A stretch of DNA of 64,000 nt, taken from Janthinobacterium sp. PC23-8 (lineage in GTDB: Bacteria; Pseudomonadota; Gammaproteobacteria; Burkholderiales; Burkholderiaceae_D). A program made the position numbers and the translations under genes. The DNA lies in contig NZ_NJGY01000001.1 in the NCBI RefSeq assembly GCF_002250505.1, positions 541,923 through 605,922 of the forward strand, given 5' to 3'. Positions 1 to 64,000 of this stretch are shown here, in pieces (the first letter of the stretch is position 1; the number at the start of each line of letters is the position of its first letter). Under the pieces are notes generated by a model. That model was given only the letters and a program-made list of their open reading frames with translations, did not search any database and was not told where the DNA came from.

Positions 1-255
1 CAGGCGGCCGCGCGCGCAGCGGCCGCCAGGCCCAGCTTGGCCGCAGCGGCCGGCGACAGCGACGTGACCTTGCTGGCCGCCATCGTCGCCCACGGTCAGC
101 GCACGCAGCCGCCGCGCGACGTGGTGCTGCGCCATGAGGAAGCGGAAACGGCGAGCCTGCTGCAGCGCTGCCGGCAGCTGGGCTTGATAGAAGGCATGCT
201 GTGCCGCGCGCGCATCTGCGCGGGCCGCTGGGACAGCGACCCGGCCTGTCACTGA
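1..255 (+). CDS. C-terminal part of an unknown protein (5' end outside window)
   Basis: The reading frame is open from the first base of the window and stops with TGA at 253-255, so the gene most likely begins upstream. About 84 residues are visible: an Ala/Arg-rich stretch, then a more complex tail with three cysteines that ends in a Trp-Asp-Ser-Asp-Pro-Ala-Cys-His motif. No catalytic motif or membrane segment is seen and I do not recognise the family. A TTG codon at 37 could start a shorter product, but there is no convincing ribosome binding site before it. It converges on the hydrolase gene with only 7 bases between the stop codons. Confidence 0.5.
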   Translation, partial: QAAARAAAARPSLAAAAGDSDVTLLAAIVAHGQRTQPPRDVVLRHEEAETASLLQRCRQLGLIEGMLCRARICAGRWDSDPACH

Positions 256-262
256 GATTGGC

Positions 263-1039
263 TCAGCCCGCCTCGGCGATGCGTCCTTCGAGGAACACAC
301 GCATCAGTTCCAGCACCGCCTGCGGCTGCTCCTGGTGCGGCGTATGGCCGCATTGTTCGATCATCGCCGGCACCGCGCGCAGCGCCTGCGCGACGATGGC
401 GTCGACCTGGGCCGCAGTGCCGTACTGGTCGGCGCTACCCTGCATCACCAGCGCCGGGCAGGCAATCGACGGCAACAGGTATTCGATATTCCAATAGCCG
501 AATCCATGGCTGAGCCAAGTGTCGGCCCAGGCCTTGAAGAGGGTCTGCGTCTTGTCGCCATGGTATTTCGCCAGCGCCCGCAATTTGCCGGCCTCAAAGG
601 CGGCATTGGCAGTGCGGATGCCGGCCAGCGTCACCGCTTCGACAAACACATGGGCCGCTTCGATGACGACGCCGCGCAAGCGCGCCGGCTGTTGCGCGGC
701 ATGGATCAGGGCGATGCTGCCGCCATCGGAATGGCCGATCACGATATGGTCCTGCTGCGGGATCAGGCGCTCTAGCACTTCGGGCAACTCGTGGAGCGCG
801 CAATCGTGCACATAATGCAGGCGGCGCGGCGCCGTCAACGGCGACGACAAACCATGGCCGAGCCGGTCATACAGCAAGCCGGGGCAACCGGTGGCCTGGC
901 ATAGCCGGGCGGGGAAATCCTTCCACATGGCGCAGCAACCGAGACCTTCATGCAGGAAGACCAGCACCGGCCGCGCCGGGTCGCCGGCGATCAGTTCGTA
1001 ATACAGCTCGTGATGGGGACGCAGTGTCAATATCGGCAT
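263..1039 (-). CDS. alpha/beta-fold hydrolase
   Basis: This is a soluble single-domain alpha/beta hydrolase of 258 residues. Visible elements are the early strand with the oxyanion-region motif His-Glu-Gly near residue 30, the nucleophile elbow Gly-His-Ser-Asp-Gly with Ser104 as predicted nucleophile, a late Gly-Ser-Ala-Asp motif supplying the acid, and Gly-His-Thr-Pro-His near the C-terminus supplying the catalytic histidine. There is no signal peptide, so it should act in the cytoplasm on a small ester, lactone or similar substrate that cannot be named. I placed the start at the ATG at 1039 (Met-Pro-Ile-Leu) because the family's first strand follows at once; an in-frame start at 1096 would add 19 unconserved residues. 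Confidence 0.85.
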   Translation of the reverse strand: MPILTLRPHHELYYELIAGDPARPVLVFLHEGLGCCAMWKDFPARLCQATGCPGLLYDRLGHGLSSPLTAPRRLHYVHDCALHELPEVLERLIPQQDHIVIGHSDGGSIALIHAAQQPARLRGVVIEAAHVFVEAVTLAGIRTANAAFEAGKLRALAKYHGDKTQTLFKAWADTWLSHGFGYWNIEYLLPSIACPALVMQGSADQYGTAAQVDAIVAQALRAVPAMIEQCGHTPHQEQPQAVLELMRVFLEGRIAEAG

Positions 1040-1268
1040 GGGCAGGCGCTTGGGCTGAACAGGATCCCCGCATTGTGCCATCGACCTGTGGGCCACGCCC
1101 GCCGACGCCGTAAAAATAGCTGGCCGGAAAATGCATCTGCGGCAGGTTTGTCACAACGCAAACATGCCGATGCACTCACGGCGCCGCCCCGGCAAGGCAC
1201 GCCTAGAATGGACTCGCCACTCGACACCAGACTGGCTCGGAGTCCAACTCATCAATCAGGAGAGCATC

Positions 1269-1655
1269 ATGGATACACCAGAACAAATTCGTACAGGCAG
1301 CAATCTGCAGCCGGAAACCACGGACATGCCGCAGGAAGGGCAACTGGCCGGCCAGGACGCGAGCGGCCAGGAGGCAACTGCAAGCCTCAGCGGTGCCTCG
1401 TTCACCACCTACTATATCTGGCGCGCCAACGGCGTCCAGCCCAACGTCAATTTCACGCAAGCGAGCGTGAACGCCAATTCGCGCGTCTTCGTCAACATCA
1501 GCGAATACGGCGCAAACGCCCAGGAGCGCTTTATCGGCGCGGCCCGCATGGCGGTCTACAACATCGCTCCGTACAACGGCGGCTTCCGCGCCTGGGTCGA
1601 CATTTCCTGGAACAGCCCGCTCAATATCCGCTTCGACGTGCTGATCGATCCTTGA
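1269..1655 (+). CDS. small orphan protein, predicted beta-rich, function unknown
   Basis: The ATG at 1269 is preceded by a good AGGAG ribosome binding site about 6 bases upstream, which decides this start over the longer in-frame frame from 1131. The product has 128 residues. The first 45 or so are Gln/Glu/Thr/Gly-rich and look disordered. The rest alternates aromatic and polar residues (Tyr-Tyr-Ile-Trp, Phe-Val-Asn-Ile, Trp-Val-Asp-Ile) as in a small beta sandwich, and ends Leu-Ile-Asp-Pro. There is no signal peptide, cysteine or membrane segment. It stands alone between two hydrolase genes. I do not recognise the family; a lectin-like or pore-type beta fold is conceivable but unsupported. 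Confidence 0.7.
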   Translation: MDTPEQIRTGSNLQPETTDMPQEGQLAGQDASGQEATASLSGASFTTYYIWRANGVQPNVNFTQASVNANSRVFVNISEYGANAQERFIGAARMAVYNIAPYNGGFRAWVDISWNSPLNIRFDVLIDP

Positions 1656-1779
1656 TGTCGAACCAAGCGCAACAGCGACAGGGCCACGTGGCAGCACGTG
1701 GCTCTGCTGCATTATCAGCCATCGAATGCAGGAAACAATCCGCGTATATTCCGCATATGCAAGCTGCTAGACTCGGCAC

Positions 1780-2718
1780 ATGATAAAAAAATACCTCATA
1801 GCATTGTTCATGTCGGCCCTGATGCCGTTTGCCGCCTGCCAGGCGCAAGCCGTGCCGATGGAAAAATCGCTGACGCCCGACATCGGCGGCATCACACAAT
1901 TCATCGATATCAAGACCGACGATGCCAGCAAACCGGTGCTGCTGTTTTTATCGGGCGGGCCAGGCAGTTCGATGATCCGCAATGCCGATGCGTTTACCAG
2001 GATACTCCAAACCCGGTTTACCATCGTGCAATGGGATCAACGCGATGCGGGCAAGACCTTGCAATTGAATCGATCACCGGTGCCGCCTTCGGTCGCGCTG
2101 ATACAGGCAGACACGCTGGAAGTCGTCAAGCTGTTGAGAAAAGAATTCAGGCAGGACAAAATCTATTTGTTGGGCAGCTCCTGGGGCAATGTGCTCGGTT
2201 TTCATGTCGTCAAACAGCATCCGGAACTGCTGCACGCCTATTTCGCCGTCAATCCCGTGGTCAGCCAGCTGGCCAGCGAACAGGCATTGCTCGCTACCCT
2301 GAAAGACCATTTCAAGAACGATCCCGCCGCCAGCGGCGAATTGGCCAGGGTCGATACCAGGTTCACCACCGATGACGACCTGTTTTATGTCAGGAAATGG
2401 CTGTTCTACAAAGACGGCATGGACGCCGCGCTCGGCGACGAGTTCAAAAAGATGTTTTTTGAATGGACAAAAACCTGGTCGCCGGTCTGGAAAGACGTGA
2501 TGACGATCGACCTGCGCGACAGCTTGCGGAAAGCGGATTGCCCGGTCTATTTTTTCGTCGGCAAGAACGATATCCAGACTTCGACCAGGATCACGCGCGA
2601 CTATTTTGACGAACTGCAGGCACCGAGGAAAAAGCTGTTCCTGTTTGAACGCTCCGGCCATCAGATTCATAAGGACGAACCGGAAAAACTCCAGCAGGAC
2701 ATTATCAGCACCCTGTAA
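1780..2718 (+). CDS. exported alpha/beta hydrolase, proline iminopeptidase-like (S33)
   Basis: The 312-residue product starts with a hydrophobic export signal that ends near Ala-Ala-Cys (residues 18-20). It resembles a weak lipobox, so it may be a lipoprotein or simply periplasmic. The catalytic domain has a Ser-Gly-Gly-Pro-Gly oxyanion motif (58-62), the Trp-Asp-Gln-Arg box (85-88) typical of peptidase family S33 and the nucleophile elbow Gly-Ser-Ser-Trp-Gly with Ser134. A late Gly-Lys-Asn-Asp supplies the acid and Ser-Gly-His-Gln the histidine. S33 enzymes release N-terminal proline or hydrolyse related amides and esters; the substrate here is unknown. The gene appears monocistronic. Confidence 0.85.
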   Translation: MIKKYLIALFMSALMPFAACQAQAVPMEKSLTPDIGGITQFIDIKTDDASKPVLLFLSGGPGSSMIRNADAFTRILQTRFTIVQWDQRDAGKTLQLNRSPVPPSVALIQADTLEVVKLLRKEFRQDKIYLLGSSWGNVLGFHVVKQHPELLHAYFAVNPVVSQLASEQALLATLKDHFKNDPAASGELARVDTRFTTDDDLFYVRKWLFYKDGMDAALGDEFKKMFFEWTKTWSPVWKDVMTIDLRDSLRKADCPVYFFVGKNDIQTSTRITRDYFDELQAPRKKLFLFERSGHQIHKDEPEKLQQDIISTL

Positions 2719-3033
2719 TGCCAATAGCTGAAAAATCGCCCCGTACCGCACAGAACCACGGCAACCGCGCAGAACATTGCCAATTGCCGCCTTCGAACCT
2801 CATCCCCACCCAACTTAAATATATTGCGATTTGTACCATATTGTAACGTGGCAAACTCTGTAGATGGTGGAGTTGATACTCTTGATAAAAACATGTTGAT
2901 GTACTGAGATTAACTGGCCTGTGGAACGAGAGGGAGCCGTATGCCGACAACCGCGAGCAAAGCGGGTCCATGGAACGTTGTGGCAGTGAACGACTCCAGC
3001 CACGCAAGGTCGCTGTCGGTTGGGGCTGTCCGC

Positions 3034-4458
3034 ATGAAGTCACTGATGACATTTCTGATGGCGCTGTTGTGGGGGACGGCCGCTGCCGCCAATGGCACGC
3101 ACGCTGCACAGCCGGTCGCCGCCACGTTCCGCGTCACGCGCCAGTGCGGTGTCGCGCAAGACATGCAGCTCGACGCGGACGCCGCGCTGAGCAATTGTCC
3201 CGGCAAGGTTTCGGAAGTCGGCGCGGTCATGCCTGCTTCGGAGGTGGCAGGGCGGCGTCTATATCTCAACGCCGACCTGCGCTTCAGCGCGCCCGATGCC
3301 ATTAATCTCAGCGTGCTGATCACCGCCTATCACGGCAACCAGGTGGCCAGCCATAGTGGCGGCAATTACCTGTTCAACGGCGGCGTGCTGCAGGCCAGTG
3401 CCTACATTCCATCGGAAGTGGACAAGGTCGGTGTTTTTATCCAGGTGAACAGCGGTCCGCCACGACTCGATATCCATTCGCTGTCGCTCAGCAGGAGCAG
3501 CGCGGTCTATGCGCCAGGCCAGATGAGCGTGGACAGCGAGGCCTATCTGGAACGAGCCTTCGACAAGCTGAGCAACTACTACCTGTACTACGATGCGGCG
3601 CGGCTGCGCACGCTGCGCCACAGTGCCGGCATCAGCGCCAGCGGCGCCGTGTCGCCAACCGAGCTGAGCCTGACGCTGAAAGACGTGACCCGCCTGCTGG
3701 ACGACCCGCACAGCCGGTTCCTGAGCGCCGCAGAAGTTCGCACCCTGGGCGCCGCCAAGGGACGCGTGCGCGCCGGCAGTCCGTCTGAGAATCCGCCTGA
3801 CAACCAGCCGATTGACGCCACACTGCTGGCGCCCGATCTGGCTTATCTGAAGCTGGTCAGCAAGTCCGCCGTCACCCGGGAAGCACGGCAACGCTATGCG
3901 CACCAGGTGCGCGACGTGCTGCTCGACATGCACACGCGCGGCGCGCGGCGCTGGATCATCGATTTGCGCGAACAAAGCGGCGGCAGCACGGGTCCATTGA
4001 TTGCCGGCTTTCGTCCGCTCTACGGCAACATCGATGTCGCATATACGGTCGACCGTGCCGGCAAGCGCAGCCGATGGGCCTTTGGCATTCCGGCCGATAG
4101 CGACGACCAGGAACCGTACTTCAGCGGCGCCGATCCCGTGTTTGCTGGCGAGCGCGAACCGGTGGCGCTATTGATCGGCAAGCGTACCGCCAGTGCCGGT
4201 GAAGCCCTGCTGACCGCTTTTCTGCAACGCCCGTACACCGCGACCTTTGGCGCCGCCACTGCGGGATTGACTACCAGTGTCTTCGACCAGCCCTGGCCGG
4301 ACGGTGCCAGTTTGGCCATCAGCACTGGCCGTTATGCCGACCGCAATGGCCAGGTGGTCCCGGAAAAAATCGCGCCCGACCATGCGGTCGATGTCCAAGC
4401 GGAAGACCACAGGGACGCGGTGTTTGAGGCCGCCCGGCACTGGATCAGTCAGCTCTGA
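3034..4458 (+). CDS. exported S41-family serine protease (C-terminal-processing protease-like)
   Basis: The product has 474 residues from the ATG at 3034: a signal peptide (Met-Lys-Ser-Leu then a hydrophobic core ending near Ala-Ala-Ala-Asn), a cysteine-containing N-terminal domain, and an S41 catalytic domain. S41 marks are Leu-Asp-Asp-Pro-His-Ser before the core, Asp-Leu-Arg-Glu-Gln-Ser-Gly-Gly, and Thr-Ala-Ser-Ala-Gly-Glu carrying the predicted nucleophilic serine. No clear PDZ domain is seen. An alternative ATG at 2941 has a better ribosome binding site (GAGGGAG, 4-5 bases upstream) but would put 31 polar residues before the signal peptide, so the start is uncertain. It probably cleaves proteins or peptides in the periplasm. 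A strong terminator follows. Confidence 0.82.
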   Translation: MKSLMTFLMALLWGTAAAANGTHAAQPVAATFRVTRQCGVAQDMQLDADAALSNCPGKVSEVGAVMPASEVAGRRLYLNADLRFSAPDAINLSVLITAYHGNQVASHSGGNYLFNGGVLQASAYIPSEVDKVGVFIQVNSGPPRLDIHSLSLSRSSAVYAPGQMSVDSEAYLERAFDKLSNYYLYYDAARLRTLRHSAGISASGAVSPTELSLTLKDVTRLLDDPHSRFLSAAEVRTLGAAKGRVRAGSPSENPPDNQPIDATLLAPDLAYLKLVSKSAVTREARQRYAHQVRDVLLDMHTRGARRWIIDLREQSGGSTGPLIAGFRPLYGNIDVAYTVDRAGKRSRWAFGIPADSDDQEPYFSGADPVFAGEREPVALLIGKRTASAGEALLTAFLQRPYTATFGAATAGLTTSVFDQPWPDGASLAISTGRYADRNGQVVPEKIAPDHAVDVQAEDHRDAVFEAARHWISQL

Positions 4459-4501
4459 AGCCTTCCCCAGTTCACGACGAGAGCATACTGTTATCTGCAA
4501 T

Positions 4502-4537
4502 GCAAAAAGCCCGGTCCGTGAAGACTGGGCTTTTTGC
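4502..4537. terminator. bidirectional intrinsic terminator
   Basis: Arms at 4502-4512 and 4527-4537 are perfectly complementary, and four inner pairs extend the stem to a 6-base loop at 4517-4522. The arms carry A5 and T5 tracts, so the structure can end transcription of the protease gene on the plus strand and of the tRNA-Asn gene on the minus strand. Confidence 0.85.
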
Positions 4538-4551
4538 TTTGCTGCTTGTTC

Positions 4552-4627
4552 TGGCTCCCCGACCTGGACTCGAACCAGGGACCTGCGGATTAACAGTCCG
4601 TCGCTCTACCAACTGAGCTATCAGGGA
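4552..4627 (-). tRNA. tRNA-Asn (anticodon GTT), copy 1
   Basis: The 76-base sequence on the minus strand folds as a full cloverleaf. It has a 5' TCCCTGA acceptor strand, a D-loop with AGTTGGTAGA, an anticodon loop CTGTTAA with GTT, a T-loop GGTTCGAGTCC, and an encoded CCA at 4552-4554. It is identical in sequence to the copies at 11634-11709 and 12263-12338. It has its own promoter and terminator. Confidence 0.97.
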
Positions 4628-4638
4628 AGTGAGGCCGT

Positions 4639-4667
4639 ATTATATACGCCGATTTTTCCTGTGTCCA
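4639..4667 (-). promoter_or_regulatory. promoter of tRNA-Asn copy 1
   Basis: Reading the minus strand, TGGACA (4662-4667) and a perfect TATAAT (4639-4644) are 17 bases apart. The -10 box ends 11 bases before the mature tRNA, and a GCCTC-containing discriminator lies between. The same arrangement precedes tRNA-Asn copy 2. Confidence 0.8.
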
Positions 4668-4700
4668 GAAGCAATCTGCACCGCATCAAACATCCGGCTC

Positions 4701-6002
4701 TTACTCCGCGCCCAGATAAATGAACTTGAACAGAAAAATCGCGGCAATGATGTAGGCCACCACCGACACCTGCCGGCCCTTGCCTGTCAGCAGTTTCAAG
4801 ACCGCATAGGTGATAAAGCCGAACGCCACGCCGCTGGCGACCGAAAAGGTGAACGGCATCATCAGCGCGGTAATTGCCGCCGGAATGCTTTCGGTGCTGT
4901 CGTCCCAGTCGATGAAGGTCAGTTCGCGCAGCATCAGGCAGGCGACATACAGCAGTGCCGGCGCGGTGGCGTAGGGCGGCACGGTATGGGCCAGCGGCGC
5001 AAAGAACAGGCTGGCCAGGAACAGCAGCGCGACGGCGACGGCCGTCAGGCCGGTGCGCCCGCCCGCTTGCACGCCGGCCGCGCTTTCAACGAACGCCGTG
5101 GTGCTCGAGGTACCCAGACAGGCGCCGGCAGCGATTGCCGTGCTGTCGGCCAGCAAGGCCTTGTTCATGCGCGCCATCTTGCCATCCTTGAGCAGGCCGG
5201 CGCGGTTGGCCACGCCCATCAGGGTGCCGGTGGCGTCGAACAGTTCAACCAGGAAAAACACCAGCACCACATTGACGATGCCGATCGACAGCGCGCCCAT
5301 GATGTCGAGCTTGAACAGGGTCGGCGCCAGGGCCGGCGGCGCCGAGACGATGCCGTTGAACTGGTTGCCGCCAAAGAAAAAGCTCGACACCGTGATCACC
5401 AGAATGCCGATCAGGATGGCGCCCGGCACTTTCAGACGGTCCAGCGCGACGATGATGAAAAAGCCGATGATGGCCAAAATGGGCGCCGGCTGGTGCAGGT
5501 CACCAAGCGCGATGATGGTGGCCGGATTGGACACCACCACGCCGGCGCTTTTCAGGGAAATAATCGCCAGGAACAGGCCGATGCCAACCGTAATGGCCGT
5601 GCGCAGCGCGGGCGGGATGCTATTGATGATCAGCTCGCGTATCTTGAACAGGCTGACCAGGATGAACAGGCAGCCGGAAATGAAGACGGCGCCCAGCGCC
5701 ACTTCCCAGCTCATGCCCATGCCCTTGACCACCGTGTACGAAAAGTAAGCGTTCAGACCCATGCCCGGCGCCAGGGCGATCGGGTAGTTGGCGTACAGGC
5801 CCATGACCAGGGTGCCGATGGCGGCGGCCAGGCAGGTGGCGACAAACACGGCGTCCTTGGGCATGCCGGCGTCGCCGAGGATGCTGGGGTTGACGAAGAT
5901 AATATAGGCCATCGTCAAAAATGTGGTCAGGCCGGCCAGCAGCTCGGTGCGCACATTGGTGCCGTTGTCCTTCAGTTTGAAATAACGTTCCAGAAACTGC
6001 AT
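4701..6002 (-). CDS. NCS2-family purine permease (AdeP/GhxP-like)
   Basis: This 433-residue inner-membrane protein has about 12-14 hydrophobic segments and belongs to the AzgA-like branch of the NCS2 nucleobase symporters. Family marks are the N-terminal Arg-Thr-Glu-Leu-Leu-Ala-Gly-Leu-Thr-Thr-Phe, Pro-Gly-Met-Gly-Leu-Asn-Ala in the third segment, Glu-Leu-Phe-Asp-Ala-Thr-Gly-Thr, and Ser-Ser-Thr-Thr-Ala-Phe-Val-Glu-Ser-Ala-Ala-Gly. E. coli relatives import adenine or guanine/hypoxanthine with protons; sequence alone does not fix the purine. The product is full length. The gene lies between the tRNA-Asn promoter and gtrA, with 42 bases to the latter. Confidence 0.9.
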   Translation of the reverse strand: MQFLERYFKLKDNGTNVRTELLAGLTTFLTMAYIIFVNPSILGDAGMPKDAVFVATCLAAAIGTLVMGLYANYPIALAPGMGLNAYFSYTVVKGMGMSWEVALGAVFISGCLFILVSLFKIRELIINSIPPALRTAITVGIGLFLAIISLKSAGVVVSNPATIIALGDLHQPAPILAIIGFFIIVALDRLKVPGAILIGILVITVSSFFFGGNQFNGIVSAPPALAPTLFKLDIMGALSIGIVNVVLVFFLVELFDATGTLMGVANRAGLLKDGKMARMNKALLADSTAIAAGACLGTSSTTAFVESAAGVQAGGRTGLTAVAVALLFLASLFFAPLAHTVPPYATAPALLYVACLMLRELTFIDWDDSTESIPAAITALMMPFTFSVASGVAFGFITYAVLKLLTGKGRQVSVVAYIIAAIFLFKFIYLGAE

Positions 6003-6044
6003 GAGTAACCCCTTGTCTTGTTTTTGTTGTGCAAAGACGATCGT

Positions 6045-6449
6045 TTATTTGGCCGCCGCATCGGCCGGCTTGAAGGCCCACCAGCGGCTGCCGGCAAAAT
6101 TCCACACCAGGCCCAGGCCGGTTGCCAGTATCTGCGCCAGCCAGACCTGCCAGCCCTGCCCGTGCACCAGAAACCACATCAGGCCGGTATTGATGCACCA
6201 GCCGACGGCCAGCAAGCTGAAGTACTTGGCGAGCGCCTCGCCATGGCCCTTGTCGCTCTTGAAGGTAAAAAAGTAATTGAGCACATAGTTGACCACCGAG
6301 CCGAGGATGTAGCCCACTCCGGAAGCCGCAGCGGCGGCGCCAACGCCGAAACAGCTGACGCCAGCCCACAGCACGGTGTACTGCACGAGCGTGCCGGAAG
6401 CGCCGACGGCGGCAAAGCGCAGGAACTGGTGATGCAGGGAATGCGACAT
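6045..6449 (-). CDS. GtrA-family membrane protein
   Basis: The 134-residue protein has four predicted transmembrane helices and the GtrA/DPMS signature, with Phe-Leu-Arg-Phe-Ala-Ala-Val-Gly at the N-terminus and Asn-Tyr-Phe-Phe-Thr-Phe after the second helix. GtrA proteins are thought to move polyprenyl-linked sugars across the inner membrane for glycosylation of lipopolysaccharide or teichoic acid. No glycosyltransferase lies nearby, so the substrate is unknown. I chose the ATG at 6449; an in-frame GTG at 6461 would add four residues. It probably shares a transcript with the purine permease gene downstream. Confidence 0.85.
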   Translation of the reverse strand: MSHSLHHQFLRFAAVGASGTLVQYTVLWAGVSCFGVGAAAAASGVGYILGSVVNYVLNYFFTFKSDKGHGEALAKYFSLLAVGWCINTGLMWFLVHGQGWQVWLAQILATGLGLVWNFAGSRWWAFKPADAAAK

Positions 6450-6824
6450 GGTTGATTTCACTGGTAGCGATGCGAAATAGCCTAAGTAAGTGCCAAGAAA
6501 TTATTGTGAAATTATGACGAACAGAACCGGATGCGCTGCAAGGCGCCCGATGCGACGCAGTGCGAGCACTGCTAGCAGCGGGCAACGCTGCAGAGCGCCG
6601 GTTATGGAAGTCAGAATCCACAAGAATTTATGCGTACTTGCTTAGGTCAGGCAAGAACAAAAAAATGGCTACGATTGCTCGTAACCATTTTTCATCCCGC
6701 ATTTTACTGCAAGTTGCGGCAAAGATTCAAAATCAAGCGCGCCATCCTTGCCGTGACGGCGTGCGCGGCGCCAGATCGGCAAGGCGATCAGAGGCTTCGA
6801 TTGCGGCAATTGCGAGATTTGCAG
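6450..6824. other. intergenic region between gtrA and betT
   Basis: No credible gene is seen. The part next to gtrA must hold its promoter. Near betT an 8-base inverted repeat (6746-6753 with 6777-6784) could form a long-looped hairpin after the betT stop codon, but there is no T tract on the minus strand. Confidence 0.4.
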
Positions 6825-8813
<1,989 letters not shown>

Positions 8814-8933
8814 CGATTCAGCTTTCTCTCAAGATATGGCTGGTGGAGTCAGGGCAGGCTGTTTGTTGCCGAAGCAATATTATCATTGCAAGGGTCGGAA
8901 ACACGGCACCGGACGGATGGCGTGCGCCCCCTG

Positions 8934-10145
8934 TCAAAGCGCCGCGTCGCTGTCAAAATCCATGGTGTCGGGATCAGGGTCCGAGGCCAGCGGCGCACCC
9001 AGGAACTTGAGCCAGAGGAATCCGGCCAGCCCGGCGGCAAACGAGGCCAGCAGGATCGCCATTTTCGACGCATTGATAAGCTCGGCCTGGCCCACGAAGG
9101 CAAGATTGGTGATAAAGATCGACATGGTAAAGCCGATGCCGCCGAGCAGGCCCGCGCCCAGCACATGCCGCCAGGCCAGATCGAGCGGCAGGCGGCAAAC
9201 GCCGAGCGTCACTGCGGCAAACGTGAACAGGAAAATGCCCACCGGCTTGCCGATCCCCAGTCCCAGCAGGATGCCGACACTGTTGGCCGACAGCAGTTCT
9301 GCCGCCCAGCCGGCGCCGATCACGATGCCGGTGTTGGCCAGCGCAAAGATCGGCAAAATCAAAAAGGCGACCGGCTGGTGCAACACATGTTCGAGCCGCT
9401 GCGAGGGCGAAGCGGCATCGTCCTCGATGGCCGAATCCGGGATGGCGAAGGCCAGCAGCACGCCCGCAATCGTCGCATGCACGCCGGACTGCAGCATGCA
9501 GAACCACATCACCGCGCCGCCCAGCAGATAGGGCCACAGCACCATCACGCGCAGCACGCGCTGCATCAGGAACAGCGCCGCGAACACGCCCAGCGCCGCC
9601 AGCAAGTACGCGAACGACAGCTGCGTCGTGTAGAACACGGCGATGACGATGATGGCGCCGAGGTCGTCCATGACCGCCAGCGCGGCCAGGAAGACCTTCA
9701 GCGACGCCGGCACCCGCTTGCCGAGCAGGCTCAGCACGCCAAGCGCGAAGGCGATATCGGTGGCCATCGGAATGCCGATGCCGGCCTGGGTCGGCGTGCC
9801 GCCGTTGAACGCGAGGTGGATCAGCGCCGGCACGGCGATGCCGCCGGCCGCCGCCAGGATGGGCAGCATGGCGCGGCGCAGGTCGGACAGCTCGCCGTTG
9901 TACAGTTCGCGCTTCAGTTCCAGGCCGATCAGGAGGAAGAAGATGGCCATCAGGGCGTCGTTGACCCAGTGTTCAATGCTCAGGCCGGCAACGTGGCGGT
10001 GCCAGAACCCCAGATAATCGGTGCCCAGCGCGGAGTTGGCCAGCGCCAGCGACACAAGGGTGCAGACGATCAGGACAATGCCGCCGGATTTTCCTGACTG
10101 CATGAATTCATTGAAGGTGCGGGAGAGTTTTTTTTCGATGCGCAT
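8934..10145 (-). CDS. nhaA: Na+/H+ antiporter NhaA
   Basis: The product has 403 residues from the ATG at 10145 and is a full-length NhaA. The two adjacent aspartates of the ion-binding site are present in Ala-Leu-Ala-Val-Met-Asp-Asp-Leu-Gly-Ala (E. coli D163/D164 equivalents), as is the aspartate in Pro-Met-Ala-Thr-Asp-Ile-Ala-Phe-Ala. The N-terminus Met-Arg-Ile-Glu-Lys-Lys fits the family; an upstream in-frame start at 10211 would add 22 atypical residues. The protein exchanges internal sodium for external protons at the inner membrane and is active at alkaline pH. betT follows downstream. Confidence 0.93.
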   Translation of the reverse strand: MRIEKKLSRTFNEFMQSGKSGGIVLIVCTLVSLALANSALGTDYLGFWHRHVAGLSIEHWVNDALMAIFFLLIGLELKRELYNGELSDLRRAMLPILAAAGGIAVPALIHLAFNGGTPTQAGIGIPMATDIAFALGVLSLLGKRVPASLKVFLAALAVMDDLGAIIVIAVFYTTQLSFAYLLAALGVFAALFLMQRVLRVMVLWPYLLGGAVMWFCMLQSGVHATIAGVLLAFAIPDSAIEDDAASPSQRLEHVLHQPVAFLILPIFALANTGIVIGAGWAAELLSANSVGILLGLGIGKPVGIFLFTFAAVTLGVCRLPLDLAWRHVLGAGLLGGIGFTMSIFITNLAFVGQAELINASKMAILLASFAAGLAGFLWLKFLGAPLASDPDPDTMDFDSDAAL

Positions 10146-10807
10146 GATGTATTCGGCACCCTGTCCGATGGATGGGCACGCCGTTGTCTTGTGATGGAAG
10201 GAACTTGCCAAACGTCGGTTCGGCGGCGCGTCAGGAGGTATCGAGCGGCAAGGTCACGACCGATGGCGCAGCATGGCAGCGCGCGTGTCGACGGAAGTAG
10301 AGGGGAAATGCGAGGCGGAACAAGGGCATGGGGATGGCACGCAAGTGGTCTGCGTGGCGGCCCGACCAGCGCATGTCCTGTCATACTTGTTCGTATGATC
10401 ACCCGGGAATCATTATACCGTAACGGCTTGTCGGCAGACCAGAACGCGTCCCTTGCAAGGCGGCTCGCATGATCGCGGAAGATGCCCACAAGGCCTTGTG
10501 CATTCTGGCTCGCCGGCCTGGACTCGCACCAGGGACCTGCGGATTACTTCCCGAAGGGGCGGCCGGCGCGTCATCCATTCGTGGAAAAAACCGGTTCGTC
10601 GCGCGCAAGGAGCCGTTCAGCTCGCCACCGAGCCATTCTTCGAAGAGCACAGGGAGGCGATCACATCGAACACGCGTGAAAAACAACCACGTTGACGGTC
10701 TCGTACTTTCGTGAGAAAGTGAGATGCGAAGGGACAGTGGCGCCAGGCTCGGCGGCCACAGGATACGTCGCAAGCCGAGGCGTAGTCCCAAGCCTACAGG
10801 GAAAATC
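10146..10807. other. long non-coding interval with a tRNA-Asn remnant
   Basis: No credible protein gene is seen in these 660 bases. The first part carries the nhaA upstream region. At 10487-10546 lies a decayed tRNA-Asn 3' half with what looks like its collapsed terminator. The part from 10550 to the DUF1272 gene has short open frames without family resemblance. A TTGACG at 10692 may belong to a weak promoter for the DUF1272 gene. Confidence 0.5.
10506..10546 (-). pseudogene. truncated tRNA-Asn (3' 41 bases only)
   Basis: These 41 bases match the 3' part of the three intact tRNA-Asn genes at 38 positions, including the CCA, and break off inside the anticodon loop. The mismatches, one in the acceptor stem and two in the T arm, show decay. 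The palindrome at 10487-10500, CACAAGG followed directly by CCTTGTG, sits where the intact copies have their terminators, so it may be a collapsed terminator stem. The 5' half is absent. Confidence 0.8.
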
Positions 10808-11056
10808 ATGCTTCAACTGCGTCCCAATTGCGAGTGCTGCGACAAAAATCTTCCGCCTGAATCCACCGAAGCTCTCATCTGTTCATTCGAGTGCACATTC
10901 TGCACAGCGTGTGCCACTTCCATCCTTGAAGGCACTTGTCCAAACTGCGGCGGTGAATTGCTTGCTCGACCTCGGCGTCCGCTGGCGAAACTTGCCAACA
11001 ACCCGGCTTCTACGCAGCGCATTTACAAGCCAGCTGGTTGCGAAAAGACGGCCTGA
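10808..11056 (+). CDS. DUF1272 domain protein (small Cys-rich, zinc-ribbon-like)
   Basis: The 82-residue product starts Met-Leu-Gln-Leu-Arg-Pro-Asn-Cys-Glu-Cys-Cys and carries further Cys-x2-Cys type pairs (Phe-Cys-Thr-Ala-Cys and Cys-Pro-Asn-Cys-Gly-Gly), matching the DUF1272 family. The cysteine spacing suggests a zinc-binding treble-clef or ribbon fold. The cellular role of the family is not known. I start it at the ATG at 10808 because the family begins here; the frame is open further upstream without resemblance. It stands alone beside the tRNA-Asn remnant. Confidence 0.85.
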   Translation: MLQLRPNCECCDKNLPPESTEALICSFECTFCTACATSILEGTCPNCGGELLARPRRPLAKLANNPASTQRIYKPAGCEKTA

Positions 11057-11291
11057 GCTAAGGCATTTCGGCCCGAAATCCCTCCCCAGTCCGCCAAACA
11101 GGCGCGCAACTTGGTCTTTATATCATCGATAACTTTTTTCGAGTGCAGGCAACTCTTTTCTCCTGAGCAAAGAATGCCAGCCCATCAAGAAAATTGGCAA
11201 CCTTACCGGTCCACAACAGCTATTTTCTCGACGTTTTCCATGTGCTTCATGCATTAATGGCCATCGCTGGCCTCGAAGACGAAATTTTGCC

Positions 11292-11390
11292 GAAAAAAAA
11301 CCCGCCAACTGAGGGCGGGTTGAATCCAATTCTTGGAGGAGTTGGAGGAGACAGATGAATTATGCTGCACTGCGCCATATTTTGCCAATC
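11292..11390 (-). ncRNA. candidate small RNA with tandem anti-Shine-Dalgarno motifs
   Basis: The minus strand reads CTCCTCC-AA-CTCCTCC (complement of 11335-11350), two perfect complements of a strong ribosome binding site, followed 13 bases later by a canonical terminator. A weak promoter, TTCCCA then TACAAA with 17 bases between, would start transcription near 11390 and give an RNA of about 100 bases. No protein gene occupies the strand. Single-stranded C-rich loops of this sort are a hallmark of Hfq-dependent or mRNA-sequestering small RNAs. Promoter and 5' end are guesses; terminator and motifs are clear. Confidence 0.5.
11293..11321 (-). terminator. intrinsic terminator of the candidate small RNA
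   Basis: A perfect 8-base stem (11299-11306 with 11314-11321) with a 7-base loop is followed on the minus strand by eight T residues (complement of 11293-11300). No annotated protein gene lies just upstream on that strand, so it must serve another transcript. Confidence 0.85.
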
Positions 11391-11590
11391 ATCATTTGTA
11401 ATGAGATGTATCACAGCTGGGAATGAGACTGTTGCTGGTGGCGAGCAATGGCGCGTGCGCCGGCACTGCTACGTGCTAGCGGGCTTGCAGAATCGTACAA
11501 CTAGGGGACTGGCGCGCGCTTTTGACCGGCAGTCGAGTTCGGCCCTGTACGCGGCGCCACCGGGATGGCCACCGGAGTGCATGTAAACAA

Positions 11591-11616
11591 CAAAGGCCTT
11601 CCGAAGAAGGCCTTTG
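11591..11616 (-). terminator. terminator of tRNA-Asn copy 2
   Basis: A perfect 11-base stem (11591-11601 with 11606-11616) closes a CGAA loop, 17 bases beyond the CCA end of the tRNA. The minus strand has TTTG after the stem but no long T tract. Confidence 0.75.
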
Positions 11617-11633
11617 TAATCAACGCTTTATTC

Positions 11634-11709
11634 TGGCTCCCCGACCTGGACTCGAACCAGGGACCTGCGGATTAACAGTCCGTCGCTCTACCAACTGAGC
11701 TATCAGGGA
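11634..11709 (-). tRNA. tRNA-Asn (anticodon GTT), copy 2
   Basis: A 76-base cloverleaf with anticodon GTT and encoded CCA, identical to copies 1 and 3. It is flanked by its own promoter and terminator and so is transcribed alone. Confidence 0.97.
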
Positions 11710-11720
11710 AAAGAGGCCGC

Positions 11721-11749
11721 ATTATATACAGCGATTTTTCAACTGTCCA
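11721..11749 (-). promoter_or_regulatory. promoter of tRNA-Asn copy 2
   Basis: On the minus strand TGGACA (11744-11749) and TATAAT (11721-11726) are separated by 17 bases, the same arrangement as before copy 1. Confidence 0.8.
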
Positions 11750-11779
11750 GATTCTCGCAAGAAAATTTTAAAGATGCGC

Positions 11780-12106
11780 TCAGCCCGGCACTTCCTGCGG
11801 GAAATAATCAAACACCAGCACCCGCGCCAGCCACGGCTTCAACAGTTCGACAAAGGCCAGGTGGGCCGGATGGGACAGGTAGACGTCGCGGGCGGCGACG
11901 CCGGCGAAGGTCAGGGTGAAGCAATCGGTGTAGCCGTCGTCGAGGCCTTCCGGGCTGACGTTCGGCCCCCACTCGAATTGCAGCACGCCGGGCACGCTGT
12001 CTTTCAGCAGGGAAAACTCGCACACGAGCTCGGCGTGTTTGGCGGGCGTGATGTCGCTGTTCAATTCGCACAGGACGATATGGCGCAAGGCGGCGGTGCA
12101 GGTCAT
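11780..12106 (-). CDS. Dabb-family (stress-responsive A/B barrel) protein
   Basis: The 108-residue product is a single Dabb domain. It has the family's opening Leu-Arg-His-Ile-Val-Leu, a central Gly-Pro-Asn-Val-Ser-Pro-Glu-Gly and Asp-Cys-Phe-Thr-Leu-Thr-Phe, and the late Tyr-Leu-Ser-His-Pro-Ala-His. Such ferredoxin-like proteins dimerise into a small barrel; some members are cyclases or stress proteins, most are uncharacterised. The gene lies alone between two tRNA-Asn genes. Confidence 0.85.
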   Translation of the reverse strand: MTCTAALRHIVLCELNSDITPAKHAELVCEFSLLKDSVPGVLQFEWGPNVSPEGLDDGYTDCFTLTFAGVAARDVYLSHPAHLAFVELLKPWLARVLVFDYFPQEVPG

Positions 12107-12229
12107 GGTGGCTATCCTTCTCGTAACGTCTGGAAAGGATAGCGCAAATCGGCAAAGCGGGTGGCGGGGTGTAAAAGATGGTTTGCCGCCAAGCCCGGCA
12201 CCCGCTGGAAAAGTGGCGCTGAAAATGAA

Positions 12230-12255
12230 AAAGCCACGTTTTTCAACGTGGCTTT
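12230..12255 (-). terminator. terminator of tRNA-Asn copy 3
   Basis: A perfect 11-base stem (12230-12240 with 12245-12255) with a 4-base loop lies 7 bases beyond the CCA end of copy 3. The A-rich run at 12221-12230 gives a T-rich tail on the minus strand. Confidence 0.8.
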
Positions 12256-12262
12256 CAAATTC

Positions 12263-12338
12263 TGGCTCCCCGACCTGGACTCGAACCAGGGACCTGCGGA
12301 TTAACAGTCCGTCGCTCTACCAACTGAGCTATCAGGGA
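12263..12338 (-). tRNA. tRNA-Asn (anticodon GTT), copy 3
   Basis: A 76-base cloverleaf with anticodon GTT and encoded CCA, identical to copies 1 and 2, transcribed from its own promoter. Confidence 0.97.
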
Positions 12339-12349
12339 AAAGAGGCAAT

Positions 12350-12378
12350 ATTATATGTCGTTTATTTCATATTTGCAA
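12350..12378 (-). promoter_or_regulatory. promoter of tRNA-Asn copy 3
   Basis: On the minus strand TTGCAA (12373-12378) and TATAAT (12350-12355) are 17 bases apart. The -10 box lies the same distance from the tRNA as in the other copies, but the flanking sequence has diverged. Confidence 0.75.
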
Positions 12379-12428
12379 GACTCAATTTTCAAGACCTGTT
12401 CAATACAAGCGCCACGACTTTCTACTGC

Positions 12429-12460
12429 CTTCGGCGCTGCTCTTGCAAGCAGCGCCGAAG
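12429..12460 (-). terminator. GC-rich hairpin after the aminotransferase gene
   Basis: A 13-base perfect stem (12429-12441 with 12448-12460) with a 6-base loop lies just after the aminotransferase stop codon. There is no T tract on the minus strand, so it may be a weak or Rho-assisted terminator or an mRNA-stabilising end. Confidence 0.5.
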
Positions 12461-12470
12461 AAGCAAGATC

Positions 12471-13685
12471 TTAAAGCACTTTGGCAATCGCGTCAATCAC
12501 GATGTCGATATTGCGCGAATTCAATGCCGCCACGCAGATACGCCCGGTGTCGACGGCGTAGATCGACTGCTCGCGCAGCGACGCCACCTGCTCCTTGGTC
12601 AGGCCGGAGTACGAGAACATGCCGATTTGCTGGCGCACGAATTCGAAGTCGTGGCCTGGCGCTTTTTCCTTCAGCTTTTCAACGAAGGCATTGCGCATTT
12701 CGCGGATGCGCACGCGCATGCCGGCCAGCTCTTCTTCCCACAGCTGGCGCAGTTCCGGGGTCGACAGCACGGTGGCGACCACCTTGCCGCCGTGTACTGG
12801 CGGGTTCGAGTAGTTGGTGCGCACCACGCGCTTGAGTTGCGACAGCAAACGCGTCGCTTCTTCGGCGCTCGACGCCACCACACTCAGGGCGCCGACGCGC
12901 TCGCCATACAGCGAGAACGACTTCGAGAACGAGTTCGACACCAGCAGCGGGCCGCCGGCCTGGGCAAAGCGCAGCACCACGGCGCCGTCTTCGGCGATGC
13001 CGTTGGCGAAGCCCTGGTAGGCCATGTCGAGGAACGGCACCAGGCCGCGCGAGGTGACAACGGTAATGATCTGGTCCCACTGGGCGGCGGTCAGGTCGGC
13101 GCCAGTCGGGTTGTGGCAGCAGGCGTGCAGCACCACGATGGAGCCGGCCGGCATGGTGTTCAGGCTGGCCAGCATGCCTTCGAAATTGACGCCATGGGTG
13201 GCGGCGTCGTAATAGGTGTAGTTGTTGACTACGAAACCGGCGCTTTCAAACAGCGCGCGGTGGTTTTCCCAGCTCGGGTCACTGATATAGACCTGGGCGC
13301 CGGGTGCAAAACGCTGCAGGAAGTCGGCGCCAAGCTTCAGCGCGCCCGTGCCACCGATGGCTTGCACGGTAACGGCACGGCGCTCTTGAATCACGGCGCT
13401 GTCGGCCCCAAATACCAGTTCTTGTACCGCTTTATCGTAAGCCGCAAGGCCTTCGATCGGCAGGTAGGTGCGTGGCGCGGCCTGTTCGATCAGGATCGCT
13501 TCGGCTTTGCGTACGCAAGCTAACAGAGGCACTTTGCCGTTGTCGTCATAATAAACGCCGACGCCAAGATTGATTTTAGCGGCATTCTGATCCGCGTTAA
13601 ATGCTTCGGTGATACCCAGGATCGGGTCACGTGGGGCCATCTCGATGGCGCTAAACAGACTGGCAGAAACAGTTGGGTTCGTCAT
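12471..13685 (-). CDS. aspartate/aromatic amino acid aminotransferase
   Basis: This 404-residue PLP enzyme is of aminotransferase class I (AspC/TyrB group). Visible residues are Asn-Pro-Thr-Gly (192-195), Asp220 and Tyr223 for cofactor contact, and Ser-Phe-Ser-Lys-Ser with Lys255 as the Schiff-base lysine. It transfers amino groups between aspartate or aromatic amino acids and 2-oxoglutarate. The balance between AspC and TyrB activity cannot be read from sequence; in related bacteria the gene next to uvrB is usually annotated tyrB. I chose the ATG at 13685 (Met-Thr-Asn-Pro-Thr-Val); an upstream start at 13742 would add 19 unconserved residues. It is divergent from uvrB. Confidence 0.92.
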   Translation of the reverse strand: MTNPTVSASLFSAIEMAPRDPILGITEAFNADQNAAKINLGVGVYYDDNGKVPLLACVRKAEAILIEQAAPRTYLPIEGLAAYDKAVQELVFGADSAVIQERRAVTVQAIGGTGALKLGADFLQRFAPGAQVYISDPSWENHRALFESAGFVVNNYTYYDAATHGVNFEGMLASLNTMPAGSIVVLHACCHNPTGADLTAAQWDQIITVVTSRGLVPFLDMAYQGFANGIAEDGAVVLRFAQAGGPLLVSNSFSKSFSLYGERVGALSVVASSAEEATRLLSQLKRVVRTNYSNPPVHGGKVVATVLSTPELRQLWEEELAGMRVRIREMRNAFVEKLKEKAPGHDFEFVRQQIGMFSYSGLTKEQVASLREQSIYAVDTGRICVAALNSRNIDIVIDAIAKVL

Positions 13686-13804
13686 GATAAGATTGGATTT
13701 GATTGGAAGCAGGTTCACAGCGGAGTTGTTGACAGCGCCCAAATACCGTTAATACCGCATCGGGGCCGCCAGCGGAGGTCTATTCTAACAAAGGTCTGAT
13801 TCAC

Positions 13805-15892
13805 ATGCCCGATTTATCCAACGTCAACGACGCCGAACCGACAGTCGTTACCTTTCCCGACTCGCCGTTCAAGCTGCACCAGCCCTTCCTGCCGGCCGGC
13901 GACCAGCCGACCGCGATCGCCCAATTGTCCGAAGGCATAGCCGATGGCCTGGCCTTCCAGACCCTGCTCGGCGTGACCGGTTCGGGCAAGACCTATACGA
14001 TGGCCAACGTGATCGCGCGCATGGGCCGGCCGGCCATCATCTTCGCGCCGAACAAGACGCTGGCCGCGCAGCTGTACAGCGAGTTTCGCGATTTCTTCCC
14101 GCAAAACGCGGTCGAATACTTCGTCAGCTACTACGATTACTACCAGCCGGAAGCGTATGTGCCGCAGCGCGACCTGTTCATCGAGAAAGACTCCTCGATC
14201 AACGAGCATATCGAACAGATGCGCCTGTCGTGCACCAAGTCGCTGATGGAGCGGCGCGACGTGGTGATCGTTGCCACCGTCTCGGCCATCTACGGTATCG
14301 GCAATCCCAACGAATACCACCAGATGATTCTGACCCTGCGCGTGAAGGACAAGGTGAGCCAGCGCGACGTGATTGCGCGCCTGATCCAGATGCAATATAC
14401 GCGCAACGAGGTCGACTTTGGCCGCGGCACCTTCCGCGTGCGCGGCGACACCATCGACATCTTCCCGGCCGAACACGCCGAGCTGGCGGTGCGCCTGGAA
14501 ATGTTTGATGACGAGATCGAATCGATCCAGCTGTTCGACCCGCTGACGGGCCGCGTGCGGCAGAAGATTCCGCGCTTTACGGTGTATCCGGGATCGCACT
14601 ATGTGACGCCGCGCTCGACCGTGCTGCGCGCCGTCGAGACCATCAAGGACGAGCTGCGCGAACGGCTGGAATTTTTCCGCAAGGAAAACAAGCTGATCGA
14701 AGAGCAGCGGCTGGAACAGCGCACCCGTTTCGACCTGGAAATGATGGCCGAGATCGGCTTTACCAAAGGCATCGAGAACTACTCGCGCCACCTGTCCGGC
14801 GCCCTGCCCGGCCAGCCGCCGCCGACCCTGGTCGACTACCTGCCGGCTGACGCCATCATGTTCCTCGACGAGTCGCACGTGCTGACGGGCCAGCTCAGCG
14901 CCATGTACAACGGCGACCGTTCGCGCAAGACCAACCTGGTCGACTATGGCTTTCGCCTGCCGTCGGCGCTCGACAACCGGCCCTTGAAATTCGAGGAATT
15001 CGAACAGAAGATGCGGCAGACGATTTTTGTCTCGGCCACGCCGGCCGAGTACGAAAGACAGCACTCCGACCAGGTGGTGGAACAGGTGGTGCGCCCGACC
15101 GGCCTGGTCGACCCGCAGATCATCGTGCGCCCGGCCAGCAGCCAGGTCGACGACCTGATGTCGGAAATCGTCGAGCGCATCAAAAAGGACGAGCGCGTGC
15201 TGGTCACCACGCTGACCAAGCGCATGTCCGAGCAACTGACCGAATACCTGAGCGACCATGGCATCAAGGTGCGCTACCTGCACAGCGATATCGAAACCGT
15301 CGAGCGCGTGGAGATTTTGCGCGACCTGCGCCTGGGCACGTTCGACGTGCTGGTCGGCATCAATCTGCTGCGCGAGGGCCTCGATTTGCCCGAAGTGTCA
15401 CTGGTGGCGATACTCGACGCCGACAAGGAAGGCTTCTTGCGCTCCGAGCGCAGCCTGATCCAGACCATCGGCCGCGCCGCGCGCAACCTGAACGGCACGG
15501 CGATTTTGTACGGCGACCGCATCACCGACTCGATGCGCCGCGCCATCGACGAGACGGAACGGCGCCGCGCCAAGCAGATCGCCTTCAATACCGCCAACAA
15601 CATCATCCCGATCGGCGTGAAAAAATCGATCCGCGAGATGATCGACGGCGTCTACAGCCCGCAGGAAGCGCGCGAAAACCTGCAGGTGGCGCAGGAAACG
15701 GCCAAGTTCGAAGCGATGAGCGAGAAACAGGTCAGCAAGGAAATCAAGCGCCTGGAAAAACTGATGGTCGACCACGCCAAGAACCTGGAGTTCGAAAAAG
15801 CGGCGCAGGTGCGCGACCAGCTGCATATGCTCAAGCAGCAGCTGTTCGGCGCGCCGGGCACCGACAATGTGACGTCGATCCTGGGCAAGTAG
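13805..15892 (+). CDS. uvrB: excinuclease ABC subunit B
   Basis: UvrB (695 residues) is the central damage-verifying subunit of nucleotide excision repair. It receives DNA from UvrA and recruits UvrC. Walker A Gly-Val-Thr-Gly-Ser-Gly-Lys-Thr is at 56-63, followed by the beta-hairpin motif [10 protein letters not shown], the DESH helicase motif II, and helicase motif VI around Gln-Thr-Ile-Gly-Arg-Ala-Ala-Arg. The C-terminal UVR domain carries Leu-Glu-Phe-Glu-Lys-Ala-Ala. A perfect -35 TTGACA (13729-13734) with TAATAC 15 bases on (13750-13755) is a possible promoter. No LexA-type CTGT-N8-ACAG palindrome is visible, so SOS control is not supported. Confidence 0.98.
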
Positions 15893-15919
15893 CCGTCCGC
15901 GTCAAGCATCTTATCGGGA

Positions 15920-16085
15920 TTACGGTAACGAGTAATCGAGGTCATAAAAATGCTGGCAGTCCTCGATGCGGATGGCCATTGTGCCGCCGATGCCCTCAAG
16001 TTGCACGGCGCCGCAATGCGCCACGATCACGATGGACAGCTCCTGTCTGCCATCGAATCGGGCAAACTGCGCTATGCGATTTCAT
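15920..16085 (-). pseudogene. small reading frame interrupted by a frameshift
   Basis: The ATG at 16085 has a textbook GGAGGAA site 3 bases before it, yet its frame gives only a 29-residue unlikely peptide. The neighbouring frame, entered within 15 bases of the ATG, is open to a TAA at 15920-15922. It encodes about 53 residues of natural composition, ending in Arg-Ile-Glu-Asp-Cys-Gln-His-Phe-Tyr-Asp-Leu-Asp-Tyr-Ser-Leu-Pro. One base removed near the start would join them into a protein of about 55 residues. This is either a recently broken small gene, a sequencing error, or chance. I do not recognise the family. Confidence 0.4.
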
Positions 16086-16109
16086 GACTTCCTCCATCAG
16101 AACGACAAC

Positions 16110-16910
16110 TCATGTCGTCGCGATAGTCGCTTTGCTGTTGCAGGCCGCAAGCCACCCCAGCCCCTCCTCGGTACGCCCGCGCGGACGGTATTCGCAGCCG
16201 ATCCAGCCTTCGTAGCCCAGCTCGTCGAGCAGCCGGTACAGATACGGGTAATTGACTTCGCCGTCGTCCGGTTCATTGCGCGCCGGGACGCTGGCGATCT
16301 GCACGTGGCCGATGCCATCGAAGTGTTTTTTGAACGTCGTGGCGAGGTCGCCCTCGACGATCTGCGCATGGTAAAAATCCATCTGCACCTTGACGTTGGG
16401 CGCGCCCGATGCAAGGCGCAAGGCATGGCCCTGGGCCTGGGTGACGAGGAAGTAACCGGGCATGTCGCGGCCGTTGATCGGTTCGATCATGATCTCGATG
16501 CCATGCGCGCCGGCGGCCGTGGCGGCGTATTGCAGATTGGCCAGATAGGTAGCGCGGTGCGGCGCCAGGTCGGCGCCGCCCGGCACCAGCCCCGCCATCA
16601 TGTGCAGGCGCGGGGTGCCCAGCGCCAGCGCATAGTCGATGGCCTGCGCCACGCCGGCGCGAAACTCTTCCTCGCGCCCCGGCAGCGAAGCGAGGCCGCG
16701 CTCGCCGGCCGCCCAGTCGCCCGGCGGCAGGTTGAACAGCACGTTCTGCAGGCCATGCTCGCGCAGCCAGAGCGCCACATCCTGCGCCGCATGCTCATAG
16801 GGGAACAGGAATTCGACACCCTGGAAGCCGGCCCTGGCGGCGGCGGCAAAGCGCTGCGGGAACGGCACTTCATTGAACATCATGGTGAGATTGGCGGCAA
16901 AGCGGGGCAT
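16110..16910 (-). CDS. hyi: hydroxypyruvate isomerase family protein (Hyi/OtnI-like)
   Basis: The 266-residue product is a TIM-barrel sugar isomerase of the xylose-isomerase-like AP endonuclease 2 family, close to hydroxypyruvate isomerase and 2-oxo-tetronate isomerase. Marks are Phe-Ala-Ala-Asn-Leu at the start, Glu-Pro-Ile-Asn with the predicted catalytic glutamate, Gln-Met-Asp-Phe-Tyr-His, and Trp-Ile-Gly-Cys-Glu-Tyr near the end. Hyi interconverts hydroxypyruvate and tartronate semialdehyde in glyoxylate metabolism. Its usual partners gcl and glxR are not in the window, so the exact substrate is open. The ATG at 16910 has a GGAGA site upstream; a longer frame to 17219 runs into the LysR gene and is rejected. 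Confidence 0.85.
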
Positions 16911-16963
16911 GCGGGTCTCCTTGATTTTGTGCACTGGGTTTGACAGTGTATGCCAGGCGCCGC

Positions 16964-17878
16964 TCACGCCGGCCGCCGCTGCTTGATGATATTCTCGGCC
17001 AGCATGTCGAACAGGGTGCGCGCGGCCGGCGCCATCGCATGGCGATGCTTGCTGATCAGGCCGAGCGTGCGCTTGACGGCGGGATTGACGAGCGGCACGC
17101 CGACGACCATGCTTTGCCGCTCCGGCAAGATGGACAGCGCCGGCACCGCCGCCACGCCCAGGCCCGACTCCACCAGCGCCAGCACGCCGGACACATGGTT
17201 GATCTCGCACGAGATCCACGGGTGCTTTTCGACGCCGGACAGCGCAGCGTCGAGCACGCTGCGGTTGCCGCTCGACTTGGCCACCGCGATATAGCGTTCA
17301 TTGACCGTATCCTTCCAGCTCAGCTTCTTGCGTTTGGCCAGCGGGTGGTCGTGCCGCATCGCCAGCACATAGCTCTCGACAAAGATGGGCTGGAAAAGGA
17401 TCTCGGAATTTTCCGCGCCCGTGAAGCAGATGCCGAAGTCCGCCTCGCCGGCCAGCACGAGGTTGAGCACGTCCTGCGCGCTTTCGTCATGCACGCGCAC
17501 GCGGATTTTCGGAAACTGCGTGCTGAAGCGCTTGAGCACAGCGGGCAAAAAATGCCACACGGCCGACGGCACGCAGGCGAGCGTCACCGTGCCGGTGCGG
17601 TGGGCTGCCAGGTCGGCCACTCCCAGCACGGCGTCCTCCAGGCCGTTGAGCGCATCGCGCACATTGACCAGGAACACCTGCCCGACATTGGTCAGCTGCA
17701 CGCGCCGCGTGGTGCGCTCGAACAGCCTGACCCCCAGCGCATCTTCCAGTTTTTCAATCCGGCGGCTCAGCGCAGGCTGCGACAGGAACAAATCGGCCGC
17801 GGCGTGGCGGAAGCTGTTGCGCTCGGCCACGGCGACAAAGGCCTGCAAATCATGAAGCTCGTAATTGATGCGTTGCAT
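16964..17878 (-). CDS. LysR-family transcriptional regulator
   Basis: This 304-residue regulator has an N-terminal winged helix-turn-helix (about residues 8-65, with [11 protein letters not shown]) and a periplasmic-binding-protein-like effector domain from about residue 95. It is divergent from the porin gene with 110 bases between, the classical arrangement for a LysR protein that controls both itself and its neighbour. The likely regulon is the porin, binding protein and MFS genes on the plus strand, perhaps also the isomerase gene downstream of it. The effector is unknown; an organic acid is likely from the transporter type. Confidence 0.92.
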
Positions 17879-17988
17879 GCATTAATTCCCGGAAAAATTG
17901 CAATTATCAAATTATGCCATTTCAACGATGATGGGGGACGAATGATGAGCCTCATCAAGAAGGCACCATCCACAACAAGGGAGACATA
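17879..17988. promoter_or_regulatory. divergent LysR/porin control region
   Basis: These 110 bases separate the start codons of the LysR gene and the porin gene. An AT-rich partial dyad around 17895-17915 (AATTGCAATT plus TCAAATTATG) contains T-N11-A type LysR sites. A GGGAG ribosome binding site lies just before the porin ATG. Binding is inferred from layout only. Confidence 0.5.
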
Positions 17989-19080
17989 ATGCGACAGTAT
18001 TGTACGTTCGCGCTATTGCTTGCGGCCAACGGCACCTGCCTGGCCCAGAGCAGCGCGGTTTTCTATGGCATCGCCGATGTCGGCGCGCGCTATACCAACG
18101 GCTTGAACGCTGCCAACGCCCCGACACCCGGCGGCGGCACGCCGTCGCTCAGCAGCGGCGTCAACAACACCAGCCGCTGGGGAGTGCACGGCCAGGAGGA
18201 TCTCGGCGCCGGCTGGCAGGCGCTGTACCGGCTGGAGGGCGGGCTCAATCTGGATGCAGGCACTGCGGCCAAATCCGACAAGCTGTTCGACCGCCAGGCC
18301 TGGGTCGGACTGAAGTCGCCGCTGGGCTCGGTCTACCTGGGACGCCAGGCGACCTTGATCTCCGACGCCATCGCGCCAGTCGACCCGCTCGGCGTGCGCT
18401 ACGCCTCGTTTAACCCCAACGTCAATATCACCGGCTTGAGCAATACCGCTTTCGGCCGGCATGCGTTCGGCCAGCAATACGGTACCAGCGGCTATGCCGA
18501 CAACTTCTACCGGCTCGACAATATGGTGAAATACAGCACCACGGTCGGACCGGTGGTGGCGCGCGCCGCGTATTCCTTCGGCGAGGTGGCCGGCAACACG
18601 TCGGCCATGTCGACCTGGGGCGGCGCCCTGACCTACCGGCAGGACGCTCTGGCCGTGTCCGGCGCGGTGATGCGTTTTCATAATCGCGACAACCGCAGCC
18701 TCGACGCCGCCACTGTGGGCGCGGCCTACAAGGTCGATGCCTGGCAGTTCAAGGCCAACGTGGGCGTCAACCGCGCCGATGTCGGCGTCGGCAAGTCCGT
18801 GCGGCAGGGCGTGTTATCGGCCGGCGTGAGCCGCCAGTTTGCGCCCGACCTGCTGCTCACGACTGCGTACTACAAGGTGCGGCGAACCGCCACCGGCTAC
18901 GTCGACGACGGCTTCCAGCGCGCCTTTGCCTACCTTGAAAAGTCGCTCTCGCCACGCTCGACCGTGTACATTGAATCGGATTACACCTTGTGGCAAGGCG
19001 ATGCCGCCGGCGTCACTGCGGGCCGCGCCAATGACCGCCACGGCCTGGGCCTGACGCTCGGCCTCATGCATAAATTTTAA
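17989..19080 (+). CDS. Gram-negative general porin (betaproteobacterial type)
   Basis: The 363-residue protein has a signal peptide ending near Cys-Leu-Ala (residue 19) and a mature part that opens Ser-Ser-Ala-Val-Phe-Tyr-Gly-Ile-Ala-Asp. It shows alternating beta-strand pattern, the porin motif Gly-Ser-Val-Tyr-Leu-Gly-Arg-Gln near residue 110, and a C-terminal phenylalanine for recognition by the BAM complex. It belongs to the Burkholderia/Neisseria-type trimeric 16-strand porins and would let small hydrophilic, probably anionic solutes cross the outer membrane. It is the first gene of the porin-binding protein-MFS cluster. Confidence 0.9.
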   Translation: MRQYCTFALLLAANGTCLAQSSAVFYGIADVGARYTNGLNAANAPTPGGGTPSLSSGVNNTSRWGVHGQEDLGAGWQALYRLEGGLNLDAGTAAKSDKLFDRQAWVGLKSPLGSVYLGRQATLISDAIAPVDPLGVRYASFNPNVNITGLSNTAFGRHAFGQQYGTSGYADNFYRLDNMVKYSTTVGPVVARAAYSFGEVAGNTSAMSTWGGALTYRQDALAVSGAVMRFHNRDNRSLDAATVGAAYKVDAWQFKANVGVNRADVGVGKSVRQGVLSAGVSRQFAPDLLLTTAYYKVRRTATGYVDDGFQRAFAYLEKSLSPRSTVYIESDYTLWQGDAAGVTAGRANDRHGLGLTLGLMHKF

Positions 19081-19097
19081 CAACAGGAGAAAGCACC

Positions 19098-19913
19098 ATG
19101 CTTCAACATATTCTGATGCACACATCGCGGCCACTGCTCGCCGCACTGGTGTTGCTCGGCGCCGGCGCCGCGCAGGCCGCCGACATCCGCGTGGTCAGCT
19201 CGGGCGGTTTCGCCCAGGCCTATAAAAACCTGGCGCCCGCCTACGAGCGCGCCAGCGGCGACCATCTGGTGTCCGAATGGGGGCCGTCGATGGGCGCGAC
19301 CAAAAACGCGATCCCGGCGCGACTGGCGCGCGGCGAGCCGATCGATGTCGTCATCATGGTCGGCGATGCGCTCGACAAACTGATGCAGGAAGGCCGCCTG
19401 GTCGCAGGCAGCAAGGTGGTGCTGGCGAACTCGCCGATTGCCTGCGCCGTGCGCCGCGGCACCGCCAAGCCCGACATCAGCACCACCGAGGGCTTGCGCA
19501 AGGCCTTCCTGCAGGCGAACAAAGTGGCCTATTCGGACAGCGCCAGCGGCGAATACATCGAGAAGAAACTGATGAAGACGCTGCAAATCTCGGAACAGAT
19601 GCAGGGCAAGGCCGCGAAAATCCCCGCCACCCCGGTCGGTGAAATCATCGCGCACGGCCAGGCCGATTTCGGTTGCCAGCAGCGCAGCGAGCTGTTGCCT
19701 GTGGAAGGCATCGACATCGTCGGCCTGCTGCCGGCAGAGGTGCAACTGATAACGGAATTTTCAGCCGCGCTGGTGAGCGACGCCAGGCAGCCCGAAGCCG
19801 GACGCGCCCTGCTGCGCTTCCTGTCATCGCCGGCCAACGCCGGCGCCATCGAGGCCACCGGCTTGCAGCCCGCTTCGGCGCCTGCGCCACAGTCCAAGCC
19901 AGTCCCGCACTAA
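19098..19913 (+). CDS. periplasmic substrate-binding protein (ModA-like type 2 fold), no ABC partner
   Basis: The 271-residue product has a signal peptide cleaved after Ala-Gln-Ala (residue 27) and a type 2 periplasmic-binding fold similar to ModA-like proteins. Marks are Val-Ser-Ser-Gly-Gly-Phe near the mature N-terminus, Asp-Val-Val-Ile-Met-Val, and Tyr-Ser-Asp-Ser-Ala-Ser-Gly. The AGGAG site 9 bases before the ATG at 19098 fixes the start. No ABC permease or ATPase gene is present; instead an MFS symporter gene follows. Related binding proteins often accompany citrate- or tricarballylate-type uptake genes. It may bind an organic acid and hand it to the symporter or act as a sensor; this is inference. 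Confidence 0.8.
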   Translation: MLQHILMHTSRPLLAALVLLGAGAAQAADIRVVSSGGFAQAYKNLAPAYERASGDHLVSEWGPSMGATKNAIPARLARGEPIDVVIMVGDALDKLMQEGRLVAGSKVVLANSPIACAVRRGTAKPDISTTEGLRKAFLQANKVAYSDSASGEYIEKKLMKTLQISEQMQGKAAKIPATPVGEIIAHGQADFGCQQRSELLPVEGIDIVGLLPAEVQLITEFSAALVSDARQPEAGRALLRFLSSPANAGAIEATGLQPASAPAPQSKPVPH

Positions 19914-19921
19914 TGCACCAG

Positions 19922-19978
19922 GAGTCTATCCCGGGAGATGTATTCATCTGCGGGGATAGACTCTGAACGACGTTTTTT
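19922..19978. terminator. long hairpin followed by a T tract
   Basis: An 11-base perfect stem (19922-19932 with 19953-19963) has a second 5-base stem inside (19936-19940 with 19945-19949). A T6 run follows 9 bases later (19973-19978). It lies between the binding-protein gene and the MFS gene and could be a partial terminator that lowers expression of the latter. Confidence 0.55.
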
Positions 19979-20001
19979 CATTTTTCACCAATAGGTAACA
20001 C

Positions 20002-21336
20002 ATGGCTACTCCCTCCCCCGCCACACCCGTCGCCGAGGCCATCGCGCCGCGCGCCACGGTGCGCGCTCCGTCGCGCTTCGCCACCGTCATCCGGGTGACG
20101 AGCGGGAACTTCATCGAAATGTACGATTTTTTCCTGTTCGGCTTTTATGCGACGTATATTTCCAAGGCGTTCTTCCCTGCCACCAGCGAATTTGCCGCAC
20201 TGATGATGACCTTCGCCACCTTCGGCGCGGGCTTTTTCATGCGTCCGCTGGGCGCCATCATTCTCGGCAGCTATGTCGACCGCATCGGCCGGCGCAAGGG
20301 CCTGGTGCTGACCCTGGCCATCATGGCTTCCGGCACGGCACTGATCGCCTTCGTGCCCGGCTACGCCACCATCGGCCTGCTGGCGCCATTCCTGGTGCTG
20401 ATCGGGCGCCTGCTGCAAGGCTTTTCCGCCGGTGTGGAACTCGGTGGCGTATCGGTCTACCTGTCCGAGATGGCCACACCCGGCAACAAGGGCTATTACG
20501 TCAGCTGGCAGTCGGCCAGCCAGCAAGTGGCCATCATTTTCTCCGCCGCACTGGGCTACTTCCTCAACCAGACCTTGAGCCCGGCTTTCATCGCCGACTG
20601 GGGCTGGCGCATCCCGTTCTTCATCGGCTGCTCGATCATTCCGGTGGTGTTCTATATCCGCAGCTCGCTGCAGGAGACCGAAGCCTACCTGGCGCGCAAG
20701 TCGCATCCGACCTTCCGCCAGATGTTGAAGACCATCGCCATGAACTGGCCGCTGGTAGTCGCCGGCGCCATGCTGGTGGTGCTGACCACGGTGGCGTTCT
20801 ACCTGATCACCGTCTACACGCCGACCTTCGGCAAGAGCGTGCTCAAACTGAGCACCGAGGAAAGCCTGCTCGTCACGCTGTGCGTCGGCCTGTCGAACTT
20901 CATCTGGCTGCCGGTGATGGGCGCGTTGTCCGACCGCATCGGGCGCTGGCCCATCATGGCGGTGTGCGCCGCGCTGACCATGCTGACCGCGTATCCATCG
21001 CTGTCCTGGCTGGTCGGCCATCCCAGCTTCAACCATATGGTGATGGTGGAGCTGTGGTTTTCCTTCCTGTACGGCAGCTACAACGGCGCCACCATCGTCG
21101 CGCTGACGGAAATCATCCCGGCCAGCGTGCGCACCACCGGCTTTTCGCTGGCCTACAGCCTGGCCACGGCGCTATTCGGCGGCCTGACGCCGCTGGTGTC
21201 GACCTTGCTGATCGAGAGCACCGGCGACAAGGCCTCGCCAGGCTACTGGATGGCCGGCGCCGGCGCCATCAGCCTGACCGCAACATGGCTGGTGTATCGC
21301 GGCATCGTCAGGGAGCGCCATCCGACCGTCGCCTGA
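20002..21336 (+). CDS. MFS symporter of the metabolite:H+ family (citrate/tricarballylate-type)
   Basis: This 444-residue transporter has 12 predicted helices. The MHS-family signature [17 protein letters not shown] is in the first helix, and Asp-Arg-Ile-Gly-Arg-Arg-Lys-Gly lies between helices 2 and 3. Its closest familiar relatives are the proton-linked citrate symporter CitA/CitH and the tricarballylate symporter TcuC. Together with the LysR regulator, porin and binding protein it suggests an inducible uptake route for a di- or tricarboxylate. None of the tricarballylate oxidation genes is present, so the substrate stays open. Confidence 0.88.
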
Positions 21337-21357
21337 ACCAGGCCGGCCTGACCAGTA

Positions 21358-21984
21358 TCAAGGCCAGGCCGGCCTGCGCATCTTGAACAGGCCGTCGGCC
21401 CTGATTTCAAAATAATCGGCCGGGCCGCCGCCGCGCAGGATCGGCGCGGCGGCGGCCGTGTCGTACACGCCATCTTTCAGCAGATGGCGCGCGATATGCA
21501 CGCCCACCACCTCCCCCAGCACCAGCCAGCTGCCGACACCGCTGCCATTGACACCTTGCAGTTCGATGATCTGCGTGCGCCGGCATTCGAACGACACCGG
21601 GCTTTCGGCCACGCGCGGCACCTGCACCACGCGTGAAGCGAGCGGGCTCAGGCCTGCCAGCGCGAATTCATCGACTTCGGGCGGCGCCGGCGCGCAACTG
21701 GTGTTCATGGCGTCGGCCAATGGCCGCGTGGCCAGGTTCCACACGAATTCACCATTCTCTTCGATATTGCGCAAGGTATCCTTGCGGCCGATGCTGGAAA
21801 AACCGATCAGCGGCGGCGTGTAATTGAAGGCATTGAAAAAACTGTAGGGCGCCAGGTTGAGCACGCCCGCATTGCTGCGCGTGGCGATCCAGCCGATCGG
21901 GCGCGGCCCGACGATGGCGTTGAAGGGATCGTGCGGCAGGCCATGGCCCCGCGCGGGTTCATAAAAATGGCTATCGTCGCTCAT
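21358..21984 (-). CDS. flavin reductase family protein
   Basis: The 208-residue protein has the flavin reductase/DIM6-NTAB split-barrel fold that binds FMN. Marks are Pro-Arg-Pro-Ile-Gly-Trp-Ile-Ala-Thr-Arg at residues 27-36, Asn-Leu-Ala-Pro-Tyr-Ser-Phe-Phe-Asn-Ala, and a later Lys-Asp-Thr-Leu-Arg-Asn. Such proteins reduce flavin for monooxygenases or act as stand-alone oxidoreductases; no partner monooxygenase lies nearby. The ATG at 21984 (Met-Ser-Asp-Asp-Ser-His) is where family similarity starts; a longer frame to 22266 is rejected. Its 5' end overlaps the plausible start of the divergent hypothetical gene. Confidence 0.88.
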   Translation of the reverse strand: MSDDSHFYEPARGHGLPHDPFNAIVGPRPIGWIATRSNAGVLNLAPYSFFNAFNYTPPLIGFSSIGRKDTLRNIEENGEFVWNLATRPLADAMNTSCAPAPPEVDEFALAGLSPLASRVVQVPRVAESPVSFECRRTQIIELQGVNGSGVGSWLVLGEVVGVHIARHLLKDGVYDTAAAAPILRGGGPADYFEIRADGLFKMRRPAWP

Positions 21985-22479
21985 GCAATTGCTTTCGTTG
22001 CGGCCGCAAGCCGGGAGTGCCAGCTTAACAAAATCGTCGGCCGGGCGCGTTTTCCGGCACCTTGGGATGCGCCATCCGCCCAGACAGAGCGCGGCTCGGA
22101 CCCGCCGACAAGCCCCGCCGACGACACCGTGCCCGCCGAAGCGCCGCCTGCCGCGCCCAGGCCCGACGCCATCGACCGCCAGCTGCGCGCCGAACATCCG
22201 CAACAGTTCGTGGCGCCGCCCGATACGCCGCAAACGCGCCTGGCAAAAGGCTTTGCCGAAGCGCATGCGGCAGCCAGGCCAAAATGGTTCGAGGCGGCCC
22301 GCATCGAACTGTGGAGCGCCCCGAATGACCCGAAACGCATCTGCCGCATCATCACGGCCACCGGCGAATACTGCATCGACATGCCCGACAAGGGCAACCT
22401 GACGCTCAATCTCGACACCAGATCCGGTTATGCCGGCTTCGGCGGCGGTACGGCCGCGCCTTGTCCAATCAGGTTTTAA
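21967..22479 (+). CDS. hypothetical protein with proline-rich linker
   Basis: The C-terminal 75 residues look like a real folded domain. They run from Leu-Ala-Lys-Gly-Phe-Ala-Glu through Trp-Phe-Glu-Ala-Ala-Arg-Ile-Glu, a cysteine pair around Arg-Ile-Cys-Arg and Glu-Tyr-Cys-Ile-Asp, to Cys-Pro-Ile-Arg-Phe. Before it lies a Pro/Ala-rich linker. The N-terminus is uncertain: from the ATG at 21967 a short hydrophobic segment could anchor or export the protein, but this start overlaps the divergent flavin reductase gene by 18 bases. A later GTG near 22130 is possible. The stop overlaps the end of the convergent helicase gene by 4 bases. I do not recognise the family. Confidence 0.6.
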   Translation: MAIVAHAIAFVAAASRECQLNKIVGRARFPAPWDAPSAQTERGSDPPTSPADDTVPAEAPPAAPRPDAIDRQLRAEHPQQFVAPPDTPQTRLAKGFAEAHAAARPKWFEAARIELWSAPNDPKRICRIITATGEYCIDMPDKGNLTLNLDTRSGYAGFGGGTAAPCPIRF

Positions 22480-24698
22480 TCGTCATGCGCCTGCGGCGCA
22501 GCCGCATATTGCTGCGTCCAGGCATGCGCTCCGGCCACATCCATCTGCAAGCTGGCATAGGATTTTTTCAGCAAGTGCTCGGGCAGCGCCCAATCCCATT
22601 TTTCCCTGCGCAGATTGAATGCACCCGCCAACAGTTGCTGCGCGTCAGGCGGCGGCTGGCGGGCAAACGCCTGCAGATATTGCGCGATCCTCTGCTCGTC
22701 AGTTTCCTTGGCGAAAATCTCGATCGCAGGACCGGATACCGAGACGCTCACGCCCGCCTTGCGCAGCACTGCGGCCAGGGCTTCGTTCTGCTTGTCGCCC
22801 AGCCAGGTCAGCAGATAGATATTGCTTCCCATGCTCAGCATCACGCGCTGATCGAGACGATAGCGCACATAGCTGTCTCGCCCTTCCTGCAACAAAAGGA
22901 CGGAGGCGGCATCGAGAAAATGCGGCACCTCGCTGCCACGGTACAGTTCGCGCATGCGCTGCCTGATCCTGGCATGCAAATGCCCTTTTCCGCCGGCAAA
23001 CACCGGCGCCTTGCCGATCGATGTCTTGCTGACCAAAATGGTTTTGCCTTCTTCTTCTATCGTCTCGACACACCAGGTTTTTCCTGCAAACACGATGTAG
23101 TCGCCGATGGACACGCTACTCGACACAGGCAGGGAGCCCAGCACGCGGCTATCGCAGACGACGCGATATTCTTCTTCCGCCGCAAACGCGGCATAAAAAG
23201 AGTAGTGATTGACCATGCGCTCACCTTTTGCCCCATGCAGCAGTACACCTGATGCGTCCTGCTGTATCAGTTCGAGCTTGCCCAGATGGCGCAACATATC
23301 GAGAAAATCAGCTTTGCCCAAGGCCGGAAAGGGGCCTTGCACACACAGCGCGCGATAGGCGTCACCTGCCTGCACGCCGCCACGCTGGGCAATCAGGGAT
23401 AGCAATTGCTGGATCAGTGTTGAAAAGTGCAAGCCATCCGTTTGCGGTGGTTCGACCCACTTCTCTTCCAGCAGGCTGACCATCGCAGCGAACGTGAACA
23501 ACCCTGTGCGCAACTGCACATCCAGGGTGGAATCCTTCATCAATGCCTGTTCCGTGACATAGCCGCGCAAGATGGCCGGCTCGCCGGGGCGCCGCCCGGA
23601 ACGCCCCAGGCGCTGGCGCATGCTGGCCACCGATGGCGGAGAGCCGATCTGGGCAATGCTTTTGACGGCGCCGATATCGATCCCCAATTCCAGCGTATTG
23701 GTACAAATGGCGGTGGCATGCAAAGCCTTGTTCTTCAGCGCCGCTTCGGTTTCTTCCCGGATGTCACGCGACAGGTTGCCGTGATGCGGCCAGAATTCGT
23801 TGGTGATATGCTGCTGCTCGCACAGCCAGCCCAGGGCATGGGCGTATTCCTCGACCAGCCCGCGGGTATTCGGAAAGACCAGGTTGTTCGAACCGCGCAA
23901 GGTGTCGAACAGATGCCGGACGATGGAACTGGTCGTGATGGCGGGGGCATCCTGCTGCTCTGCCGGCAAATGTGCCGGCTCCACATACGCCTTGATTTCA
24001 AGCTGCAGACGTACCGGATCGGCATTCGAATTGATGATCTCGACGCCATCGCCACCACGCAAGCGCAAGAATTCCGCCGCCATGCCAAGATCACCGAGGG
24101 TCGCGGACAGCCCGACCCGCACCACCTTGTGCCCCACCGCCAATTCCATCCGCTGCATCAGCGACTGCAGTTGCTTGCCGCGCTCGCTACCGATAAAAGC
24201 ATGCAGCTCGTCAACCACGATATAGCGCAGCCTGGCAAACAACTGCGGCACCTGGAAGCCGCGATTGCACAGCATCGCTTCGAGCGATTCCGGTGTAATC
24301 AACACCACGCCCGATGGTTGCTTGAAAAAACGGTTTTTAGAAGACGAAGAAATATCGCCATGCCAGGGCCAGACGGGAATTTCCAGCTGTTCGCACAACC
24401 GTTCGAGGCGCATGAACTGATCATTGATCAGGGCCTTGATCGGACTGATATAGATACACAGGCCGGTGTCCTGGATATTGGCCAGCAAATGCGTCAGGAT
24501 GGGGAAGAAAGCGGCCTCGGTCTTGCCTGCGGCAGTAGCAGCGGCAATCAGCACATCGCGGTCGCAGCCGACCAGCGCCGGAATCGCCCGCTCCTGCGCG
24601 TCGCGCAAGACGCTCCATTTCTCTGTCCATATCCAGCGCTGGATGCGGACGTCCAGCAAGCTGAATGCGGCCGATGAACGCGGTTCGCCGGCGGACAT
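22476..24698 (-). CDS. Lhr-like superfamily 2 helicase (BrxHI-type)
   Basis: This is a 740-residue DEAD/DEAH-type helicase. Visible motifs are the Q-motif region near 34-37, Walker A Ala-Thr-Ala-Ala-Gly-Lys-Thr (54-60), motif Ia around Tyr-Ile-Ser-Pro-Ile-Lys-Ala-Leu, motif II Asp-Glu-Leu-His (163-166), motif III Ser-Ala-Thr (198-200), and motif VI Arg-Gln-Arg-Leu-Gly-Arg-Ser-Gly-Arg-Arg (361-370). A further C-terminal region of about 350 residues recalls Lhr and the BREX-associated helicase BrxHI. It is the last gene of the operon, 2 bases after the BrxD-like gene. It probably translocates on or unwinds nucleic acid for the complex; substrate and polarity cannot be read. Confidence 0.88.
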   Translation of the reverse strand: MSAGEPRSSAAFSLLDVRIQRWIWTEKWSVLRDAQERAIPALVGCDRDVLIAAATAAGKTEAAFFPILTHLLANIQDTGLCIYISPIKALINDQFMRLERLCEQLEIPVWPWHGDISSSSKNRFFKQPSGVVLITPESLEAMLCNRGFQVPQLFARLRYIVVDELHAFIGSERGKQLQSLMQRMELAVGHKVVRVGLSATLGDLGMAAEFLRLRGGDGVEIINSNADPVRLQLEIKAYVEPAHLPAEQQDAPAITTSSIVRHLFDTLRGSNNLVFPNTRGLVEEYAHALGWLCEQQHITNEFWPHHGNLSRDIREETEAALKNKALHATAICTNTLELGIDIGAVKSIAQIGSPPSVASMRQRLGRSGRRPGEPAILRGYVTEQALMKDSTLDVQLRTGLFTFAAMVSLLEEKWVEPPQTDGLHFSTLIQQLLSLIAQRGGVQAGDAYRALCVQGPFPALGKADFLDMLRHLGKLELIQQDASGVLLHGAKGERMVNHYSFYAAFAAEEEYRVVCDSRVLGSLPVSSSVSIGDYIVFAGKTWCVETIEEEGKTILVSKTSIGKAPVFAGGKGHLHARIRQRMRELYRGSEVPHFLDAASVLLLQEGRDSYVRYRLDQRVMLSMGSNIYLLTWLGDKQNEALAAVLRKAGVSVSVSGPAIEIFAKETDEQRIAQYLQAFARQPPPDAQQLLAGAFNLRREKWDWALPEHLLKKSYASLQMDVAGAHAWTQQYAAAPQAHDD

Positions 24699-24700
24699 GG

Positions 24701-26002
24701 TCAGATCCGGAAGCCGGCGAAATCTTCGTCCGGTTCCAGCTGGGCATCGGCAGCGCCGCCGGTATCGGCAAACACGTCGACCTGCTCCAGCAATGCCTGC
24801 CAGCGTGACGACGGATTTTGCTCAAGTACCGCCAGCAAGCCGACAAAGGACGTGATAGTAGTACGCGGCGTCCTGAAATAGAATTCGCCAACGCGCCTTG
24901 CGCAATGCTCCATGAAGGCGTGAATCGCTTCGTCAGGCAGGGCGAATTTCTCAGCCACGCCATACGCATGGACGTTGCGCACTTTTTGCAGCAAGACATA
25001 AAAGTCTTCGGGAGTCAGGCTGGCAAGGCGCAGCACCGGACCACTGTAATCGACCAGCCTCGCCGTGGCGAAGGTATTTTCCGCCAGGCGGCTTTGCAAT
25101 GCGGGATAGCTGAACAGACCACGGCGCGCATCCTGCAAAAATTCAGGCGTGCCGCCCAGGATAAAACCCAGCCCTTCGGTATTGCCCTGCAAGGTGTCAT
25201 TCAGAATGCGCAGAATTTGCTCGTAGTTGGCATTGCGCGCGGCCGTATTGGCCAACTTGTACAAGTTGACCAGCTCATCAAGACAGACGACAAAGCCCGT
25301 AAAGCCCGCCAGGCGCACGAAGCGTGCAAACAGCTTGAGCTGGTCGTAGAACGAGGCGTCGTCGACGATGGCCCGCACGCCCAGGGCCTGGCGCGCTTCA
25401 GTCTTGGTATTGAACTCACCGCGCAGCCAGCGGATGGCATCGGCCTTCAATTGCTCGTTGCCCGTCTCAAAACCTTTGTAATACGCGGCAATCACATCGG
25501 CAAAATCAAAGCCATTGACCATCTCCGTCAGGTGTTCAAGCTTCTGGCGGATAACCGTTTCGGTCGCAACGCCCTGCGCCGCCGCTTCGGTTTTCGCCGT
25601 CGAAACAAATTTCTCGACGATGCCCGTCATCGCGCCACCGTCCGGCTTGGAGCGTGTGGACAGGTTGCGCATCAACTCGGCATACAGCGAGCGTGCCTGG
25701 CCGCCGGTGGCGTGCAGGCGCCGGTCGGGATTCAGGTCGGCATTGGCGGTGACCAGTTTCTTTTCCATCGCCACGGCGCGTATCAGGTTCAGGAAAAACG
25801 TCTTGCCGGAACCATATTCACCGATCACAAAGCGGATCGCCGAGCCGCCGTCGGCAAGCCTGTCCAGATCGGATACCAGTGTTTCTATCTCATGCTTGCG
25901 GCCTACCTGTATCAGATGCTGCCCGACGCGCGGCACCACGCCGGCACGCAAGGACTGGAGGACGGCATCGCGGTCCCTGGGGCGGATAGGTGGCAAACTC
26001 AT
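24701..26002 (-). CDS. BrxD-like ATP-binding protein (DUF2791 family)
   Basis: The 433-residue P-loop ATPase has Walker A Gly-Glu-Tyr-Gly-Ser-Gly-Lys-Thr (61-68) and Walker B with Leu-Asp-Glu (241-243). A sensor-like stretch follows, Phe-Ile-Leu-Gly-Gly-Thr-Pro-Glu-Phe, then Leu-Ala-Glu-Asn-Thr-Phe. The layout matches the DUF2791 group, which includes BrxD of type 2 BREX phage-defence systems, where it is paired with the helicase BrxHI. The start overlaps the TerB gene stop by 4 bases (ATGA), implying translational coupling. None of the BREX core genes (pglX methylase, pglZ, brxC/pglY) is present. The AAA-like protein may load or power the helicase; that is inference. Confidence 0.85.
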   Translation of the reverse strand: MSLPPIRPRDRDAVLQSLRAGVVPRVGQHLIQVGRKHEIETLVSDLDRLADGGSAIRFVIGEYGSGKTFFLNLIRAVAMEKKLVTANADLNPDRRLHATGGQARSLYAELMRNLSTRSKPDGGAMTGIVEKFVSTAKTEAAAQGVATETVIRQKLEHLTEMVNGFDFADVIAAYYKGFETGNEQLKADAIRWLRGEFNTKTEARQALGVRAIVDDASFYDQLKLFARFVRLAGFTGFVVCLDELVNLYKLANTAARNANYEQILRILNDTLQGNTEGLGFILGGTPEFLQDARRGLFSYPALQSRLAENTFATARLVDYSGPVLRLASLTPEDFYVLLQKVRNVHAYGVAEKFALPDEAIHAFMEHCARRVGEFYFRTPRTTITSFVGLLAVLEQNPSSRWQALLEQVDVFADTGGAADAQLEPDEDFAGFRI

Positions 26003-27768
26003 GGTGCGATTCTTTCGTGGATGTCGGGATTGATGTCAATCGGATCATCGCCTTCGGAGCACAGGCAGTCATAGGCGTCGAGGCAGGCTTCATTGACATG
26101 TTCCAGCGCGCCATCGAGCATCATGTCCAGACTGCGGGCGAGCACTTCCAATTCGCTGCGTGACCACGATGAACGGGCAAGCAGTTGGCGCATGAATACC
26201 GTGTGCGCAGAATCGAGTCCGGTCAGGCGGTCCAGCGAAGACGAGATTGGAGACGCCGTTGCCACAGGAACGGGCACGGGCACGGTATCGTCGACGAATA
26301 TATTACCAAGTAATACTGCCAGTTTTTCACTATCGCTCTGCAATTGTGCAATGCGCGCGAGGTCAAGCATGACCACGCCGGAAGGGAGGGCGTCTGACAC
26401 CGTGGCGTGCTTGGTTGCCGGCGCCATCTCCACCCCATGCAGGGCGAGGTACAGCTTCTTGCGCTCGACATCAAGAAAATCATACAGCCGCTCCAGCACC
26501 GCTACCGCGCCACGCGGCAGATGCGCGTCGGAGTTGGCAATGCCCACGATAAATTCGGCGCACGCTTCGCGCACCGCCTGTCCCGCGTCTTGCACCTTGC
26601 GTCGCATGGTGGAAGACAGCATCGGTTCTTGCTGCAGCAATCGAGCGTGCATCATCAGCTTGCGCTGTTGTTGCGTGCCCAGGTGACTCCAGGAAGCGAT
26701 CTGTTCATCGAGTACCACCATTTTTTCGTCGCTCAATACCTGGTTGATCTGCGCCTGCATGATCAGCAGTTCCAGTGCCAAGGTGGCGGTGGCGTTCTGC
26801 ATCTCGAGCACGGCGGTACATTCGTCCACCACTCTTTGCAGGAAATTGACGGGTCCGTCGATGGCGTTGATATCTGGAATATCGCCCAGTTCGACATCGA
26901 TGCCTTGCGTGTCCCGGAGGAAGCCGGACGCCGGTGCATACACACATTTCAGTCTGGCCGCCGTCGGCCGGATCCTGATCCGGTCACCATGCATGTTCCC
27001 ATATTTTGCCAGGAAGAGCGCATGGAATTGCTCATCGCAATACGCGGTCGCCGGGCTCAGTACGATCGCCGGATCGTGCAGTACCCAGGCCAAGGCCAGC
27101 TGCACCGGAATAGGATGCCGGTCAGCCACAGCCTGGCCGATGGCGAGGCGCAGCTGCATGGGCATCACGGTGCCAACGGCTAACTCTGGAACGGCTTGCA
27201 AATACAGTTGAGGCGGCGCCTGCAACAAATTGACGACATCCAGAAGCTCACCGCACTTCCGCTGAAACAACGATGATGTCTTGCCGTAATGCTTCAAGAG
27301 CCGCAGCAATTCTTTGGCAATTATTGGCAACTCTGCAAGCAGTGTCTTGTCAGCTTGGAAGTCCAGTAAAACCCGGCGTTCCAGGCCAAAGAAAAATAGC
27401 CAGATATTGCTGATATCGGCGTCAGGACCACTGCGGCCATCAGCAAGCCATTTCAAATAGGCGCCGCGTGCGCTCGGAGACATATCGGCATAACTGGGCC
27501 GATCTTCATGGGCATGCGCCTGGTTGTAATCGGCCCGCAAGTCGACCGCTTTCAGGGGATCGATCAGGCAGGGATCGGGTGGGCCATCTCTTCCTGGAAA
27601 ATTCTCCCCGACATACACCATGCCTGATGGAATCGATAGACCAGCGACCGTCACAGCTTGATTGCGGCCATGCCACTGCGCCATTAATGGCTGAGCGGGC
27701 GGCCCGGGGATACGAAACCCACTATCCTCAAAGGAAAAATGCGCATCATCTGAACTGTATCGCGTCAT
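25999..27768 (-). CDS. TerB_N / TerB_C domain protein
   Basis: The product has 589 residues from the ATG at 27768. The TerB_N domain (about 30-220) shows Gly-Met-Val-Tyr-Val-Gly (49-54), Arg-Gly-Ala-Tyr-Leu-Lys-Trp-Leu-Ala-Asp-Gly-Arg (101-112) and Phe-Gly-Leu-Glu-Arg-Arg (127-132). A middle helical part may contain a TerB-like domain, and the last 70 residues match TerB_C with Glu-His-Val-Asn-Glu-Ala. TerB-type proteins belong to the tellurite-resistance/stress network. Comparative genomics has linked TerB_N/TerB_C proteins to ATPases and helicases, as here. An in-frame GTG at 27810 lacks a ribosome binding site. It is the first gene of the three-gene operon and may act as its sensor or scaffold. 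Confidence 0.85.
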   Translation of the reverse strand: MTRYSSDDAHFSFEDSGFRIPGPPAQPLMAQWHGRNQAVTVAGLSIPSGMVYVGENFPGRDGPPDPCLIDPLKAVDLRADYNQAHAHEDRPSYADMSPSARGAYLKWLADGRSGPDADISNIWLFFFGLERRVLLDFQADKTLLAELPIIAKELLRLLKHYGKTSSLFQRKCGELLDVVNLLQAPPQLYLQAVPELAVGTVMPMQLRLAIGQAVADRHPIPVQLALAWVLHDPAIVLSPATAYCDEQFHALFLAKYGNMHGDRIRIRPTAARLKCVYAPASGFLRDTQGIDVELGDIPDINAIDGPVNFLQRVVDECTAVLEMQNATATLALELLIMQAQINQVLSDEKMVVLDEQIASWSHLGTQQQRKLMMHARLLQQEPMLSSTMRRKVQDAGQAVREACAEFIVGIANSDAHLPRGAVAVLERLYDFLDVERKKLYLALHGVEMAPATKHATVSDALPSGVVMLDLARIAQLQSDSEKLAVLLGNIFVDDTVPVPVPVATASPISSSLDRLTGLDSAHTVFMRQLLARSSWSRSELEVLARSLDMMLDGALEHVNEACLDAYDCLCSEGDDPIDINPDIHERIAP

Positions 27769-27906
27769 CGATCTCGTCTTGCTCACGTTAGTGGTAGTGT
27801 CGTCCGGCACGAGTACCGTGCCGAATGACGCTCATGCTGCAATCACGGTCTTCAACAAGCGAGCCATGTAAATCGGCTGTTGTTATTTCCTCATGCTAAC
27901 ATGACT

Positions 27907-28212
27907 TCAGCCAAACACAGGCCGGAAAAAACTGCGTTCATAGCTGACGATGCAGCGCGTTTCCTCGGCATGGCGAAACGCCGCCTGGCAGTCGGGGTCC
28001 TGCAGCGAGTCGATGCGGTATTGTTCATACAGCGCCAGGCTGGGGAACGAGAACATGGCCAGCGCCACGTTGCTGGCGCCTTCGGATGGCAAAAAGTAGC
28101 CGTGATGCTGGCCGCCGAAGCGCTCGACCAGCGGTATCCACAGCTTGCCGTAGGCTTCGAATTGCTGCAGTTTGTACGGGTCGATGATATAGCGTAAATA
28201 GCAGGTGATCAT
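27907..28212 (-). CDS. NIPSNAP family protein
   Basis: The 101-residue product is a single ferredoxin-like NIPSNAP domain. It starts Met-Ile-Thr-Cys-Tyr-Leu-Arg-Tyr-Ile-Ile-Asp and has the conserved Gly-Tyr-Phe-Leu-Pro-Ser-Glu-Gly segment. Family members are small dimeric proteins without an agreed bacterial function. The gene precedes nothing else on its transcript and lies 13 bases after the acetyltransferase gene, so the two are probably co-transcribed. Confidence 0.9.
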   Translation of the reverse strand: MITCYLRYIIDPYKLQQFEAYGKLWIPLVERFGGQHHGYFLPSEGASNVALAMFSFPSLALYEQYRIDSLQDPDCQAAFRHAEETRCIVSYERSFFRPVFG

Positions 28213-28225
28213 ATGGTTTCCTTGT

Positions 28226-28735
28226 TCATGGTCGATCCAGGCGGTAGACCACCGAATCGAGATCGTAGTGCTTTTCCATCCCCGTGTAGTGCATGCCCAG
28301 GCGCGTCATGACCTTGATGGACGCAGCATTGTCGGGATGGGCGACGGCGACCACAAACGGCGCGCCAACCACGTCGAACGCATGCGCGACGATGGCGGTG
28401 GCCGCTTCGCTGGCGTAGCCTTTGCCCCAGCCCGCGCGCGCCAGGCGCCAGCCGATTTCGTGCGCTTGCGCCTTGTCGCCGCCGATATGCTGCAAACAGG
28501 CCATGCCGACCAGCACCTCGTCGTCCTTGCGGATCAGGGCCCACCACGAATAGCCCCACTCGGCCCAGCGCCCCATGATGCGGGCGACGGCGGCGCGCGT
28601 GTGCTCTTCCGTCTCCGGCTGGCCGGCGTTCAGGAAGGTCATCACTTCGGTATCCGAGTTCATGGCGTGCATGGCCTCGTAATGGGTTTCGGTGACCGGT
28701 TCGAGGCGCAGCCGCGCCGTATGCAGGATAGTCAT
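28226..28735 (-). CDS. GNAT-family N-acetyltransferase (RimJ/RimL-like)
   Basis: The 169-residue product has the GNAT fold in its RimJ/RimL-like form. It has an N-terminal Thr-Ala-Arg-Leu-Arg-Leu-Glu-Pro-Val strand, Ile-Gly-Trp-Arg-Leu in the core, and the acetyl-CoA pyrophosphate-binding stretch Gly-Trp-Gly-Lys-Gly-Tyr-Ala-Ser-Glu-Ala. It would transfer acetyl to an amino group of a protein or small molecule; the acceptor is unknown. The ATG at 28735 has an AAGGAA site upstream, preferred over in-frame ATGs further up that lie in the terminator of the preceding gene. Confidence 0.88.
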   Translation of the reverse strand: MTILHTARLRLEPVTETHYEAMHAMNSDTEVMTFLNAGQPETEEHTRAAVARIMGRWAEWGYSWWALIRKDDEVLVGMACLQHIGGDKAQAHEIGWRLARAGWGKGYASEAATAIVAHAFDVVGAPFVVAVAHPDNAASIKVMTRLGMHYTGMEKHYDLDSVVYRLDRP

Positions 28736-28753
28736 GCGCAATTCCTTCAGGCG

Positions 28754-28785
28754 AAAAAAAAGACGATACATGATCGTCTTTTTTT
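28754..28785 (-). terminator. terminator after the phosphoribosyltransferase gene
   Basis: The core stem AGACGAT/ATCGTCT (28761-28767 with 28773-28779) is extended by complementary A and T tracts on each side. The minus strand ends in a long T run (complement of 28754-28761). It ends the hisZ-purA-phosphoribosyltransferase transcript. Confidence 0.85.
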
Positions 28786-28804
28786 CTGCTACGCGAAAGA
28801 ACAA

Positions 28805-29350
28805 TTACTTGCCCTTCTCGCCTTTCTTGATCCACGCCGCCAGCTGGTGCGGGCGCAGGCCGTCGTAGTCCTCGAACGGCTGATGGATCCAGGGGTTGTG
28901 CGGCAACTCTTCCAGGAAGTAGTCGGGACGCACGACGGAGCAGCCCTTGAGCCAGATGACGGCCGATTTGACTTCCGTCACGCCCGGGAAATTGTCTTTC
29001 AGGTGATGCGTGACCTTGTCGAGCGTGACGCCCGAATCGGCCAGATCGTCGACCAGCAGGATGCGGCCGGCCAGCGGACCCTTGGTCATGGTCATGTATT
29101 TGGCGATATCGAGGTCGCCCTGGGTGGTGCCCTTGTCTTCGCGGTAGGAGCTGGTCGACAGGATCGCCAGCGGCAGGTCGAAAATGCGCGAGAACACGTC
29201 GCCGGGGCGCACGCCGCCGCGCGCCAGGCACAGCACCTGGTCAAACTTCCAGCCCGATTCGTGAACCTTGAGCGCCAGGCGCTCGATCAGGCGGTGATAT
29301 TGCTCCCAGTTCACCCACAGGTGCTGGTCATTGCTTTGCGGTGTAGTCAT
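28805..29350 (-). CDS. phosphoribosyltransferase (purine salvage type)
   Basis: The 181-residue type I phosphoribosyltransferase has the PRPP-binding motif Ile-Leu-Leu-Val-Asp-Asp-Leu-Ala-Asp-Ser-Gly-Val-Thr-Leu in the middle and an N-terminal Cys-Leu-Ala-Arg-Gly-Gly motif. It most resembles xanthine/hypoxanthine-guanine phosphoribosyltransferases, which convert free purine bases and PRPP to nucleotides. The base specificity is not certain. Its position after purA supports a purine salvage role. It ends at a strong terminator, and a purA terminator lies before it, so it may also have its own promoter. Confidence 0.88.
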   Translation of the reverse strand: MTTPQSNDQHLWVNWEQYHRLIERLALKVHESGWKFDQVLCLARGGVRPGDVFSRIFDLPLAILSTSSYREDKGTTQGDLDIAKYMTMTKGPLAGRILLVDDLADSGVTLDKVTHHLKDNFPGVTEVKSAVIWLKGCSVVRPDYFLEELPHNPWIHQPFEDYDGLRPHQLAAWIKKGEKGK

Positions 29351-29375
29351 GGTGGTGTATTTTATTCGTTGCTTG

Positions 29376-29399
29376 AAAAAATCCGCCTTGCGGCGGATT
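29376..29399 (-). terminator. terminator of purA
   Basis: An 8-base perfect stem (29380-29387 with 29392-29399) with loop TTGC is followed on the minus strand by a T tract (complement of 29376-29380). It lies 14 bases after the purA stop codon. Confidence 0.85.
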
Positions 29400-29413
29400 G
29401 TGTGCGACGCGTT

Positions 29414-30730
<1,317 letters not shown>

Positions 30731-31891
30731 TCAACCTAAGTTTTTAAGAATCCAGCTACTACCATTATCGGCAAGTACCAGCACGCGATCGCACTCGAAC
30801 TCGTCTTGTTCATTACTGTGACCCGGCAAACTCTGGATCACGACCTCGCCCGCCTTGCGCAACTCGGCGATTTTTTCCTTCAGTTCTGGCGCACTGCCCC
30901 ACGGCGCGCGGATCGAATGCTTGCGCTCCGCGCTGGGCAACAGGCGCGCCAGTTCGCGCAAATCGAGCGAGAAGCCGGTCGCGGGACGAGCCCGGCCGAA
31001 CGCTTCGCCGACGTGGTCATAACGGCCGCCGCGCGCCACAGCATTCGGCAAGCCAGGTACATACAGCGCAAACATCGCGCCACTTTCATATTGGTAACCG
31101 CGCAGGTCGGCCAGGTCGATCGCCACTTCGGCGCGGCCCAAAGCCGAGCCAGCCAGCGCGGCCAGTTCGGCCAGCGCTTTTTGCACGCCCGGCAGCGGCG
31201 GCAGCACTTCGCGCGCGCGCGCCAGCACATCGATGTCGCCATACAGGTTCGGCAAGGCCAGCAGCGCCTCGCGCGTGACGGCATCATAGGACGCGGTCAG
31301 GGCGCGCAGACCTGGCGCATCTTTCGCGCGCAGCAGGCTGTACAGCGCAGCTTCGTCGCGCACCGCCTGTTCATCCGGCGCAATAATAGCGCGCAGCAAG
31401 CCGACGTGCGACAGATCGAGGCGCACCGCATCGAACCCGGCCAGCGCCAGGGACGCGAGCGCCAGTTCCTGGATTTCGGCGTCCGCTTCCAGGCCGGCGT
31501 GGCCATAGATTTCAGCGCCGATCTGCAGCGGCTCGCGCGTCGCATGCAGGCCCGACGGACGGGTATGAAGCACGCTGCCGGCATAGCACAGGCGGGTGAC
31601 GCTGCTACGGTTGAGCAGGTGGGCATCGATGCGCGCCACTTGCGTGGTCATGTCGGCGCGCAGGCCGAGCATGCGGCCCGACAACTGGTCCACCAGCTTG
31701 AAGGTGCGCAGATCGGTATCCTTGCCGGCGCCGGTCATCAGCGACTCCAGGTACTCGAGCAAGGGCGGCATCACCAGTTCATATCCGTACAGACGGAAAT
31801 TATCCAGCATGAGGCGGCGCAGCTCTTCGATCTTGCGCGCTTCCGACGGCAATACATCGGCAATATTTTCGGGCAAAAGCCAATTCGGCAT
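30731..31891 (-). CDS. hisZ: ATP phosphoribosyltransferase regulatory subunit
   Basis: HisZ (386 residues) resembles the catalytic core of histidyl-tRNA synthetase but lacks the full set of tRNA-charging residues. It has [11 protein letters not shown] in motif 2 position and Arg-Gly-Gly-Arg-Tyr-Asp near residue 285. With the short form of HisG it builds the octameric ATP phosphoribosyltransferase that starts histidine synthesis and confers feedback inhibition; hisG lies elsewhere. The true synthetase hisS is also in this window (40882-42243), so the two roles are separate. purA follows directly. Confidence 0.94.
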
Positions 31892-32356
31892 GAGGGAGCG
31901 TGATACGGAAGAAAGTTGAAAAATGCATCAGGCGAGGCAGCGGCGGGCGCGCCAGGCAAGAGGCCGAACCTGATATTTTACGCGAAAAAGTGTGGCTTTA
32001 GGGATAAGTTGTCGCCGCAGTGATAACCGAGGGCAAAAAAGCCGCCCTTTTCTGGGGCCGGCAATACTTCGATGCCGACGACTTCCTGGCGTCGATGCGT
32101 AACGGCATCCCGAATCTGCCCGTGTTCGACGTTCGTTCCGCGCAGTACGGCCGTAGCTAAACGAACCAACAGCACCGTCTCGCGTCCTCGCTGGCGTTCA
32201 TGCCAAGCAAACCAGAGTAGACGAACCTATCGCGAGCATCAATGGCGGCTGCGGTTATACGAGCCCAAGCAATTTGCGCAACACTGCCTATTCGAGGGAA
32301 ATCCACCCCAAAGTATCGGTAACGTCATCAAATGGATGCTGGGCGCATTTCCGGGT
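31892..32356. other. non-coding interval between hisZ and the acyltransferase gene
   Basis: No convincing gene is seen. Two short frames overlap here: one on the plus strand from a GTG near 32020 to a TAA at about 32160 (some 46 residues containing Phe-Trp-Gly-Arg-Gln-Tyr-Phe), and one on the minus strand (31978-32175). Neither has family resemblance, and they may be debris left by the insertion that brought the acyltransferase. The hisZ promoter must lie at the low end. Confidence 0.4.
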
Positions 32357-33538
32357 TCAGGGTACTCGGGCATCGGCAACGAACGATCCGTCAGCATCGC
32401 TCCCAAGTCGACGTCGACGGCGATTGAGAATAAACGCGCACAAGCGCACACCTGGCCGCTCTACGGTCAAGTAAAGCAGGCTCCCCGCGGCGAGTGCGCC
32501 CCCACCGTAGACACACAACGCAAGCAAATTGGCGTCCTGTAGCTGTGCGTCAAAATGAGAGTGGATGAGCTGATAAACCGGCTTGTGGGCAAGATAAAGA
32601 CTGAATGCCATGGTTGCGATCGGGAAGACGCCCGGCACGAGACCGGCCCAATGCTTTGGACCCGATGACGCAAGCACGATGCAAGCAAAGCTGGCCGAAA
32701 GAAGCGGAAAACTGGACACGGCGCTCGCGTAGCCAGGCGACGGCATGTACATGGCTGCGGCAACGCCGATCAGTCCTCCTGCGAGGAAGCACCTGGATCG
32801 AACCATCGCCCACGTCCACCACCCTGGCCGGAACACTTTTACCACGGCCAGCAGGACGCCGGCGAGCAGGCCATCGAGACGCGTGAATGTCGGGTTATAT
32901 ATTTTCTCGATGTAACGCGTGAAAAAATCGCCCTCGCCGCTTGCAATGTGCAGGAACGGCGCCACACTATGTTGCCATAGCCAGGCACGCAATGCCATGC
33001 CACCCAGCAACAAAACGATAGCCACCATGGCAATTCGCGTGGCGCTCGGTTTTCGGGCCAGCAGCCACACGATTGGCGGCAATATGAGATAGAAATGTTC
33101 CTCTATGCATAAAGACCACGCATGGGAAAAAGCCCGGGCGCGGAAATAATCGGCGCACATATTCTGAGTAAATGTTAAAAATTGCCAGAGCGGCTGAATA
33201 CCTTCGCTTTCTCGAATCGCCGGTACTGCAAAATACAGCATCACCATGACCAGATATGCGGGCAATATCCGAAACGCACGCCGCAGATAGAATTGCCACC
33301 AATGCGGTTCGCTACCTGCGGCGTACGGGCTCAGCAGCTGTTCGCCAATCAGAAATCCGCTGAGGACGAAGAACAAATCTACGGCCATGTAGCCGAATTC
33401 GATGATCTCCGGCAATGACAGGCCGTAACTCGTCACATGGTAGAGCATGACCCACACCACCGCGAACGCGCGCAACACGTCCAGCCCTGGAAGACGGCCG
33501 GAATTGCGCTGGATTTGAGGATTAGCGCTGAATATCAC
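32357..33538 (-). CDS. acyltransferase family 3 membrane protein (OafA/YrhL-like)
   Basis: The 393-residue product has about ten hydrophobic segments. Acyltransferase-3 marks are Gly-Leu-Asp-Val-Leu-Arg-Ala-Phe-Ala-Val near the N-terminus, and Phe-Phe-Val-Leu-Ser-Gly-Phe-Leu-Ile-Gly and Ser-Leu-Cys-Ile-Glu-Glu-His-Phe-Tyr further on. Such enzymes O-acylate lipopolysaccharide, exopolysaccharide or peptidoglycan sugars. The start codon is probably GTG at 33538. The gene has long AT-richer stretches unlike its neighbours, splits the usually contiguous hflC-hisZ block, and has no polysaccharide genes nearby, so it looks acquired. Confidence 0.88.
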   Translation of the reverse strand: MIFSANPQIQRNSGRLPGLDVLRAFAVVWVMLYHVTSYGLSLPEIIEFGYMAVDLFFVLSGFLIGEQLLSPYAAGSEPHWWQFYLRRAFRILPAYLVMVMLYFAVPAIRESEGIQPLWQFLTFTQNMCADYFRARAFSHAWSLCIEEHFYLILPPIVWLLARKPSATRIAMVAIVLLLGGMALRAWLWQHSVAPFLHIASGEGDFFTRYIEKIYNPTFTRLDGLLAGVLLAVVKVFRPGWWTWAMVRSRCFLAGGLIGVAAAMYMPSPGYASAVSSFPLLSASFACIVLASSGPKHWAGLVPGVFPIATMAFSLYLAHKPVYQLIHSHFDAQLQDANLLALCVYGGGALAAGSLLYLTVERPGVRLCAFILNRRRRRLGSDADGSFVADARVP

Positions 33539-33542
33539 ATTT

Positions 33543-33575
33543 AAAAAGCGGGGCCGGCATCGCTGCCGGCCCCGC
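33543..33575 (-). terminator. terminator of the hfq-hflX-hflK-hflC operon
   Basis: A perfect 12-base GC-rich stem (33548-33559 with 33564-33575) with loop TCGC is followed on the minus strand by five T residues. It lies 20 bases after the hflC stop codon. Confidence 0.88.
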
Positions 33576-33594
33576 GTGAAGGACTGCCCCTGGA

Positions 33595-34491
33595 TTACTT
33601 CTTGGCGCCGCCGGCCGCAGCGCCCGGGCCATTGCCCTTGAAGTACTTGAAGAACTCCGAGCTCGAATCGATCACCATCACGTCGCCCTTGTCCTTGAAC
33701 GTGGCGCGGTAGGCTTCGAGGCTGCGATAGAACTTGTAGAACTCGGGATTGCGGCCAAACGCTTCGGCGTAGATCTGCGAGGCCTTGGCGTCGCCTTCGC
33801 CGCGCAGCTTCTCGGCTTCGCGGTAGGCTTCGGCCATGATCACGGTGCGCTGCTTGTCGGCGTCGGCACGGATCTTCTCGGAGTCGGCCGAACCGGTCGA
33901 CCGCAGCTCGTTGGCCACGCGCACGCGCTCGGACTTCATGCGTTCGTACACCGAATTGTTGATCTGCTCGACGTAATCGACGCGTTTGAGGCGCACGTCG
34001 ACAATCCCCACGCCGATGGCCACGGCCTCGGCCGCCGCCTTGGCCTTGATCGCCTCCATCACCTTGCCGCGCTGGCCAGAGATCACTTCGCGCACGGTGC
34101 GCTTGGTGATTTCGTCATTCAGGGCAGCCTTGACGATTTGCGACATGCGGTCGCGGGCGCGGTTTTCATCACCGCCGAAGCTGCGGAAATACGTCTTCGG
34201 ATTGGTGATGCGCCATTTCACGAAGGCGTCGACCAGGATGTTTTTCTTCTCGGCCGTAATGAAGCGTTCCGGCTCCGGCGTGTCCAGGGTCAGGATGCGC
34301 TTGTCCAGATACATGACATTCTGAAAAGGCGGCGGCAGCTTGAAGTACAAGCCGGGCTCGTTGATCACATCCTTGACTTCACCGAGGGCGAAGACGACTG
34401 CATATTTGCGCGCGTCGACCACGAACACGGTCGAGGACAACAGCATGATCGCGATAAAGCCCGCGATCAGGGCGGCAACGATACGGTTCAT
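33595..34491 (-). CDS. hflC: HflC, protease modulator (SPFH/band 7 protein)
   Basis: HflC (298 residues) is an inner-membrane protein with one N-terminal helix and a periplasmic SPFH/prohibitin domain, followed by a helical region with Ala/Glu-rich heptads. With HflK it forms a large cage around the FtsH protease and limits its access to membrane substrates. The ATG overlaps the hflK stop codon by one base, so the two are translationally coupled. The C-terminus ends in a Gly/Ala/Lys-rich tail. Length is slightly short of the E. coli protein (334 residues). Confidence 0.95.
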   Translation of the reverse strand: MNRIVAALIAGFIAIMLLSSTVFVVDARKYAVVFALGEVKDVINEPGLYFKLPPPFQNVMYLDKRILTLDTPEPERFITAEKKNILVDAFVKWRITNPKTYFRSFGGDENRARDRMSQIVKAALNDEITKRTVREVISGQRGKVMEAIKAKAAAEAVAIGVGIVDVRLKRVDYVEQINNSVYERMKSERVRVANELRSTGSADSEKIRADADKQRTVIMAEAYREAEKLRGEGDAKASQIYAEAFGRNPEFYKFYRSLEAYRATFKDKGDVMVIDSSSEFFKYFKGNGPGAAAGGAKK

Positions 34492-35765
34492 CAGCGGCTC
34501 TCCCGTTCACGCGAAGAGCGGCGCGTATTGACTTCGACTGTCGGCATGGCTTCCTGTGGCAAAACAGTGGTGGTGGCGGGCGTGCCCGGGCTGCGGGTGG
34601 CCTCGCTGGCGGCGGTCTGGGCGATCAGCTTGTCGAGCGGCAAGTACAGCAGGTTGCTGCCGCTTTTCGCATCGACCATGACCTTGCTGGCGCTGGCAAA
34701 CACGTGCTGCATGGTTTCCAGGTACATGCGGTCGCGCGTGACCCCCGGCGCCTTTTGATACTCGACCAGCACCTGCTTGAAGCGCGAGGCGTTACCGGCG
34801 GCGTTTTCGGTCACCATGGCACTGTACGCTTCGGCTTCTTCCATCAGGCGGAAGGCGGCGCCGCGCGCTTTCGGAATCACGTCGTTGGCGTAGGCCTGGC
34901 CTTCATTCTTCTGGCGTTCGCGGTCCTGGCCGGCTTTCACGGCATCGTCGAACGCGGCCTGCACCTGCTCTGGCGGCTGTACCGCCTGCATCGTCACGTT
35001 GGTGATCAACACACCGGCCTTGTAATCGTCGAGTATCTGCTGCATCAATTTCTGCGTGTCGAAGGCCACTTTCTCGCGACCTTCGTACAGCACGAAGTCC
35101 ATCTTGCTGCGCCCCACCACTTCGCGGATCGAGGTTTCGGCGACCTGGCGCAAGGTGTCCTCCTGGTCACGCACGCTGAACAGCCATTTGACAGGATCGT
35201 TGAGCGTGTATTGCACGGCAAACTGGATATCGATGATGTTTTCATCGTCGGTCAGCATCAGCGATTCGCCAGTCTGCTTGTTGCGCAGCGAAGTGCGGTA
35301 ACCGACTTCCACCGTGCGCACCTGCGACACATTGACGGTTTCATCGGTCTGGAACGGATACGGCCAGCGCCAGTTGAGACCGGCCGGCGCCGTGCGCGCG
35401 TATTGGCCGAACGTCAGCACGACGCCGCTCTGGCCCTCTTGCACGATAAAGGCGCCGCTGGCGAGCCAGATGACGACGGCAATCACGCCGACCACGCCGG
35501 CGGTGATGCCGGCGCCCTTCATGTCGGGACGCGGACCGCCACCGTTGTTGTTGCCGCCGTTGCCGCCGTTGTCGGGACGGTTTTTCTGGCCGAAAAAGGC
35601 GTTCAGGCGCTGATTGAAATCGCGCCACAGCTGATCGAGGTCGGGCGGACCCTCACCGGGCTTTTTGCCTTCTTGGGCTTTCTTGCCGTCGTCCTTGCGA
35701 TTGCCCCAGCGGGGATCATTCAGGGACAACTTCAAGCCTGTTTTTTTGAGTAGGGAGACAAGCAT
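34491..35765 (-). CDS. hflK: HflK, protease modulator (SPFH/band 7 protein)
   Basis: HflK (424 residues) has a cytoplasmic N-terminus opening Leu-Ser-Leu-Asn-Asp-Pro-Arg-Trp-Gly, a Gly/Asn-rich linker, one transmembrane helix near residue 85, the SPFH domain, and a long C-terminal region with Arg-Ser-Ser-Arg-Glu-Arg-Glu. It is the partner of HflC in regulating FtsH. The gene starts 2 bases after the hflX stop codon and so belongs to the hfq-hflX-hflK-hflC transcript. Confidence 0.95.
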   Translation of the reverse strand: MLVSLLKKTGLKLSLNDPRWGNRKDDGKKAQEGKKPGEGPPDLDQLWRDFNQRLNAFFGQKNRPDNGGNGGNNNGGGPRPDMKGAGITAGVVGVIAVVIWLASGAFIVQEGQSGVVLTFGQYARTAPAGLNWRWPYPFQTDETVNVSQVRTVEVGYRTSLRNKQTGESLMLTDDENIIDIQFAVQYTLNDPVKWLFSVRDQEDTLRQVAETSIREVVGRSKMDFVLYEGREKVAFDTQKLMQQILDDYKAGVLITNVTMQAVQPPEQVQAAFDDAVKAGQDRERQKNEGQAYANDVIPKARGAAFRLMEEAEAYSAMVTENAAGNASRFKQVLVEYQKAPGVTRDRMYLETMQHVFASASKVMVDAKSGSNLLYLPLDKLIAQTAASEATRSPGTPATTTVLPQEAMPTVEVNTRRSSRERESR

Positions 35766-35767
35766 AA

Positions 35768-37009
35768 CTATCGTGTTCCGACTTTGGAGTGGGTGGAAAT
35801 ACCATCGTCCGGGCCAGTTTCTTCGGCCTGGTCCCGGGCGGCGCCATCGTGCTGGCCAGCGTGATCGTGTTGCGCTTGCTGCTCGTCGATCGACTGGCCG
35901 TCCTGTGCTGCATCGTACTGATAGAGGTGGGCCGAACGCGGTGCGCTCCTGGCCATCTCGACGATGGCCTCGCGCAACAGGTCGAGCCCGCTGCCCTTGT
36001 GTGCGCTGACAAATACGCGGCTGAGCACGCCATCTTCATCGCGCTCGACGGAAGGCTCCAGCCCGGCCGCGTCGATCTTGTTCCACACGAGAATTTGCGG
36101 AATATGATCGGCGCCGATTTCCTGCAATACCAGGTTGACCTGCTCGATCTGCTCCATGCGCACCGGCGACGAGGCGTCGACGACGTGCAGCAGCAGATCG
36201 GCATGGATGGTTTCTTCCAGCGTGGCGCGGAAAGCGGCCACCAGCTGGTGCGGCAATTCGCGCACAAAACCGACCGTGTCGGAGATCACCACATTGCCCA
36301 CTTCCTGGCCGAGATAGACCCGGCGCGAGGTGGTGTCGAGCGTGGCGAACAGCTGGTCGGCCACATACACGCCGGCCTTGGTCACGGCGTTGAACAGGGT
36401 CGACTTGCCGGCATTGGTATAGCCGACCAGCGACACTGAAAACGTGTGATTGCGGCCACGCGCGCGGCGCTGCGTTTCGCGTTGCTTGTGCAGTTTTTCC
36501 AGCCGTGCGCGCAGCGCCTTGACACGGTCGCCGATCAATCGGCGGTCGGTCTCGAGCTGCGTCTCGCCGGGGCCGCGCAGGCCGATGCCGCCCTTTTGCC
36601 GTTCAAGGTGGGTCCAGCCGCGGATCAGGCGCGTAGCCAGATGCTGCAGCTGGGCCAGCTCGACCTGCAGCTTGCCCTCGTGGCTTTGCGCGCGCTGCGC
36701 AAAGATGTCGAGGATCAGGCTGGTACGATCGAGCACGCGCACATTCAGGCGCTTTTCCAGATTGCGCTGCTGTGCGGGCGACAGGGCATGGTTGAAGATG
36801 ACGATTTCCAGGCCATCGTTGACGACGGCGTCGCCAATCTCGTCGGCCTTGCCGCTGCCGACAAAGTAGGCCGAATCGGGACTGGAACGCTTGGCCGTGA
36901 TAGTGGAAATCGGGTCGGCGCCAGCCGAGCGCGACAACAGCATGAGTTCCTCCATGCTGGCGGCAAAGTCGCTGTGACCGAAGTCAACTCCGACTAGTGC
37001 CGCGCGCAT
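35768..37009 (-). CDS. hflX: GTPase HflX
   Basis: HflX (413 residues) is a ribosome-associated GTPase that splits stalled or stress-inactivated ribosomes. The HflX-specific N-terminal domain includes His-Ala-Leu-Ser-Pro-Ala-Gln-Gln-Arg-Asn-Leu-Glu and the Gly-rich Gly-Gly-Ile-Gly-Leu-Arg-Gly-Pro-Gly-Glu motif. The G domain shows Gly-Tyr-Thr-Asn-Ala-Gly-Lys-Ser-Thr, Asp-Thr-Val-Gly-Phe and Asn-Lys-Ile-Asp. The last 45 residues form a low-complexity Gln/Asp/His-rich tail. hfq lies 108 bases upstream, hflK 2 bases downstream. Confidence 0.95.
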   Translation of the reverse strand: MRAALVGVDFGHSDFAASMEELMLLSRSAGADPISTITAKRSSPDSAYFVGSGKADEIGDAVVNDGLEIVIFNHALSPAQQRNLEKRLNVRVLDRTSLILDIFAQRAQSHEGKLQVELAQLQHLATRLIRGWTHLERQKGGIGLRGPGETQLETDRRLIGDRVKALRARLEKLHKQRETQRRARGRNHTFSVSLVGYTNAGKSTLFNAVTKAGVYVADQLFATLDTTSRRVYLGQEVGNVVISDTVGFVRELPHQLVAAFRATLEETIHADLLLHVVDASSPVRMEQIEQVNLVLQEIGADHIPQILVWNKIDAAGLEPSVERDEDGVLSRVFVSAHKGSGLDLLREAIVEMARSAPRSAHLYQYDAAQDGQSIDEQQAQHDHAGQHDGAARDQAEETGPDDGISTHSKVGTR

Positions 37010-37117
37010 GATGGAAACAGACAGGTTGTCGCGGGTGCCGATGCAAATACATCAACACCGCTGGCACGGATGCTGGCGATGGAAGGTGAAAGGCGCGGGG
37101 CCGTCAGGCTCAACGCT

Positions 37118-37354
37118 TTACTCCGCTTCGGATTCAATATTGAGATTGACGGCACGGGCCGGCACCACAGTCGAGATGGCATGCTTGTACACCATCTGCG
37201 TCACCGTATTGCGCAGCAATACGACATATTGATCGAACGATTCGATATGGCCCTGCAATTTAATGCCGTTGACCAGGTAGATCGAGACAGGAACATGCTC
37301 TTTGCGTAATGCATTGAGGAATGGGTCTTGTAACAGTTGCCCTTTGTTGCTCAT
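37118..37354 (-). CDS. hfq: RNA chaperone Hfq
   Basis: Hfq (78 residues) is the hexameric Sm-like chaperone that pairs small RNAs with mRNAs. Both Sm motifs are intact: Asp-Pro-Phe-Leu-Asn-Ala-Leu-Arg and Val-Ser-Ile-Tyr-Leu-Val-Asn-Gly-Ile in the first part, and Val-Tyr-Lys-His-Ala in the second. The C-terminal tail is short, as usual in Betaproteobacteria. It heads the hfq-hflX-hflK-hflC operon, and its promoter must lie in the 250 bases before it. Confidence 0.97.
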
Positions 37355-37550
37355 AACAGCTCCGTTGTTTATGTTGTTGTGTAAGAATTGGAGGCGACTC
37401 GCTTGATTTCAAGTGCTCTCACACCTCTCTCGCAGAGAAAGATGCGTCATAGCTACTGTAACCTGTTTTCGCGATCGCTGTCGCGCATGGCGCATTAACA
37501 CTTTATTATTTTGGCGTTAATACACAGGAATGGCAATATTATTTGCTATC

Positions 37551-37575
37551 GGCGCCGCATTATTACTGCGGCGCC
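37551..37575 (-). terminator. hairpin downstream of der
   Basis: A perfect 9-base stem (37551-37559 with 37567-37575) with a 7-base loop lies 32 bases beyond the der stop codon in the der-hfq interval. The minus strand has no long T tract after it, so termination may be partial. Confidence 0.5.
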
Positions 37576-37606
37576 TTAATATGCGCTTAATTTTGCCATT
37601 AAAACC

Positions 37607-38953
37607 TTATTTCCCCGGCGTGCGCGCAAACGGGTTCTTACCGGTGCGCAGTTCAATGCGCAATGGCGTGCCGACCAGCGCAAAGGTATCGCGGAAATGT
37701 TTTTCCAGATACCGTTTGTACGGGTCGCCAACGGCGTCGAGCGCATTGCCGTGGATGACGATCACCGGCGGGTTCATGCCGCCCTGGTGGGCGTAGCGCA
37801 GCTTCGGACGGATCGAGCCCTTGCGTCGCGGTTCCTGCTTCTCCACCGCTTCGATCAGGGCGCGCGTGAGCTTCGGCGTCGACAGGTCGCACATGGCGGC
37901 CGCATACGCCGCGTTGAGCGACTTCATCAACGGGCCGATGTTGGTGCCCTTCAGCGCCGAAATGAAATGCATCTGCGCGAACGACAGGAAATCGAGCTTG
38001 CGGTCGATATCGATCTTGATCTCGTCGCGCTCATGCGACTGCAGGCCATCCCATTTGTTGACGGCCACCACCAGCGCGCGGCCCGATTCCAGGATAAAGC
38101 CGGCGATGTGCGCGTCCTGTTCCGAGATATCCTGCTGCGCGTCGAGCATCAGCACCACCACGTTGGCTTCCGAAATCGACTGCAGCGTTTTCACCACCGA
38201 GAATTTCTCGATCGCTTCGAACACCTTGCCGCGGCGGCGGATACCGGCCGTGTCGATCAGGGTATATTGCTGGCCGTCGCGCTCGAACGGAATCTCGATC
38301 GAGTCGCGCGTCGTGCCCGGCATGTCGAAGGCGATTACGCGCTCTTCGCCCAGCAGCGTGTTGATCAAGGTCGACTTGCCCACGTTCGGACGGCCGACCA
38401 GGGCGATCTTGATGCCACGGTCGGTTTTTTCCAGCTCTTCCGGCTCGTCCGGACGTTGTGCGAACGCCAGGTCCAGCATCACTTCGACCAGGTCGTTGAC
38501 GCCGTCGCCGTGCGCCGACGAGATCGCATACGGATCGCCCATGCCCAATTCATAGAATTCGGACACCACGGCCGTATAGCGCATGCCTTCGCTCTTGTTG
38601 ACCACCAGCAGGACCGGGCGACCGCTCTTGCGCAGGAAGTCGACGATGGTCTTGTCATGCGGCGTCAGGCCCTGGCGGCCATCGACGATGAACACCACCA
38701 CATCGGCCTCGGCCACGGCCTGCTTGGTCTGCAGCGCCATCTGGTGCATGATGCCTTCCTTGGCGACGGGTTCGAAACCACCCGTATCGATGACCAGGAA
38801 GGGACGTTCGCCGACACGGCCTTCGCCATAGTGACGATCGCGCGTCAACCCAGGCAAATCCGCCACCAGCGCATCGCGCGAGCGGGTCAGACGATTGAAT
38901 AAAGTCGATTTCCCAACATTGGGTCGACCTACTAGTGCAATTACCGGCTTCAT
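37607..38953 (-). CDS. der: ribosome biogenesis GTPase Der (EngA)
   Basis: Der (448 residues) has two tandem G domains, each with Gly-Arg-Pro-Asn-Val-Gly-Lys-Ser-Thr (residues 9-17 and about 185-195), followed by a KH-like C-terminal domain with the family's Pro-Pro-Val-Ile-Val-Ile-His-Gly. It is essential for assembly of the 50S ribosomal subunit. It follows bamB by 5 bases, the conserved bamB-der pair. Length is normal. Confidence 0.97.
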
Positions 38954-38958
38954 TTGTA

Positions 38959-40104
38959 TTACTCGACCGCGAGAGCGGTCACTGTCCCTGATTGGGTTTG
39001 AAAAATCAAATTCGAACCTGCGACCAGCGGCACCGAAACGATCGGACTGCCGTCGGTGCTGACCCGACCTATTAATGCGCCATCTTCCCGTGACAGGAAG
39101 TGGATGTAACCTTGATAGTCGCCAACGGCCACGCTGCGGCCGTACGAGGCAGGCGTGGACAGGCGGCGGCGCGCCAGCGCCTCGTTCTTCCAGGCGCCCT
39201 GGCCGCCGTCGCGGGCAAATGCCAGCACCGTGCCCTGGTCATCGGCGGTAAACACGAAACGCTGGTCGACCGCCACGCCCACATCGGACGAGACCGGCTT
39301 GGTCCAGCGCGGCACGCCGGTGGCGGCGTCGAAGCAACCGGCCTTGCCCTGATAGGTAACGGTGCACACTTCGCCTGCGAACACCACCGGCGTGCCGGCG
39401 ATATCGGAGACGCGTTCGAGTTCGGTGGCGCCGCGCGGTTCGCTGACCACGGTTTCCCAGCGCACCACGCCGGTGGCCGCCGTCAGCGCCACCAGCTTGC
39501 CGCCCGGCTGGGCCACATAGACGTTCGTGCCGCCCAGCACCATGCCCGGCGCATTGCGCAGGGTCAGTGCCGGCGTGGTGCGCTGCACCACCCACTTGCG
39601 CTCGCCCGTTTTGGCGTCGAAACCGAGGATGCGGTTGTCAACGCTGCGTACCACCACCATGCCTTCGCCGACCACCGGCGCCGTCAGCACTTCGCTCGAC
39701 GCTTGCGCCTTCCACAGTTCCTTGCCACTGGCGTCAAACACCAGGATAGCGCCCTTGGCGCCGCCGACCGCCACCACGTTGCCATCGGTGCCTGGACTGG
39801 ACGTGATGTCGGCGCCGGCCTTGATGCGCCAGGCTTCGCGGCCGGTGCCCGCATCGAGACGCGCCAGCGCGCCATCGGCGTTGACCACGTACAGGCTGGT
39901 GCCGGACAGCGCCGGACTGAACGCATATACGCCCGACTTGCCGATCGAATACTTCCATGCCTCGCGCACGGCCATGCTCGATTTTAACTCGACCAGCTTG
40001 GCCGGCTCGGTTTTCGGATCTTTCTTGGCAAACGGATTCCATGACGAGCAACCCGCCATCAAGACCATCAGGCTTGCCGCTACCAGCTTTTCAGTGAGAC
40101 GCAT
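38959..40104 (-). CDS. bamB: outer-membrane assembly lipoprotein BamB
   Basis: BamB (381 residues) has a lipoprotein signal with Leu-Met-Ala-Gly-Cys (lipidated Cys19) and an eight-bladed beta-propeller built from PQQ-type repeats, visible as recurring [12 protein letters not shown] and Phe-Asp-Ala-Lys-Thr-Gly-Glu segments. It is an accessory part of the BAM complex that inserts outer-membrane beta-barrels such as the porin of this window. It lies between yfgM and der, as in most Beta- and Gammaproteobacteria. Confidence 0.95.
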
Positions 40105-40143
40105 AAATGTTATCCAACCTTTTTCTTGTACTTGTAAGGACTA

Positions 40144-40812
40144 TCAGGCAGCCGCTGGCGCGGCCTTGGCCTTCTCTTCCGGCACGCTGCCGCCGATGGC
40201 TTCCAGTTTGACCTGGATCAGCTGGCGGCCCGGGTTGTTTTTATCGGTCGCGGCAAACGCGGCCAGGTAGGCGGTGCGCGCATCGGCCAGCTTGTTTTGC
40301 GCGACCAGGATATCGCCCTTGCGGTCGGCCACGGCGCCGGCAAATTGCGGCACGGTGGCGCCCGACAGGGCTTTCAGGGCGTCATCGTAGGCTTTTTCGT
40401 CCAGCAGCACGCCAGCCAGGCGCAGCTTGGCGATGACCTTGTATTCTTCAGTGCCATGGTCAAGCACCCATTGCAGTTGGGCCTTGGCGGTTTTCGGGTC
40501 GTTGGCGTCGAACGCCACCTTGGCTGCGGCCAGGCCGCTCATCTGCGCATACGCCGTGCCACCGAAGCGCGACTGCATGTCGCTTGCTGCGCGCTGCACC
40601 TTGGCAGCATCCTTGGCGGCGATGGCGCCTTGCAGCTCATCGTACAGCTGGCCGGCCTGCGCGGCCTGGGTGCGCTGGTAGTACTGCCAGCCGGCCCAGC
40701 CGCTGTAGCCGGCCAGCGCCACGATCAGGACCCAGGAGGTCAGGTTGCCATAGCGCTTCCACCATGCCGAGAGGGATGCCAGTTGTTCTTGCTCTTCGTG
40801 ATCGTATGCCAT
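40144..40812 (-). CDS. yfgM: YfgM-family TPR protein
   Basis: The 222-residue product has a cytoplasmic N-terminus with Glu-Glu-Gln-Glu-Gln-Leu and one transmembrane helix around residues 27-45. A periplasmic helical domain of TPR-like repeats follows, ending in an Ala-rich tail. It matches YfgM, an ancillary subunit of the SecYEG translocon that works with the chaperone PpiD. It lies between hisS and bamB, its standard place. Confidence 0.92.
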   Translation of the reverse strand: MAYDHEEQEQLASLSAWWKRYGNLTSWVLIVALAGYSGWAGWQYYQRTQAAQAGQLYDELQGAIAAKDAAKVQRAASDMQSRFGGTAYAQMSGLAAAKVAFDANDPKTAKAQLQWVLDHGTEEYKVIAKLRLAGVLLDEKAYDDALKALSGATVPQFAGAVADRKGDILVAQNKLADARTAYLAAFAATDKNNPGRQLIQVKLEAIGGSVPEEKAKAAPAAA

Positions 40813-40881
40813 GAGTCGTCAGTGTAATGAATAGTGGATCGAGGGGTACGCCATGTTGCCACATTGCTGTGGCAACGTAGT

Positions 40882-42243
40882 TCAATGATGGTGATGCACA
40901 TGGCCGCCGGGGCCGTGGTCATGACCGCAATCATGGTCGCCGATGATCTGGTCGACCACGTAATCGACGACATCGTCGAACGGCACCGTGTTCTGCTGCG
41001 CTGCGCCTTCGGCCGCGCGCATCGCTTTGACCGTGGCCACATGCCTGGCGACTTCATCGTCGCCAAGGATCACGGCAAACGAGGCGCCGCTGGCGTCGGC
41101 CTTTTTCATCTGCGTCTTGAAGCTGCCGCCGCCATTGCTGGCCGCGCAGTGCAGCACCACGTCCAGGCCCGCATCGCGGATGCGCTCGGCCAGCACGAAC
41201 GCCTGCAGGCCGGCCTGTTCGCCCTGGTGCACCAGGTAGACATCGCATTGTGCCGGGGCTTCCGGCTCGGCCGCGTCTTTCATCAGCAGCACCAGGCGCT
41301 CGACGCCCATGCCGAAGCCGACGGCCGGCGTCGACTTGCCACCGAACATTTCGACCATGCCGTCATAGCGCCCGCCCGCGCAGACCGTGCCTTGCGCGCC
41401 CAGCTTGTCGCTGACCCACTCGAACACCGTGCGGTTATAGTAGTCGAGGCCGCGTACCAGGCGTGGATTGATGGTGAACGGAATATTGTTGTGGTTCAAG
41501 ATCTTCTGCAGGCCGTGGAAGTGCGCCAGCGATTCTTCGCCCAGGTAGTCCAGCAGCTTGGGTGCGCCATTGACCAGTTCCTGCATGGCCGGATTCTTGG
41601 TGTCGAGAATGCGCAGCGGATTGCTGTGCAGGCGGCGCTTGGCTTCTTCGTCGAGCAGCTCGCTGTGGCTTTCCAGGTACACGATCAGGTCGGCACGGTG
41701 GCGCAGGCGCTCTTGCGCGTCGCCGATCGAGTTCAGTTCCAGGCGGATGCCTTCCAGGCCCAGGTCATCCCACAGGCGGCGCGACATCATGATCAGCTCG
41801 GCGTCGATATCCGGGCCGGCAAAGCCGATGGCTTCCACGCCAAACTGGTGAAACTGGCGGTAGCGGCCTTTCTGCGGACGCTCGTGGCGGAACATCTGGC
41901 CCTTGTACCACAGGCGTTTCGGGCCTTCGTAGACCAGATTGTGTTCGACCACGGCGCGCACCACGCCGGCCGTGCCTTCAGGGCGCAGGGTCAGGTTGTC
42001 GCCATTCATCGAATCGGTAAACGAATACATCTCTTTTTCGACGATATCGGTGACGGCGCCGATGGCGCGCGCGAACAGCTTCGTTTCTTCCACGATCGGC
42101 GTGCGGATCTGCTGGAAGCCATAGCTTTGCAGCACGGACTGGGCCGTATTCTCAAACAACTCCCACAGCGGCGCGTCGGCCGGCAGCACGTCGTTCATGC
42201 CTTTGACGGCGGTGATTTTATCGGCTTTTTTATTTTCGGACAT
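40882..42243 (-). CDS. hisS: histidine-tRNA ligase, with His-rich tail
   Basis: HisS (453 residues) is a class II synthetase that charges tRNA-His. Motif 2 contains [11 protein letters not shown], the histidine-specific boxes Leu-Val-Arg-Gly-Leu-Asp-Tyr-Tyr and Gly-Gly-Arg-Tyr-Asp follow, and an anticodon-binding domain fills the last third. The extreme C-terminus is unusual: after the normal end come about 19 residues with nine histidines, one cysteine and repeated Asp/Gly, finishing in four histidines. Such a tail could bind Ni, Zn or Cu. ispG lies 57 bases upstream, past a palindromic repeat. Confidence 0.96.
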
Positions 42244-42270
42244 AAATATTCTTCTTTGCTTTAACTGTGT

Positions 42271-42304
42271 TGTGGGATTACGCCCAAGGGCTAATCCAAC
42301 CTAC
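42271..42304. repeat. REP-like palindrome between ispG and hisS
   Basis: GGATTA (42275-42280) and TAATCC (42292-42297) flank an inner GCCC/GGGC stem, and the outer sequence TAATCCAACCTACG is the end of the GGATTAG-type palindromic unit scattered through many Beta- and Gammaproteobacteria genomes. It overlaps the last codon of ispG. I saw no second copy in this window. Confidence 0.6.
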
Positions 42305-43578
42305 GCCGTTACTGCGGTTACGGTGCTGTAGTGACTCTTTACATACTTGAGGACGATGTCCTGGAATTCTTCGACGATGCGCTCGCCGCGCAGAGTGATG
42401 ACTTTTTCGCCATCGACAAACACGGGCGCGGCCGGCGATTCGCCGGTGCCGGGCAGGCTGATGCCGATATTGGCGTGTTTCGACTCGCCCGGGCCGTTGA
42501 CGATGCAGCCCATCACCGCCACGTTCATCGCTTCCACGCCCGGATACAGTTTTTTCCATTCCGGCATCTGCTCGCGCAGATAGGTCTGGATATTGTCGGC
42601 CAGTTCCTGGAAGGTGGTCGAGGTGGTGCGGCCGCAACCGGGGCAGGCGATCACCATCGGCGCAAACTTGCGCAGCCCCATGGTCTGCAGGATTTCCTGG
42701 CCGACAATCACTTCGCGCGTGCGGTCGCCGCCCGGTTCGGGCGTGAGCGAAATGCGGATGGTGTCGCCGATGCCTTCCTGCAGCAGCACCGACAGCGCCG
42801 CCGTCGAGGCCACGATACCCTTGCTGCCCATGCCCGCTTCCGTCAGGCCCAGGTGCAGCGGGTAGTCGCAGCGCCTGGCCAGTTCGCGGTAGACGGCGAT
42901 CAGGTCCTGCACCCCGGACACTTTACAGGACAGGATAATCTTGTCGCGCGCCAGGCCCAGCTCCTCGGCGCGCACGGCGTTTTCAATGGCCGACGTCACC
43001 AGCGCTTCGTACATCACCGCTTGCGCCGGCCACGGTTCGGCGCGGCCCGCGTTTTCATCCATGATACGCGCCAGCAAGGCCTGGTCCAGACTGCCCCAGT
43101 TCACGCCGATGCGCACCGGCTTGTCGTAGCGGCAGGCCGCCTCGATCATCTGCGCGTATTGGGTGTCGCGCTTGGCGCCCTTGCCCACATTGCCCGGATT
43201 GATGCGGTACTTCGACAGCGCGCGCGCGCAATCGGGATAGTCATTGAGCAGGGTGTGGCCGTTATAGTGAAAATCGCCCACCAGCGGCACGTCGATGCCC
43301 ATCTTGTCGAGCTGGTCGCGGATATACGGCACCGCCATTGCGCTTTCCGGCCGGTCGACCGTCAGGCGCACCAGTTCCGAGCCGGCACGCGCCAGCTCCT
43401 TGATCTGGATCGCGGTGCCGACCGCGTCGGCCGTATCGGTATTGGTCATCGACTGCACCACCACGGGGGCGTCGCCGCCCACCCAGATCTGGCGCTGGCC
43501 ATGGGCGACCAGCACTTTGCGGCTGTCGCGCCGGCCGGACGGGCCGGAGCCGATCGCTGTATTCGAGGTAGCCATCAT
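42301..43578 (-). CDS. ispG: 4-hydroxy-3-methylbut-2-enyl diphosphate synthase
   Basis: IspG/GcpE (425 residues) is the iron-sulfur enzyme of the methylerythritol phosphate pathway that makes HMBPP. The N-terminal TIM barrel begins with Gln-Ser-Met-Thr-Asn-Thr-Asp-Thr. The C-terminal domain has the [4Fe-4S] ligands in Cys-Pro-Gly-Cys-Gly-Arg and Cys-Ile-Val-Asn-Gly-Pro-Gly-Glu. The long insert usual for proteobacterial and plant types is not obvious. The start may be the ATG at 43578 or the one at 43575. rodZ lies 14 bases upstream, hisS downstream. Confidence 0.96.
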
Positions 43579-43592
43579 GATAGTCTTGTCAG

Positions 43593-44555
43593 TTATTTGA
43601 TATTGACGCGGGCAATCGTGCCGCCCGCAATGCGCGGCAGCTCCAGCTTGGCGCCGCGCAGGGTCGCCTGCACCACCTCGGGCTTGCCCACCACCAGCAC
43701 GGCCGGCCCGGTGATATCGAACGTTTCCGTACTGCCTGCCTTGACCAGGCGCGAAATCAGCGGCGTGCTGCCCGGGCGGCGAATTTCAACCCAGGAATCC
43801 TGCGTCACATTGAGCACCAGCGCATTGGCGCCGGCCACGGCTGGCGCAGCTACCGGCGTTTCGGCCGCCGGCGCAGGTGCGGGCACCGCGGCTGGCGCCG
43901 GCGCTGGCGTGTCAGTGCTGGCGCCGGCACTGGCGCTGGCGGCTGGCGGCACGGAAATCAAAGGCACCGACGGCGTTTGCACCGGAGCGATCTCCTGGCC
44001 CGGCTTGACCAGGGTAGTTTCCACCGGCGCGGTCACGCCGGCGTGCACCACTTCCTTGTCGCCATGGGCAAACAGGGTCTCGGGCACATAACCCATTTTG
44101 TAGGCGCCAAAGGCGGCGGCGGCCACGACCAGCACGCCGGCGATCCACAGGCCGGAATGCGACGAGCGCTGCGTCATCGACGGGAAGCGCGACTCGGAAA
44201 ACGTGGCGGAAATGTCGCGCCGCGCCGGCGCCGCATGATGCTCCGGCACCGGCATGGGCGGATGGATGGCGATCATCGCCACCAGCGGCGCCGGGTCGAT
44301 GCGCAGCACCTTGGCGTAGGCGCGCACGAAGCCGCGCACCACGGCCAGGTTCGGCAAGGCCGCCACGTCACCCTCTTCCAGCGCCACCATCTGGCGCGGC
44401 GCCAGCTTGAGCTGGTCAGCCACCTGTTCCACCGACCAGCCCAGCGTTTCGCGCTGCGCCTTCAGTTGTGCGCCTGCCGACGCAAGATTGCCCTGGGGCT
44501 GCTGCTGAGGTATTTCTGCCCGCTCTGAATTCATTGGTATCCCTGTTTCACTCAT
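43593..44555 (-). CDS. rodZ: cytoskeletal protein RodZ
   Basis: The product has 320 residues from the ATG at 44555. It has an N-terminal Cro/CI-type helix-turn-helix (about 25-95, with [10 protein letters not shown]), one transmembrane helix near residue 150, a Pro/Ala/Thr-rich periplasmic linker and a C-terminal DUF4115 beta domain with Trp-Val-Glu-Ile-Arg. RodZ links MreB filaments to the elongation machinery and keeps rod shape. The start overlaps the end of the pilW gene by 8 bases; a longer frame to 44687 inside pilW is rejected. Confidence 0.92.
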
Positions 44556-45336
44556 CAAACGCCCCACTTTGATAAGCGGCATATTCGGGCGAGCCGAAAT
44601 GGTGGCGGCGCAATTGCGCCGCCAGGCCAGCTTCCGCACCCGCATCTCCAAGCTTATGCCGCACCTTGATCGCCAGCCACAGCACATCGGCCGCCTGGCT
44701 CTCCATCATCGTTACCTTGCCCAGGCGCTCCAGATAGAAAGCCGCCTGCCGGTAGTCCTGCTGTTCGTAATATGCACGCGCCAGGCCGATGTAAGTGCTT
44801 GCCATCCCCGGCGCAATGCGCTCTGCGCGCAGCCAGTAACTGGTGGCGCGCTCAGGATCTTTCATTGCCAGGCTGCAAGCACCACCATTGCCCAGCGCCT
44901 TTTCCGGCGACACATAGGCGGCGTCTCGCAGCGCGGCGTCAAAATAGGCCAGCGACTGCGCCGCGCGCCCCGTCTGGCACAGGAACTGACCATAATTATT
45001 GCTCAACTCGGGATTGTGGGGCGCAAGGCGCAATGCGTAAAGAAAATCTTTTTCGGCTGGCACCGGCTGACGCATGGCAGCAAGGACCAGCGCGCGCATA
45101 CCGTAAGCCTGGGCGTCGCCTGGCGCCAGTGTGAGCGCTTGCTGCGCCTCATCGAGCGCGATATTGAACTGACCTTGCGCATAATAGGCGCCGGCCAGCT
45201 GCAGGCGCAAGCCGGCGCGTTCCTGCAACGAGGCGGCCTGATCCCTGTTCGCGGTGGAAGCACAGCCGGCCAGCAGCACGGCCAGGCTGGCGGCAGCCAC
45301 GGCCAGCGCGCGCGGGTAAGCCATGCCTCCCCGCAT
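44548..45336 (-). CDS. pilW: type IV pilus assembly lipoprotein PilW/PilF
   Basis: The 262-residue product has a lipoprotein signal (Leu-Leu-Ala-Gly-Cys) followed by about five to six TPR repeats, with Ala-Gln-Gly-Gln-Phe-Asn-Ile-Ala-Leu in the first and Tyr-Tyr-Glu-Gln-Gln-Asp-Tyr-Arg-Gln-Ala in a late one. It corresponds to the pilotin PilF/PilW, which brings the secretin PilQ to the outer membrane. The ATG shares one base with the rlmN stop codon, and rodZ overlaps its end, so rlmN-pilW-rodZ-ispG form one operon. Confidence 0.92.
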   Translation of the reverse strand: MRGGMAYPRALAVAAASLAVLLAGCASTANRDQAASLQERAGLRLQLAGAYYAQGQFNIALDEAQQALTLAPGDAQAYGMRALVLAAMRQPVPAEKDFLYALRLAPHNPELSNNYGQFLCQTGRAAQSLAYFDAALRDAAYVSPEKALGNGGACSLAMKDPERATSYWLRAERIAPGMASTYIGLARAYYEQQDYRQAAFYLERLGKVTMMESQAADVLWLAIKVRHKLGDAGAEAGLAAQLRRHHFGSPEYAAYQSGAFDE

Positions 45337-46511
45337 CAGGAGCGGATCTCGACGATCTTGCCGAAATTGGCGCCAAACTTCTGCTGGTATTCCGTCATTT
45401 TTTCCATCCGCTCCTGCACCCGCGTACGGTCCTTGACTTCACCGGCCAGCTGGCCGCAAGCGGCATCGATATCGTCGCCGCGCGTCTTGCGCACGGTGGT
45501 GATGATGCCGCCGTCCATCAGCACCTGGGCAAACGCCTTGATGCGCGGATTTTTCGAGCGGAACAGGCCCGACTCGGGGAAGGGATTGAACGGAATCAGG
45601 TTGAACTTGCAGTTCACGCCAAACTCGCGGTCCTGCACCAGCGCCAGCAGTTCGCGCGCGTGCTCGTCGCTGTCGTTGACGCCATCTAACATGCAGTATT
45701 CAAACGTGATGAAGTCGCGCGGCGCAAATTCCAGATAGCGACGGCAAGCTGCCATCAGTTCCTTCAACGGGTATTTCTTGTTCAGTGGAATCAAGCCATC
45801 GCGCAGCACGTCGTTCGAGGCGTGCAGCGAGACGGCCAGGGCCACCGGCACTTCCTGCGACAGCTTGTCCATCATCGGCACCACGCCCGAGGTCGACAGG
45901 GTCACGCGGCGGCGCGACAGGCCGTAGGCGTTATCGTCGAGCATCAATTTCAGCGCGGTGACGGTCGGTTCAAAATTGAGCAGTGGCTCGCCCATGCCCA
46001 TCATCACCACGTTGGTGATCTGGCGTTCGCCTTTCGGGCCTGGTTCGATGCCCTTGGTACGGCGCAGCTCGAATTCCGCCATCCACAGCTGGCCGATGAT
46101 TTCGCCAACGGACAGGTTGCGGTTGAAGCCCTGCTTGCCGGTCGAGCAGAAACGGCAGTTGACGGCGCAGCCGGCCTGGGTCGAGATGCACAGCGTGCCG
46201 CGATTGTCTTCCGGAATGAACACGGTTTCCACGGCGTTGCCATTGCCCACGTCGACCAGCCACTTGCGCGTGCCGTCCGTCGAAGTATGGTCGCTGATGA
46301 TGGCCGGGGCACGCACTTCGGCGCGCGTGGCCAGCTTGTCGCGCAGCGACTTGGCCAGATCGGTCATGGCGTCGAAGTCGGAGGCGCCAAACTGGTGTAT
46401 CCAGCGTTGCAGTTGTTTCGCACGAAACGGTTTCTCTCCCAACTCGGCGCAATAAGCGATCAGCTGCGCGGGATCGAGGTCCAGCAAGTTGGTGAGGGTC
46501 GTCGTCGTCAT
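45336..46511 (-). CDS. rlmN: dual-specificity 23S rRNA/tRNA adenine-C2 methyltransferase
   Basis: RlmN (391 residues) is a radical SAM enzyme that methylates C2 of A2503 in 23S rRNA and A37 of several tRNAs. The iron-sulfur triad sits in Gly-Cys-Ala-Val-Asn-Cys-Arg-Phe-Cys, and Gly-Met-Gly-Glu-Pro-Leu-Leu-Asn follows as expected. The mechanistic cysteines that carry and resolve the methyl group are at the expected regions, including one in the C-terminal Ala-Ala-Cys-Gly-Gln-Leu. It heads the rlmN-pilW-rodZ run, with ndk 114 bases upstream. Confidence 0.97.
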
Positions 46512-46625
46512 GATGTTGCCTATTCTAAAAATCCGTCCCCGCGCGCGAAGGAAAAAGCACAGCGGGAACAGGGGTGATAAAGTTATTTCACAGATAACGC
46601 CAGGAAATAACGTTATCCAAGGCGA

Positions 46626-47042
46626 TTAGGCCTTCAGTTCTGGGAAGAAGTAAGCGATTTCCACTTGACCAGCTTCGACAGCGTCCGAACCGTGCACGGC
46701 GTTGGCATCGATCGAATCGGCGAAATCGGCGCGGATCGTGCCTTTTTCTGCTTTTTTCGGATCCGTTGCGCCCATCAGGTCACGGTGGGCCAGCACGGCG
46801 TTTTCGCCTTCCAGGGCCTGGATCATGACTGGACCGGAAACCATGAAGTCGACCAGATCCTTGAAAAAGCCGCGCTCTTTGTGCGCTGCGTAGAAGCCTT
46901 CAGCTTGTTCGCGCGTCAGTTGGGTCATGCGGGCGGCGACGATTTTCAGGCCAGCGTTTTCGAAACGGCTGTAGATTTGGCCGATTACGTTTTTTGCAAC
47001 TGCGTCTGGTTTGATGATCGACAGGGTGCGTTCGATTGCCAT
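46626..47042 (-). CDS. ndk: nucleoside diphosphate kinase
   Basis: Ndk (138 residues from the ATG at 47042) moves phosphate from ATP to other nucleoside diphosphates. The active-site histidine is in Asn-Ala-Val-His-Gly-Ser-Asp, the nucleotide-binding segment Ile-Lys-Pro-Asp-Ala-Val lies near the N-terminus, and the C-terminal Phe-Pro-Glu-Leu is typical. The ATG at 47042 begins Met-Ala-Ile-Glu-Arg-Thr; a start 15 bases upstream is less likely. It is divergent from the BI-1 gene. Confidence 0.97.
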
Positions 47043-47261
47043 GTGTGAAAACTCCAATAAAAAGTAAGGTTTAAATCAATAATTGATAGTTCAATCAACC
47101 TTCGATTTTACCATACTACACGCCTTCCCACCCAGGGCGACCGTCACGATGGTGCAAGCCAGATGCGTTTAATGGAATCTTAAGCTGGTTTTTTTGCAAA
47201 AAAGCGGCGCCATGCTATCCTTGCACAAAGAAGTAAATCGATTTGACAACACGGAGGCTTT

Positions 47262-47948
47262 ATGAATCAGAACATGCAACGCACCTTTGACCTGTCGGGA
47301 GGCATGCAACAAGTACGCCACCAGGTCTTGCGCAATACCTACTGGCTGCTGGCGCTGTCCATGATACCGACCGTGCTGGGCGCTTTCATCGGCGTGCAGA
47401 TGCACCTGCCGATGCTGACCGGCGGCATGGGCTTCATCATCTTCATGGCGATCGCCTTCGGCTTCATGTTTGCGATCGAAAAAACCAAGAACTCGGGCAT
47501 CGGCGTGGCCGTCCTGCTGGGCTTTACCTTCTTCATGGGCCTGATGCTCACGCCCATCCTGACACGCACCCTGGGCTACTCGAACGGCGGCATGCTGATC
47601 ATGACAGCCTTCGGCGGCACCGCCACCATCCTGGCCGTGATGGCAACCATCGCCACGGTGTCGAAGCGCGATTTTTCGGCCATGGGCAAATGGCTGTTCG
47701 CCGGCGTGATCGTGCTGATCCTGGCGTCGGTGGCGAACATTTTCCTGGGCCTGTCGGCATTGTCGATCGTGATCTCGATGGTGGCCATTGCGATCTTCTC
47801 GGCCTACATCCTGTATGACGTGCAGCAGATCATCAACGGCGGCGAGACCAACTACATCTCGGCCACCCTGCGCATCTACCTGGACGTGTACAACATCTTT
47901 ACCAGCCTGCTGTCACTGCTGGGTTTTGCCGGCGGCAGCCGCGACTAA
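47262..47948 (+). CDS. Bax inhibitor-1/YccA family membrane protein
   Basis: The 228-residue inner-membrane protein has seven predicted helices and the BI-1 (UPF0005) signature in the last third, with Ala-Tyr-Ile-Leu-Tyr-Asp-Val-Gln-Gln-Ile-Ile-Asn-Gly-Gly. E. coli YccA interacts with FtsH and the Sec translocon, and other relatives act as pH-sensitive calcium leak channels. Which applies here is unknown, but FtsH modulators hflK and hflC are in the same window. A GGAGG site precedes the ATG and a strong terminator follows. Confidence 0.92.
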   Translation: MNQNMQRTFDLSGGMQQVRHQVLRNTYWLLALSMIPTVLGAFIGVQMHLPMLTGGMGFIIFMAIAFGFMFAIEKTKNSGIGVAVLLGFTFFMGLMLTPILTRTLGYSNGGMLIMTAFGGTATILAVMATIATVSKRDFSAMGKWLFAGVIVLILASVANIFLGLSALSIVISMVAIAIFSAYILYDVQQIINGGETNYISATLRIYLDVYNIFTSLLSLLGFAGGSRD

Positions 47949-47968
47949 TCGCTGGAATCATGCGGTAA

Positions 47969-47998
47969 CAAAAAAACCGGCTTTGGCCGGTTTTTTTT
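47969..47998 (+). terminator. terminator of the BI-1/YccA gene
   Basis: The stem formed by AACCGGC and GCCGGTT with flanking A and T tracts (arms 47969-47980 and 47985-47998) closes a TTTG loop and ends in eight T residues, 21 bases after the stop codon. Confidence 0.92.
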
Positions 47999-48109
47999 CG
48001 TCCATTGTTGTGGCTGCACCTGTCTCCATATAGAACAATTCTTAATGGAACCAATGTCTGCCACACATTTATAATGGACAGTACCTCCCCCTTCTGACGC
48101 CCTCCCACA

Positions 48110-49546
48110 ATGACCCTGAACACCCTCCTGATCGTCACTGTCACCAGCATTGGCATTTCCTGGTTGATACACAAGATGAGCGGAAAATTTCCGCCACTGG
48201 CAGCGCTGCTGCTGCTCAACGTGGTGCTCAGCGTGATCCTGTTCAGTATGCCGATAACATCCTTCGCTGAAACGGTTTCCGATGCGCAGATCGCAATCTG
48301 GGTGGCCGTGGTGGCGTATGGCACCTTTCTTGCGCAGTACGTCAAACAAGCACCAAGGGGCGGCGTACAAATACTGGGTTTGCTTGGCTTGCTGGTGCTG
48401 GTGTATTGGTGTGGCCAGATACTGGTCGGCGGCATGTCGTTGGGCACCGTGTATGCGAGCGTGCCGCTGACCTTGCTGTTGGGCTTGCTGTACCGCGTGG
48501 GCGGCATGCTGCGCGCCACCCTGCAACATCAATACCGCATGCTGAAGGGCGGCGCGGTAGCTGCCACACATTATCGGTCAAAAACCGTTACCATCGTCTA
48601 CCAGCCCGGCAGTGAACTGGTGCAGCTCGACCTGCTGCCCGACAGTATCGAAGACGAAGAAAGCAACGCTTTGCCGGTGCAACGCCAGCGCCTGGCGTTG
48701 CCGTTGCTGGCCACGCGCAAGAGGAGCAGGACTGACGCCACGCCTTTGCTGGTGGCGAATGTCAGCGCCTACTTTCGTGAAAACACCACGACAGCGCTGA
48801 ACACGACCAGCTCTACTCACCACGTGCCCGGCTCGATGGCGACCGGCTACAGCGGCGCCAACACGGTTACCGTGCATATTCCCGCCAGCACGGTGACCAC
48901 CACCCAATTGAGCGGCGGCACCTACGAAAGAGGCACGGGCTTCGGCACCTTGTGGATTACCCTCACCAGCGAGGGCCAGACGCGGCGCTTCAGTTTCGCG
49001 ACCAACCTCAGCACAGGCAATGCCGTTAAAGAGACCTGCAAGGCGATTGCCGCCCATGTACAGGCACCGCTCGATGCGCAGGAAGCGCAGATCGCCGCCG
49101 CCGCCGAACAACAGCGCCTGCAAAAGGAACAGCAGCGGCGCGACAACGACGCGGCGCAAGTGCAGCAAGCCCGCGCAGCGAAACAACACGCTGCTTGCGC
49201 CGCGCAGGAAATCGTGCGTTCAGCCGGCTTGAGCACCTTGCCTGAAGAATTGTTCATCCACTATGCCGGCAACAAACAGGGCGGCGTGAGCGAATTGATC
49301 GCCGCCGACCGCCACGGGCGCGGCGTACTGGTGTATGAGGATGGCGCCAGTATCTGGCAAGGCCGCTGGGCCGGTGCGCAAGTGTCCTGCGACGAATTCT
49401 GCTTGCACATCAAACTGGTGGATGCGACTTACCGCCAGCAGCACCTGAAAGAGCGGCGCGCCTCGCTGCTGCACAAGGACGGCAAGCTGCTGCGCCAGGA
49501 GTGGGCTGACCGCATCCGCATTCTGAGCGGCCAGGCACCAGCTTAA
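48110..49546 (+). CDS. hypothetical membrane protein with C-terminal soluble domain
   Basis: The 478-residue product has four hydrophobic segments in the first 125 residues. A Ser/Thr/Gly-rich soluble part about residues 230-310 looks beta-rich. A Gln/Ala/Arg-rich coiled coil lies at about 320-365, and a final alpha/beta domain contains Gly-Val-Leu-Val-Tyr-Glu-Asp-Gly-Ala-Ser. The soluble part is most likely cytoplasmic. I do not recognise the family and see no enzymatic motif. The stop overlaps that of the convergent rlmD gene by 4 bases. It stands alone and may bind something at the membrane surface. Confidence 0.75.
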   Translation: MTLNTLLIVTVTSIGISWLIHKMSGKFPPLAALLLLNVVLSVILFSMPITSFAETVSDAQIAIWVAVVAYGTFLAQYVKQAPRGGVQILGLLGLLVLVYWCGQILVGGMSLGTVYASVPLTLLLGLLYRVGGMLRATLQHQYRMLKGGAVAATHYRSKTVTIVYQPGSELVQLDLLPDSIEDEESNALPVQRQRLALPLLATRKRSRTDATPLLVANVSAYFRENTTTALNTTSSTHHVPGSMATGYSGANTVTVHIPASTVTTTQLSGGTYERGTGFGTLWITLTSEGQTRRFSFATNLSTGNAVKETCKAIAAHVQAPLDAQEAQIAAAAEQQRLQKEQQRRDNDAAQVQQARAAKQHAACAAQEIVRSAGLSTLPEELFIHYAGNKQGGVSELIAADRHGRGVLVYEDGASIWQGRWAGAQVSCDEFCLHIKLVDATYRQQHLKERRASLLHKDGKLLRQEWADRIRILSGQAPA

Positions 49547-50883
49547 ACCAGATCAAACACCGCCATCGACTCCACATGCGAAGTATGCGGGAACATGTTC
49601 ACCACACCCGCCTTGCTGAGCTTGTAACCAGCTTCCAGCACCAGGATGCCGGCGTCGCGCGCCAGGGTCGAGGGGCTGCAGGAGACATACACGATGCGTT
49701 TTGGCAGCATCTCGGGGCGCACCTGCGACAGACCGGCCAGCGCCTGGCACAGGGCCATGGCGCCGTCGCGCGGTGGGTCGACCAGGATGCGGTCAAACTT
49801 GTCCAGCGCGATCAGGTCGTCGGTCGTCACTTCAAACAGGTTGCGCGTCGAGAACGAGGTTTTTGCCGACAGGCCATTGGCCAGCGCATTTTCCAGCGCG
49901 CGCTCGGTCAGGGTGGTGCTGCCCTCGATGCCGACCACTTCCCTGCCCTGGGTGGCCAGCGGCAAAGTGAAGTTACCCAAGCCGCAGAACAGGTCGGCCA
50001 CGCGGTCCGTAGCCTGCACATCCAGGAGGCGCAGTGCTTTCGACACCAGCACGCGGTTGATATGGTGGTTCACCTGGGTAAAGTCGACCGGCTTGAACGG
50101 CATCCTGACGCCGAATTCCGGCAGCAGATAATGCAGCTGTTTGTCGAGCGGATAGAACGGCACCGCCGTCTCCGGTCCCTTGACCTGCAACCACCATTGC
50201 ACGCCGTATTCGTCGGCAAAGGCTTTCAGTTTCGTCTCGTCGTCCGCCGTCAACGGCGCCATGATGCGCAGCACCATGGCCGTGACATCTTCGCCGATGG
50301 CCAGTTCGATCTGCGGCATCTGGTCAAAGATCGACAGCGAACCGATCAGTGCGCGTAGCGGCAGCAGCATGGCGGAGATATGCGGCGGCAGGATTTCACA
50401 GCTGTCGATATCGGCAACAAAGGCCGATTTCTTTTCGTGAAAGCCGACCAGCACCGTCTCTTTTTTCTTCACGTGGCGCACCGACAGGCGCGCGCGGTAG
50501 CGGTAGCCCCAGGTCGGGCCGTACATGGGGCGCATGATGTTCTCGGCGCGCACCTTGCCGATATGCCACAGGTTGTCTTCCAGCACGCGCTGCTTGATGG
50601 CGACCTGGGCCGATGGCTCCAGGTGCTGCATCGAACAGCCGCCGCAGTAATCGAAATGCTTGCATTTGGGCGTGACACGCAGGGACGACTCGCGGTGCAG
50701 CACCGTCATGCGCGCCGCTTCCCAGTTTTTCTTTTTCTTGAACGTCACGAAGCCGACCCGTTCGCCCGGCAGCGCACCTTCGACGAACACGACCTTGCCC
50801 GGCGAGCCGTCTTCATTGTCGAGATGGCCGACGCCGCGCGCGTCCATGTCGAGCGATTTGATTTCGATGATATTTTCTTGCAT
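49543..50883 (-). CDS. rlmD: 23S rRNA (uracil-1939-C5)-methyltransferase RlmD
   Basis: RlmD (446 residues) has an N-terminal TRAM RNA-binding domain. The iron-sulfur ligands are in Cys-Lys-His-Phe-Asp-Tyr-Cys-Gly-Gly-Cys, and the C-terminal SAM-dependent domain has Asp-Leu-Phe-Cys-Gly-Leu-Gly-Asn-Phe-Thr. The Asp-Pro-Pro-Arg-Asp-Gly and Val-Ser-Cys-Ser-Pro-Ser-Thr motifs supply the catalytic cysteine. It methylates U1939 in 23S rRNA. I chose the ATG at 50883; a TTG at 50892 would add three residues. Confidence 0.95.
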   Translation of the reverse strand: MQENIIEIKSLDMDARGVGHLDNEDGSPGKVVFVEGALPGERVGFVTFKKKKNWEAARMTVLHRESSLRVTPKCKHFDYCGGCSMQHLEPSAQVAIKQRVLEDNLWHIGKVRAENIMRPMYGPTWGYRYRARLSVRHVKKKETVLVGFHEKKSAFVADIDSCEILPPHISAMLLPLRALIGSLSIFDQMPQIELAIGEDVTAMVLRIMAPLTADDETKLKAFADEYGVQWWLQVKGPETAVPFYPLDKQLHYLLPEFGVRMPFKPVDFTQVNHHINRVLVSKALRLLDVQATDRVADLFCGLGNFTLPLATQGREVVGIEGSTTLTERALENALANGLSAKTSFSTRNLFEVTTDDLIALDKFDRILVDPPRDGAMALCQALAGLSQVRPEMLPKRIVYVSCSPSTLARDAGILVLEAGYKLSKAGVVNMFPHTSHVESMAVFDLV

Positions 50884-51014
50884 AGCGATCAATAGGTAAA
50901 AGTGGGCAAGGACGCAGGGCCGCGCTGAAACCTGGGGGAGAATGGGGAAAGGTCAGGCGCCGCGAGCGGGGCGTATGATAGCAGATGCAGGCCAGCAATT
51001 GCCGGCCCGGGGGA

Positions 51015-52043
51015 CTACAGCAAGGAATCTCTGACCACGCCGCGCGCGGCCATGGCGCGTTTCAACTTGATCAGGGCTTCCTGCTGGATCTGGCGCACCC
51101 GTTCGCGCGTGACGCCCATTTCCTCGGCCAGCGTTTCCAGCGTGGCCGGATCGTCGTTGTCGAGGCCGAAGCGGCGCATGATCACCACGCGCTGCTTGTC
51201 GGGCAACTTGCTCAGCCAGTCGCGCACCAGCACCGTCATTTCATGGTGTTCGGCGCGCGCGTCGGGGCTGTCTTCGCTGGCGCCGGGCAGCATGTCCATC
51301 AACGACGATTGCGGATCGTTATCCAGCGGCGCGTCGAGCGAGGTGGCGTGTTCGGACAGGGCCAGGATATCCTGCACCTCTTCCACCGGCCGGCCCACCA
51401 GGTGGGCGATGTCTTCGGCCGAGGCGTCCTTGCCGTCGTGGTGCTGCGCTTCGAGGTGGTATTTGCCGCGCAGGATCTGGTTCAGCTCGCGCACCATATG
51501 TACCGGCAGGCGCACCGTGCGCGCCTGGTTCATGATGGCGCGCTCGATACTTTGCCGTATCCACCAGGTGGCGTAGGTGGAAAAGCGGAAACCGCGCTCG
51601 GGCTCGAACTTGTCGATGGCGCGCATCAGGCCGATGTTACCCTCCTCGATCATGTCGAGCAGCACCACGCCGCGATTGATGTAATGCTTGGCGATCGACA
51701 CGACCAGGCGCAGGTTGTGCTCGATCATGGTTTGCCGCGCGTCGAAATTGCCCTGCTTGGCGAGGGTCGCGTAATGCACTTCCTGCGCCGCCGTCAGCAG
51801 CGCTCGCGTGCCGATCTGGTTCAGGTAGTGCTGGGTGGTATCGGTCGACAGTTCGGCCGCCAGCACTTTTTTCAACTCATCGACACTGTCGACCAGCACG
51901 CTGGCGACGGCCACGTTATCACCCCCGGCCTCGGCCGGATCTACGCCGTCGAGCTCGCTTTCATCATCAGTGATGACCTCGTCCAGCACTTCGTCGTGCG
52001 GGTCCGGCTCATCAGCATGCGGATCGTGCGGCGCGTTTTTCAT
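51015..52043 (-). CDS. rpoS: RNA polymerase sigma factor RpoS
   Basis: RpoS (342 residues) is the general-stress and stationary-phase sigma factor. Region 1.2 contains Asp-Thr-Thr-Gln-His-Tyr-Leu, region 2 has [12 protein letters not shown], and region 4 has the helix-turn-helix [15 protein letters not shown]. The N-terminus is acidic and about 50 residues longer before region 1.2, as in other Betaproteobacteria. nlpD lies 8 bases upstream; in related bacteria the main rpoS promoter lies inside nlpD. Confidence 0.97.
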
Positions 52044-52051
52044 TGCTTTAC

Positions 52052-52996
52052 CTAACGGTTAGGCAGGAACTTGGACGGATCGACAGGCTTGCCCTGCTGG
52101 CGGATTTCAAAGTGCAGCTTGACGCGGTCGGCATCGGAGTCGCCCATTTCGGCGATGGCCTGGCCCTTGTTGACGCTCTGCCCTTCCTTCACCAGGATGC
52201 TGCGGTTATGCGCGTAAGCCGACAATAAACTGTTACTGTGCTTCACGATAACAAGATTACCATAACCACGGATGCCACTGCCAGCGTACATGACTTTTCC
52301 GGCGCCGGCGGCCACCACTTGCTGGCCGGCCTTGCCGGCGATATCGACGCCCTTGTTCTTGCCTTCGTCAAAGGTGCCGATCACCTTGCCTTCGGAAGGC
52401 CACATCCAGCTGAGCTTTTCATCGCCGTTCGCTGGCGCGGCGGTGGCAGCGGCGGCCGGCGCGCCCGCCGGCACGACGGCAACCGCAGGCTTGGCCGGCA
52501 CGGCCAGGGGCGCCGCCGGCGGCGCGGTGTCGGTCACGCCGGCATCGCTGCGCAGCTCGGCCAGGGTCGCATCGGAATACGGGCGTTTCTCGCCGCGCGG
52601 ACCGGACTTTTTCGGCACCACCGGCGCGGCGCTGCGCACTTCCGTGACGGCCGGCATGACGACGGCCGAGGTCTGGGCGCCGCCCGCCTCGCCGCTCGGC
52701 GGCAGCACGCGCAGCACCTGGTCGACCTTGATGTCGTTCGGATTGGCGAGCTCATTCCACAGCACCAGGTCGCGGAAGTTCTGACCGTGTTCTTGCGCGA
52801 TGCGCAGCAGGGTGTCGCCGCGTTTGACCGTGTACAGGGCGGGATCGCGGTCACGCGCCTCGCTCGCTGAGGTAGCGCCCGGCGCATGCTGGCGTTCGAC
52901 GACGGGCGCCTGCACGCCGGTGGTGCCGCAAGCACTAAGCAGTATGGCCAGCGTGACGCCGCTGAGAAGTACCTTGGTTTGTTTCATCATTCGCAT
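52052..52996 (-). CDS. nlpD: NlpD, LysM/LytM-domain lipoprotein (amidase activator type)
   Basis: The 314-residue product has a lipoprotein signal with Leu-Leu-Ser-Ala-Cys, a LysM peptidoglycan-binding domain (about 55-98, with Tyr-Thr-Val-Lys-Arg-Gly-Asp-Thr-Leu), a Pro/Ala-rich linker and a LytM/M23 domain from about residue 200. The first zinc-binding histidine of active M23 peptidases is replaced: the site reads Asn-Lys-Gly-Val-Asp. It is therefore probably not a peptidase but, like E. coli NlpD, an activator of the amidase AmiC in cell separation. Several nearby in-frame ATGs make the exact start uncertain by up to three residues. Confidence 0.93.
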
Positions 52997-53032
52997 GTCG
53001 TTGTCTGTCCTGCTTGCTGATTGATCCGCGGA

Positions 53033-53923
53033 TCAGATGGTCCCCGGGCGCAAAGGCACAAAATGGCAGTCTTCCAGGGCTGCGCTGGTCCATTCCATTT
53101 TTCCTACCCGGGTAATGAGTTGTAAATGCTGCAATTTGTCGCCCACCGGCGCCACCAGGCGCCCGCCTATCGTCAATTGCTCCAACAGGGCTTGCGGCAC
53201 TTCCAGGCCGGCTGCGGCAAGGATGATCCCGTCAAAGGGCGCCGCCTGCGGCAAGCCTAGCATACCATCTCCATACTGCAAGCGCAGGTTCGGCACGCGC
53301 AGCGGGCGCAGGTTGGCCTTGGCCAGTTCGTGCAGCGGCTTGATGCGCTCGATGGAAAATACCTCTTTCGCCACCCGCGACAGCACCGTCGCCTGGTAGC
53401 CGCAGCCGGTGCCGATCTCGAGCACGCGCTGCAGCGCGCCGCCATTGCGCATCACTTCGATCATGCGCGCCACGATATACGGCTGGGAAATGGTCTGCTG
53501 GTGGCCGATCGGCAAGGACGCGTCGATATACGCCTGCGAGGCGAACGCCTCGTCCACGAACAGATGGCGCGGCACGGCCTGCATGGCGTCGAGCACCAGC
53601 TGGTCCTTGACGCCATGCCTGGCGACCCTGACCACCATGGCGCGCCGCACGGCGTCCGACACCAGCGGATTTTGCCTTGGTGCCGCCACCGGCACCGGCT
53701 GCGCGCGTTCGTTCGCGATCGCCTGGGCGCGCGACGGCGTGATGCCGTTTGGCGCGCCGTACACGGGCGCCGCGCCGCGCCCGGCGTTTTGCGCCGCATT
53801 CTGCGTCGCCGTTTGCGGCCGCACGATGCGCGACTGTGCCAGCGTCGGCCCCTTGCCCTGGCGCGACGGCTTGCCGGCCAGCGCATCGAGCGATAAAGGA
53901 AAACTGCGTGGCTTGTCGCTCAT
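53033..53923 (-). CDS. pcm: protein-L-isoaspartate O-methyltransferase, extended N-terminus
   Basis: Pcm (296 residues) uses SAM to methylate isoaspartyl residues and so starts repair of aged proteins. The SAM motif [10 protein letters not shown] is at about 171-180, with the family motif Ile-Ser-Gln-Pro-Tyr-Ile-Val before it. The core starts near residue 85; before it lies an extra Ala/Gln/Arg-rich, probably disordered segment not present in the E. coli enzyme (208 residues). The ATG overlaps the surE stop codon (ATGA). It is the second gene of surE-pcm-nlpD-rpoS. Confidence 0.95.
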
Positions 53924-54657
53924 GCCAGGCCTTTTGCCAGTGCGCCCAGTTGCGTCACATGGGTCAGGTCGATCTGCAGCGGGGTGATCGAAACCTGCCC
54001 TTGCGCCACCGCATGGAAATCCGTGCCGGGGCCGCCTTCCCGGGTCGCGCCCACCGGGCCGATCCAGAAGATTTCGCGCCCGCGCGGATCGAGCGCGCGG
54101 ATCACCGGCTCGGCCGAATGACGCTTGCCCAGCCGCGTGGCAGCCATGCCCTGCAATTGCTCGTAGGGAATGGCAGGGATATTCACGTTCAGCAGATACG
54201 GTTTTTGCAGTTCGTCAAAACGCCGCTCGACGATGTCGCGCGCCACGCGGGCAGCGGCGTCCAGATTGGCCCAGCCGAATTCGGACTGCGAAAAAGCCAT
54301 CGCCGGGATGCCGAACAGATAGCCTTCCGTGGCGGCCGCCACCGTGCCCGAATACAGGGTGTCATCGCCCATGTTGGGACCATTGTTGATGCCGGACACC
54401 ACCAGGTCGGGGCGCTCGAACATCATGCCGGTCAGCGCCACGTGCACGCAGTCGGTCGGCGTGCCGTTGACATAATAAAAGCCGTTGCCGGCCTTGTGCA
54501 CCGACAGCGGCCGGTCCAGCGACAGGGAGTTGGACGCGCCCGAGCGGTTGCTGTCGGGCGCCACCACCACGATGTCGGCAATTGGCGCCAGCGCATCGGC
54601 CAGAGCGGCCAGGCCCGGCGCAAGGTAGCCATCGTCATTACTGATTAAGATTCTCAT
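53920..54657 (-). CDS. surE: 5'/3'-nucleotidase SurE
   Basis: SurE (245 residues) is a metal-dependent nucleotidase and survival protein. The metal ligands are in [10 protein letters not shown] (Asp8, Asp9), a later serine, and Asn in [12 protein letters not shown]. It removes phosphate from nucleoside monophosphates and short polyphosphate. It is the first gene of the surE-pcm-nlpD-rpoS operon, which links metabolite and protein repair to the stationary-phase sigma factor. Confidence 0.97.
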
Positions 54658-54743
54658 GCCGCGATTTTAACCGAAGCAAGGCCTGCGCTGCGTGCCTGCG
54701 ACGATGCAATGCGGCATTTTTTTGCATTCCAGACAACCCCGCG

Positions 54744-57065
54744 TCAACGTTGTTCGATGCCCGCTTCCGACAGCGCCCCTTCCAACGCCTGCACCTCATC
54801 TTCCTGCAGCGCGAACAGCGCCTCGAGGTCGCCCTGCAGCTTGTACAGGAGCTTGAGCTGAACCATGCCGCGCTTGCGCAGCTTGCCCGGCACGCCGGGG
54901 CGCAACAGGCTGGACTTCAGGTGTCCGGCCAGCTCGCCGGCCTGGCGGTATTGCTCGCGCTCGATCATGGCCTGCAACATGGCGATCATGCTGGTCAGGG
55001 TCTCCGGCTCCTGCGTATAGGCCGCGTCATGCTCGGCCAGGATGGCTTGCTGCTGCACGGTACCGGCCAGTTGCCTCCGGCTGTGCAGGGTATCGAGATG
55101 GTCCTCGCCCAGCACGCGCGCATGCACTTCAAGCACCTGCTCCTGCACGCTGCGGGCGGCTTCGAACTCACCGCGCCGCAGCAGCGCTTCGGCCAGCTTG
55201 CGCTGGCTCATCAGCGTTTCAGGATGGTCGAGTCCGCGCGTGCGCTCGCGCGCCGCCACCTGGTTTTCATGCAACTGGCGCGCGCCAGCCCAGTCGCCGA
55301 GCCCGGCCATGATATCGGCCAGGCGGTCGCGCGTGGCCAGGGTAGCTGGATGGTCGAGGCCCAGCGTGCGCTCCTGCGCCTGCAGGATGGCGTCGAGCAG
55401 CAGGCGTGCGCCGTCCAGCTCGCCCTGCCGCCCCAGCACCTGGGCCAATACCAGTTTGCTGTGCAGGGTGTCGCCATGCTCGGCGCCAAACAGCCGCGTG
55501 CGCGCGGCGACCACGGTGACCAGCAATTGCCGCGCCTCGTCGAGCTTGCCCATGTGCAGCAAGGTGGCGGCGCGACACTCCATCGCGCCGAGGGTGCGCG
55601 GATGCTCGGCGCCCAGCTGGCGCAACTGGCTGGCCAGCACCGCATCCTGCAAGGCCAGCGCGGCCGCATAATCGCCCTGGCGTACCATGGTCTGCGCCAG
55701 GCAGGCCTTGGCGGCCAGGGTGTCGGCATGTTCGGCGCCCTGCAGCCGTGCGCGCGCTCCAGCCACGTCTTCTTCCAGCCGGCGCGCTTCGTCCAGGCTG
55801 CCCAGCTGGCGCAGCAGGCGCGCCATGCCGCTCTTGCCGGCCAGGGTATCGATATGCTCGCCACCGAGGACGCGGGTGCGGATCTCCACGCTTTGCCGGA
55901 AAGCGTCCAATGCCGGTTCCGGCCGGCCGTCTTTGCGGTACAGCTCGCCCAACCGGGCCAGATCGCGCGCCAGCGGCAAAGCCACGGCGCGGCCCGGCTC
56001 CAGCTGCAGCGCCCTGCGGGCTTCCTCGATGGCGGCCAAGAGGCCGATCTCGCGGCTCGATTGCCATGGAAAATAGCCGCCTGTCAGCCACTGCAAAAAC
56101 GCTTCGAAGGTGCGCGTGAGCGAAAAGCGGTCGCCGCCCTGGTCGATGCGCACGGCCAACTGCTCGCCATAGGCGAAGGTCTTGGTCTGCTGCAACTGCA
56201 CTTCATCGAAATAACTGTCGAGCGCGATCTGCGGCAAGCCGTAGGAGTTGCGCAGCAGGCGCTCGAACATCGGCTGGTAGCCGGCGATGCCCTTGTAGCT
56301 GTCGCCACGCCGCCATTCGGCGCGTTGCGCACCGTCGCCCATTTCTATGCGCGACGGCAATGGGTACACCAGCAAGGGGCGCTGTTCGTCTTCATGGCTG
56401 CGCCGGTACTCGATGGCGCGCGTCACCAGCGCATCGACGCCTTCCAGGCTTTGCCGGTTCGGCGTGAACACCACCACCAGTTTCTTTGGAAGCAAGGTGG
56501 TGCAGATGCCGGCGCTGTCGGTGCGCCCCGTGCGCGAGTCGACCAGCACGTAGCGGAAATGCCGCGCCAGCGTATCGGCAAAGCAGCGAAACAGCGCCGG
56601 GCAGGCGTCGAACAATTGATCCCAGCGCATTTGCGCCAGCCGCTCGCTGTAGCTGGCGTCGAAGCGCCCGGCGCGCATCAGGTACAGCGGACTGCCCTGG
56701 TCGACCCGCACCACGTATTGCTGCCAGTCGATGGCGTCGAGCACGCGCTCGGCCAGCGCCGCGTCGTCCTGCGCGCCGCCCTCGCCGTGCGTCGCGCCCA
56801 GTTGTTCCAGCTGTTCGCGGCAAGCCTCGAAAAACTCCAGCACGCCAGGGCATTCCTCGTGCTGATCAAAATAGTGGTGCAGCCCGGGCGCTTCCATGTC
56901 CCAGTCCAGCATCAGCACCGGCACGCTGGCGTTGTCGCGGCGCGCCAGCAGCACGGCGATATTCGACAGGGCCATGGTGCGGCCGGTACCGCCCTTGTAG
57001 GAATAAAAGGTGACGACTTCACCAGGGGCGCTCAAAGGCGGCAGGGACAGGCGTGGGCATTCCAT
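54744..57065 (-). CDS. ParA-like ATPase with seven kinesin-light-chain-type TPRs
   Basis: The product has 773 residues from the ATG at 57065. A MinD/ParA-like domain has the modified P-loop Lys-Gly-Gly-Thr-Gly-Arg-Thr (24-30), switch Asp-Trp-Asp-Met-Glu-Ala-Pro-Gly-Leu (54-62) and Walker B Val-Leu-Val-Asp-Ser-Arg-Thr-Gly. The arginine stands where ParA proteins have the second, catalytic lysine. After about residue 390 come seven 42-residue TPR units, each with a Gly-x2-His-x2-Thr-Leu signature. The TIR gene ends 11 bases before it, so the two are co-transcribed. The architecture, small effector plus switch NTPase plus TPR sensor, recalls STAND-type immune proteins; the function is not established. 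Confidence 0.85.
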   Translation of the reverse strand: MECPRLSLPPLSAPGEVVTFYSYKGGTGRTMALSNIAVLLARRDNASVPVLMLDWDMEAPGLHHYFDQHEECPGVLEFFEACREQLEQLGATHGEGGAQDDAALAERVLDAIDWQQYVVRVDQGSPLYLMRAGRFDASYSERLAQMRWDQLFDACPALFRCFADTLARHFRYVLVDSRTGRTDSAGICTTLLPKKLVVVFTPNRQSLEGVDALVTRAIEYRRSHEDEQRPLLVYPLPSRIEMGDGAQRAEWRRGDSYKGIAGYQPMFERLLRNSYGLPQIALDSYFDEVQLQQTKTFAYGEQLAVRIDQGGDRFSLTRTFEAFLQWLTGGYFPWQSSREIGLLAAIEEARRALQLEPGRAVALPLARDLARLGELYRKDGRPEPALDAFRQSVEIRTRVLGGEHIDTLAGKSGMARLLRQLGSLDEARRLEEDVAGARARLQGAEHADTLAAKACLAQTMVRQGDYAAALALQDAVLASQLRQLGAEHPRTLGAMECRAATLLHMGKLDEARQLLVTVVAARTRLFGAEHGDTLHSKLVLAQVLGRQGELDGARLLLDAILQAQERTLGLDHPATLATRDRLADIMAGLGDWAGARQLHENQVAARERTRGLDHPETLMSQRKLAEALLRRGEFEAARSVQEQVLEVHARVLGEDHLDTLHSRRQLAGTVQQQAILAEHDAAYTQEPETLTSMIAMLQAMIEREQYRQAGELAGHLKSSLLRPGVPGKLRKRGMVQLKLLYKLQGDLEALFALQEDEVQALEGALSEAGIEQR

Positions 57066-57076
57066 GGCGGGGACCT

Positions 57077-57682
57077 TTAACGTGGGAAGTGAGGGGGCGG
57101 CACGGCCCGCCACTGCGGCGGGATCTCCGGCAGGACGAAGCGGCTGCAATCATGGCCAGGCGGTGTCGAGCGCTTAAGCATTTGATAATGCCTGGCGATA
57201 CGCTGCACGATTTTCTTGATATCGGGCAAAAACTGCGGATTCGACTTCAGCTCGCCGCTGGCCAGCGTGTAGGCGGAAAAATCGACGTAGAAGCCGGGGC
57301 CGGCGATTTGCGCCGGCAAGCCCTCGGTATGCTGCGTCATGATGATGGGGATGATCAGGTGGCTGGGCAGCTCGTACCAGTTGCGGCGCTCCTGTTCGAT
57401 CAGTTGCATGGCGGCGAACTCGCGCCGCGTATAGCCATGCGCTTCGTATTTCGGCGTGTACAGCACGATCATGCACACGCTTTCGCACATGGCGCGCGCC
57501 ACGCGCAGATCGAGGTCGTCGCCGCCGCCAAGTTGTTCGCTGTCGATGAACAGGGCGTCTTCGCGGTCGAGGTGGGGTTCCAGATAGCACGACAGGGCTT
57601 CCACCAGATCATTCTTGAACTTGTTCATGAAAGCGAAGTTTCCGTGTGCATAGCTCAAGAAACAGCCGTAGCGGATCTCCAT
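57077..57682 (-). CDS. TIR-domain protein
   Basis: The 201-residue product starts directly with the TIR box 1-like Cys-Phe-Leu-Ser-Tyr-Ala-His (7-13). The BB-loop region is around Ile-Asp-Ser-Glu-Gln-Leu (46-51), and box-3-type Val-Leu-Tyr-Thr-Pro-Lys-Tyr-Glu (73-80) follows. Glu88 in Thr-Arg-Arg-Glu-Phe sits where NADase-type TIR domains carry their catalytic glutamate. The last 40 residues are a Pro/Arg-rich tail. Bacterial TIR proteins often destroy NAD+ or make cyclic ADP-ribose signals in phage defence. It is the first gene of a two-gene operon with the ATPase/TPR gene. Confidence 0.8.
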   Translation of the reverse strand: MEIRYGCFLSYAHGNFAFMNKFKNDLVEALSCYLEPHLDREDALFIDSEQLGGGDDLDLRVARAMCESVCMIVLYTPKYEAHGYTRREFAAMQLIEQERRNWYELPSHLIIPIIMTQHTEGLPAQIAGPGFYVDFSAYTLASGELKSNPQFLPDIKKIVQRIARHYQMLKRSTPPGHDCSRFVLPEIPPQWRAVPPPHFPR

Positions 57683-57979
57683 GGCATCCCCCTGCTCCTT
57701 TACCCTGGTGCTGCCGTGCCTGTCCCGCTCCTGGACGCGGACGCTGGCGCGAACGCGGATGCGGCAGGCATGCTCCCACTGTAAGCCGCTGAGTACGTCC
57801 CAATTTGCGCACGCGCAAACCTTGTCATGAACTTGCGACTACGCTTTTTACACCAGAAAAAAGCTTGCTCATGCCATTTCCTGGCACGGCAGGCGCGCAG
57901 GCAAGCTGCGCGTCGATACGCTATCTATTTGAATGCAAAGGGAAATTGGCCGGCGCAAGCGCGCCAGCCAGGAAACCGT
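57683..57979. other. intergenic region upstream of the TIR operon
   Basis: No credible gene is seen in these 300 bases between the start of the TIR gene and the stop of the DinG-family gene. It must carry the promoter of the TIR/ATPase operon. The part around 57835-57865 is AT-richer than its surroundings. No clear terminator of the upstream helicase gene is visible. Confidence 0.5.
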
Positions 57980-60019
57980 CTAGACTTTGGCCGGCAGACT
58001 GCGGAAAAACTCGATGACGTCCGAGGACTCGCGCGTGCGCTTGAACGGCGGCAGGCTTTGCCAGATCCGCTTGCCATACGGCTTGGAAATAAGGCGTGGA
58101 TCGCAGATCATCAGCACGCCACGGTCGCCTTCGTCGCGGATCAGGCGGCCGGCGCCCTGCTTCAGGTTGATGATGGCTTCGGGCAGCGAATGGTGCATGA
58201 AACCGTTCTTGCCCTGCTTTTCCATTACCTCGATGCGGGCCGCCAGCACCGGATCGTCGGGCGGCGCGAACGGCAGCTTGTCGATGATCACCAGCGACAA
58301 GGCGTCGCCGCGCACGTCGACGCCTTCCCAGAAACTCTGGCTGCCGATCAGCACGCCATTGCCGGCCGCGCGGAACTGGTCCAGCAATTCGGTGCGGCCA
58401 CGGTCGCCCTGCACGAACAGCGGGAAGTCCAGACCGCGCTGCCTGAATTCGTCGGCCAGGCGTTCGGCCGCCCGCTTTACCGCGCGCAAGGTGGTGCACA
58501 GGAAAAAAGTACGCCCACCGGCCGCTTCGATGATCGGCAGGGCGCAGTCGATGACGGCGTCCGTGTAGCCCAGCGAATTGGGTTGCGGCAGGTTTTGCGG
58601 CACGAACAGCAGGCCTTGCTGGCCATAGTCGAACGGCGACGGCCAGGTGTGGGACGGTTCGCCCGTCAGGCCCATCTGTTCCGAAAAATGCTTGAAGTCA
58701 TTTTTCACGGCCAGGGTAGCGGACGTGAAGATCCAGCTGCGCGGCGTGCCTTCGCGCTGGTTGTTGAAAATCGGCGCGATCGACAGCGGCGTCTTGTGCA
58801 GCTGCAAGGAGCTGGAAAACGCTTCGACCCAGAACACGGCCTCCTCGCCGGCCACGACCCTGGCTTTCGGGTCGAACTTCCAGCTGCTCAGCTGCTGCGC
58901 CAGTTCCACGCCGCGCACGCGGCATTGTTCCAGCGTTTCGGCCCGTTCGGCCTGGGTGTCGAGCACCGCCACCATGCCGTCGAGCTCGTCCTTGAGGGTA
59001 TCGAGCGCGGGAAAAAAATCGCTCGACGGCGCGATCTGCGGCAGCGACAGGCGCACGATATCCTGAGGAAAGGTCAGACGCAGGTCGCGCGCGGCCTTTT
59101 CCACCACCGTGACGGTTTTCGCCCAGTCGATGCCGCGCGCATGGGCCAGCCCCTCGGCCAGCACGTCGCGGCACAGCTCGAGGATTTGCGAGGTCGACAC
59201 CGTATTGCCAAAAAACAAGGTGGCGGTATCGGGCAGCTGATGCGCCTCGTCGAAGATGATGGTGTTGGCCGAGGGCAGCAATTCGGCCACGCCCGTGTCT
59301 TTCAGGGCCACATCGGCAAAGAACAGGTGATGGTTGACCACCACCACGTCGGCCTGCTGGGCCTCCTTGCGCGCCTTCATGACAAAGCAATCCTGGTAAT
59401 ACTGGCATTCGGCGCCCATGCAGGTGTCGCGCGTGGACGTGACCAGATTCCAGATCATGGCGTTTTCGGGCACCTTGACCAGCTCGGCCTTGTCGCCGGA
59501 GCTGGTCATCTTGATAAAGCGCGAAATCTCGCGCAAGTGGCCCACGTCGTCGCGCGAGGTCATGCGCCCATTTTGCAGCGTGCGTTCCAGGTGGTAATGG
59601 CAGACGTAGTTCGAGCGTCCCTTGAGCAGGGCGACCGAGACCGGCGCCTGCAAGGCGGCGCGCACGGTGGGAATATCGCGCAGGAACAGCTGATCCTGCA
59701 AGTTCTTGGTGCCGGTGGAAACGATGGTCTTGCCGCCCCACATCAGGGCCGGCACCAGATAGGCAAAGGTCTTGCCGGTTCCCGTGCCCGCCTCGGCGAT
59801 CAGGGTGGTCTGGCTGTCGATGGCGTGGGCGATGGCCTTGGCCATCTCGGTTTGCGAGCGGCGCGGCTTGTAGCTGCCCACCGCCGGACCGAGCGGGCCG
59901 CCGGCGCCAAACAGGCGCTCGATATCGGCGTCGTGCTTGCCAGGTTCGGCTGGCACCACGTCGGCGGGGTCCGACGGCAAGCCGTCTTGGCTGGCAGGCA
60001 ATAATTGGTGATCGGTCAA
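57980..60019 (-). CDS. DinG/YoaA-family ATP-dependent DNA helicase
   Basis: The 679-residue product is a superfamily 2 XPD-like helicase. Walker A lies in Ala-Gly-Thr-Gly-Thr-Gly-Lys-Thr near residue 77. Iron-sulfur cysteines are seen at Tyr-Val-Cys-His-Tyr and Cys-Met-Gly-Ala-Glu-Cys with Cys six residues on. The DEAH box is in Ile-Phe-Asp-Glu-Ala-His-Gln-Leu, and the later motif Gly-Arg-Leu-Ile-Arg lies near the C-terminus. It unwinds DNA 5' to 3', probably in repair or R-loop removal. The YoaA-like length and lack of an exonuclease domain argue against the DinG-exonuclease fusion. It is preceded by the ydcH-like gene. Confidence 0.92.
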   Translation of the reverse strand: MTDHQLLPASQDGLPSDPADVVPAEPGKHDADIERLFGAGGPLGPAVGSYKPRRSQTEMAKAIAHAIDSQTTLIAEAGTGTGKTFAYLVPALMWGGKTIVSTGTKNLQDQLFLRDIPTVRAALQAPVSVALLKGRSNYVCHYHLERTLQNGRMTSRDDVGHLREISRFIKMTSSGDKAELVKVPENAMIWNLVTSTRDTCMGAECQYYQDCFVMKARKEAQQADVVVVNHHLFFADVALKDTGVAELLPSANTIIFDEAHQLPDTATLFFGNTVSTSQILELCRDVLAEGLAHARGIDWAKTVTVVEKAARDLRLTFPQDIVRLSLPQIAPSSDFFPALDTLKDELDGMVAVLDTQAERAETLEQCRVRGVELAQQLSSWKFDPKARVVAGEEAVFWVEAFSSSLQLHKTPLSIAPIFNNQREGTPRSWIFTSATLAVKNDFKHFSEQMGLTGEPSHTWPSPFDYGQQGLLFVPQNLPQPNSLGYTDAVIDCALPIIEAAGGRTFFLCTTLRAVKRAAERLADEFRQRGLDFPLFVQGDRGRTELLDQFRAAGNGVLIGSQSFWEGVDVRGDALSLVIIDKLPFAPPDDPVLAARIEVMEKQGKNGFMHHSLPEAIINLKQGAGRLIRDEGDRGVLMICDPRLISKPYGKRIWQSLPPFKRTRESSDVIEFFRSLPAKV

Positions 60020-60062
60020 AATAAACTTAAGTAAGGACTGGGCCGGACGCTACTGGCGTCCC

Positions 60063-60263
60063 TCAGGCAGGCACATCGGGCACCAATTGCATTTTCAGCA
60101 AGGTGATATGGTCCTTCAACTGCAATTTGCGCTTTTTCAGGCGCCGCAGTTGCAATTCATCATGATGACCATCGAGCACCAGCAATTCGATGACGGCATC
60201 GAGGTCACGGTGTTCGACGTCCAGTTCAATCAGGCGCCGCTGTATATGCTGTGCATCGCTCAT
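60063..60263 (-). CDS. YdcH/DUF465-family small protein
   Basis: The 66-residue product starts Met-Ser-Asp-Ala-Gln-His-Ile-Gln-Arg-Arg and is a helical hairpin rich in Leu, Lys, Asp and Glu, matching the DUF465/YdcH family. The conserved Leu-Lys-Lys-Arg-Lys-Leu-Gln-Leu-Lys-Asp segment lies in the second helix. The family function is unknown. I chose the ATG at 60263; an upstream frame to 60314 would add 17 unconserved residues. The gene lies 43 bases before the helicase gene. Confidence 0.85.
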   Translation of the reverse strand: MSDAQHIQRRLIELDVEHRDLDAVIELLVLDGHHDELQLRRLKKRKLQLKDHITLLKMQLVPDVPA

Positions 60264-60359
60264 GTGTTGCGTTCCAGATAATGTAGGGGAAACAGACGCC
60301 GGCATCGCCGGCAAGGCCGTAGTTTAACCTGCCGCGCGCGATACGGCACGCCATTTCAG

Positions 60360-60380
60360 GGCCGGCCCTTGCGGCCGGCC
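60360..60380 (-). terminator. GC-rich hairpin after the lipoprotein gene
   Basis: The self-complementary 8-mer GGCCGGCC occurs at 60360-60367 and again at 60373-60380, giving an 8-base stem with a 5-base loop 10 bases beyond the stop codon. There is no T tract, so its strength is uncertain. Confidence 0.45.
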
Positions 60381-60390
60381 ATATCGACGG

Positions 60391-61107
60391 TCAGTTGACG
60401 CCGATGGGCGGCGGCGGCGCACTGGCGGCGGCGGCGGCACGGGCGGCCTTGTCGGCAGCCGCTTTTTCACGCTCGGCCAGACGCTTGGCCACTCTTTCCT
60501 GGCGCTTTACGGCTTCGGCCTGCTTGCGCGCAAAATTGGCCTCGCGTTCGCTGCGCTGCGGGGCCTCGGCAAGATCCTTGGCCTCCTGTTGTTTCACCTC
60601 GGCCGCGTGCCGGGCCTGGCGCTCGGCCAGGGTCGGCCCGCCCGGCCTGGTCGGTACCGCCTCGGGCGTGACCACTTTCATGGTCTTCGGCGTGGCGGCC
60701 GTGCGTTCGGCCAGCTCATCGCGCGCAACTTGTTGCGTGCGCGCCAGGTCGGCGTCGCGCAGGCGCACCGATTCGGCCCGCTTGAAATGGCTGGCCTCGG
60801 CTTCAATGGCGCGCAGGCGCACCAGGGTCAGGCGCCGCGTGTTCTTGGCCTGGTCCAGGCAGCTGGTCACAAAAAAACGGTCGTAACACGCCAGTTCGCG
60901 CGCCGCATAGGTGCTCTCGGCGGCGGCGCGTTCGCTGGCAACCTCTTTGAGCCTGGCGTCGGCCTCGACCATCGTCAGGGTCGGCACCACCTGCGGCATG
61001 CCCACCTCATCCATGGCCGCCTGGTGTTGCGTGGCGCAAGCCGACAGCAGCAGCGCGCATGCCAGCGCCGTGCTCCACCTGCCCATCATCGTCGTCATGA
61101 TCTTCAT
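60391..61107 (-). CDS. hypothetical lipoprotein with charged helical tail
   Basis: The 238-residue product has a lipoprotein signal with Leu-Leu-Leu-Ser-Ala-Cys near residue 24. The rest is almost entirely Ala/Glu/Arg/Lys-rich helix, likely coiled coil, with two cysteines around residues 74-84 (Ala-Cys-Tyr-Asp-Arg-Phe and Ser-Cys-Leu-Asp-Gln) that might pair. It ends Pro-Pro-Pro-Pro-Ile-Gly. I do not recognise the family. The outer-membrane or periplasmic placement is inferred from the signal. It lies 19 bases after zapE and may share its transcript. Confidence 0.75.
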   Translation of the reverse strand: MKIMTTMMGRWSTALACALLLSACATQHQAAMDEVGMPQVVPTLTMVEADARLKEVASERAAAESTYAARELACYDRFFVTSCLDQAKNTRRLTLVRLRAIEAEASHFKRAESVRLRDADLARTQQVARDELAERTAATPKTMKVVTPEAVPTRPGGPTLAERQARHAAEVKQQEAKDLAEAPQRSEREANFARKQAEAVKRQERVAKRLAEREKAAADKAARAAAAASAPPPPIGVN

Positions 61108-61126
61108 CCTGGTTTTTTACCTTGCT

Positions 61127-62224
61127 TCAAACGATCGCGTCGGCAGCGCCGCGCTGTTCTTTTTCCATGTATTCGCGCGATTGCATTTCGACGATGCGCG
61201 AGACGGTGCGGTGAAACTCATTGGCCAGCATGCCATTGGTATAGAGCTGCTCGGGCGGCACTTCGGCCGACATGATCAGCTTGACCTTCTGGTCATAGAA
61301 TACATCGATCAGCCAGGTGAAGCGGCGCGCCTCGGACGACTGCGCCGCCGACATGGCCGGTATCGCCGACAATATCACTGTATGAAAACGGCTGGCGATT
61401 TCAAGGTAATCATTTTGCGAGCGCGGTCCACCGCACAAGGTGGCGAAATCGAACCAGATGATGCCGCCGGCGCGGCGCAGGCAGTGGATTTCTCGGCTTT
61501 CGATACGGATGCGCGCGTCTTCGTCGGCCGTCTCGGCAATGCGCGCATAGGCGTCGCGCAGGGCCTTGTCGGTGGCCGCGCCGAGCGGCGTGTAGTAGCT
61601 GTCGACCTGTTCCAGCGCGCGGCCACGATAGTCGACGCCGGCATCGACATTCATCACGTCGAGCCTGGCTTTCAACAGCGCGATGGTCGGCAGCATGCGG
61701 TCGCGGTGCAGGCCGTCCGGGTACAGCAGGTCGGGATCATAGTTCGAGGTCATGATGAAGGACACGCCGTTGTCGAACAGGGCCGACAGCAGGTTGTACA
61801 AAATCATCGCGTCGGCGATGTCGGAGACATGGAATTCGTCGAAGCAGATCAGGCGGTATTTCCTGGCGATCCGTTTGGCCACTTCATCGAGCGGGTCGGC
61901 CACGCCTTTCAATTCATCGAGCTGCTGGTGCACGCCGCGCATGAATTCATGGAAGTGCAGGCGCGTCTTGCGCACCAGCGGCACCACCGAATAAAAACTG
62001 TCCATCAGAAAGGACTTGCCACGCCCTACCCCGCCCCACATGTACACGCCTTTCGGCACGCTCGGACGGTTGATCAGGCGCTTGAACGTGCTCGAGCGCT
62101 GGCCCTTGTAGGCCACCCATTCGTCATAGCACTGTTGCAGGCGGTCGACGGCGCGGCGCTGTGCCGCGTCGGCCTTGAAATCGCGCTGCTGCAACGCGTT
62201 CTGGTAAAACTCTTCTACGTTCAT
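61127..62224 (-). CDS. zapE: cell division ATPase ZapE (AFG1 family)
   Basis: ZapE (365 residues) is an AAA-type ATPase that associates with the Z-ring under stress. Walker A is in Gly-Gly-Val-Gly-Arg-Gly-Lys-Ser, Walker B in Leu-Ile-Cys-Phe-Asp-Glu-Phe-His-Val, and the family segment Thr-Ser-Asn-Tyr-Asp-Pro follows. The ATG at 62224 (Met-Asn-Val-Glu-Glu-Phe) is preferred over a frame 36 bases longer. In Burkholderiales zapE commonly follows the 2-oxoglutarate dehydrogenase genes, as here after lpd. Confidence 0.95.
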   Translation of the reverse strand: MNVEEFYQNALQQRDFKADAAQRRAVDRLQQCYDEWVAYKGQRSSTFKRLINRPSVPKGVYMWGGVGRGKSFLMDSFYSVVPLVRKTRLHFHEFMRGVHQQLDELKGVADPLDEVAKRIARKYRLICFDEFHVSDIADAMILYNLLSALFDNGVSFIMTSNYDPDLLYPDGLHRDRMLPTIALLKARLDVMNVDAGVDYRGRALEQVDSYYTPLGAATDKALRDAYARIAETADEDARIRIESREIHCLRRAGGIIWFDFATLCGGPRSQNDYLEIASRFHTVILSAIPAMSAAQSSEARRFTWLIDVFYDQKVKLIMSAEVPPEQLYTNGMLANEFHRTVSRIVEMQSREYMEKEQRGAADAIV

Positions 62225-62245
62225 GGGGCTCGATTCAACGCGCAA

Positions 62246-62278
62246 GGGCGCTGGCGGCAAAAACAGCCGCCAGCGCCC
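62246..62278 (-). terminator. strong hairpin between lpd and zapE
   Basis: A perfect 13-base stem (62246-62258 with 62266-62278) with a 7-base A-rich loop starts 18 bases after the lpd stop codon. The minus strand has no T tract beyond the stem, so it may attenuate rather than stop transcription into zapE. Confidence 0.6.
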
Positions 62279-62296
62279 CTGTATGGCTAACTGCGA

Positions 62297-63727
62297 TTAA
62301 AAGTTCAAGGTACGCTTGTCAACGGCCAGCGCCGCTTCCTTGGTCGCTTCCGACAGGGACGGGTGAGCGTGGCAGATACGCGCGATGTCTTCGGCCGAGG
62401 CCTTGAATTCCATCGCCACCACGGCTTCCGAAATCAGCTCGGAGGCCATCGGACCGACGATGTGCACGCCGAGGATTTCGTCGGTGGTCGCGTCGGCCAG
62501 GAATTTCACCATGCCGGAGGTGTCGCCCAGCGCGCGCGCACGGCCGTTGGCCAGGAACGGGAAGCTGCCGGCCTTGTAGGCAATGCCTTCGGCCTTCAGG
62601 GTTTGCTCGGTCTTGCCGACCCACGCGATTTCCGGCGAGGTGTAGATCACCCACGGGATCGTGTTGAAGTTGGTGTGACCATGCTGGCCGGCGATACGCT
62701 CGGCCACGGCAACGCCTTCTTCTTCGGCCTTGTGCGCCAGCATCGGGCCGCGCACGACGTCGCCCACCGCCCACACGTTCGGCAGGTTGGTCTTGCAATC
62801 GCCGTCGACGGCGATAAAACCGCGTTCGTCCAGTTGCAGGCCGACCTTCTCGGCGGCCAGGCCGTTGGTGTTTGGCGTGCGGCCGATCGAGATGATCAGC
62901 TTGTCGAACACGGCGGTGACCGCCTCGCCCTTGGCGTCGACGTATTCCACGCTGACATCGTTCTTGCCCGGCGTGATGGCGCCGATCTTGCAACCGAGGC
63001 TGATCTTCAGGCCCTGCTTGGCAAACAGCTTGCCGGCTTCCTTGGCGATCTGCTCGTCAACCGCTCCCAGCAGCACTGGCAGGCCTTCGAGGATGGTCAC
63101 GTCAGAACCGAGGCGGCGCCAGACGCTGCCCATTTCCAGGCCGATCACGCCGGCGCCGATCACGCCCAGCCTGGCCGGTACGGCGTCGATCGCCAGTGCG
63201 CCGGTGTTCGACAGGATCAGTTTCTCGTCGAATGGCGCGCCCGGCAGTTCGCGTGCGTTCGAACCGGTGGCGATGATGACGTGTTTCGTGCTCAAGGTTT
63301 CGTTGGCGGCGCCAACCACGCTGATGTCATAGCCTTCGCCAGCGGCGCCGGCGAACGAAGCGCGGCCGTGGAAGAAGGCGATCTTGTTCTTCTTGAACAG
63401 GTACAGGATGCCGTCGTTGTTCTGCTTGACGACGGTGTCCTTGCGCTTCAACATCTGGCCCAGGTTCAGCTTCAGCCCGGCGACATCGATGCCGTGCTCG
63501 GCGAAGCTGTGGCCCGCGTGTTCGAAATGCTCGGACGATTGCAGCAGCGCCTTCGACGGAATGCAGCCGACGTTGGTGCAGGTGCCGCCGGGAGCGGCGC
63601 CGCCCTTGGCGTTCGACCACTCGTCGACGCAAGCGACCGTGAAGCCCAGCTGGGCGGCGCGGATGGCGGCGATATAGCCGCCAGGGCCGGCGCCGATGAC
63701 GACAACGTCAAATTGTTTAGTACTCAT
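62297..63727 (-). CDS. lpdA: dihydrolipoyl dehydrogenase
   Basis: Lpd (476 residues) is the E3 subunit that reoxidises dihydrolipoamide in 2-oxo acid dehydrogenase complexes. The FAD motif Gly-Ala-Gly-Pro-Gly-Gly-Tyr is at about 12-18, the redox disulfide in [12 protein letters not shown], and the NAD-binding Gly-Ala-Gly-Val-Ile-Gly near residue 183. The C-terminal His-Ala-His-Pro-Ser-Leu-Ser-Glu supplies the active-site His-Glu pair. The neighbouring zapE suggests it is the E3 of the 2-oxoglutarate complex, but the odhA/odhB genes, if adjacent, lie outside the window. The PspC gene overlaps its start by 11 bases. Confidence 0.96.
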
Positions 63728-64000
63728 GTTTTGTTATTCCAATCTCTTCGTCCGGGACGAAAATCCACAATAGAAGGTAAATCACCACGCCAAAGCCGAA
63801 GGTCAGCGTAAACAGCACGAAGACCAGGCGCCAGATCCACGCTTCCATGCCGGAAGCGCGACCGAGGCCGCCACATACGCCGCCCAGCCAGCGGTCGCCG
63901 CGCGAGCGGCGCAGCTGGCTGAACTCTTGTACCAGGTCATTCGCGGGACCATCGCCATGGCTCGTGCCAGGCGCGTCCAGGTTGATGCCGCCCAATAGCT
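63717..64000 (-). CDS. PspC-domain membrane protein (5' end outside window)
   Basis: About 94 residues are visible, reading through the window edge. The PspC domain has Gly-Gly-Val-Cys-Gly-Gly-Leu-Gly at about residues 38-45 and one strongly hydrophobic helix ending Trp-Ile-Phe-Val-Pro-Asp-Glu-Glu. PspC proteins sense envelope stress or modulate the phage-shock response. A TTG at 63995 could be the start but an upstream start outside the window is equally possible. The stop lies 11 bases inside the lpd gene, which suggests translational coupling. Confidence 0.75.

Follow-up and report, generated by a model that had tools for sequence, protein, structure and literature searches.

A very probable Shango anti-phage operon with a shortened SngA allele in Janthinobacterium sp. 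PC23-8

The earlier account of the Shango anti-phage system in E. coli is reportedly that of Millman et al. 2022. In P. aeruginosa PA14, Shango comprises three genes, which encode a TerB-like protein, an ATPase and a DEAD/DEAH helicase, and in strain PAO1 this operon reduces plating 10-100-fold for many phages, though not for all; the accessible part of the same work cites a prior report of the system in E. coli (PMC10250203). The mechanism of Shango is listed as unknown in the accessible part of a review (PMC12926258), and none was found in open-licence PMC papers, a scope that leaves preprints outside. A related ATPase-helicase pair, BrxD and BrxHI, is linked in type 2 BREX: according to the available text of PMC12839542, BrxD is an ORC-Cdc6 AAA+ ATPase and a possible loader of BrxHI, and BrxHI is described with DNA-binding domains; its main text mentions neither Shango nor TerB. 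In Ter systems, TerB has been proposed to sense a nucleotide signal (PMC7824862, as far as its accessible text goes).

Here we describe a three-gene operon in a 64,000-nucleotide stretch of Janthinobacterium sp. PC23-8 DNA, referred to below as the window. Three intact, co-directional open reading frames occupy the minus strand from 27768 to 22476 in the order sngA-sngB-sngC, with a 4-bp overlap between sngA and sngB and a 2-bp gap between sngB and sngC. An earlier note on this DNA had read a TerB-ATPase-helicase trio as one operon with spacings of -4 and +2 bases; Pfam domains and reading frames agree with this description, and the interval 22476-27768 fits an ATG start of sngA at 27768, which yields a protein of 589 aa (603 aa if GTG 27810 is the start). 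The features of the locus are as follows.

21931..22479, plus strand: left boundary gene, here called "SML", without a Pfam family; it converges on sngC and overlaps its stop by 4 bp
22476..24698, minus strand: sngC, Lhr/BrxHI-like SF2 helicase, 740 aa (PADLOC SngC; motif columns)
24701..26002, minus strand: sngB, BrxD-like (DUF2791, ORC/Cdc6-type) AAA+ ATPase, 433 aa (PADLOC SngB; motif columns)
25999..27768, minus strand: sngA, TerB_N/TerB_C protein, shortened allele (Pfam; PADLOC SngA; alignment)
26008..26379, minus strand: TerB_C, residues 478-601 of the 603-aa reading (PF15615, 8.1e-26)
26428..26799, minus strand: region aligned to TerB-core-like helical domains, acidic motif degenerate (limits approximate, transferred from the L016 model)
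26802..26803, minus strand: point of the missing 342 bp (114 codons), approximate to a few bases (DNA and protein alignment; tblastn break at residues 322/323)
27061..27660, minus strand: TerB_N, residues 51-250 of the 603-aa reading (PF13208, 2.3e-47)
27907..28212, minus strand: right boundary gene, NIPSNAP family (PF07978, 5e-16)

Base composition sets the operon apart from its immediate surroundings, as had been remarked earlier, with a GC content of 0.57-0.61 vs 0.62-0.64 just outside (2-kb windows) and a GC3 of 0.65-0.72 vs mostly 0.75-0.88 in the other likely genes of the window. However, GC falls to 0.56 at 10-13 kb and again at 46-49 kb of the window; the operon is no more AT-rich than these stretches, so composition alone is no proof of foreign origin.

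Pfam identified TerB_N and TerB_C in the sngA product, BrxC_BrxD (2.6e-157) in that of sngB, and DEAD (3.5e-30) together with Helicase_C (1.4e-13) in that of sngC; it returned no nuclease domain for any of the three. Examination of motif columns shows that the motifs of both enzymes are intact: SngB (19 sequences compared) carries the Walker A stretch GEYGSGKT at residues 61-68 and the LDE of Walker B at 241-243, and SngC (21 compared) carries AATAAGKT at 53-60, DELH at 163-166, SAT at 198-200, TNTLELGIDIG at 333-343 and QRLGRSGR at 362-369, which we take to be helicase motifs I, II, III, V and VI. In PADLOC, whose model scores are given here without cut-offs, the best match of the first gene is SngA (8.8e-64, 215 bits, two stretches aligned only), that of the second SngB (7.5e-183, 607 bits; BrxD comes second with 2.2e-47 and 160 bits), and that of the third SngC (4e-263, 873 bits; BrxHI comes second with 1.2e-116 and 389 bits). 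The trio thus has the composition by which Shango is defined, a TerB-like protein, an ATPase and a DEAD/DEAH helicase in one operon. Because the SngA, SngB and SngC models outscore those for BrxD and BrxHI, and because the window SngB falls below the cut-off of the NCBIfam BrxD equivalog (NF033438; 155.7 bits, cut-off 350), the operon is, with high confidence, a Shango anti-phage system. The earlier note had regarded the trio as unassigned, a view superseded by the named PADLOC models and by the anti-phage activity reported in the accessible text of PMC10250203; its suggestion of a stand-alone accessory module of anti-phage kind, BREX-related yet separate, is borne out by the Shango identity and by the patchy occurrence described below. 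The lack of pglZ and brxC/pglY noted at the time extends to the whole genome, in which PglZ (PF08665) has 0 matches and sngB is the sole BrxC/BrxD relative (PF10923), with no additional BrxC/PglY ATPase. The window copy therefore belongs to a known system, and its unusual part is the SngA allele.

Alignment to SngA of two congeneric genomes, G010 and G023, reveals an in-frame gap of 342 bp (114 codons) in the window sngA, located between TerB_N and the TerB-like core; the SngA of a third congener (G011, locus L018) has lost ~80 residues at the same place. A further ~213 bp of 5' coding sequence, which in G010 encode a membrane-like N-terminus, are gone from the window, the 32-bp leader motif just upstream is retained, and no good ribosome site was seen by eye before the ATG at 27768. 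The membrane segment is also absent from G023 SngA. Across 31 SngA proteins (those of 30 intact loci and the window), a simple, crude hydropathy scan in which the TerB_N start was guessed for several found a membrane-like segment (a hydrophobic 19-mer) ahead of TerB_N in 18 and none in 13, the window included. One alphaproteobacterial SngA of 1,064 aa (L034:6795-9989) begins with a PG_binding_1 domain and also has a hydrophobic segment ahead of TerB_N, an arrangement that hints at the cell envelope.

The central domain may also have diverged. PF05099 (TerB), tabulated for Shango in the accessible part of PMC10952713, finds no match in SngA of the window or of L016, and does match in L011 (E. 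coli), L014 (Roseobacter), L034 and L036. Predicted SngA structures are of fair quality (pLDDT 80.0 and 79.6), and comparison of the predicted core revealed weak resemblance to the TerB-type folds 2h5n and 2ou3. The window SngA is a derived form without membrane and central segments. Two readings follow: a soluble protein that still works, or a copy that has been weakened. Because SngA is the weakest-scoring of the three proteins and lacks the 114 codons, the membrane segment and a PF05099 match, the window copy may not work.

How sngA evolves bears on this choice. In seven pairs of loci, dN/dS is 0.18-0.30 for SngA, 0.03-0.10 for SngB and 0.06-0.20 for SngC, SngA ranking highest in 7/7. SngA likewise has the lowest identity of the three proteins in 15/17 pairs, which are not independent and combine the seven dN/dS pairs (SngA lowest in 6) with ten more (lowest in 9), enterobacterial and cyanobacterial ones included. 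The two exceptions are G002/G024 (SngC 74.8 vs SngA 79.4) and L083/L015 (SngC 95.9 vs SngA 96.1). In the first of these (L044 vs L045), SngB is 97% identical and SngC 75%, the picture of a mosaic operon, which indicates that the operon also recombines. For sngA, dN/dS is 0.21 between the window and G010, 0.23 between the window and G023, and 0.18 between G010 and G023; by arithmetic, the window branch has a value of ~0.26 and the G010 and G023 branches 0.16-0.20. Judged by these ratios, selection on the shortened sngA is still purifying.

Decay of the window Shango is nevertheless possible: an sngA stripped of its membrane and central segments would have lost protection, and sngB and sngC would persist for now. 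The missing 5' coding part downstream of a surviving leader motif, the internal 342-bp loss, the want of a good ribosome site by eye and the ~80-aa loss at the same place in G011/L018 would speak for such a course, and broken Shango loci are known (L012, L030, L033, L038, L040 and L041). Against this, all three reading frames are open and the internal loss is in frame; the window values of 0.21 and 0.23 lie near the 0.18 that separates G010 from G023, and G023 likewise does without the membrane segment. Taken together, we regard decay as unlikely, if still the strongest of the competing readings.

The distribution of the operon is patchy. SngB occurs in 7/39 other genomes of the genus, 1/20 of the same family and 0/40 of the same order, and, at E <= 1e-60, in 9/397 genomes of a phylum sample that counts the PC23-8 genome itself. 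A relative of SngB is present in 694/72,556 plasmid records and in 0/50,697 phage records. DNA matches to sngB-sngC were obtained in 469/5,426 E. coli genomes, none spanning 80% of the query; the four of these 469 that were inspected (L011, L012, L082, L083) all contain the TerB, ATPase and helicase genes, and one is broken. That locus, from E. coli RM14723 (L012:7718-14966), has IS1397 inside sngA and a frameshift in sngB. Gene order is conserved: among 42 non-duplicate loci, fetched through SngB or taken from annotated records (L012 not counted), sngA, sngB and sngC are intact and co-directional in 30, six run off the end of their contig, and six are incomplete or broken. The three genes, whose co-occurrence the earlier note had proposed to check, thus stand together in most of these loci, and by its patchy distribution the operon is accessory.

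The chromosomal site supports the same view. SML and NIPSNAP lie ~20-40 bp apart in five congeners that have no operon (G012, G005, G014, G017 and G019), and therefore mark an empty site. In all seven Shango-positive congeners the operon sits in the same neighbourhood with differing junctions: it abuts SML in the window and likewise in G010, G023 and G002; in G024 and G035 it sits between SML and a flavin reductase gene; and in G031 and G011 it is found on the other side, near a gene that we take, by eye, to be uvrB. G023 additionally has a 3' NIPSNAP fragment directly upstream of sngA (L043:8118-8260) besides an intact NIPSNAP gene, a trace of rearrangement at the site. We considered a housekeeping role within the genus, in DNA repair or stress; the shared neighbourhood of the seven positive congeners and the ordinary neighbouring genes would speak for it. 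The counts of 7/39, 1/20 and 0/40, which rule out a universally conserved housekeeping operon in the family, the empty site in five congeners and the plasmid-borne relatives make this very improbable.

Whether Shango lies in defence islands has a divided answer. For the window copy an island is rejected: in 32/39 congeners, what lies between the genes for flavin reductase and phosphoribosyltransferase looked ordinary (by eye, permease-like, peroxidase-like, GST-like and WD40-like genes); the survey of this site left out G001, G013, G021, G022, G026, G027 and G034, whose flanks lie apart or matched poorly. In records from E. coli, Klebsiella and Roseobacter, by contrast, Shango neighbours include AbiE-type genes and integrases (L011, L012, L082), integrase remnants (L083), a Lit-family gene (L015), and SAVED, ThiF and Mov34-type genes (L014). 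Islands of E. coli also place Shango beside other defence systems, according to the accessible part of PMC11096173. The link to defence islands, which the earlier note had proposed to check, therefore applies to these records and not to the window or the congeners surveyed.

Elsewhere in the window, ~27 kb from Shango, a possible second conflict module spans 54744-57682 on the minus strand, where a TIR_2-domain protein (57077-57682, minus strand; 2.5e-08) overlaps the gene for a KGGTGR P-loop NTPase with TPR repeats (54744-57149, minus strand; PADLOC candidate PDC-M28B, 3.7e-14). Three tRNA-Asn(gtt) genes lie on the minus strand at 4552-4627, 11634-11709 and 12263-12338, and a small ORF occupies part of the 550 bp that separate two of them.

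Sensing, loading, target and mode of phage arrest, as we infer them, would run as follows. SngA, with its TerB_N, TerB-like core and TerB_C, would in most other copies be anchored to the inner membrane through an N-terminal segment, and may sense or bind phage DNA as it enters or replicates, or else a signal of infection; by analogy with Ter systems, a nucleotide signal would be an alternative input. SngB, an ORC/Cdc6-type AAA+ protein like BrxD, would assemble in an ATP-dependent manner and load or activate SngC. SngC, an SF2 helicase resembling Lhr and BrxHI, would then unwind or remodel phage DNA and so block its replication. A SngB loader acting on the SngC helicase is the likeliest mechanism on the BrxD-BrxHI analogy, one that we hold tentatively and at slightly less than even confidence, and the broader scheme of TerB sensor, ATPase loader and helicase effector may be called a reasonable conjecture. 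That SngA evolves fast is in keeping with a sensor, and from the rate order SngA > SngC > SngB it would be SngA on which phages exert pressure. A bolder and rather doubtful proposal is that Shango is a membrane-tethered helicase loader, in which a fast-evolving SngA scaffold would recognise phage where its DNA enters, leaving the work to a conserved engine like BrxD-BrxHI, and that one Janthinobacterium-like lineage has reduced its SngA to a soluble TerB_N-TerB-TerB_C core that lacks the usual metal-binding motif. If this is true, the stripped SngA shows the minimal recognition part. Rate order, a membrane-like N-terminus in many SngA proteins, and a natural allele lacking both it and the central segment offer handles on the mechanism of Shango.

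Several known systems share single elements with the window operon. Bunzi and Dionysus are defence systems with a TerB-type domain, by description only, in the accessible parts of PMC10952713 and PMC12926258. Hachiman (HamAB) similarly employs a Ski2-like SF2 helicase in defence (PMC12278908 and PMC12839542, accessible text), and SngC matches HamB weakly in PADLOC (4.3e-15); HamA, however, is a nuclease, a domain that Pfam did not report in the window trio. Closer is the pair of type 2 BREX, where an ORC-type AAA+ ATPase likewise adjoins an Lhr-like SF2 helicase; the window operon has a TerB protein instead of the BREX core and no PglZ, and its SngB and SngC score much lower against BrxD and BrxHI than against the Shango models. 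That the operon is what remains of a type 2 BREX system, or a sub-module of one, with BrxD-BrxHI but no core, is scarcely credible, since the matches to BrxD (160 bits) and BrxHI (389 bits), and the linkage of that pair in BREX (PMC12839542), are set against Shango scores of 607 and 873 bits, an NF033438 score of 155.7 bits where 350 is needed, a genome without PglZ, and a TerB partner conserved across intact loci. The comparison does tie the Shango engine to the BrxD-BrxHI pair. Relative to Shango itself, the window SngA is short (589 aa vs 700-850 in most relatives), has neither the N-terminal membrane segment nor the 114 central codons, and carries a degenerate TerB-core motif, whereas the operon shares with Shango its gene order, its domain content, the best PADLOC match of each of its three proteins, and the composition of the PA14 system.
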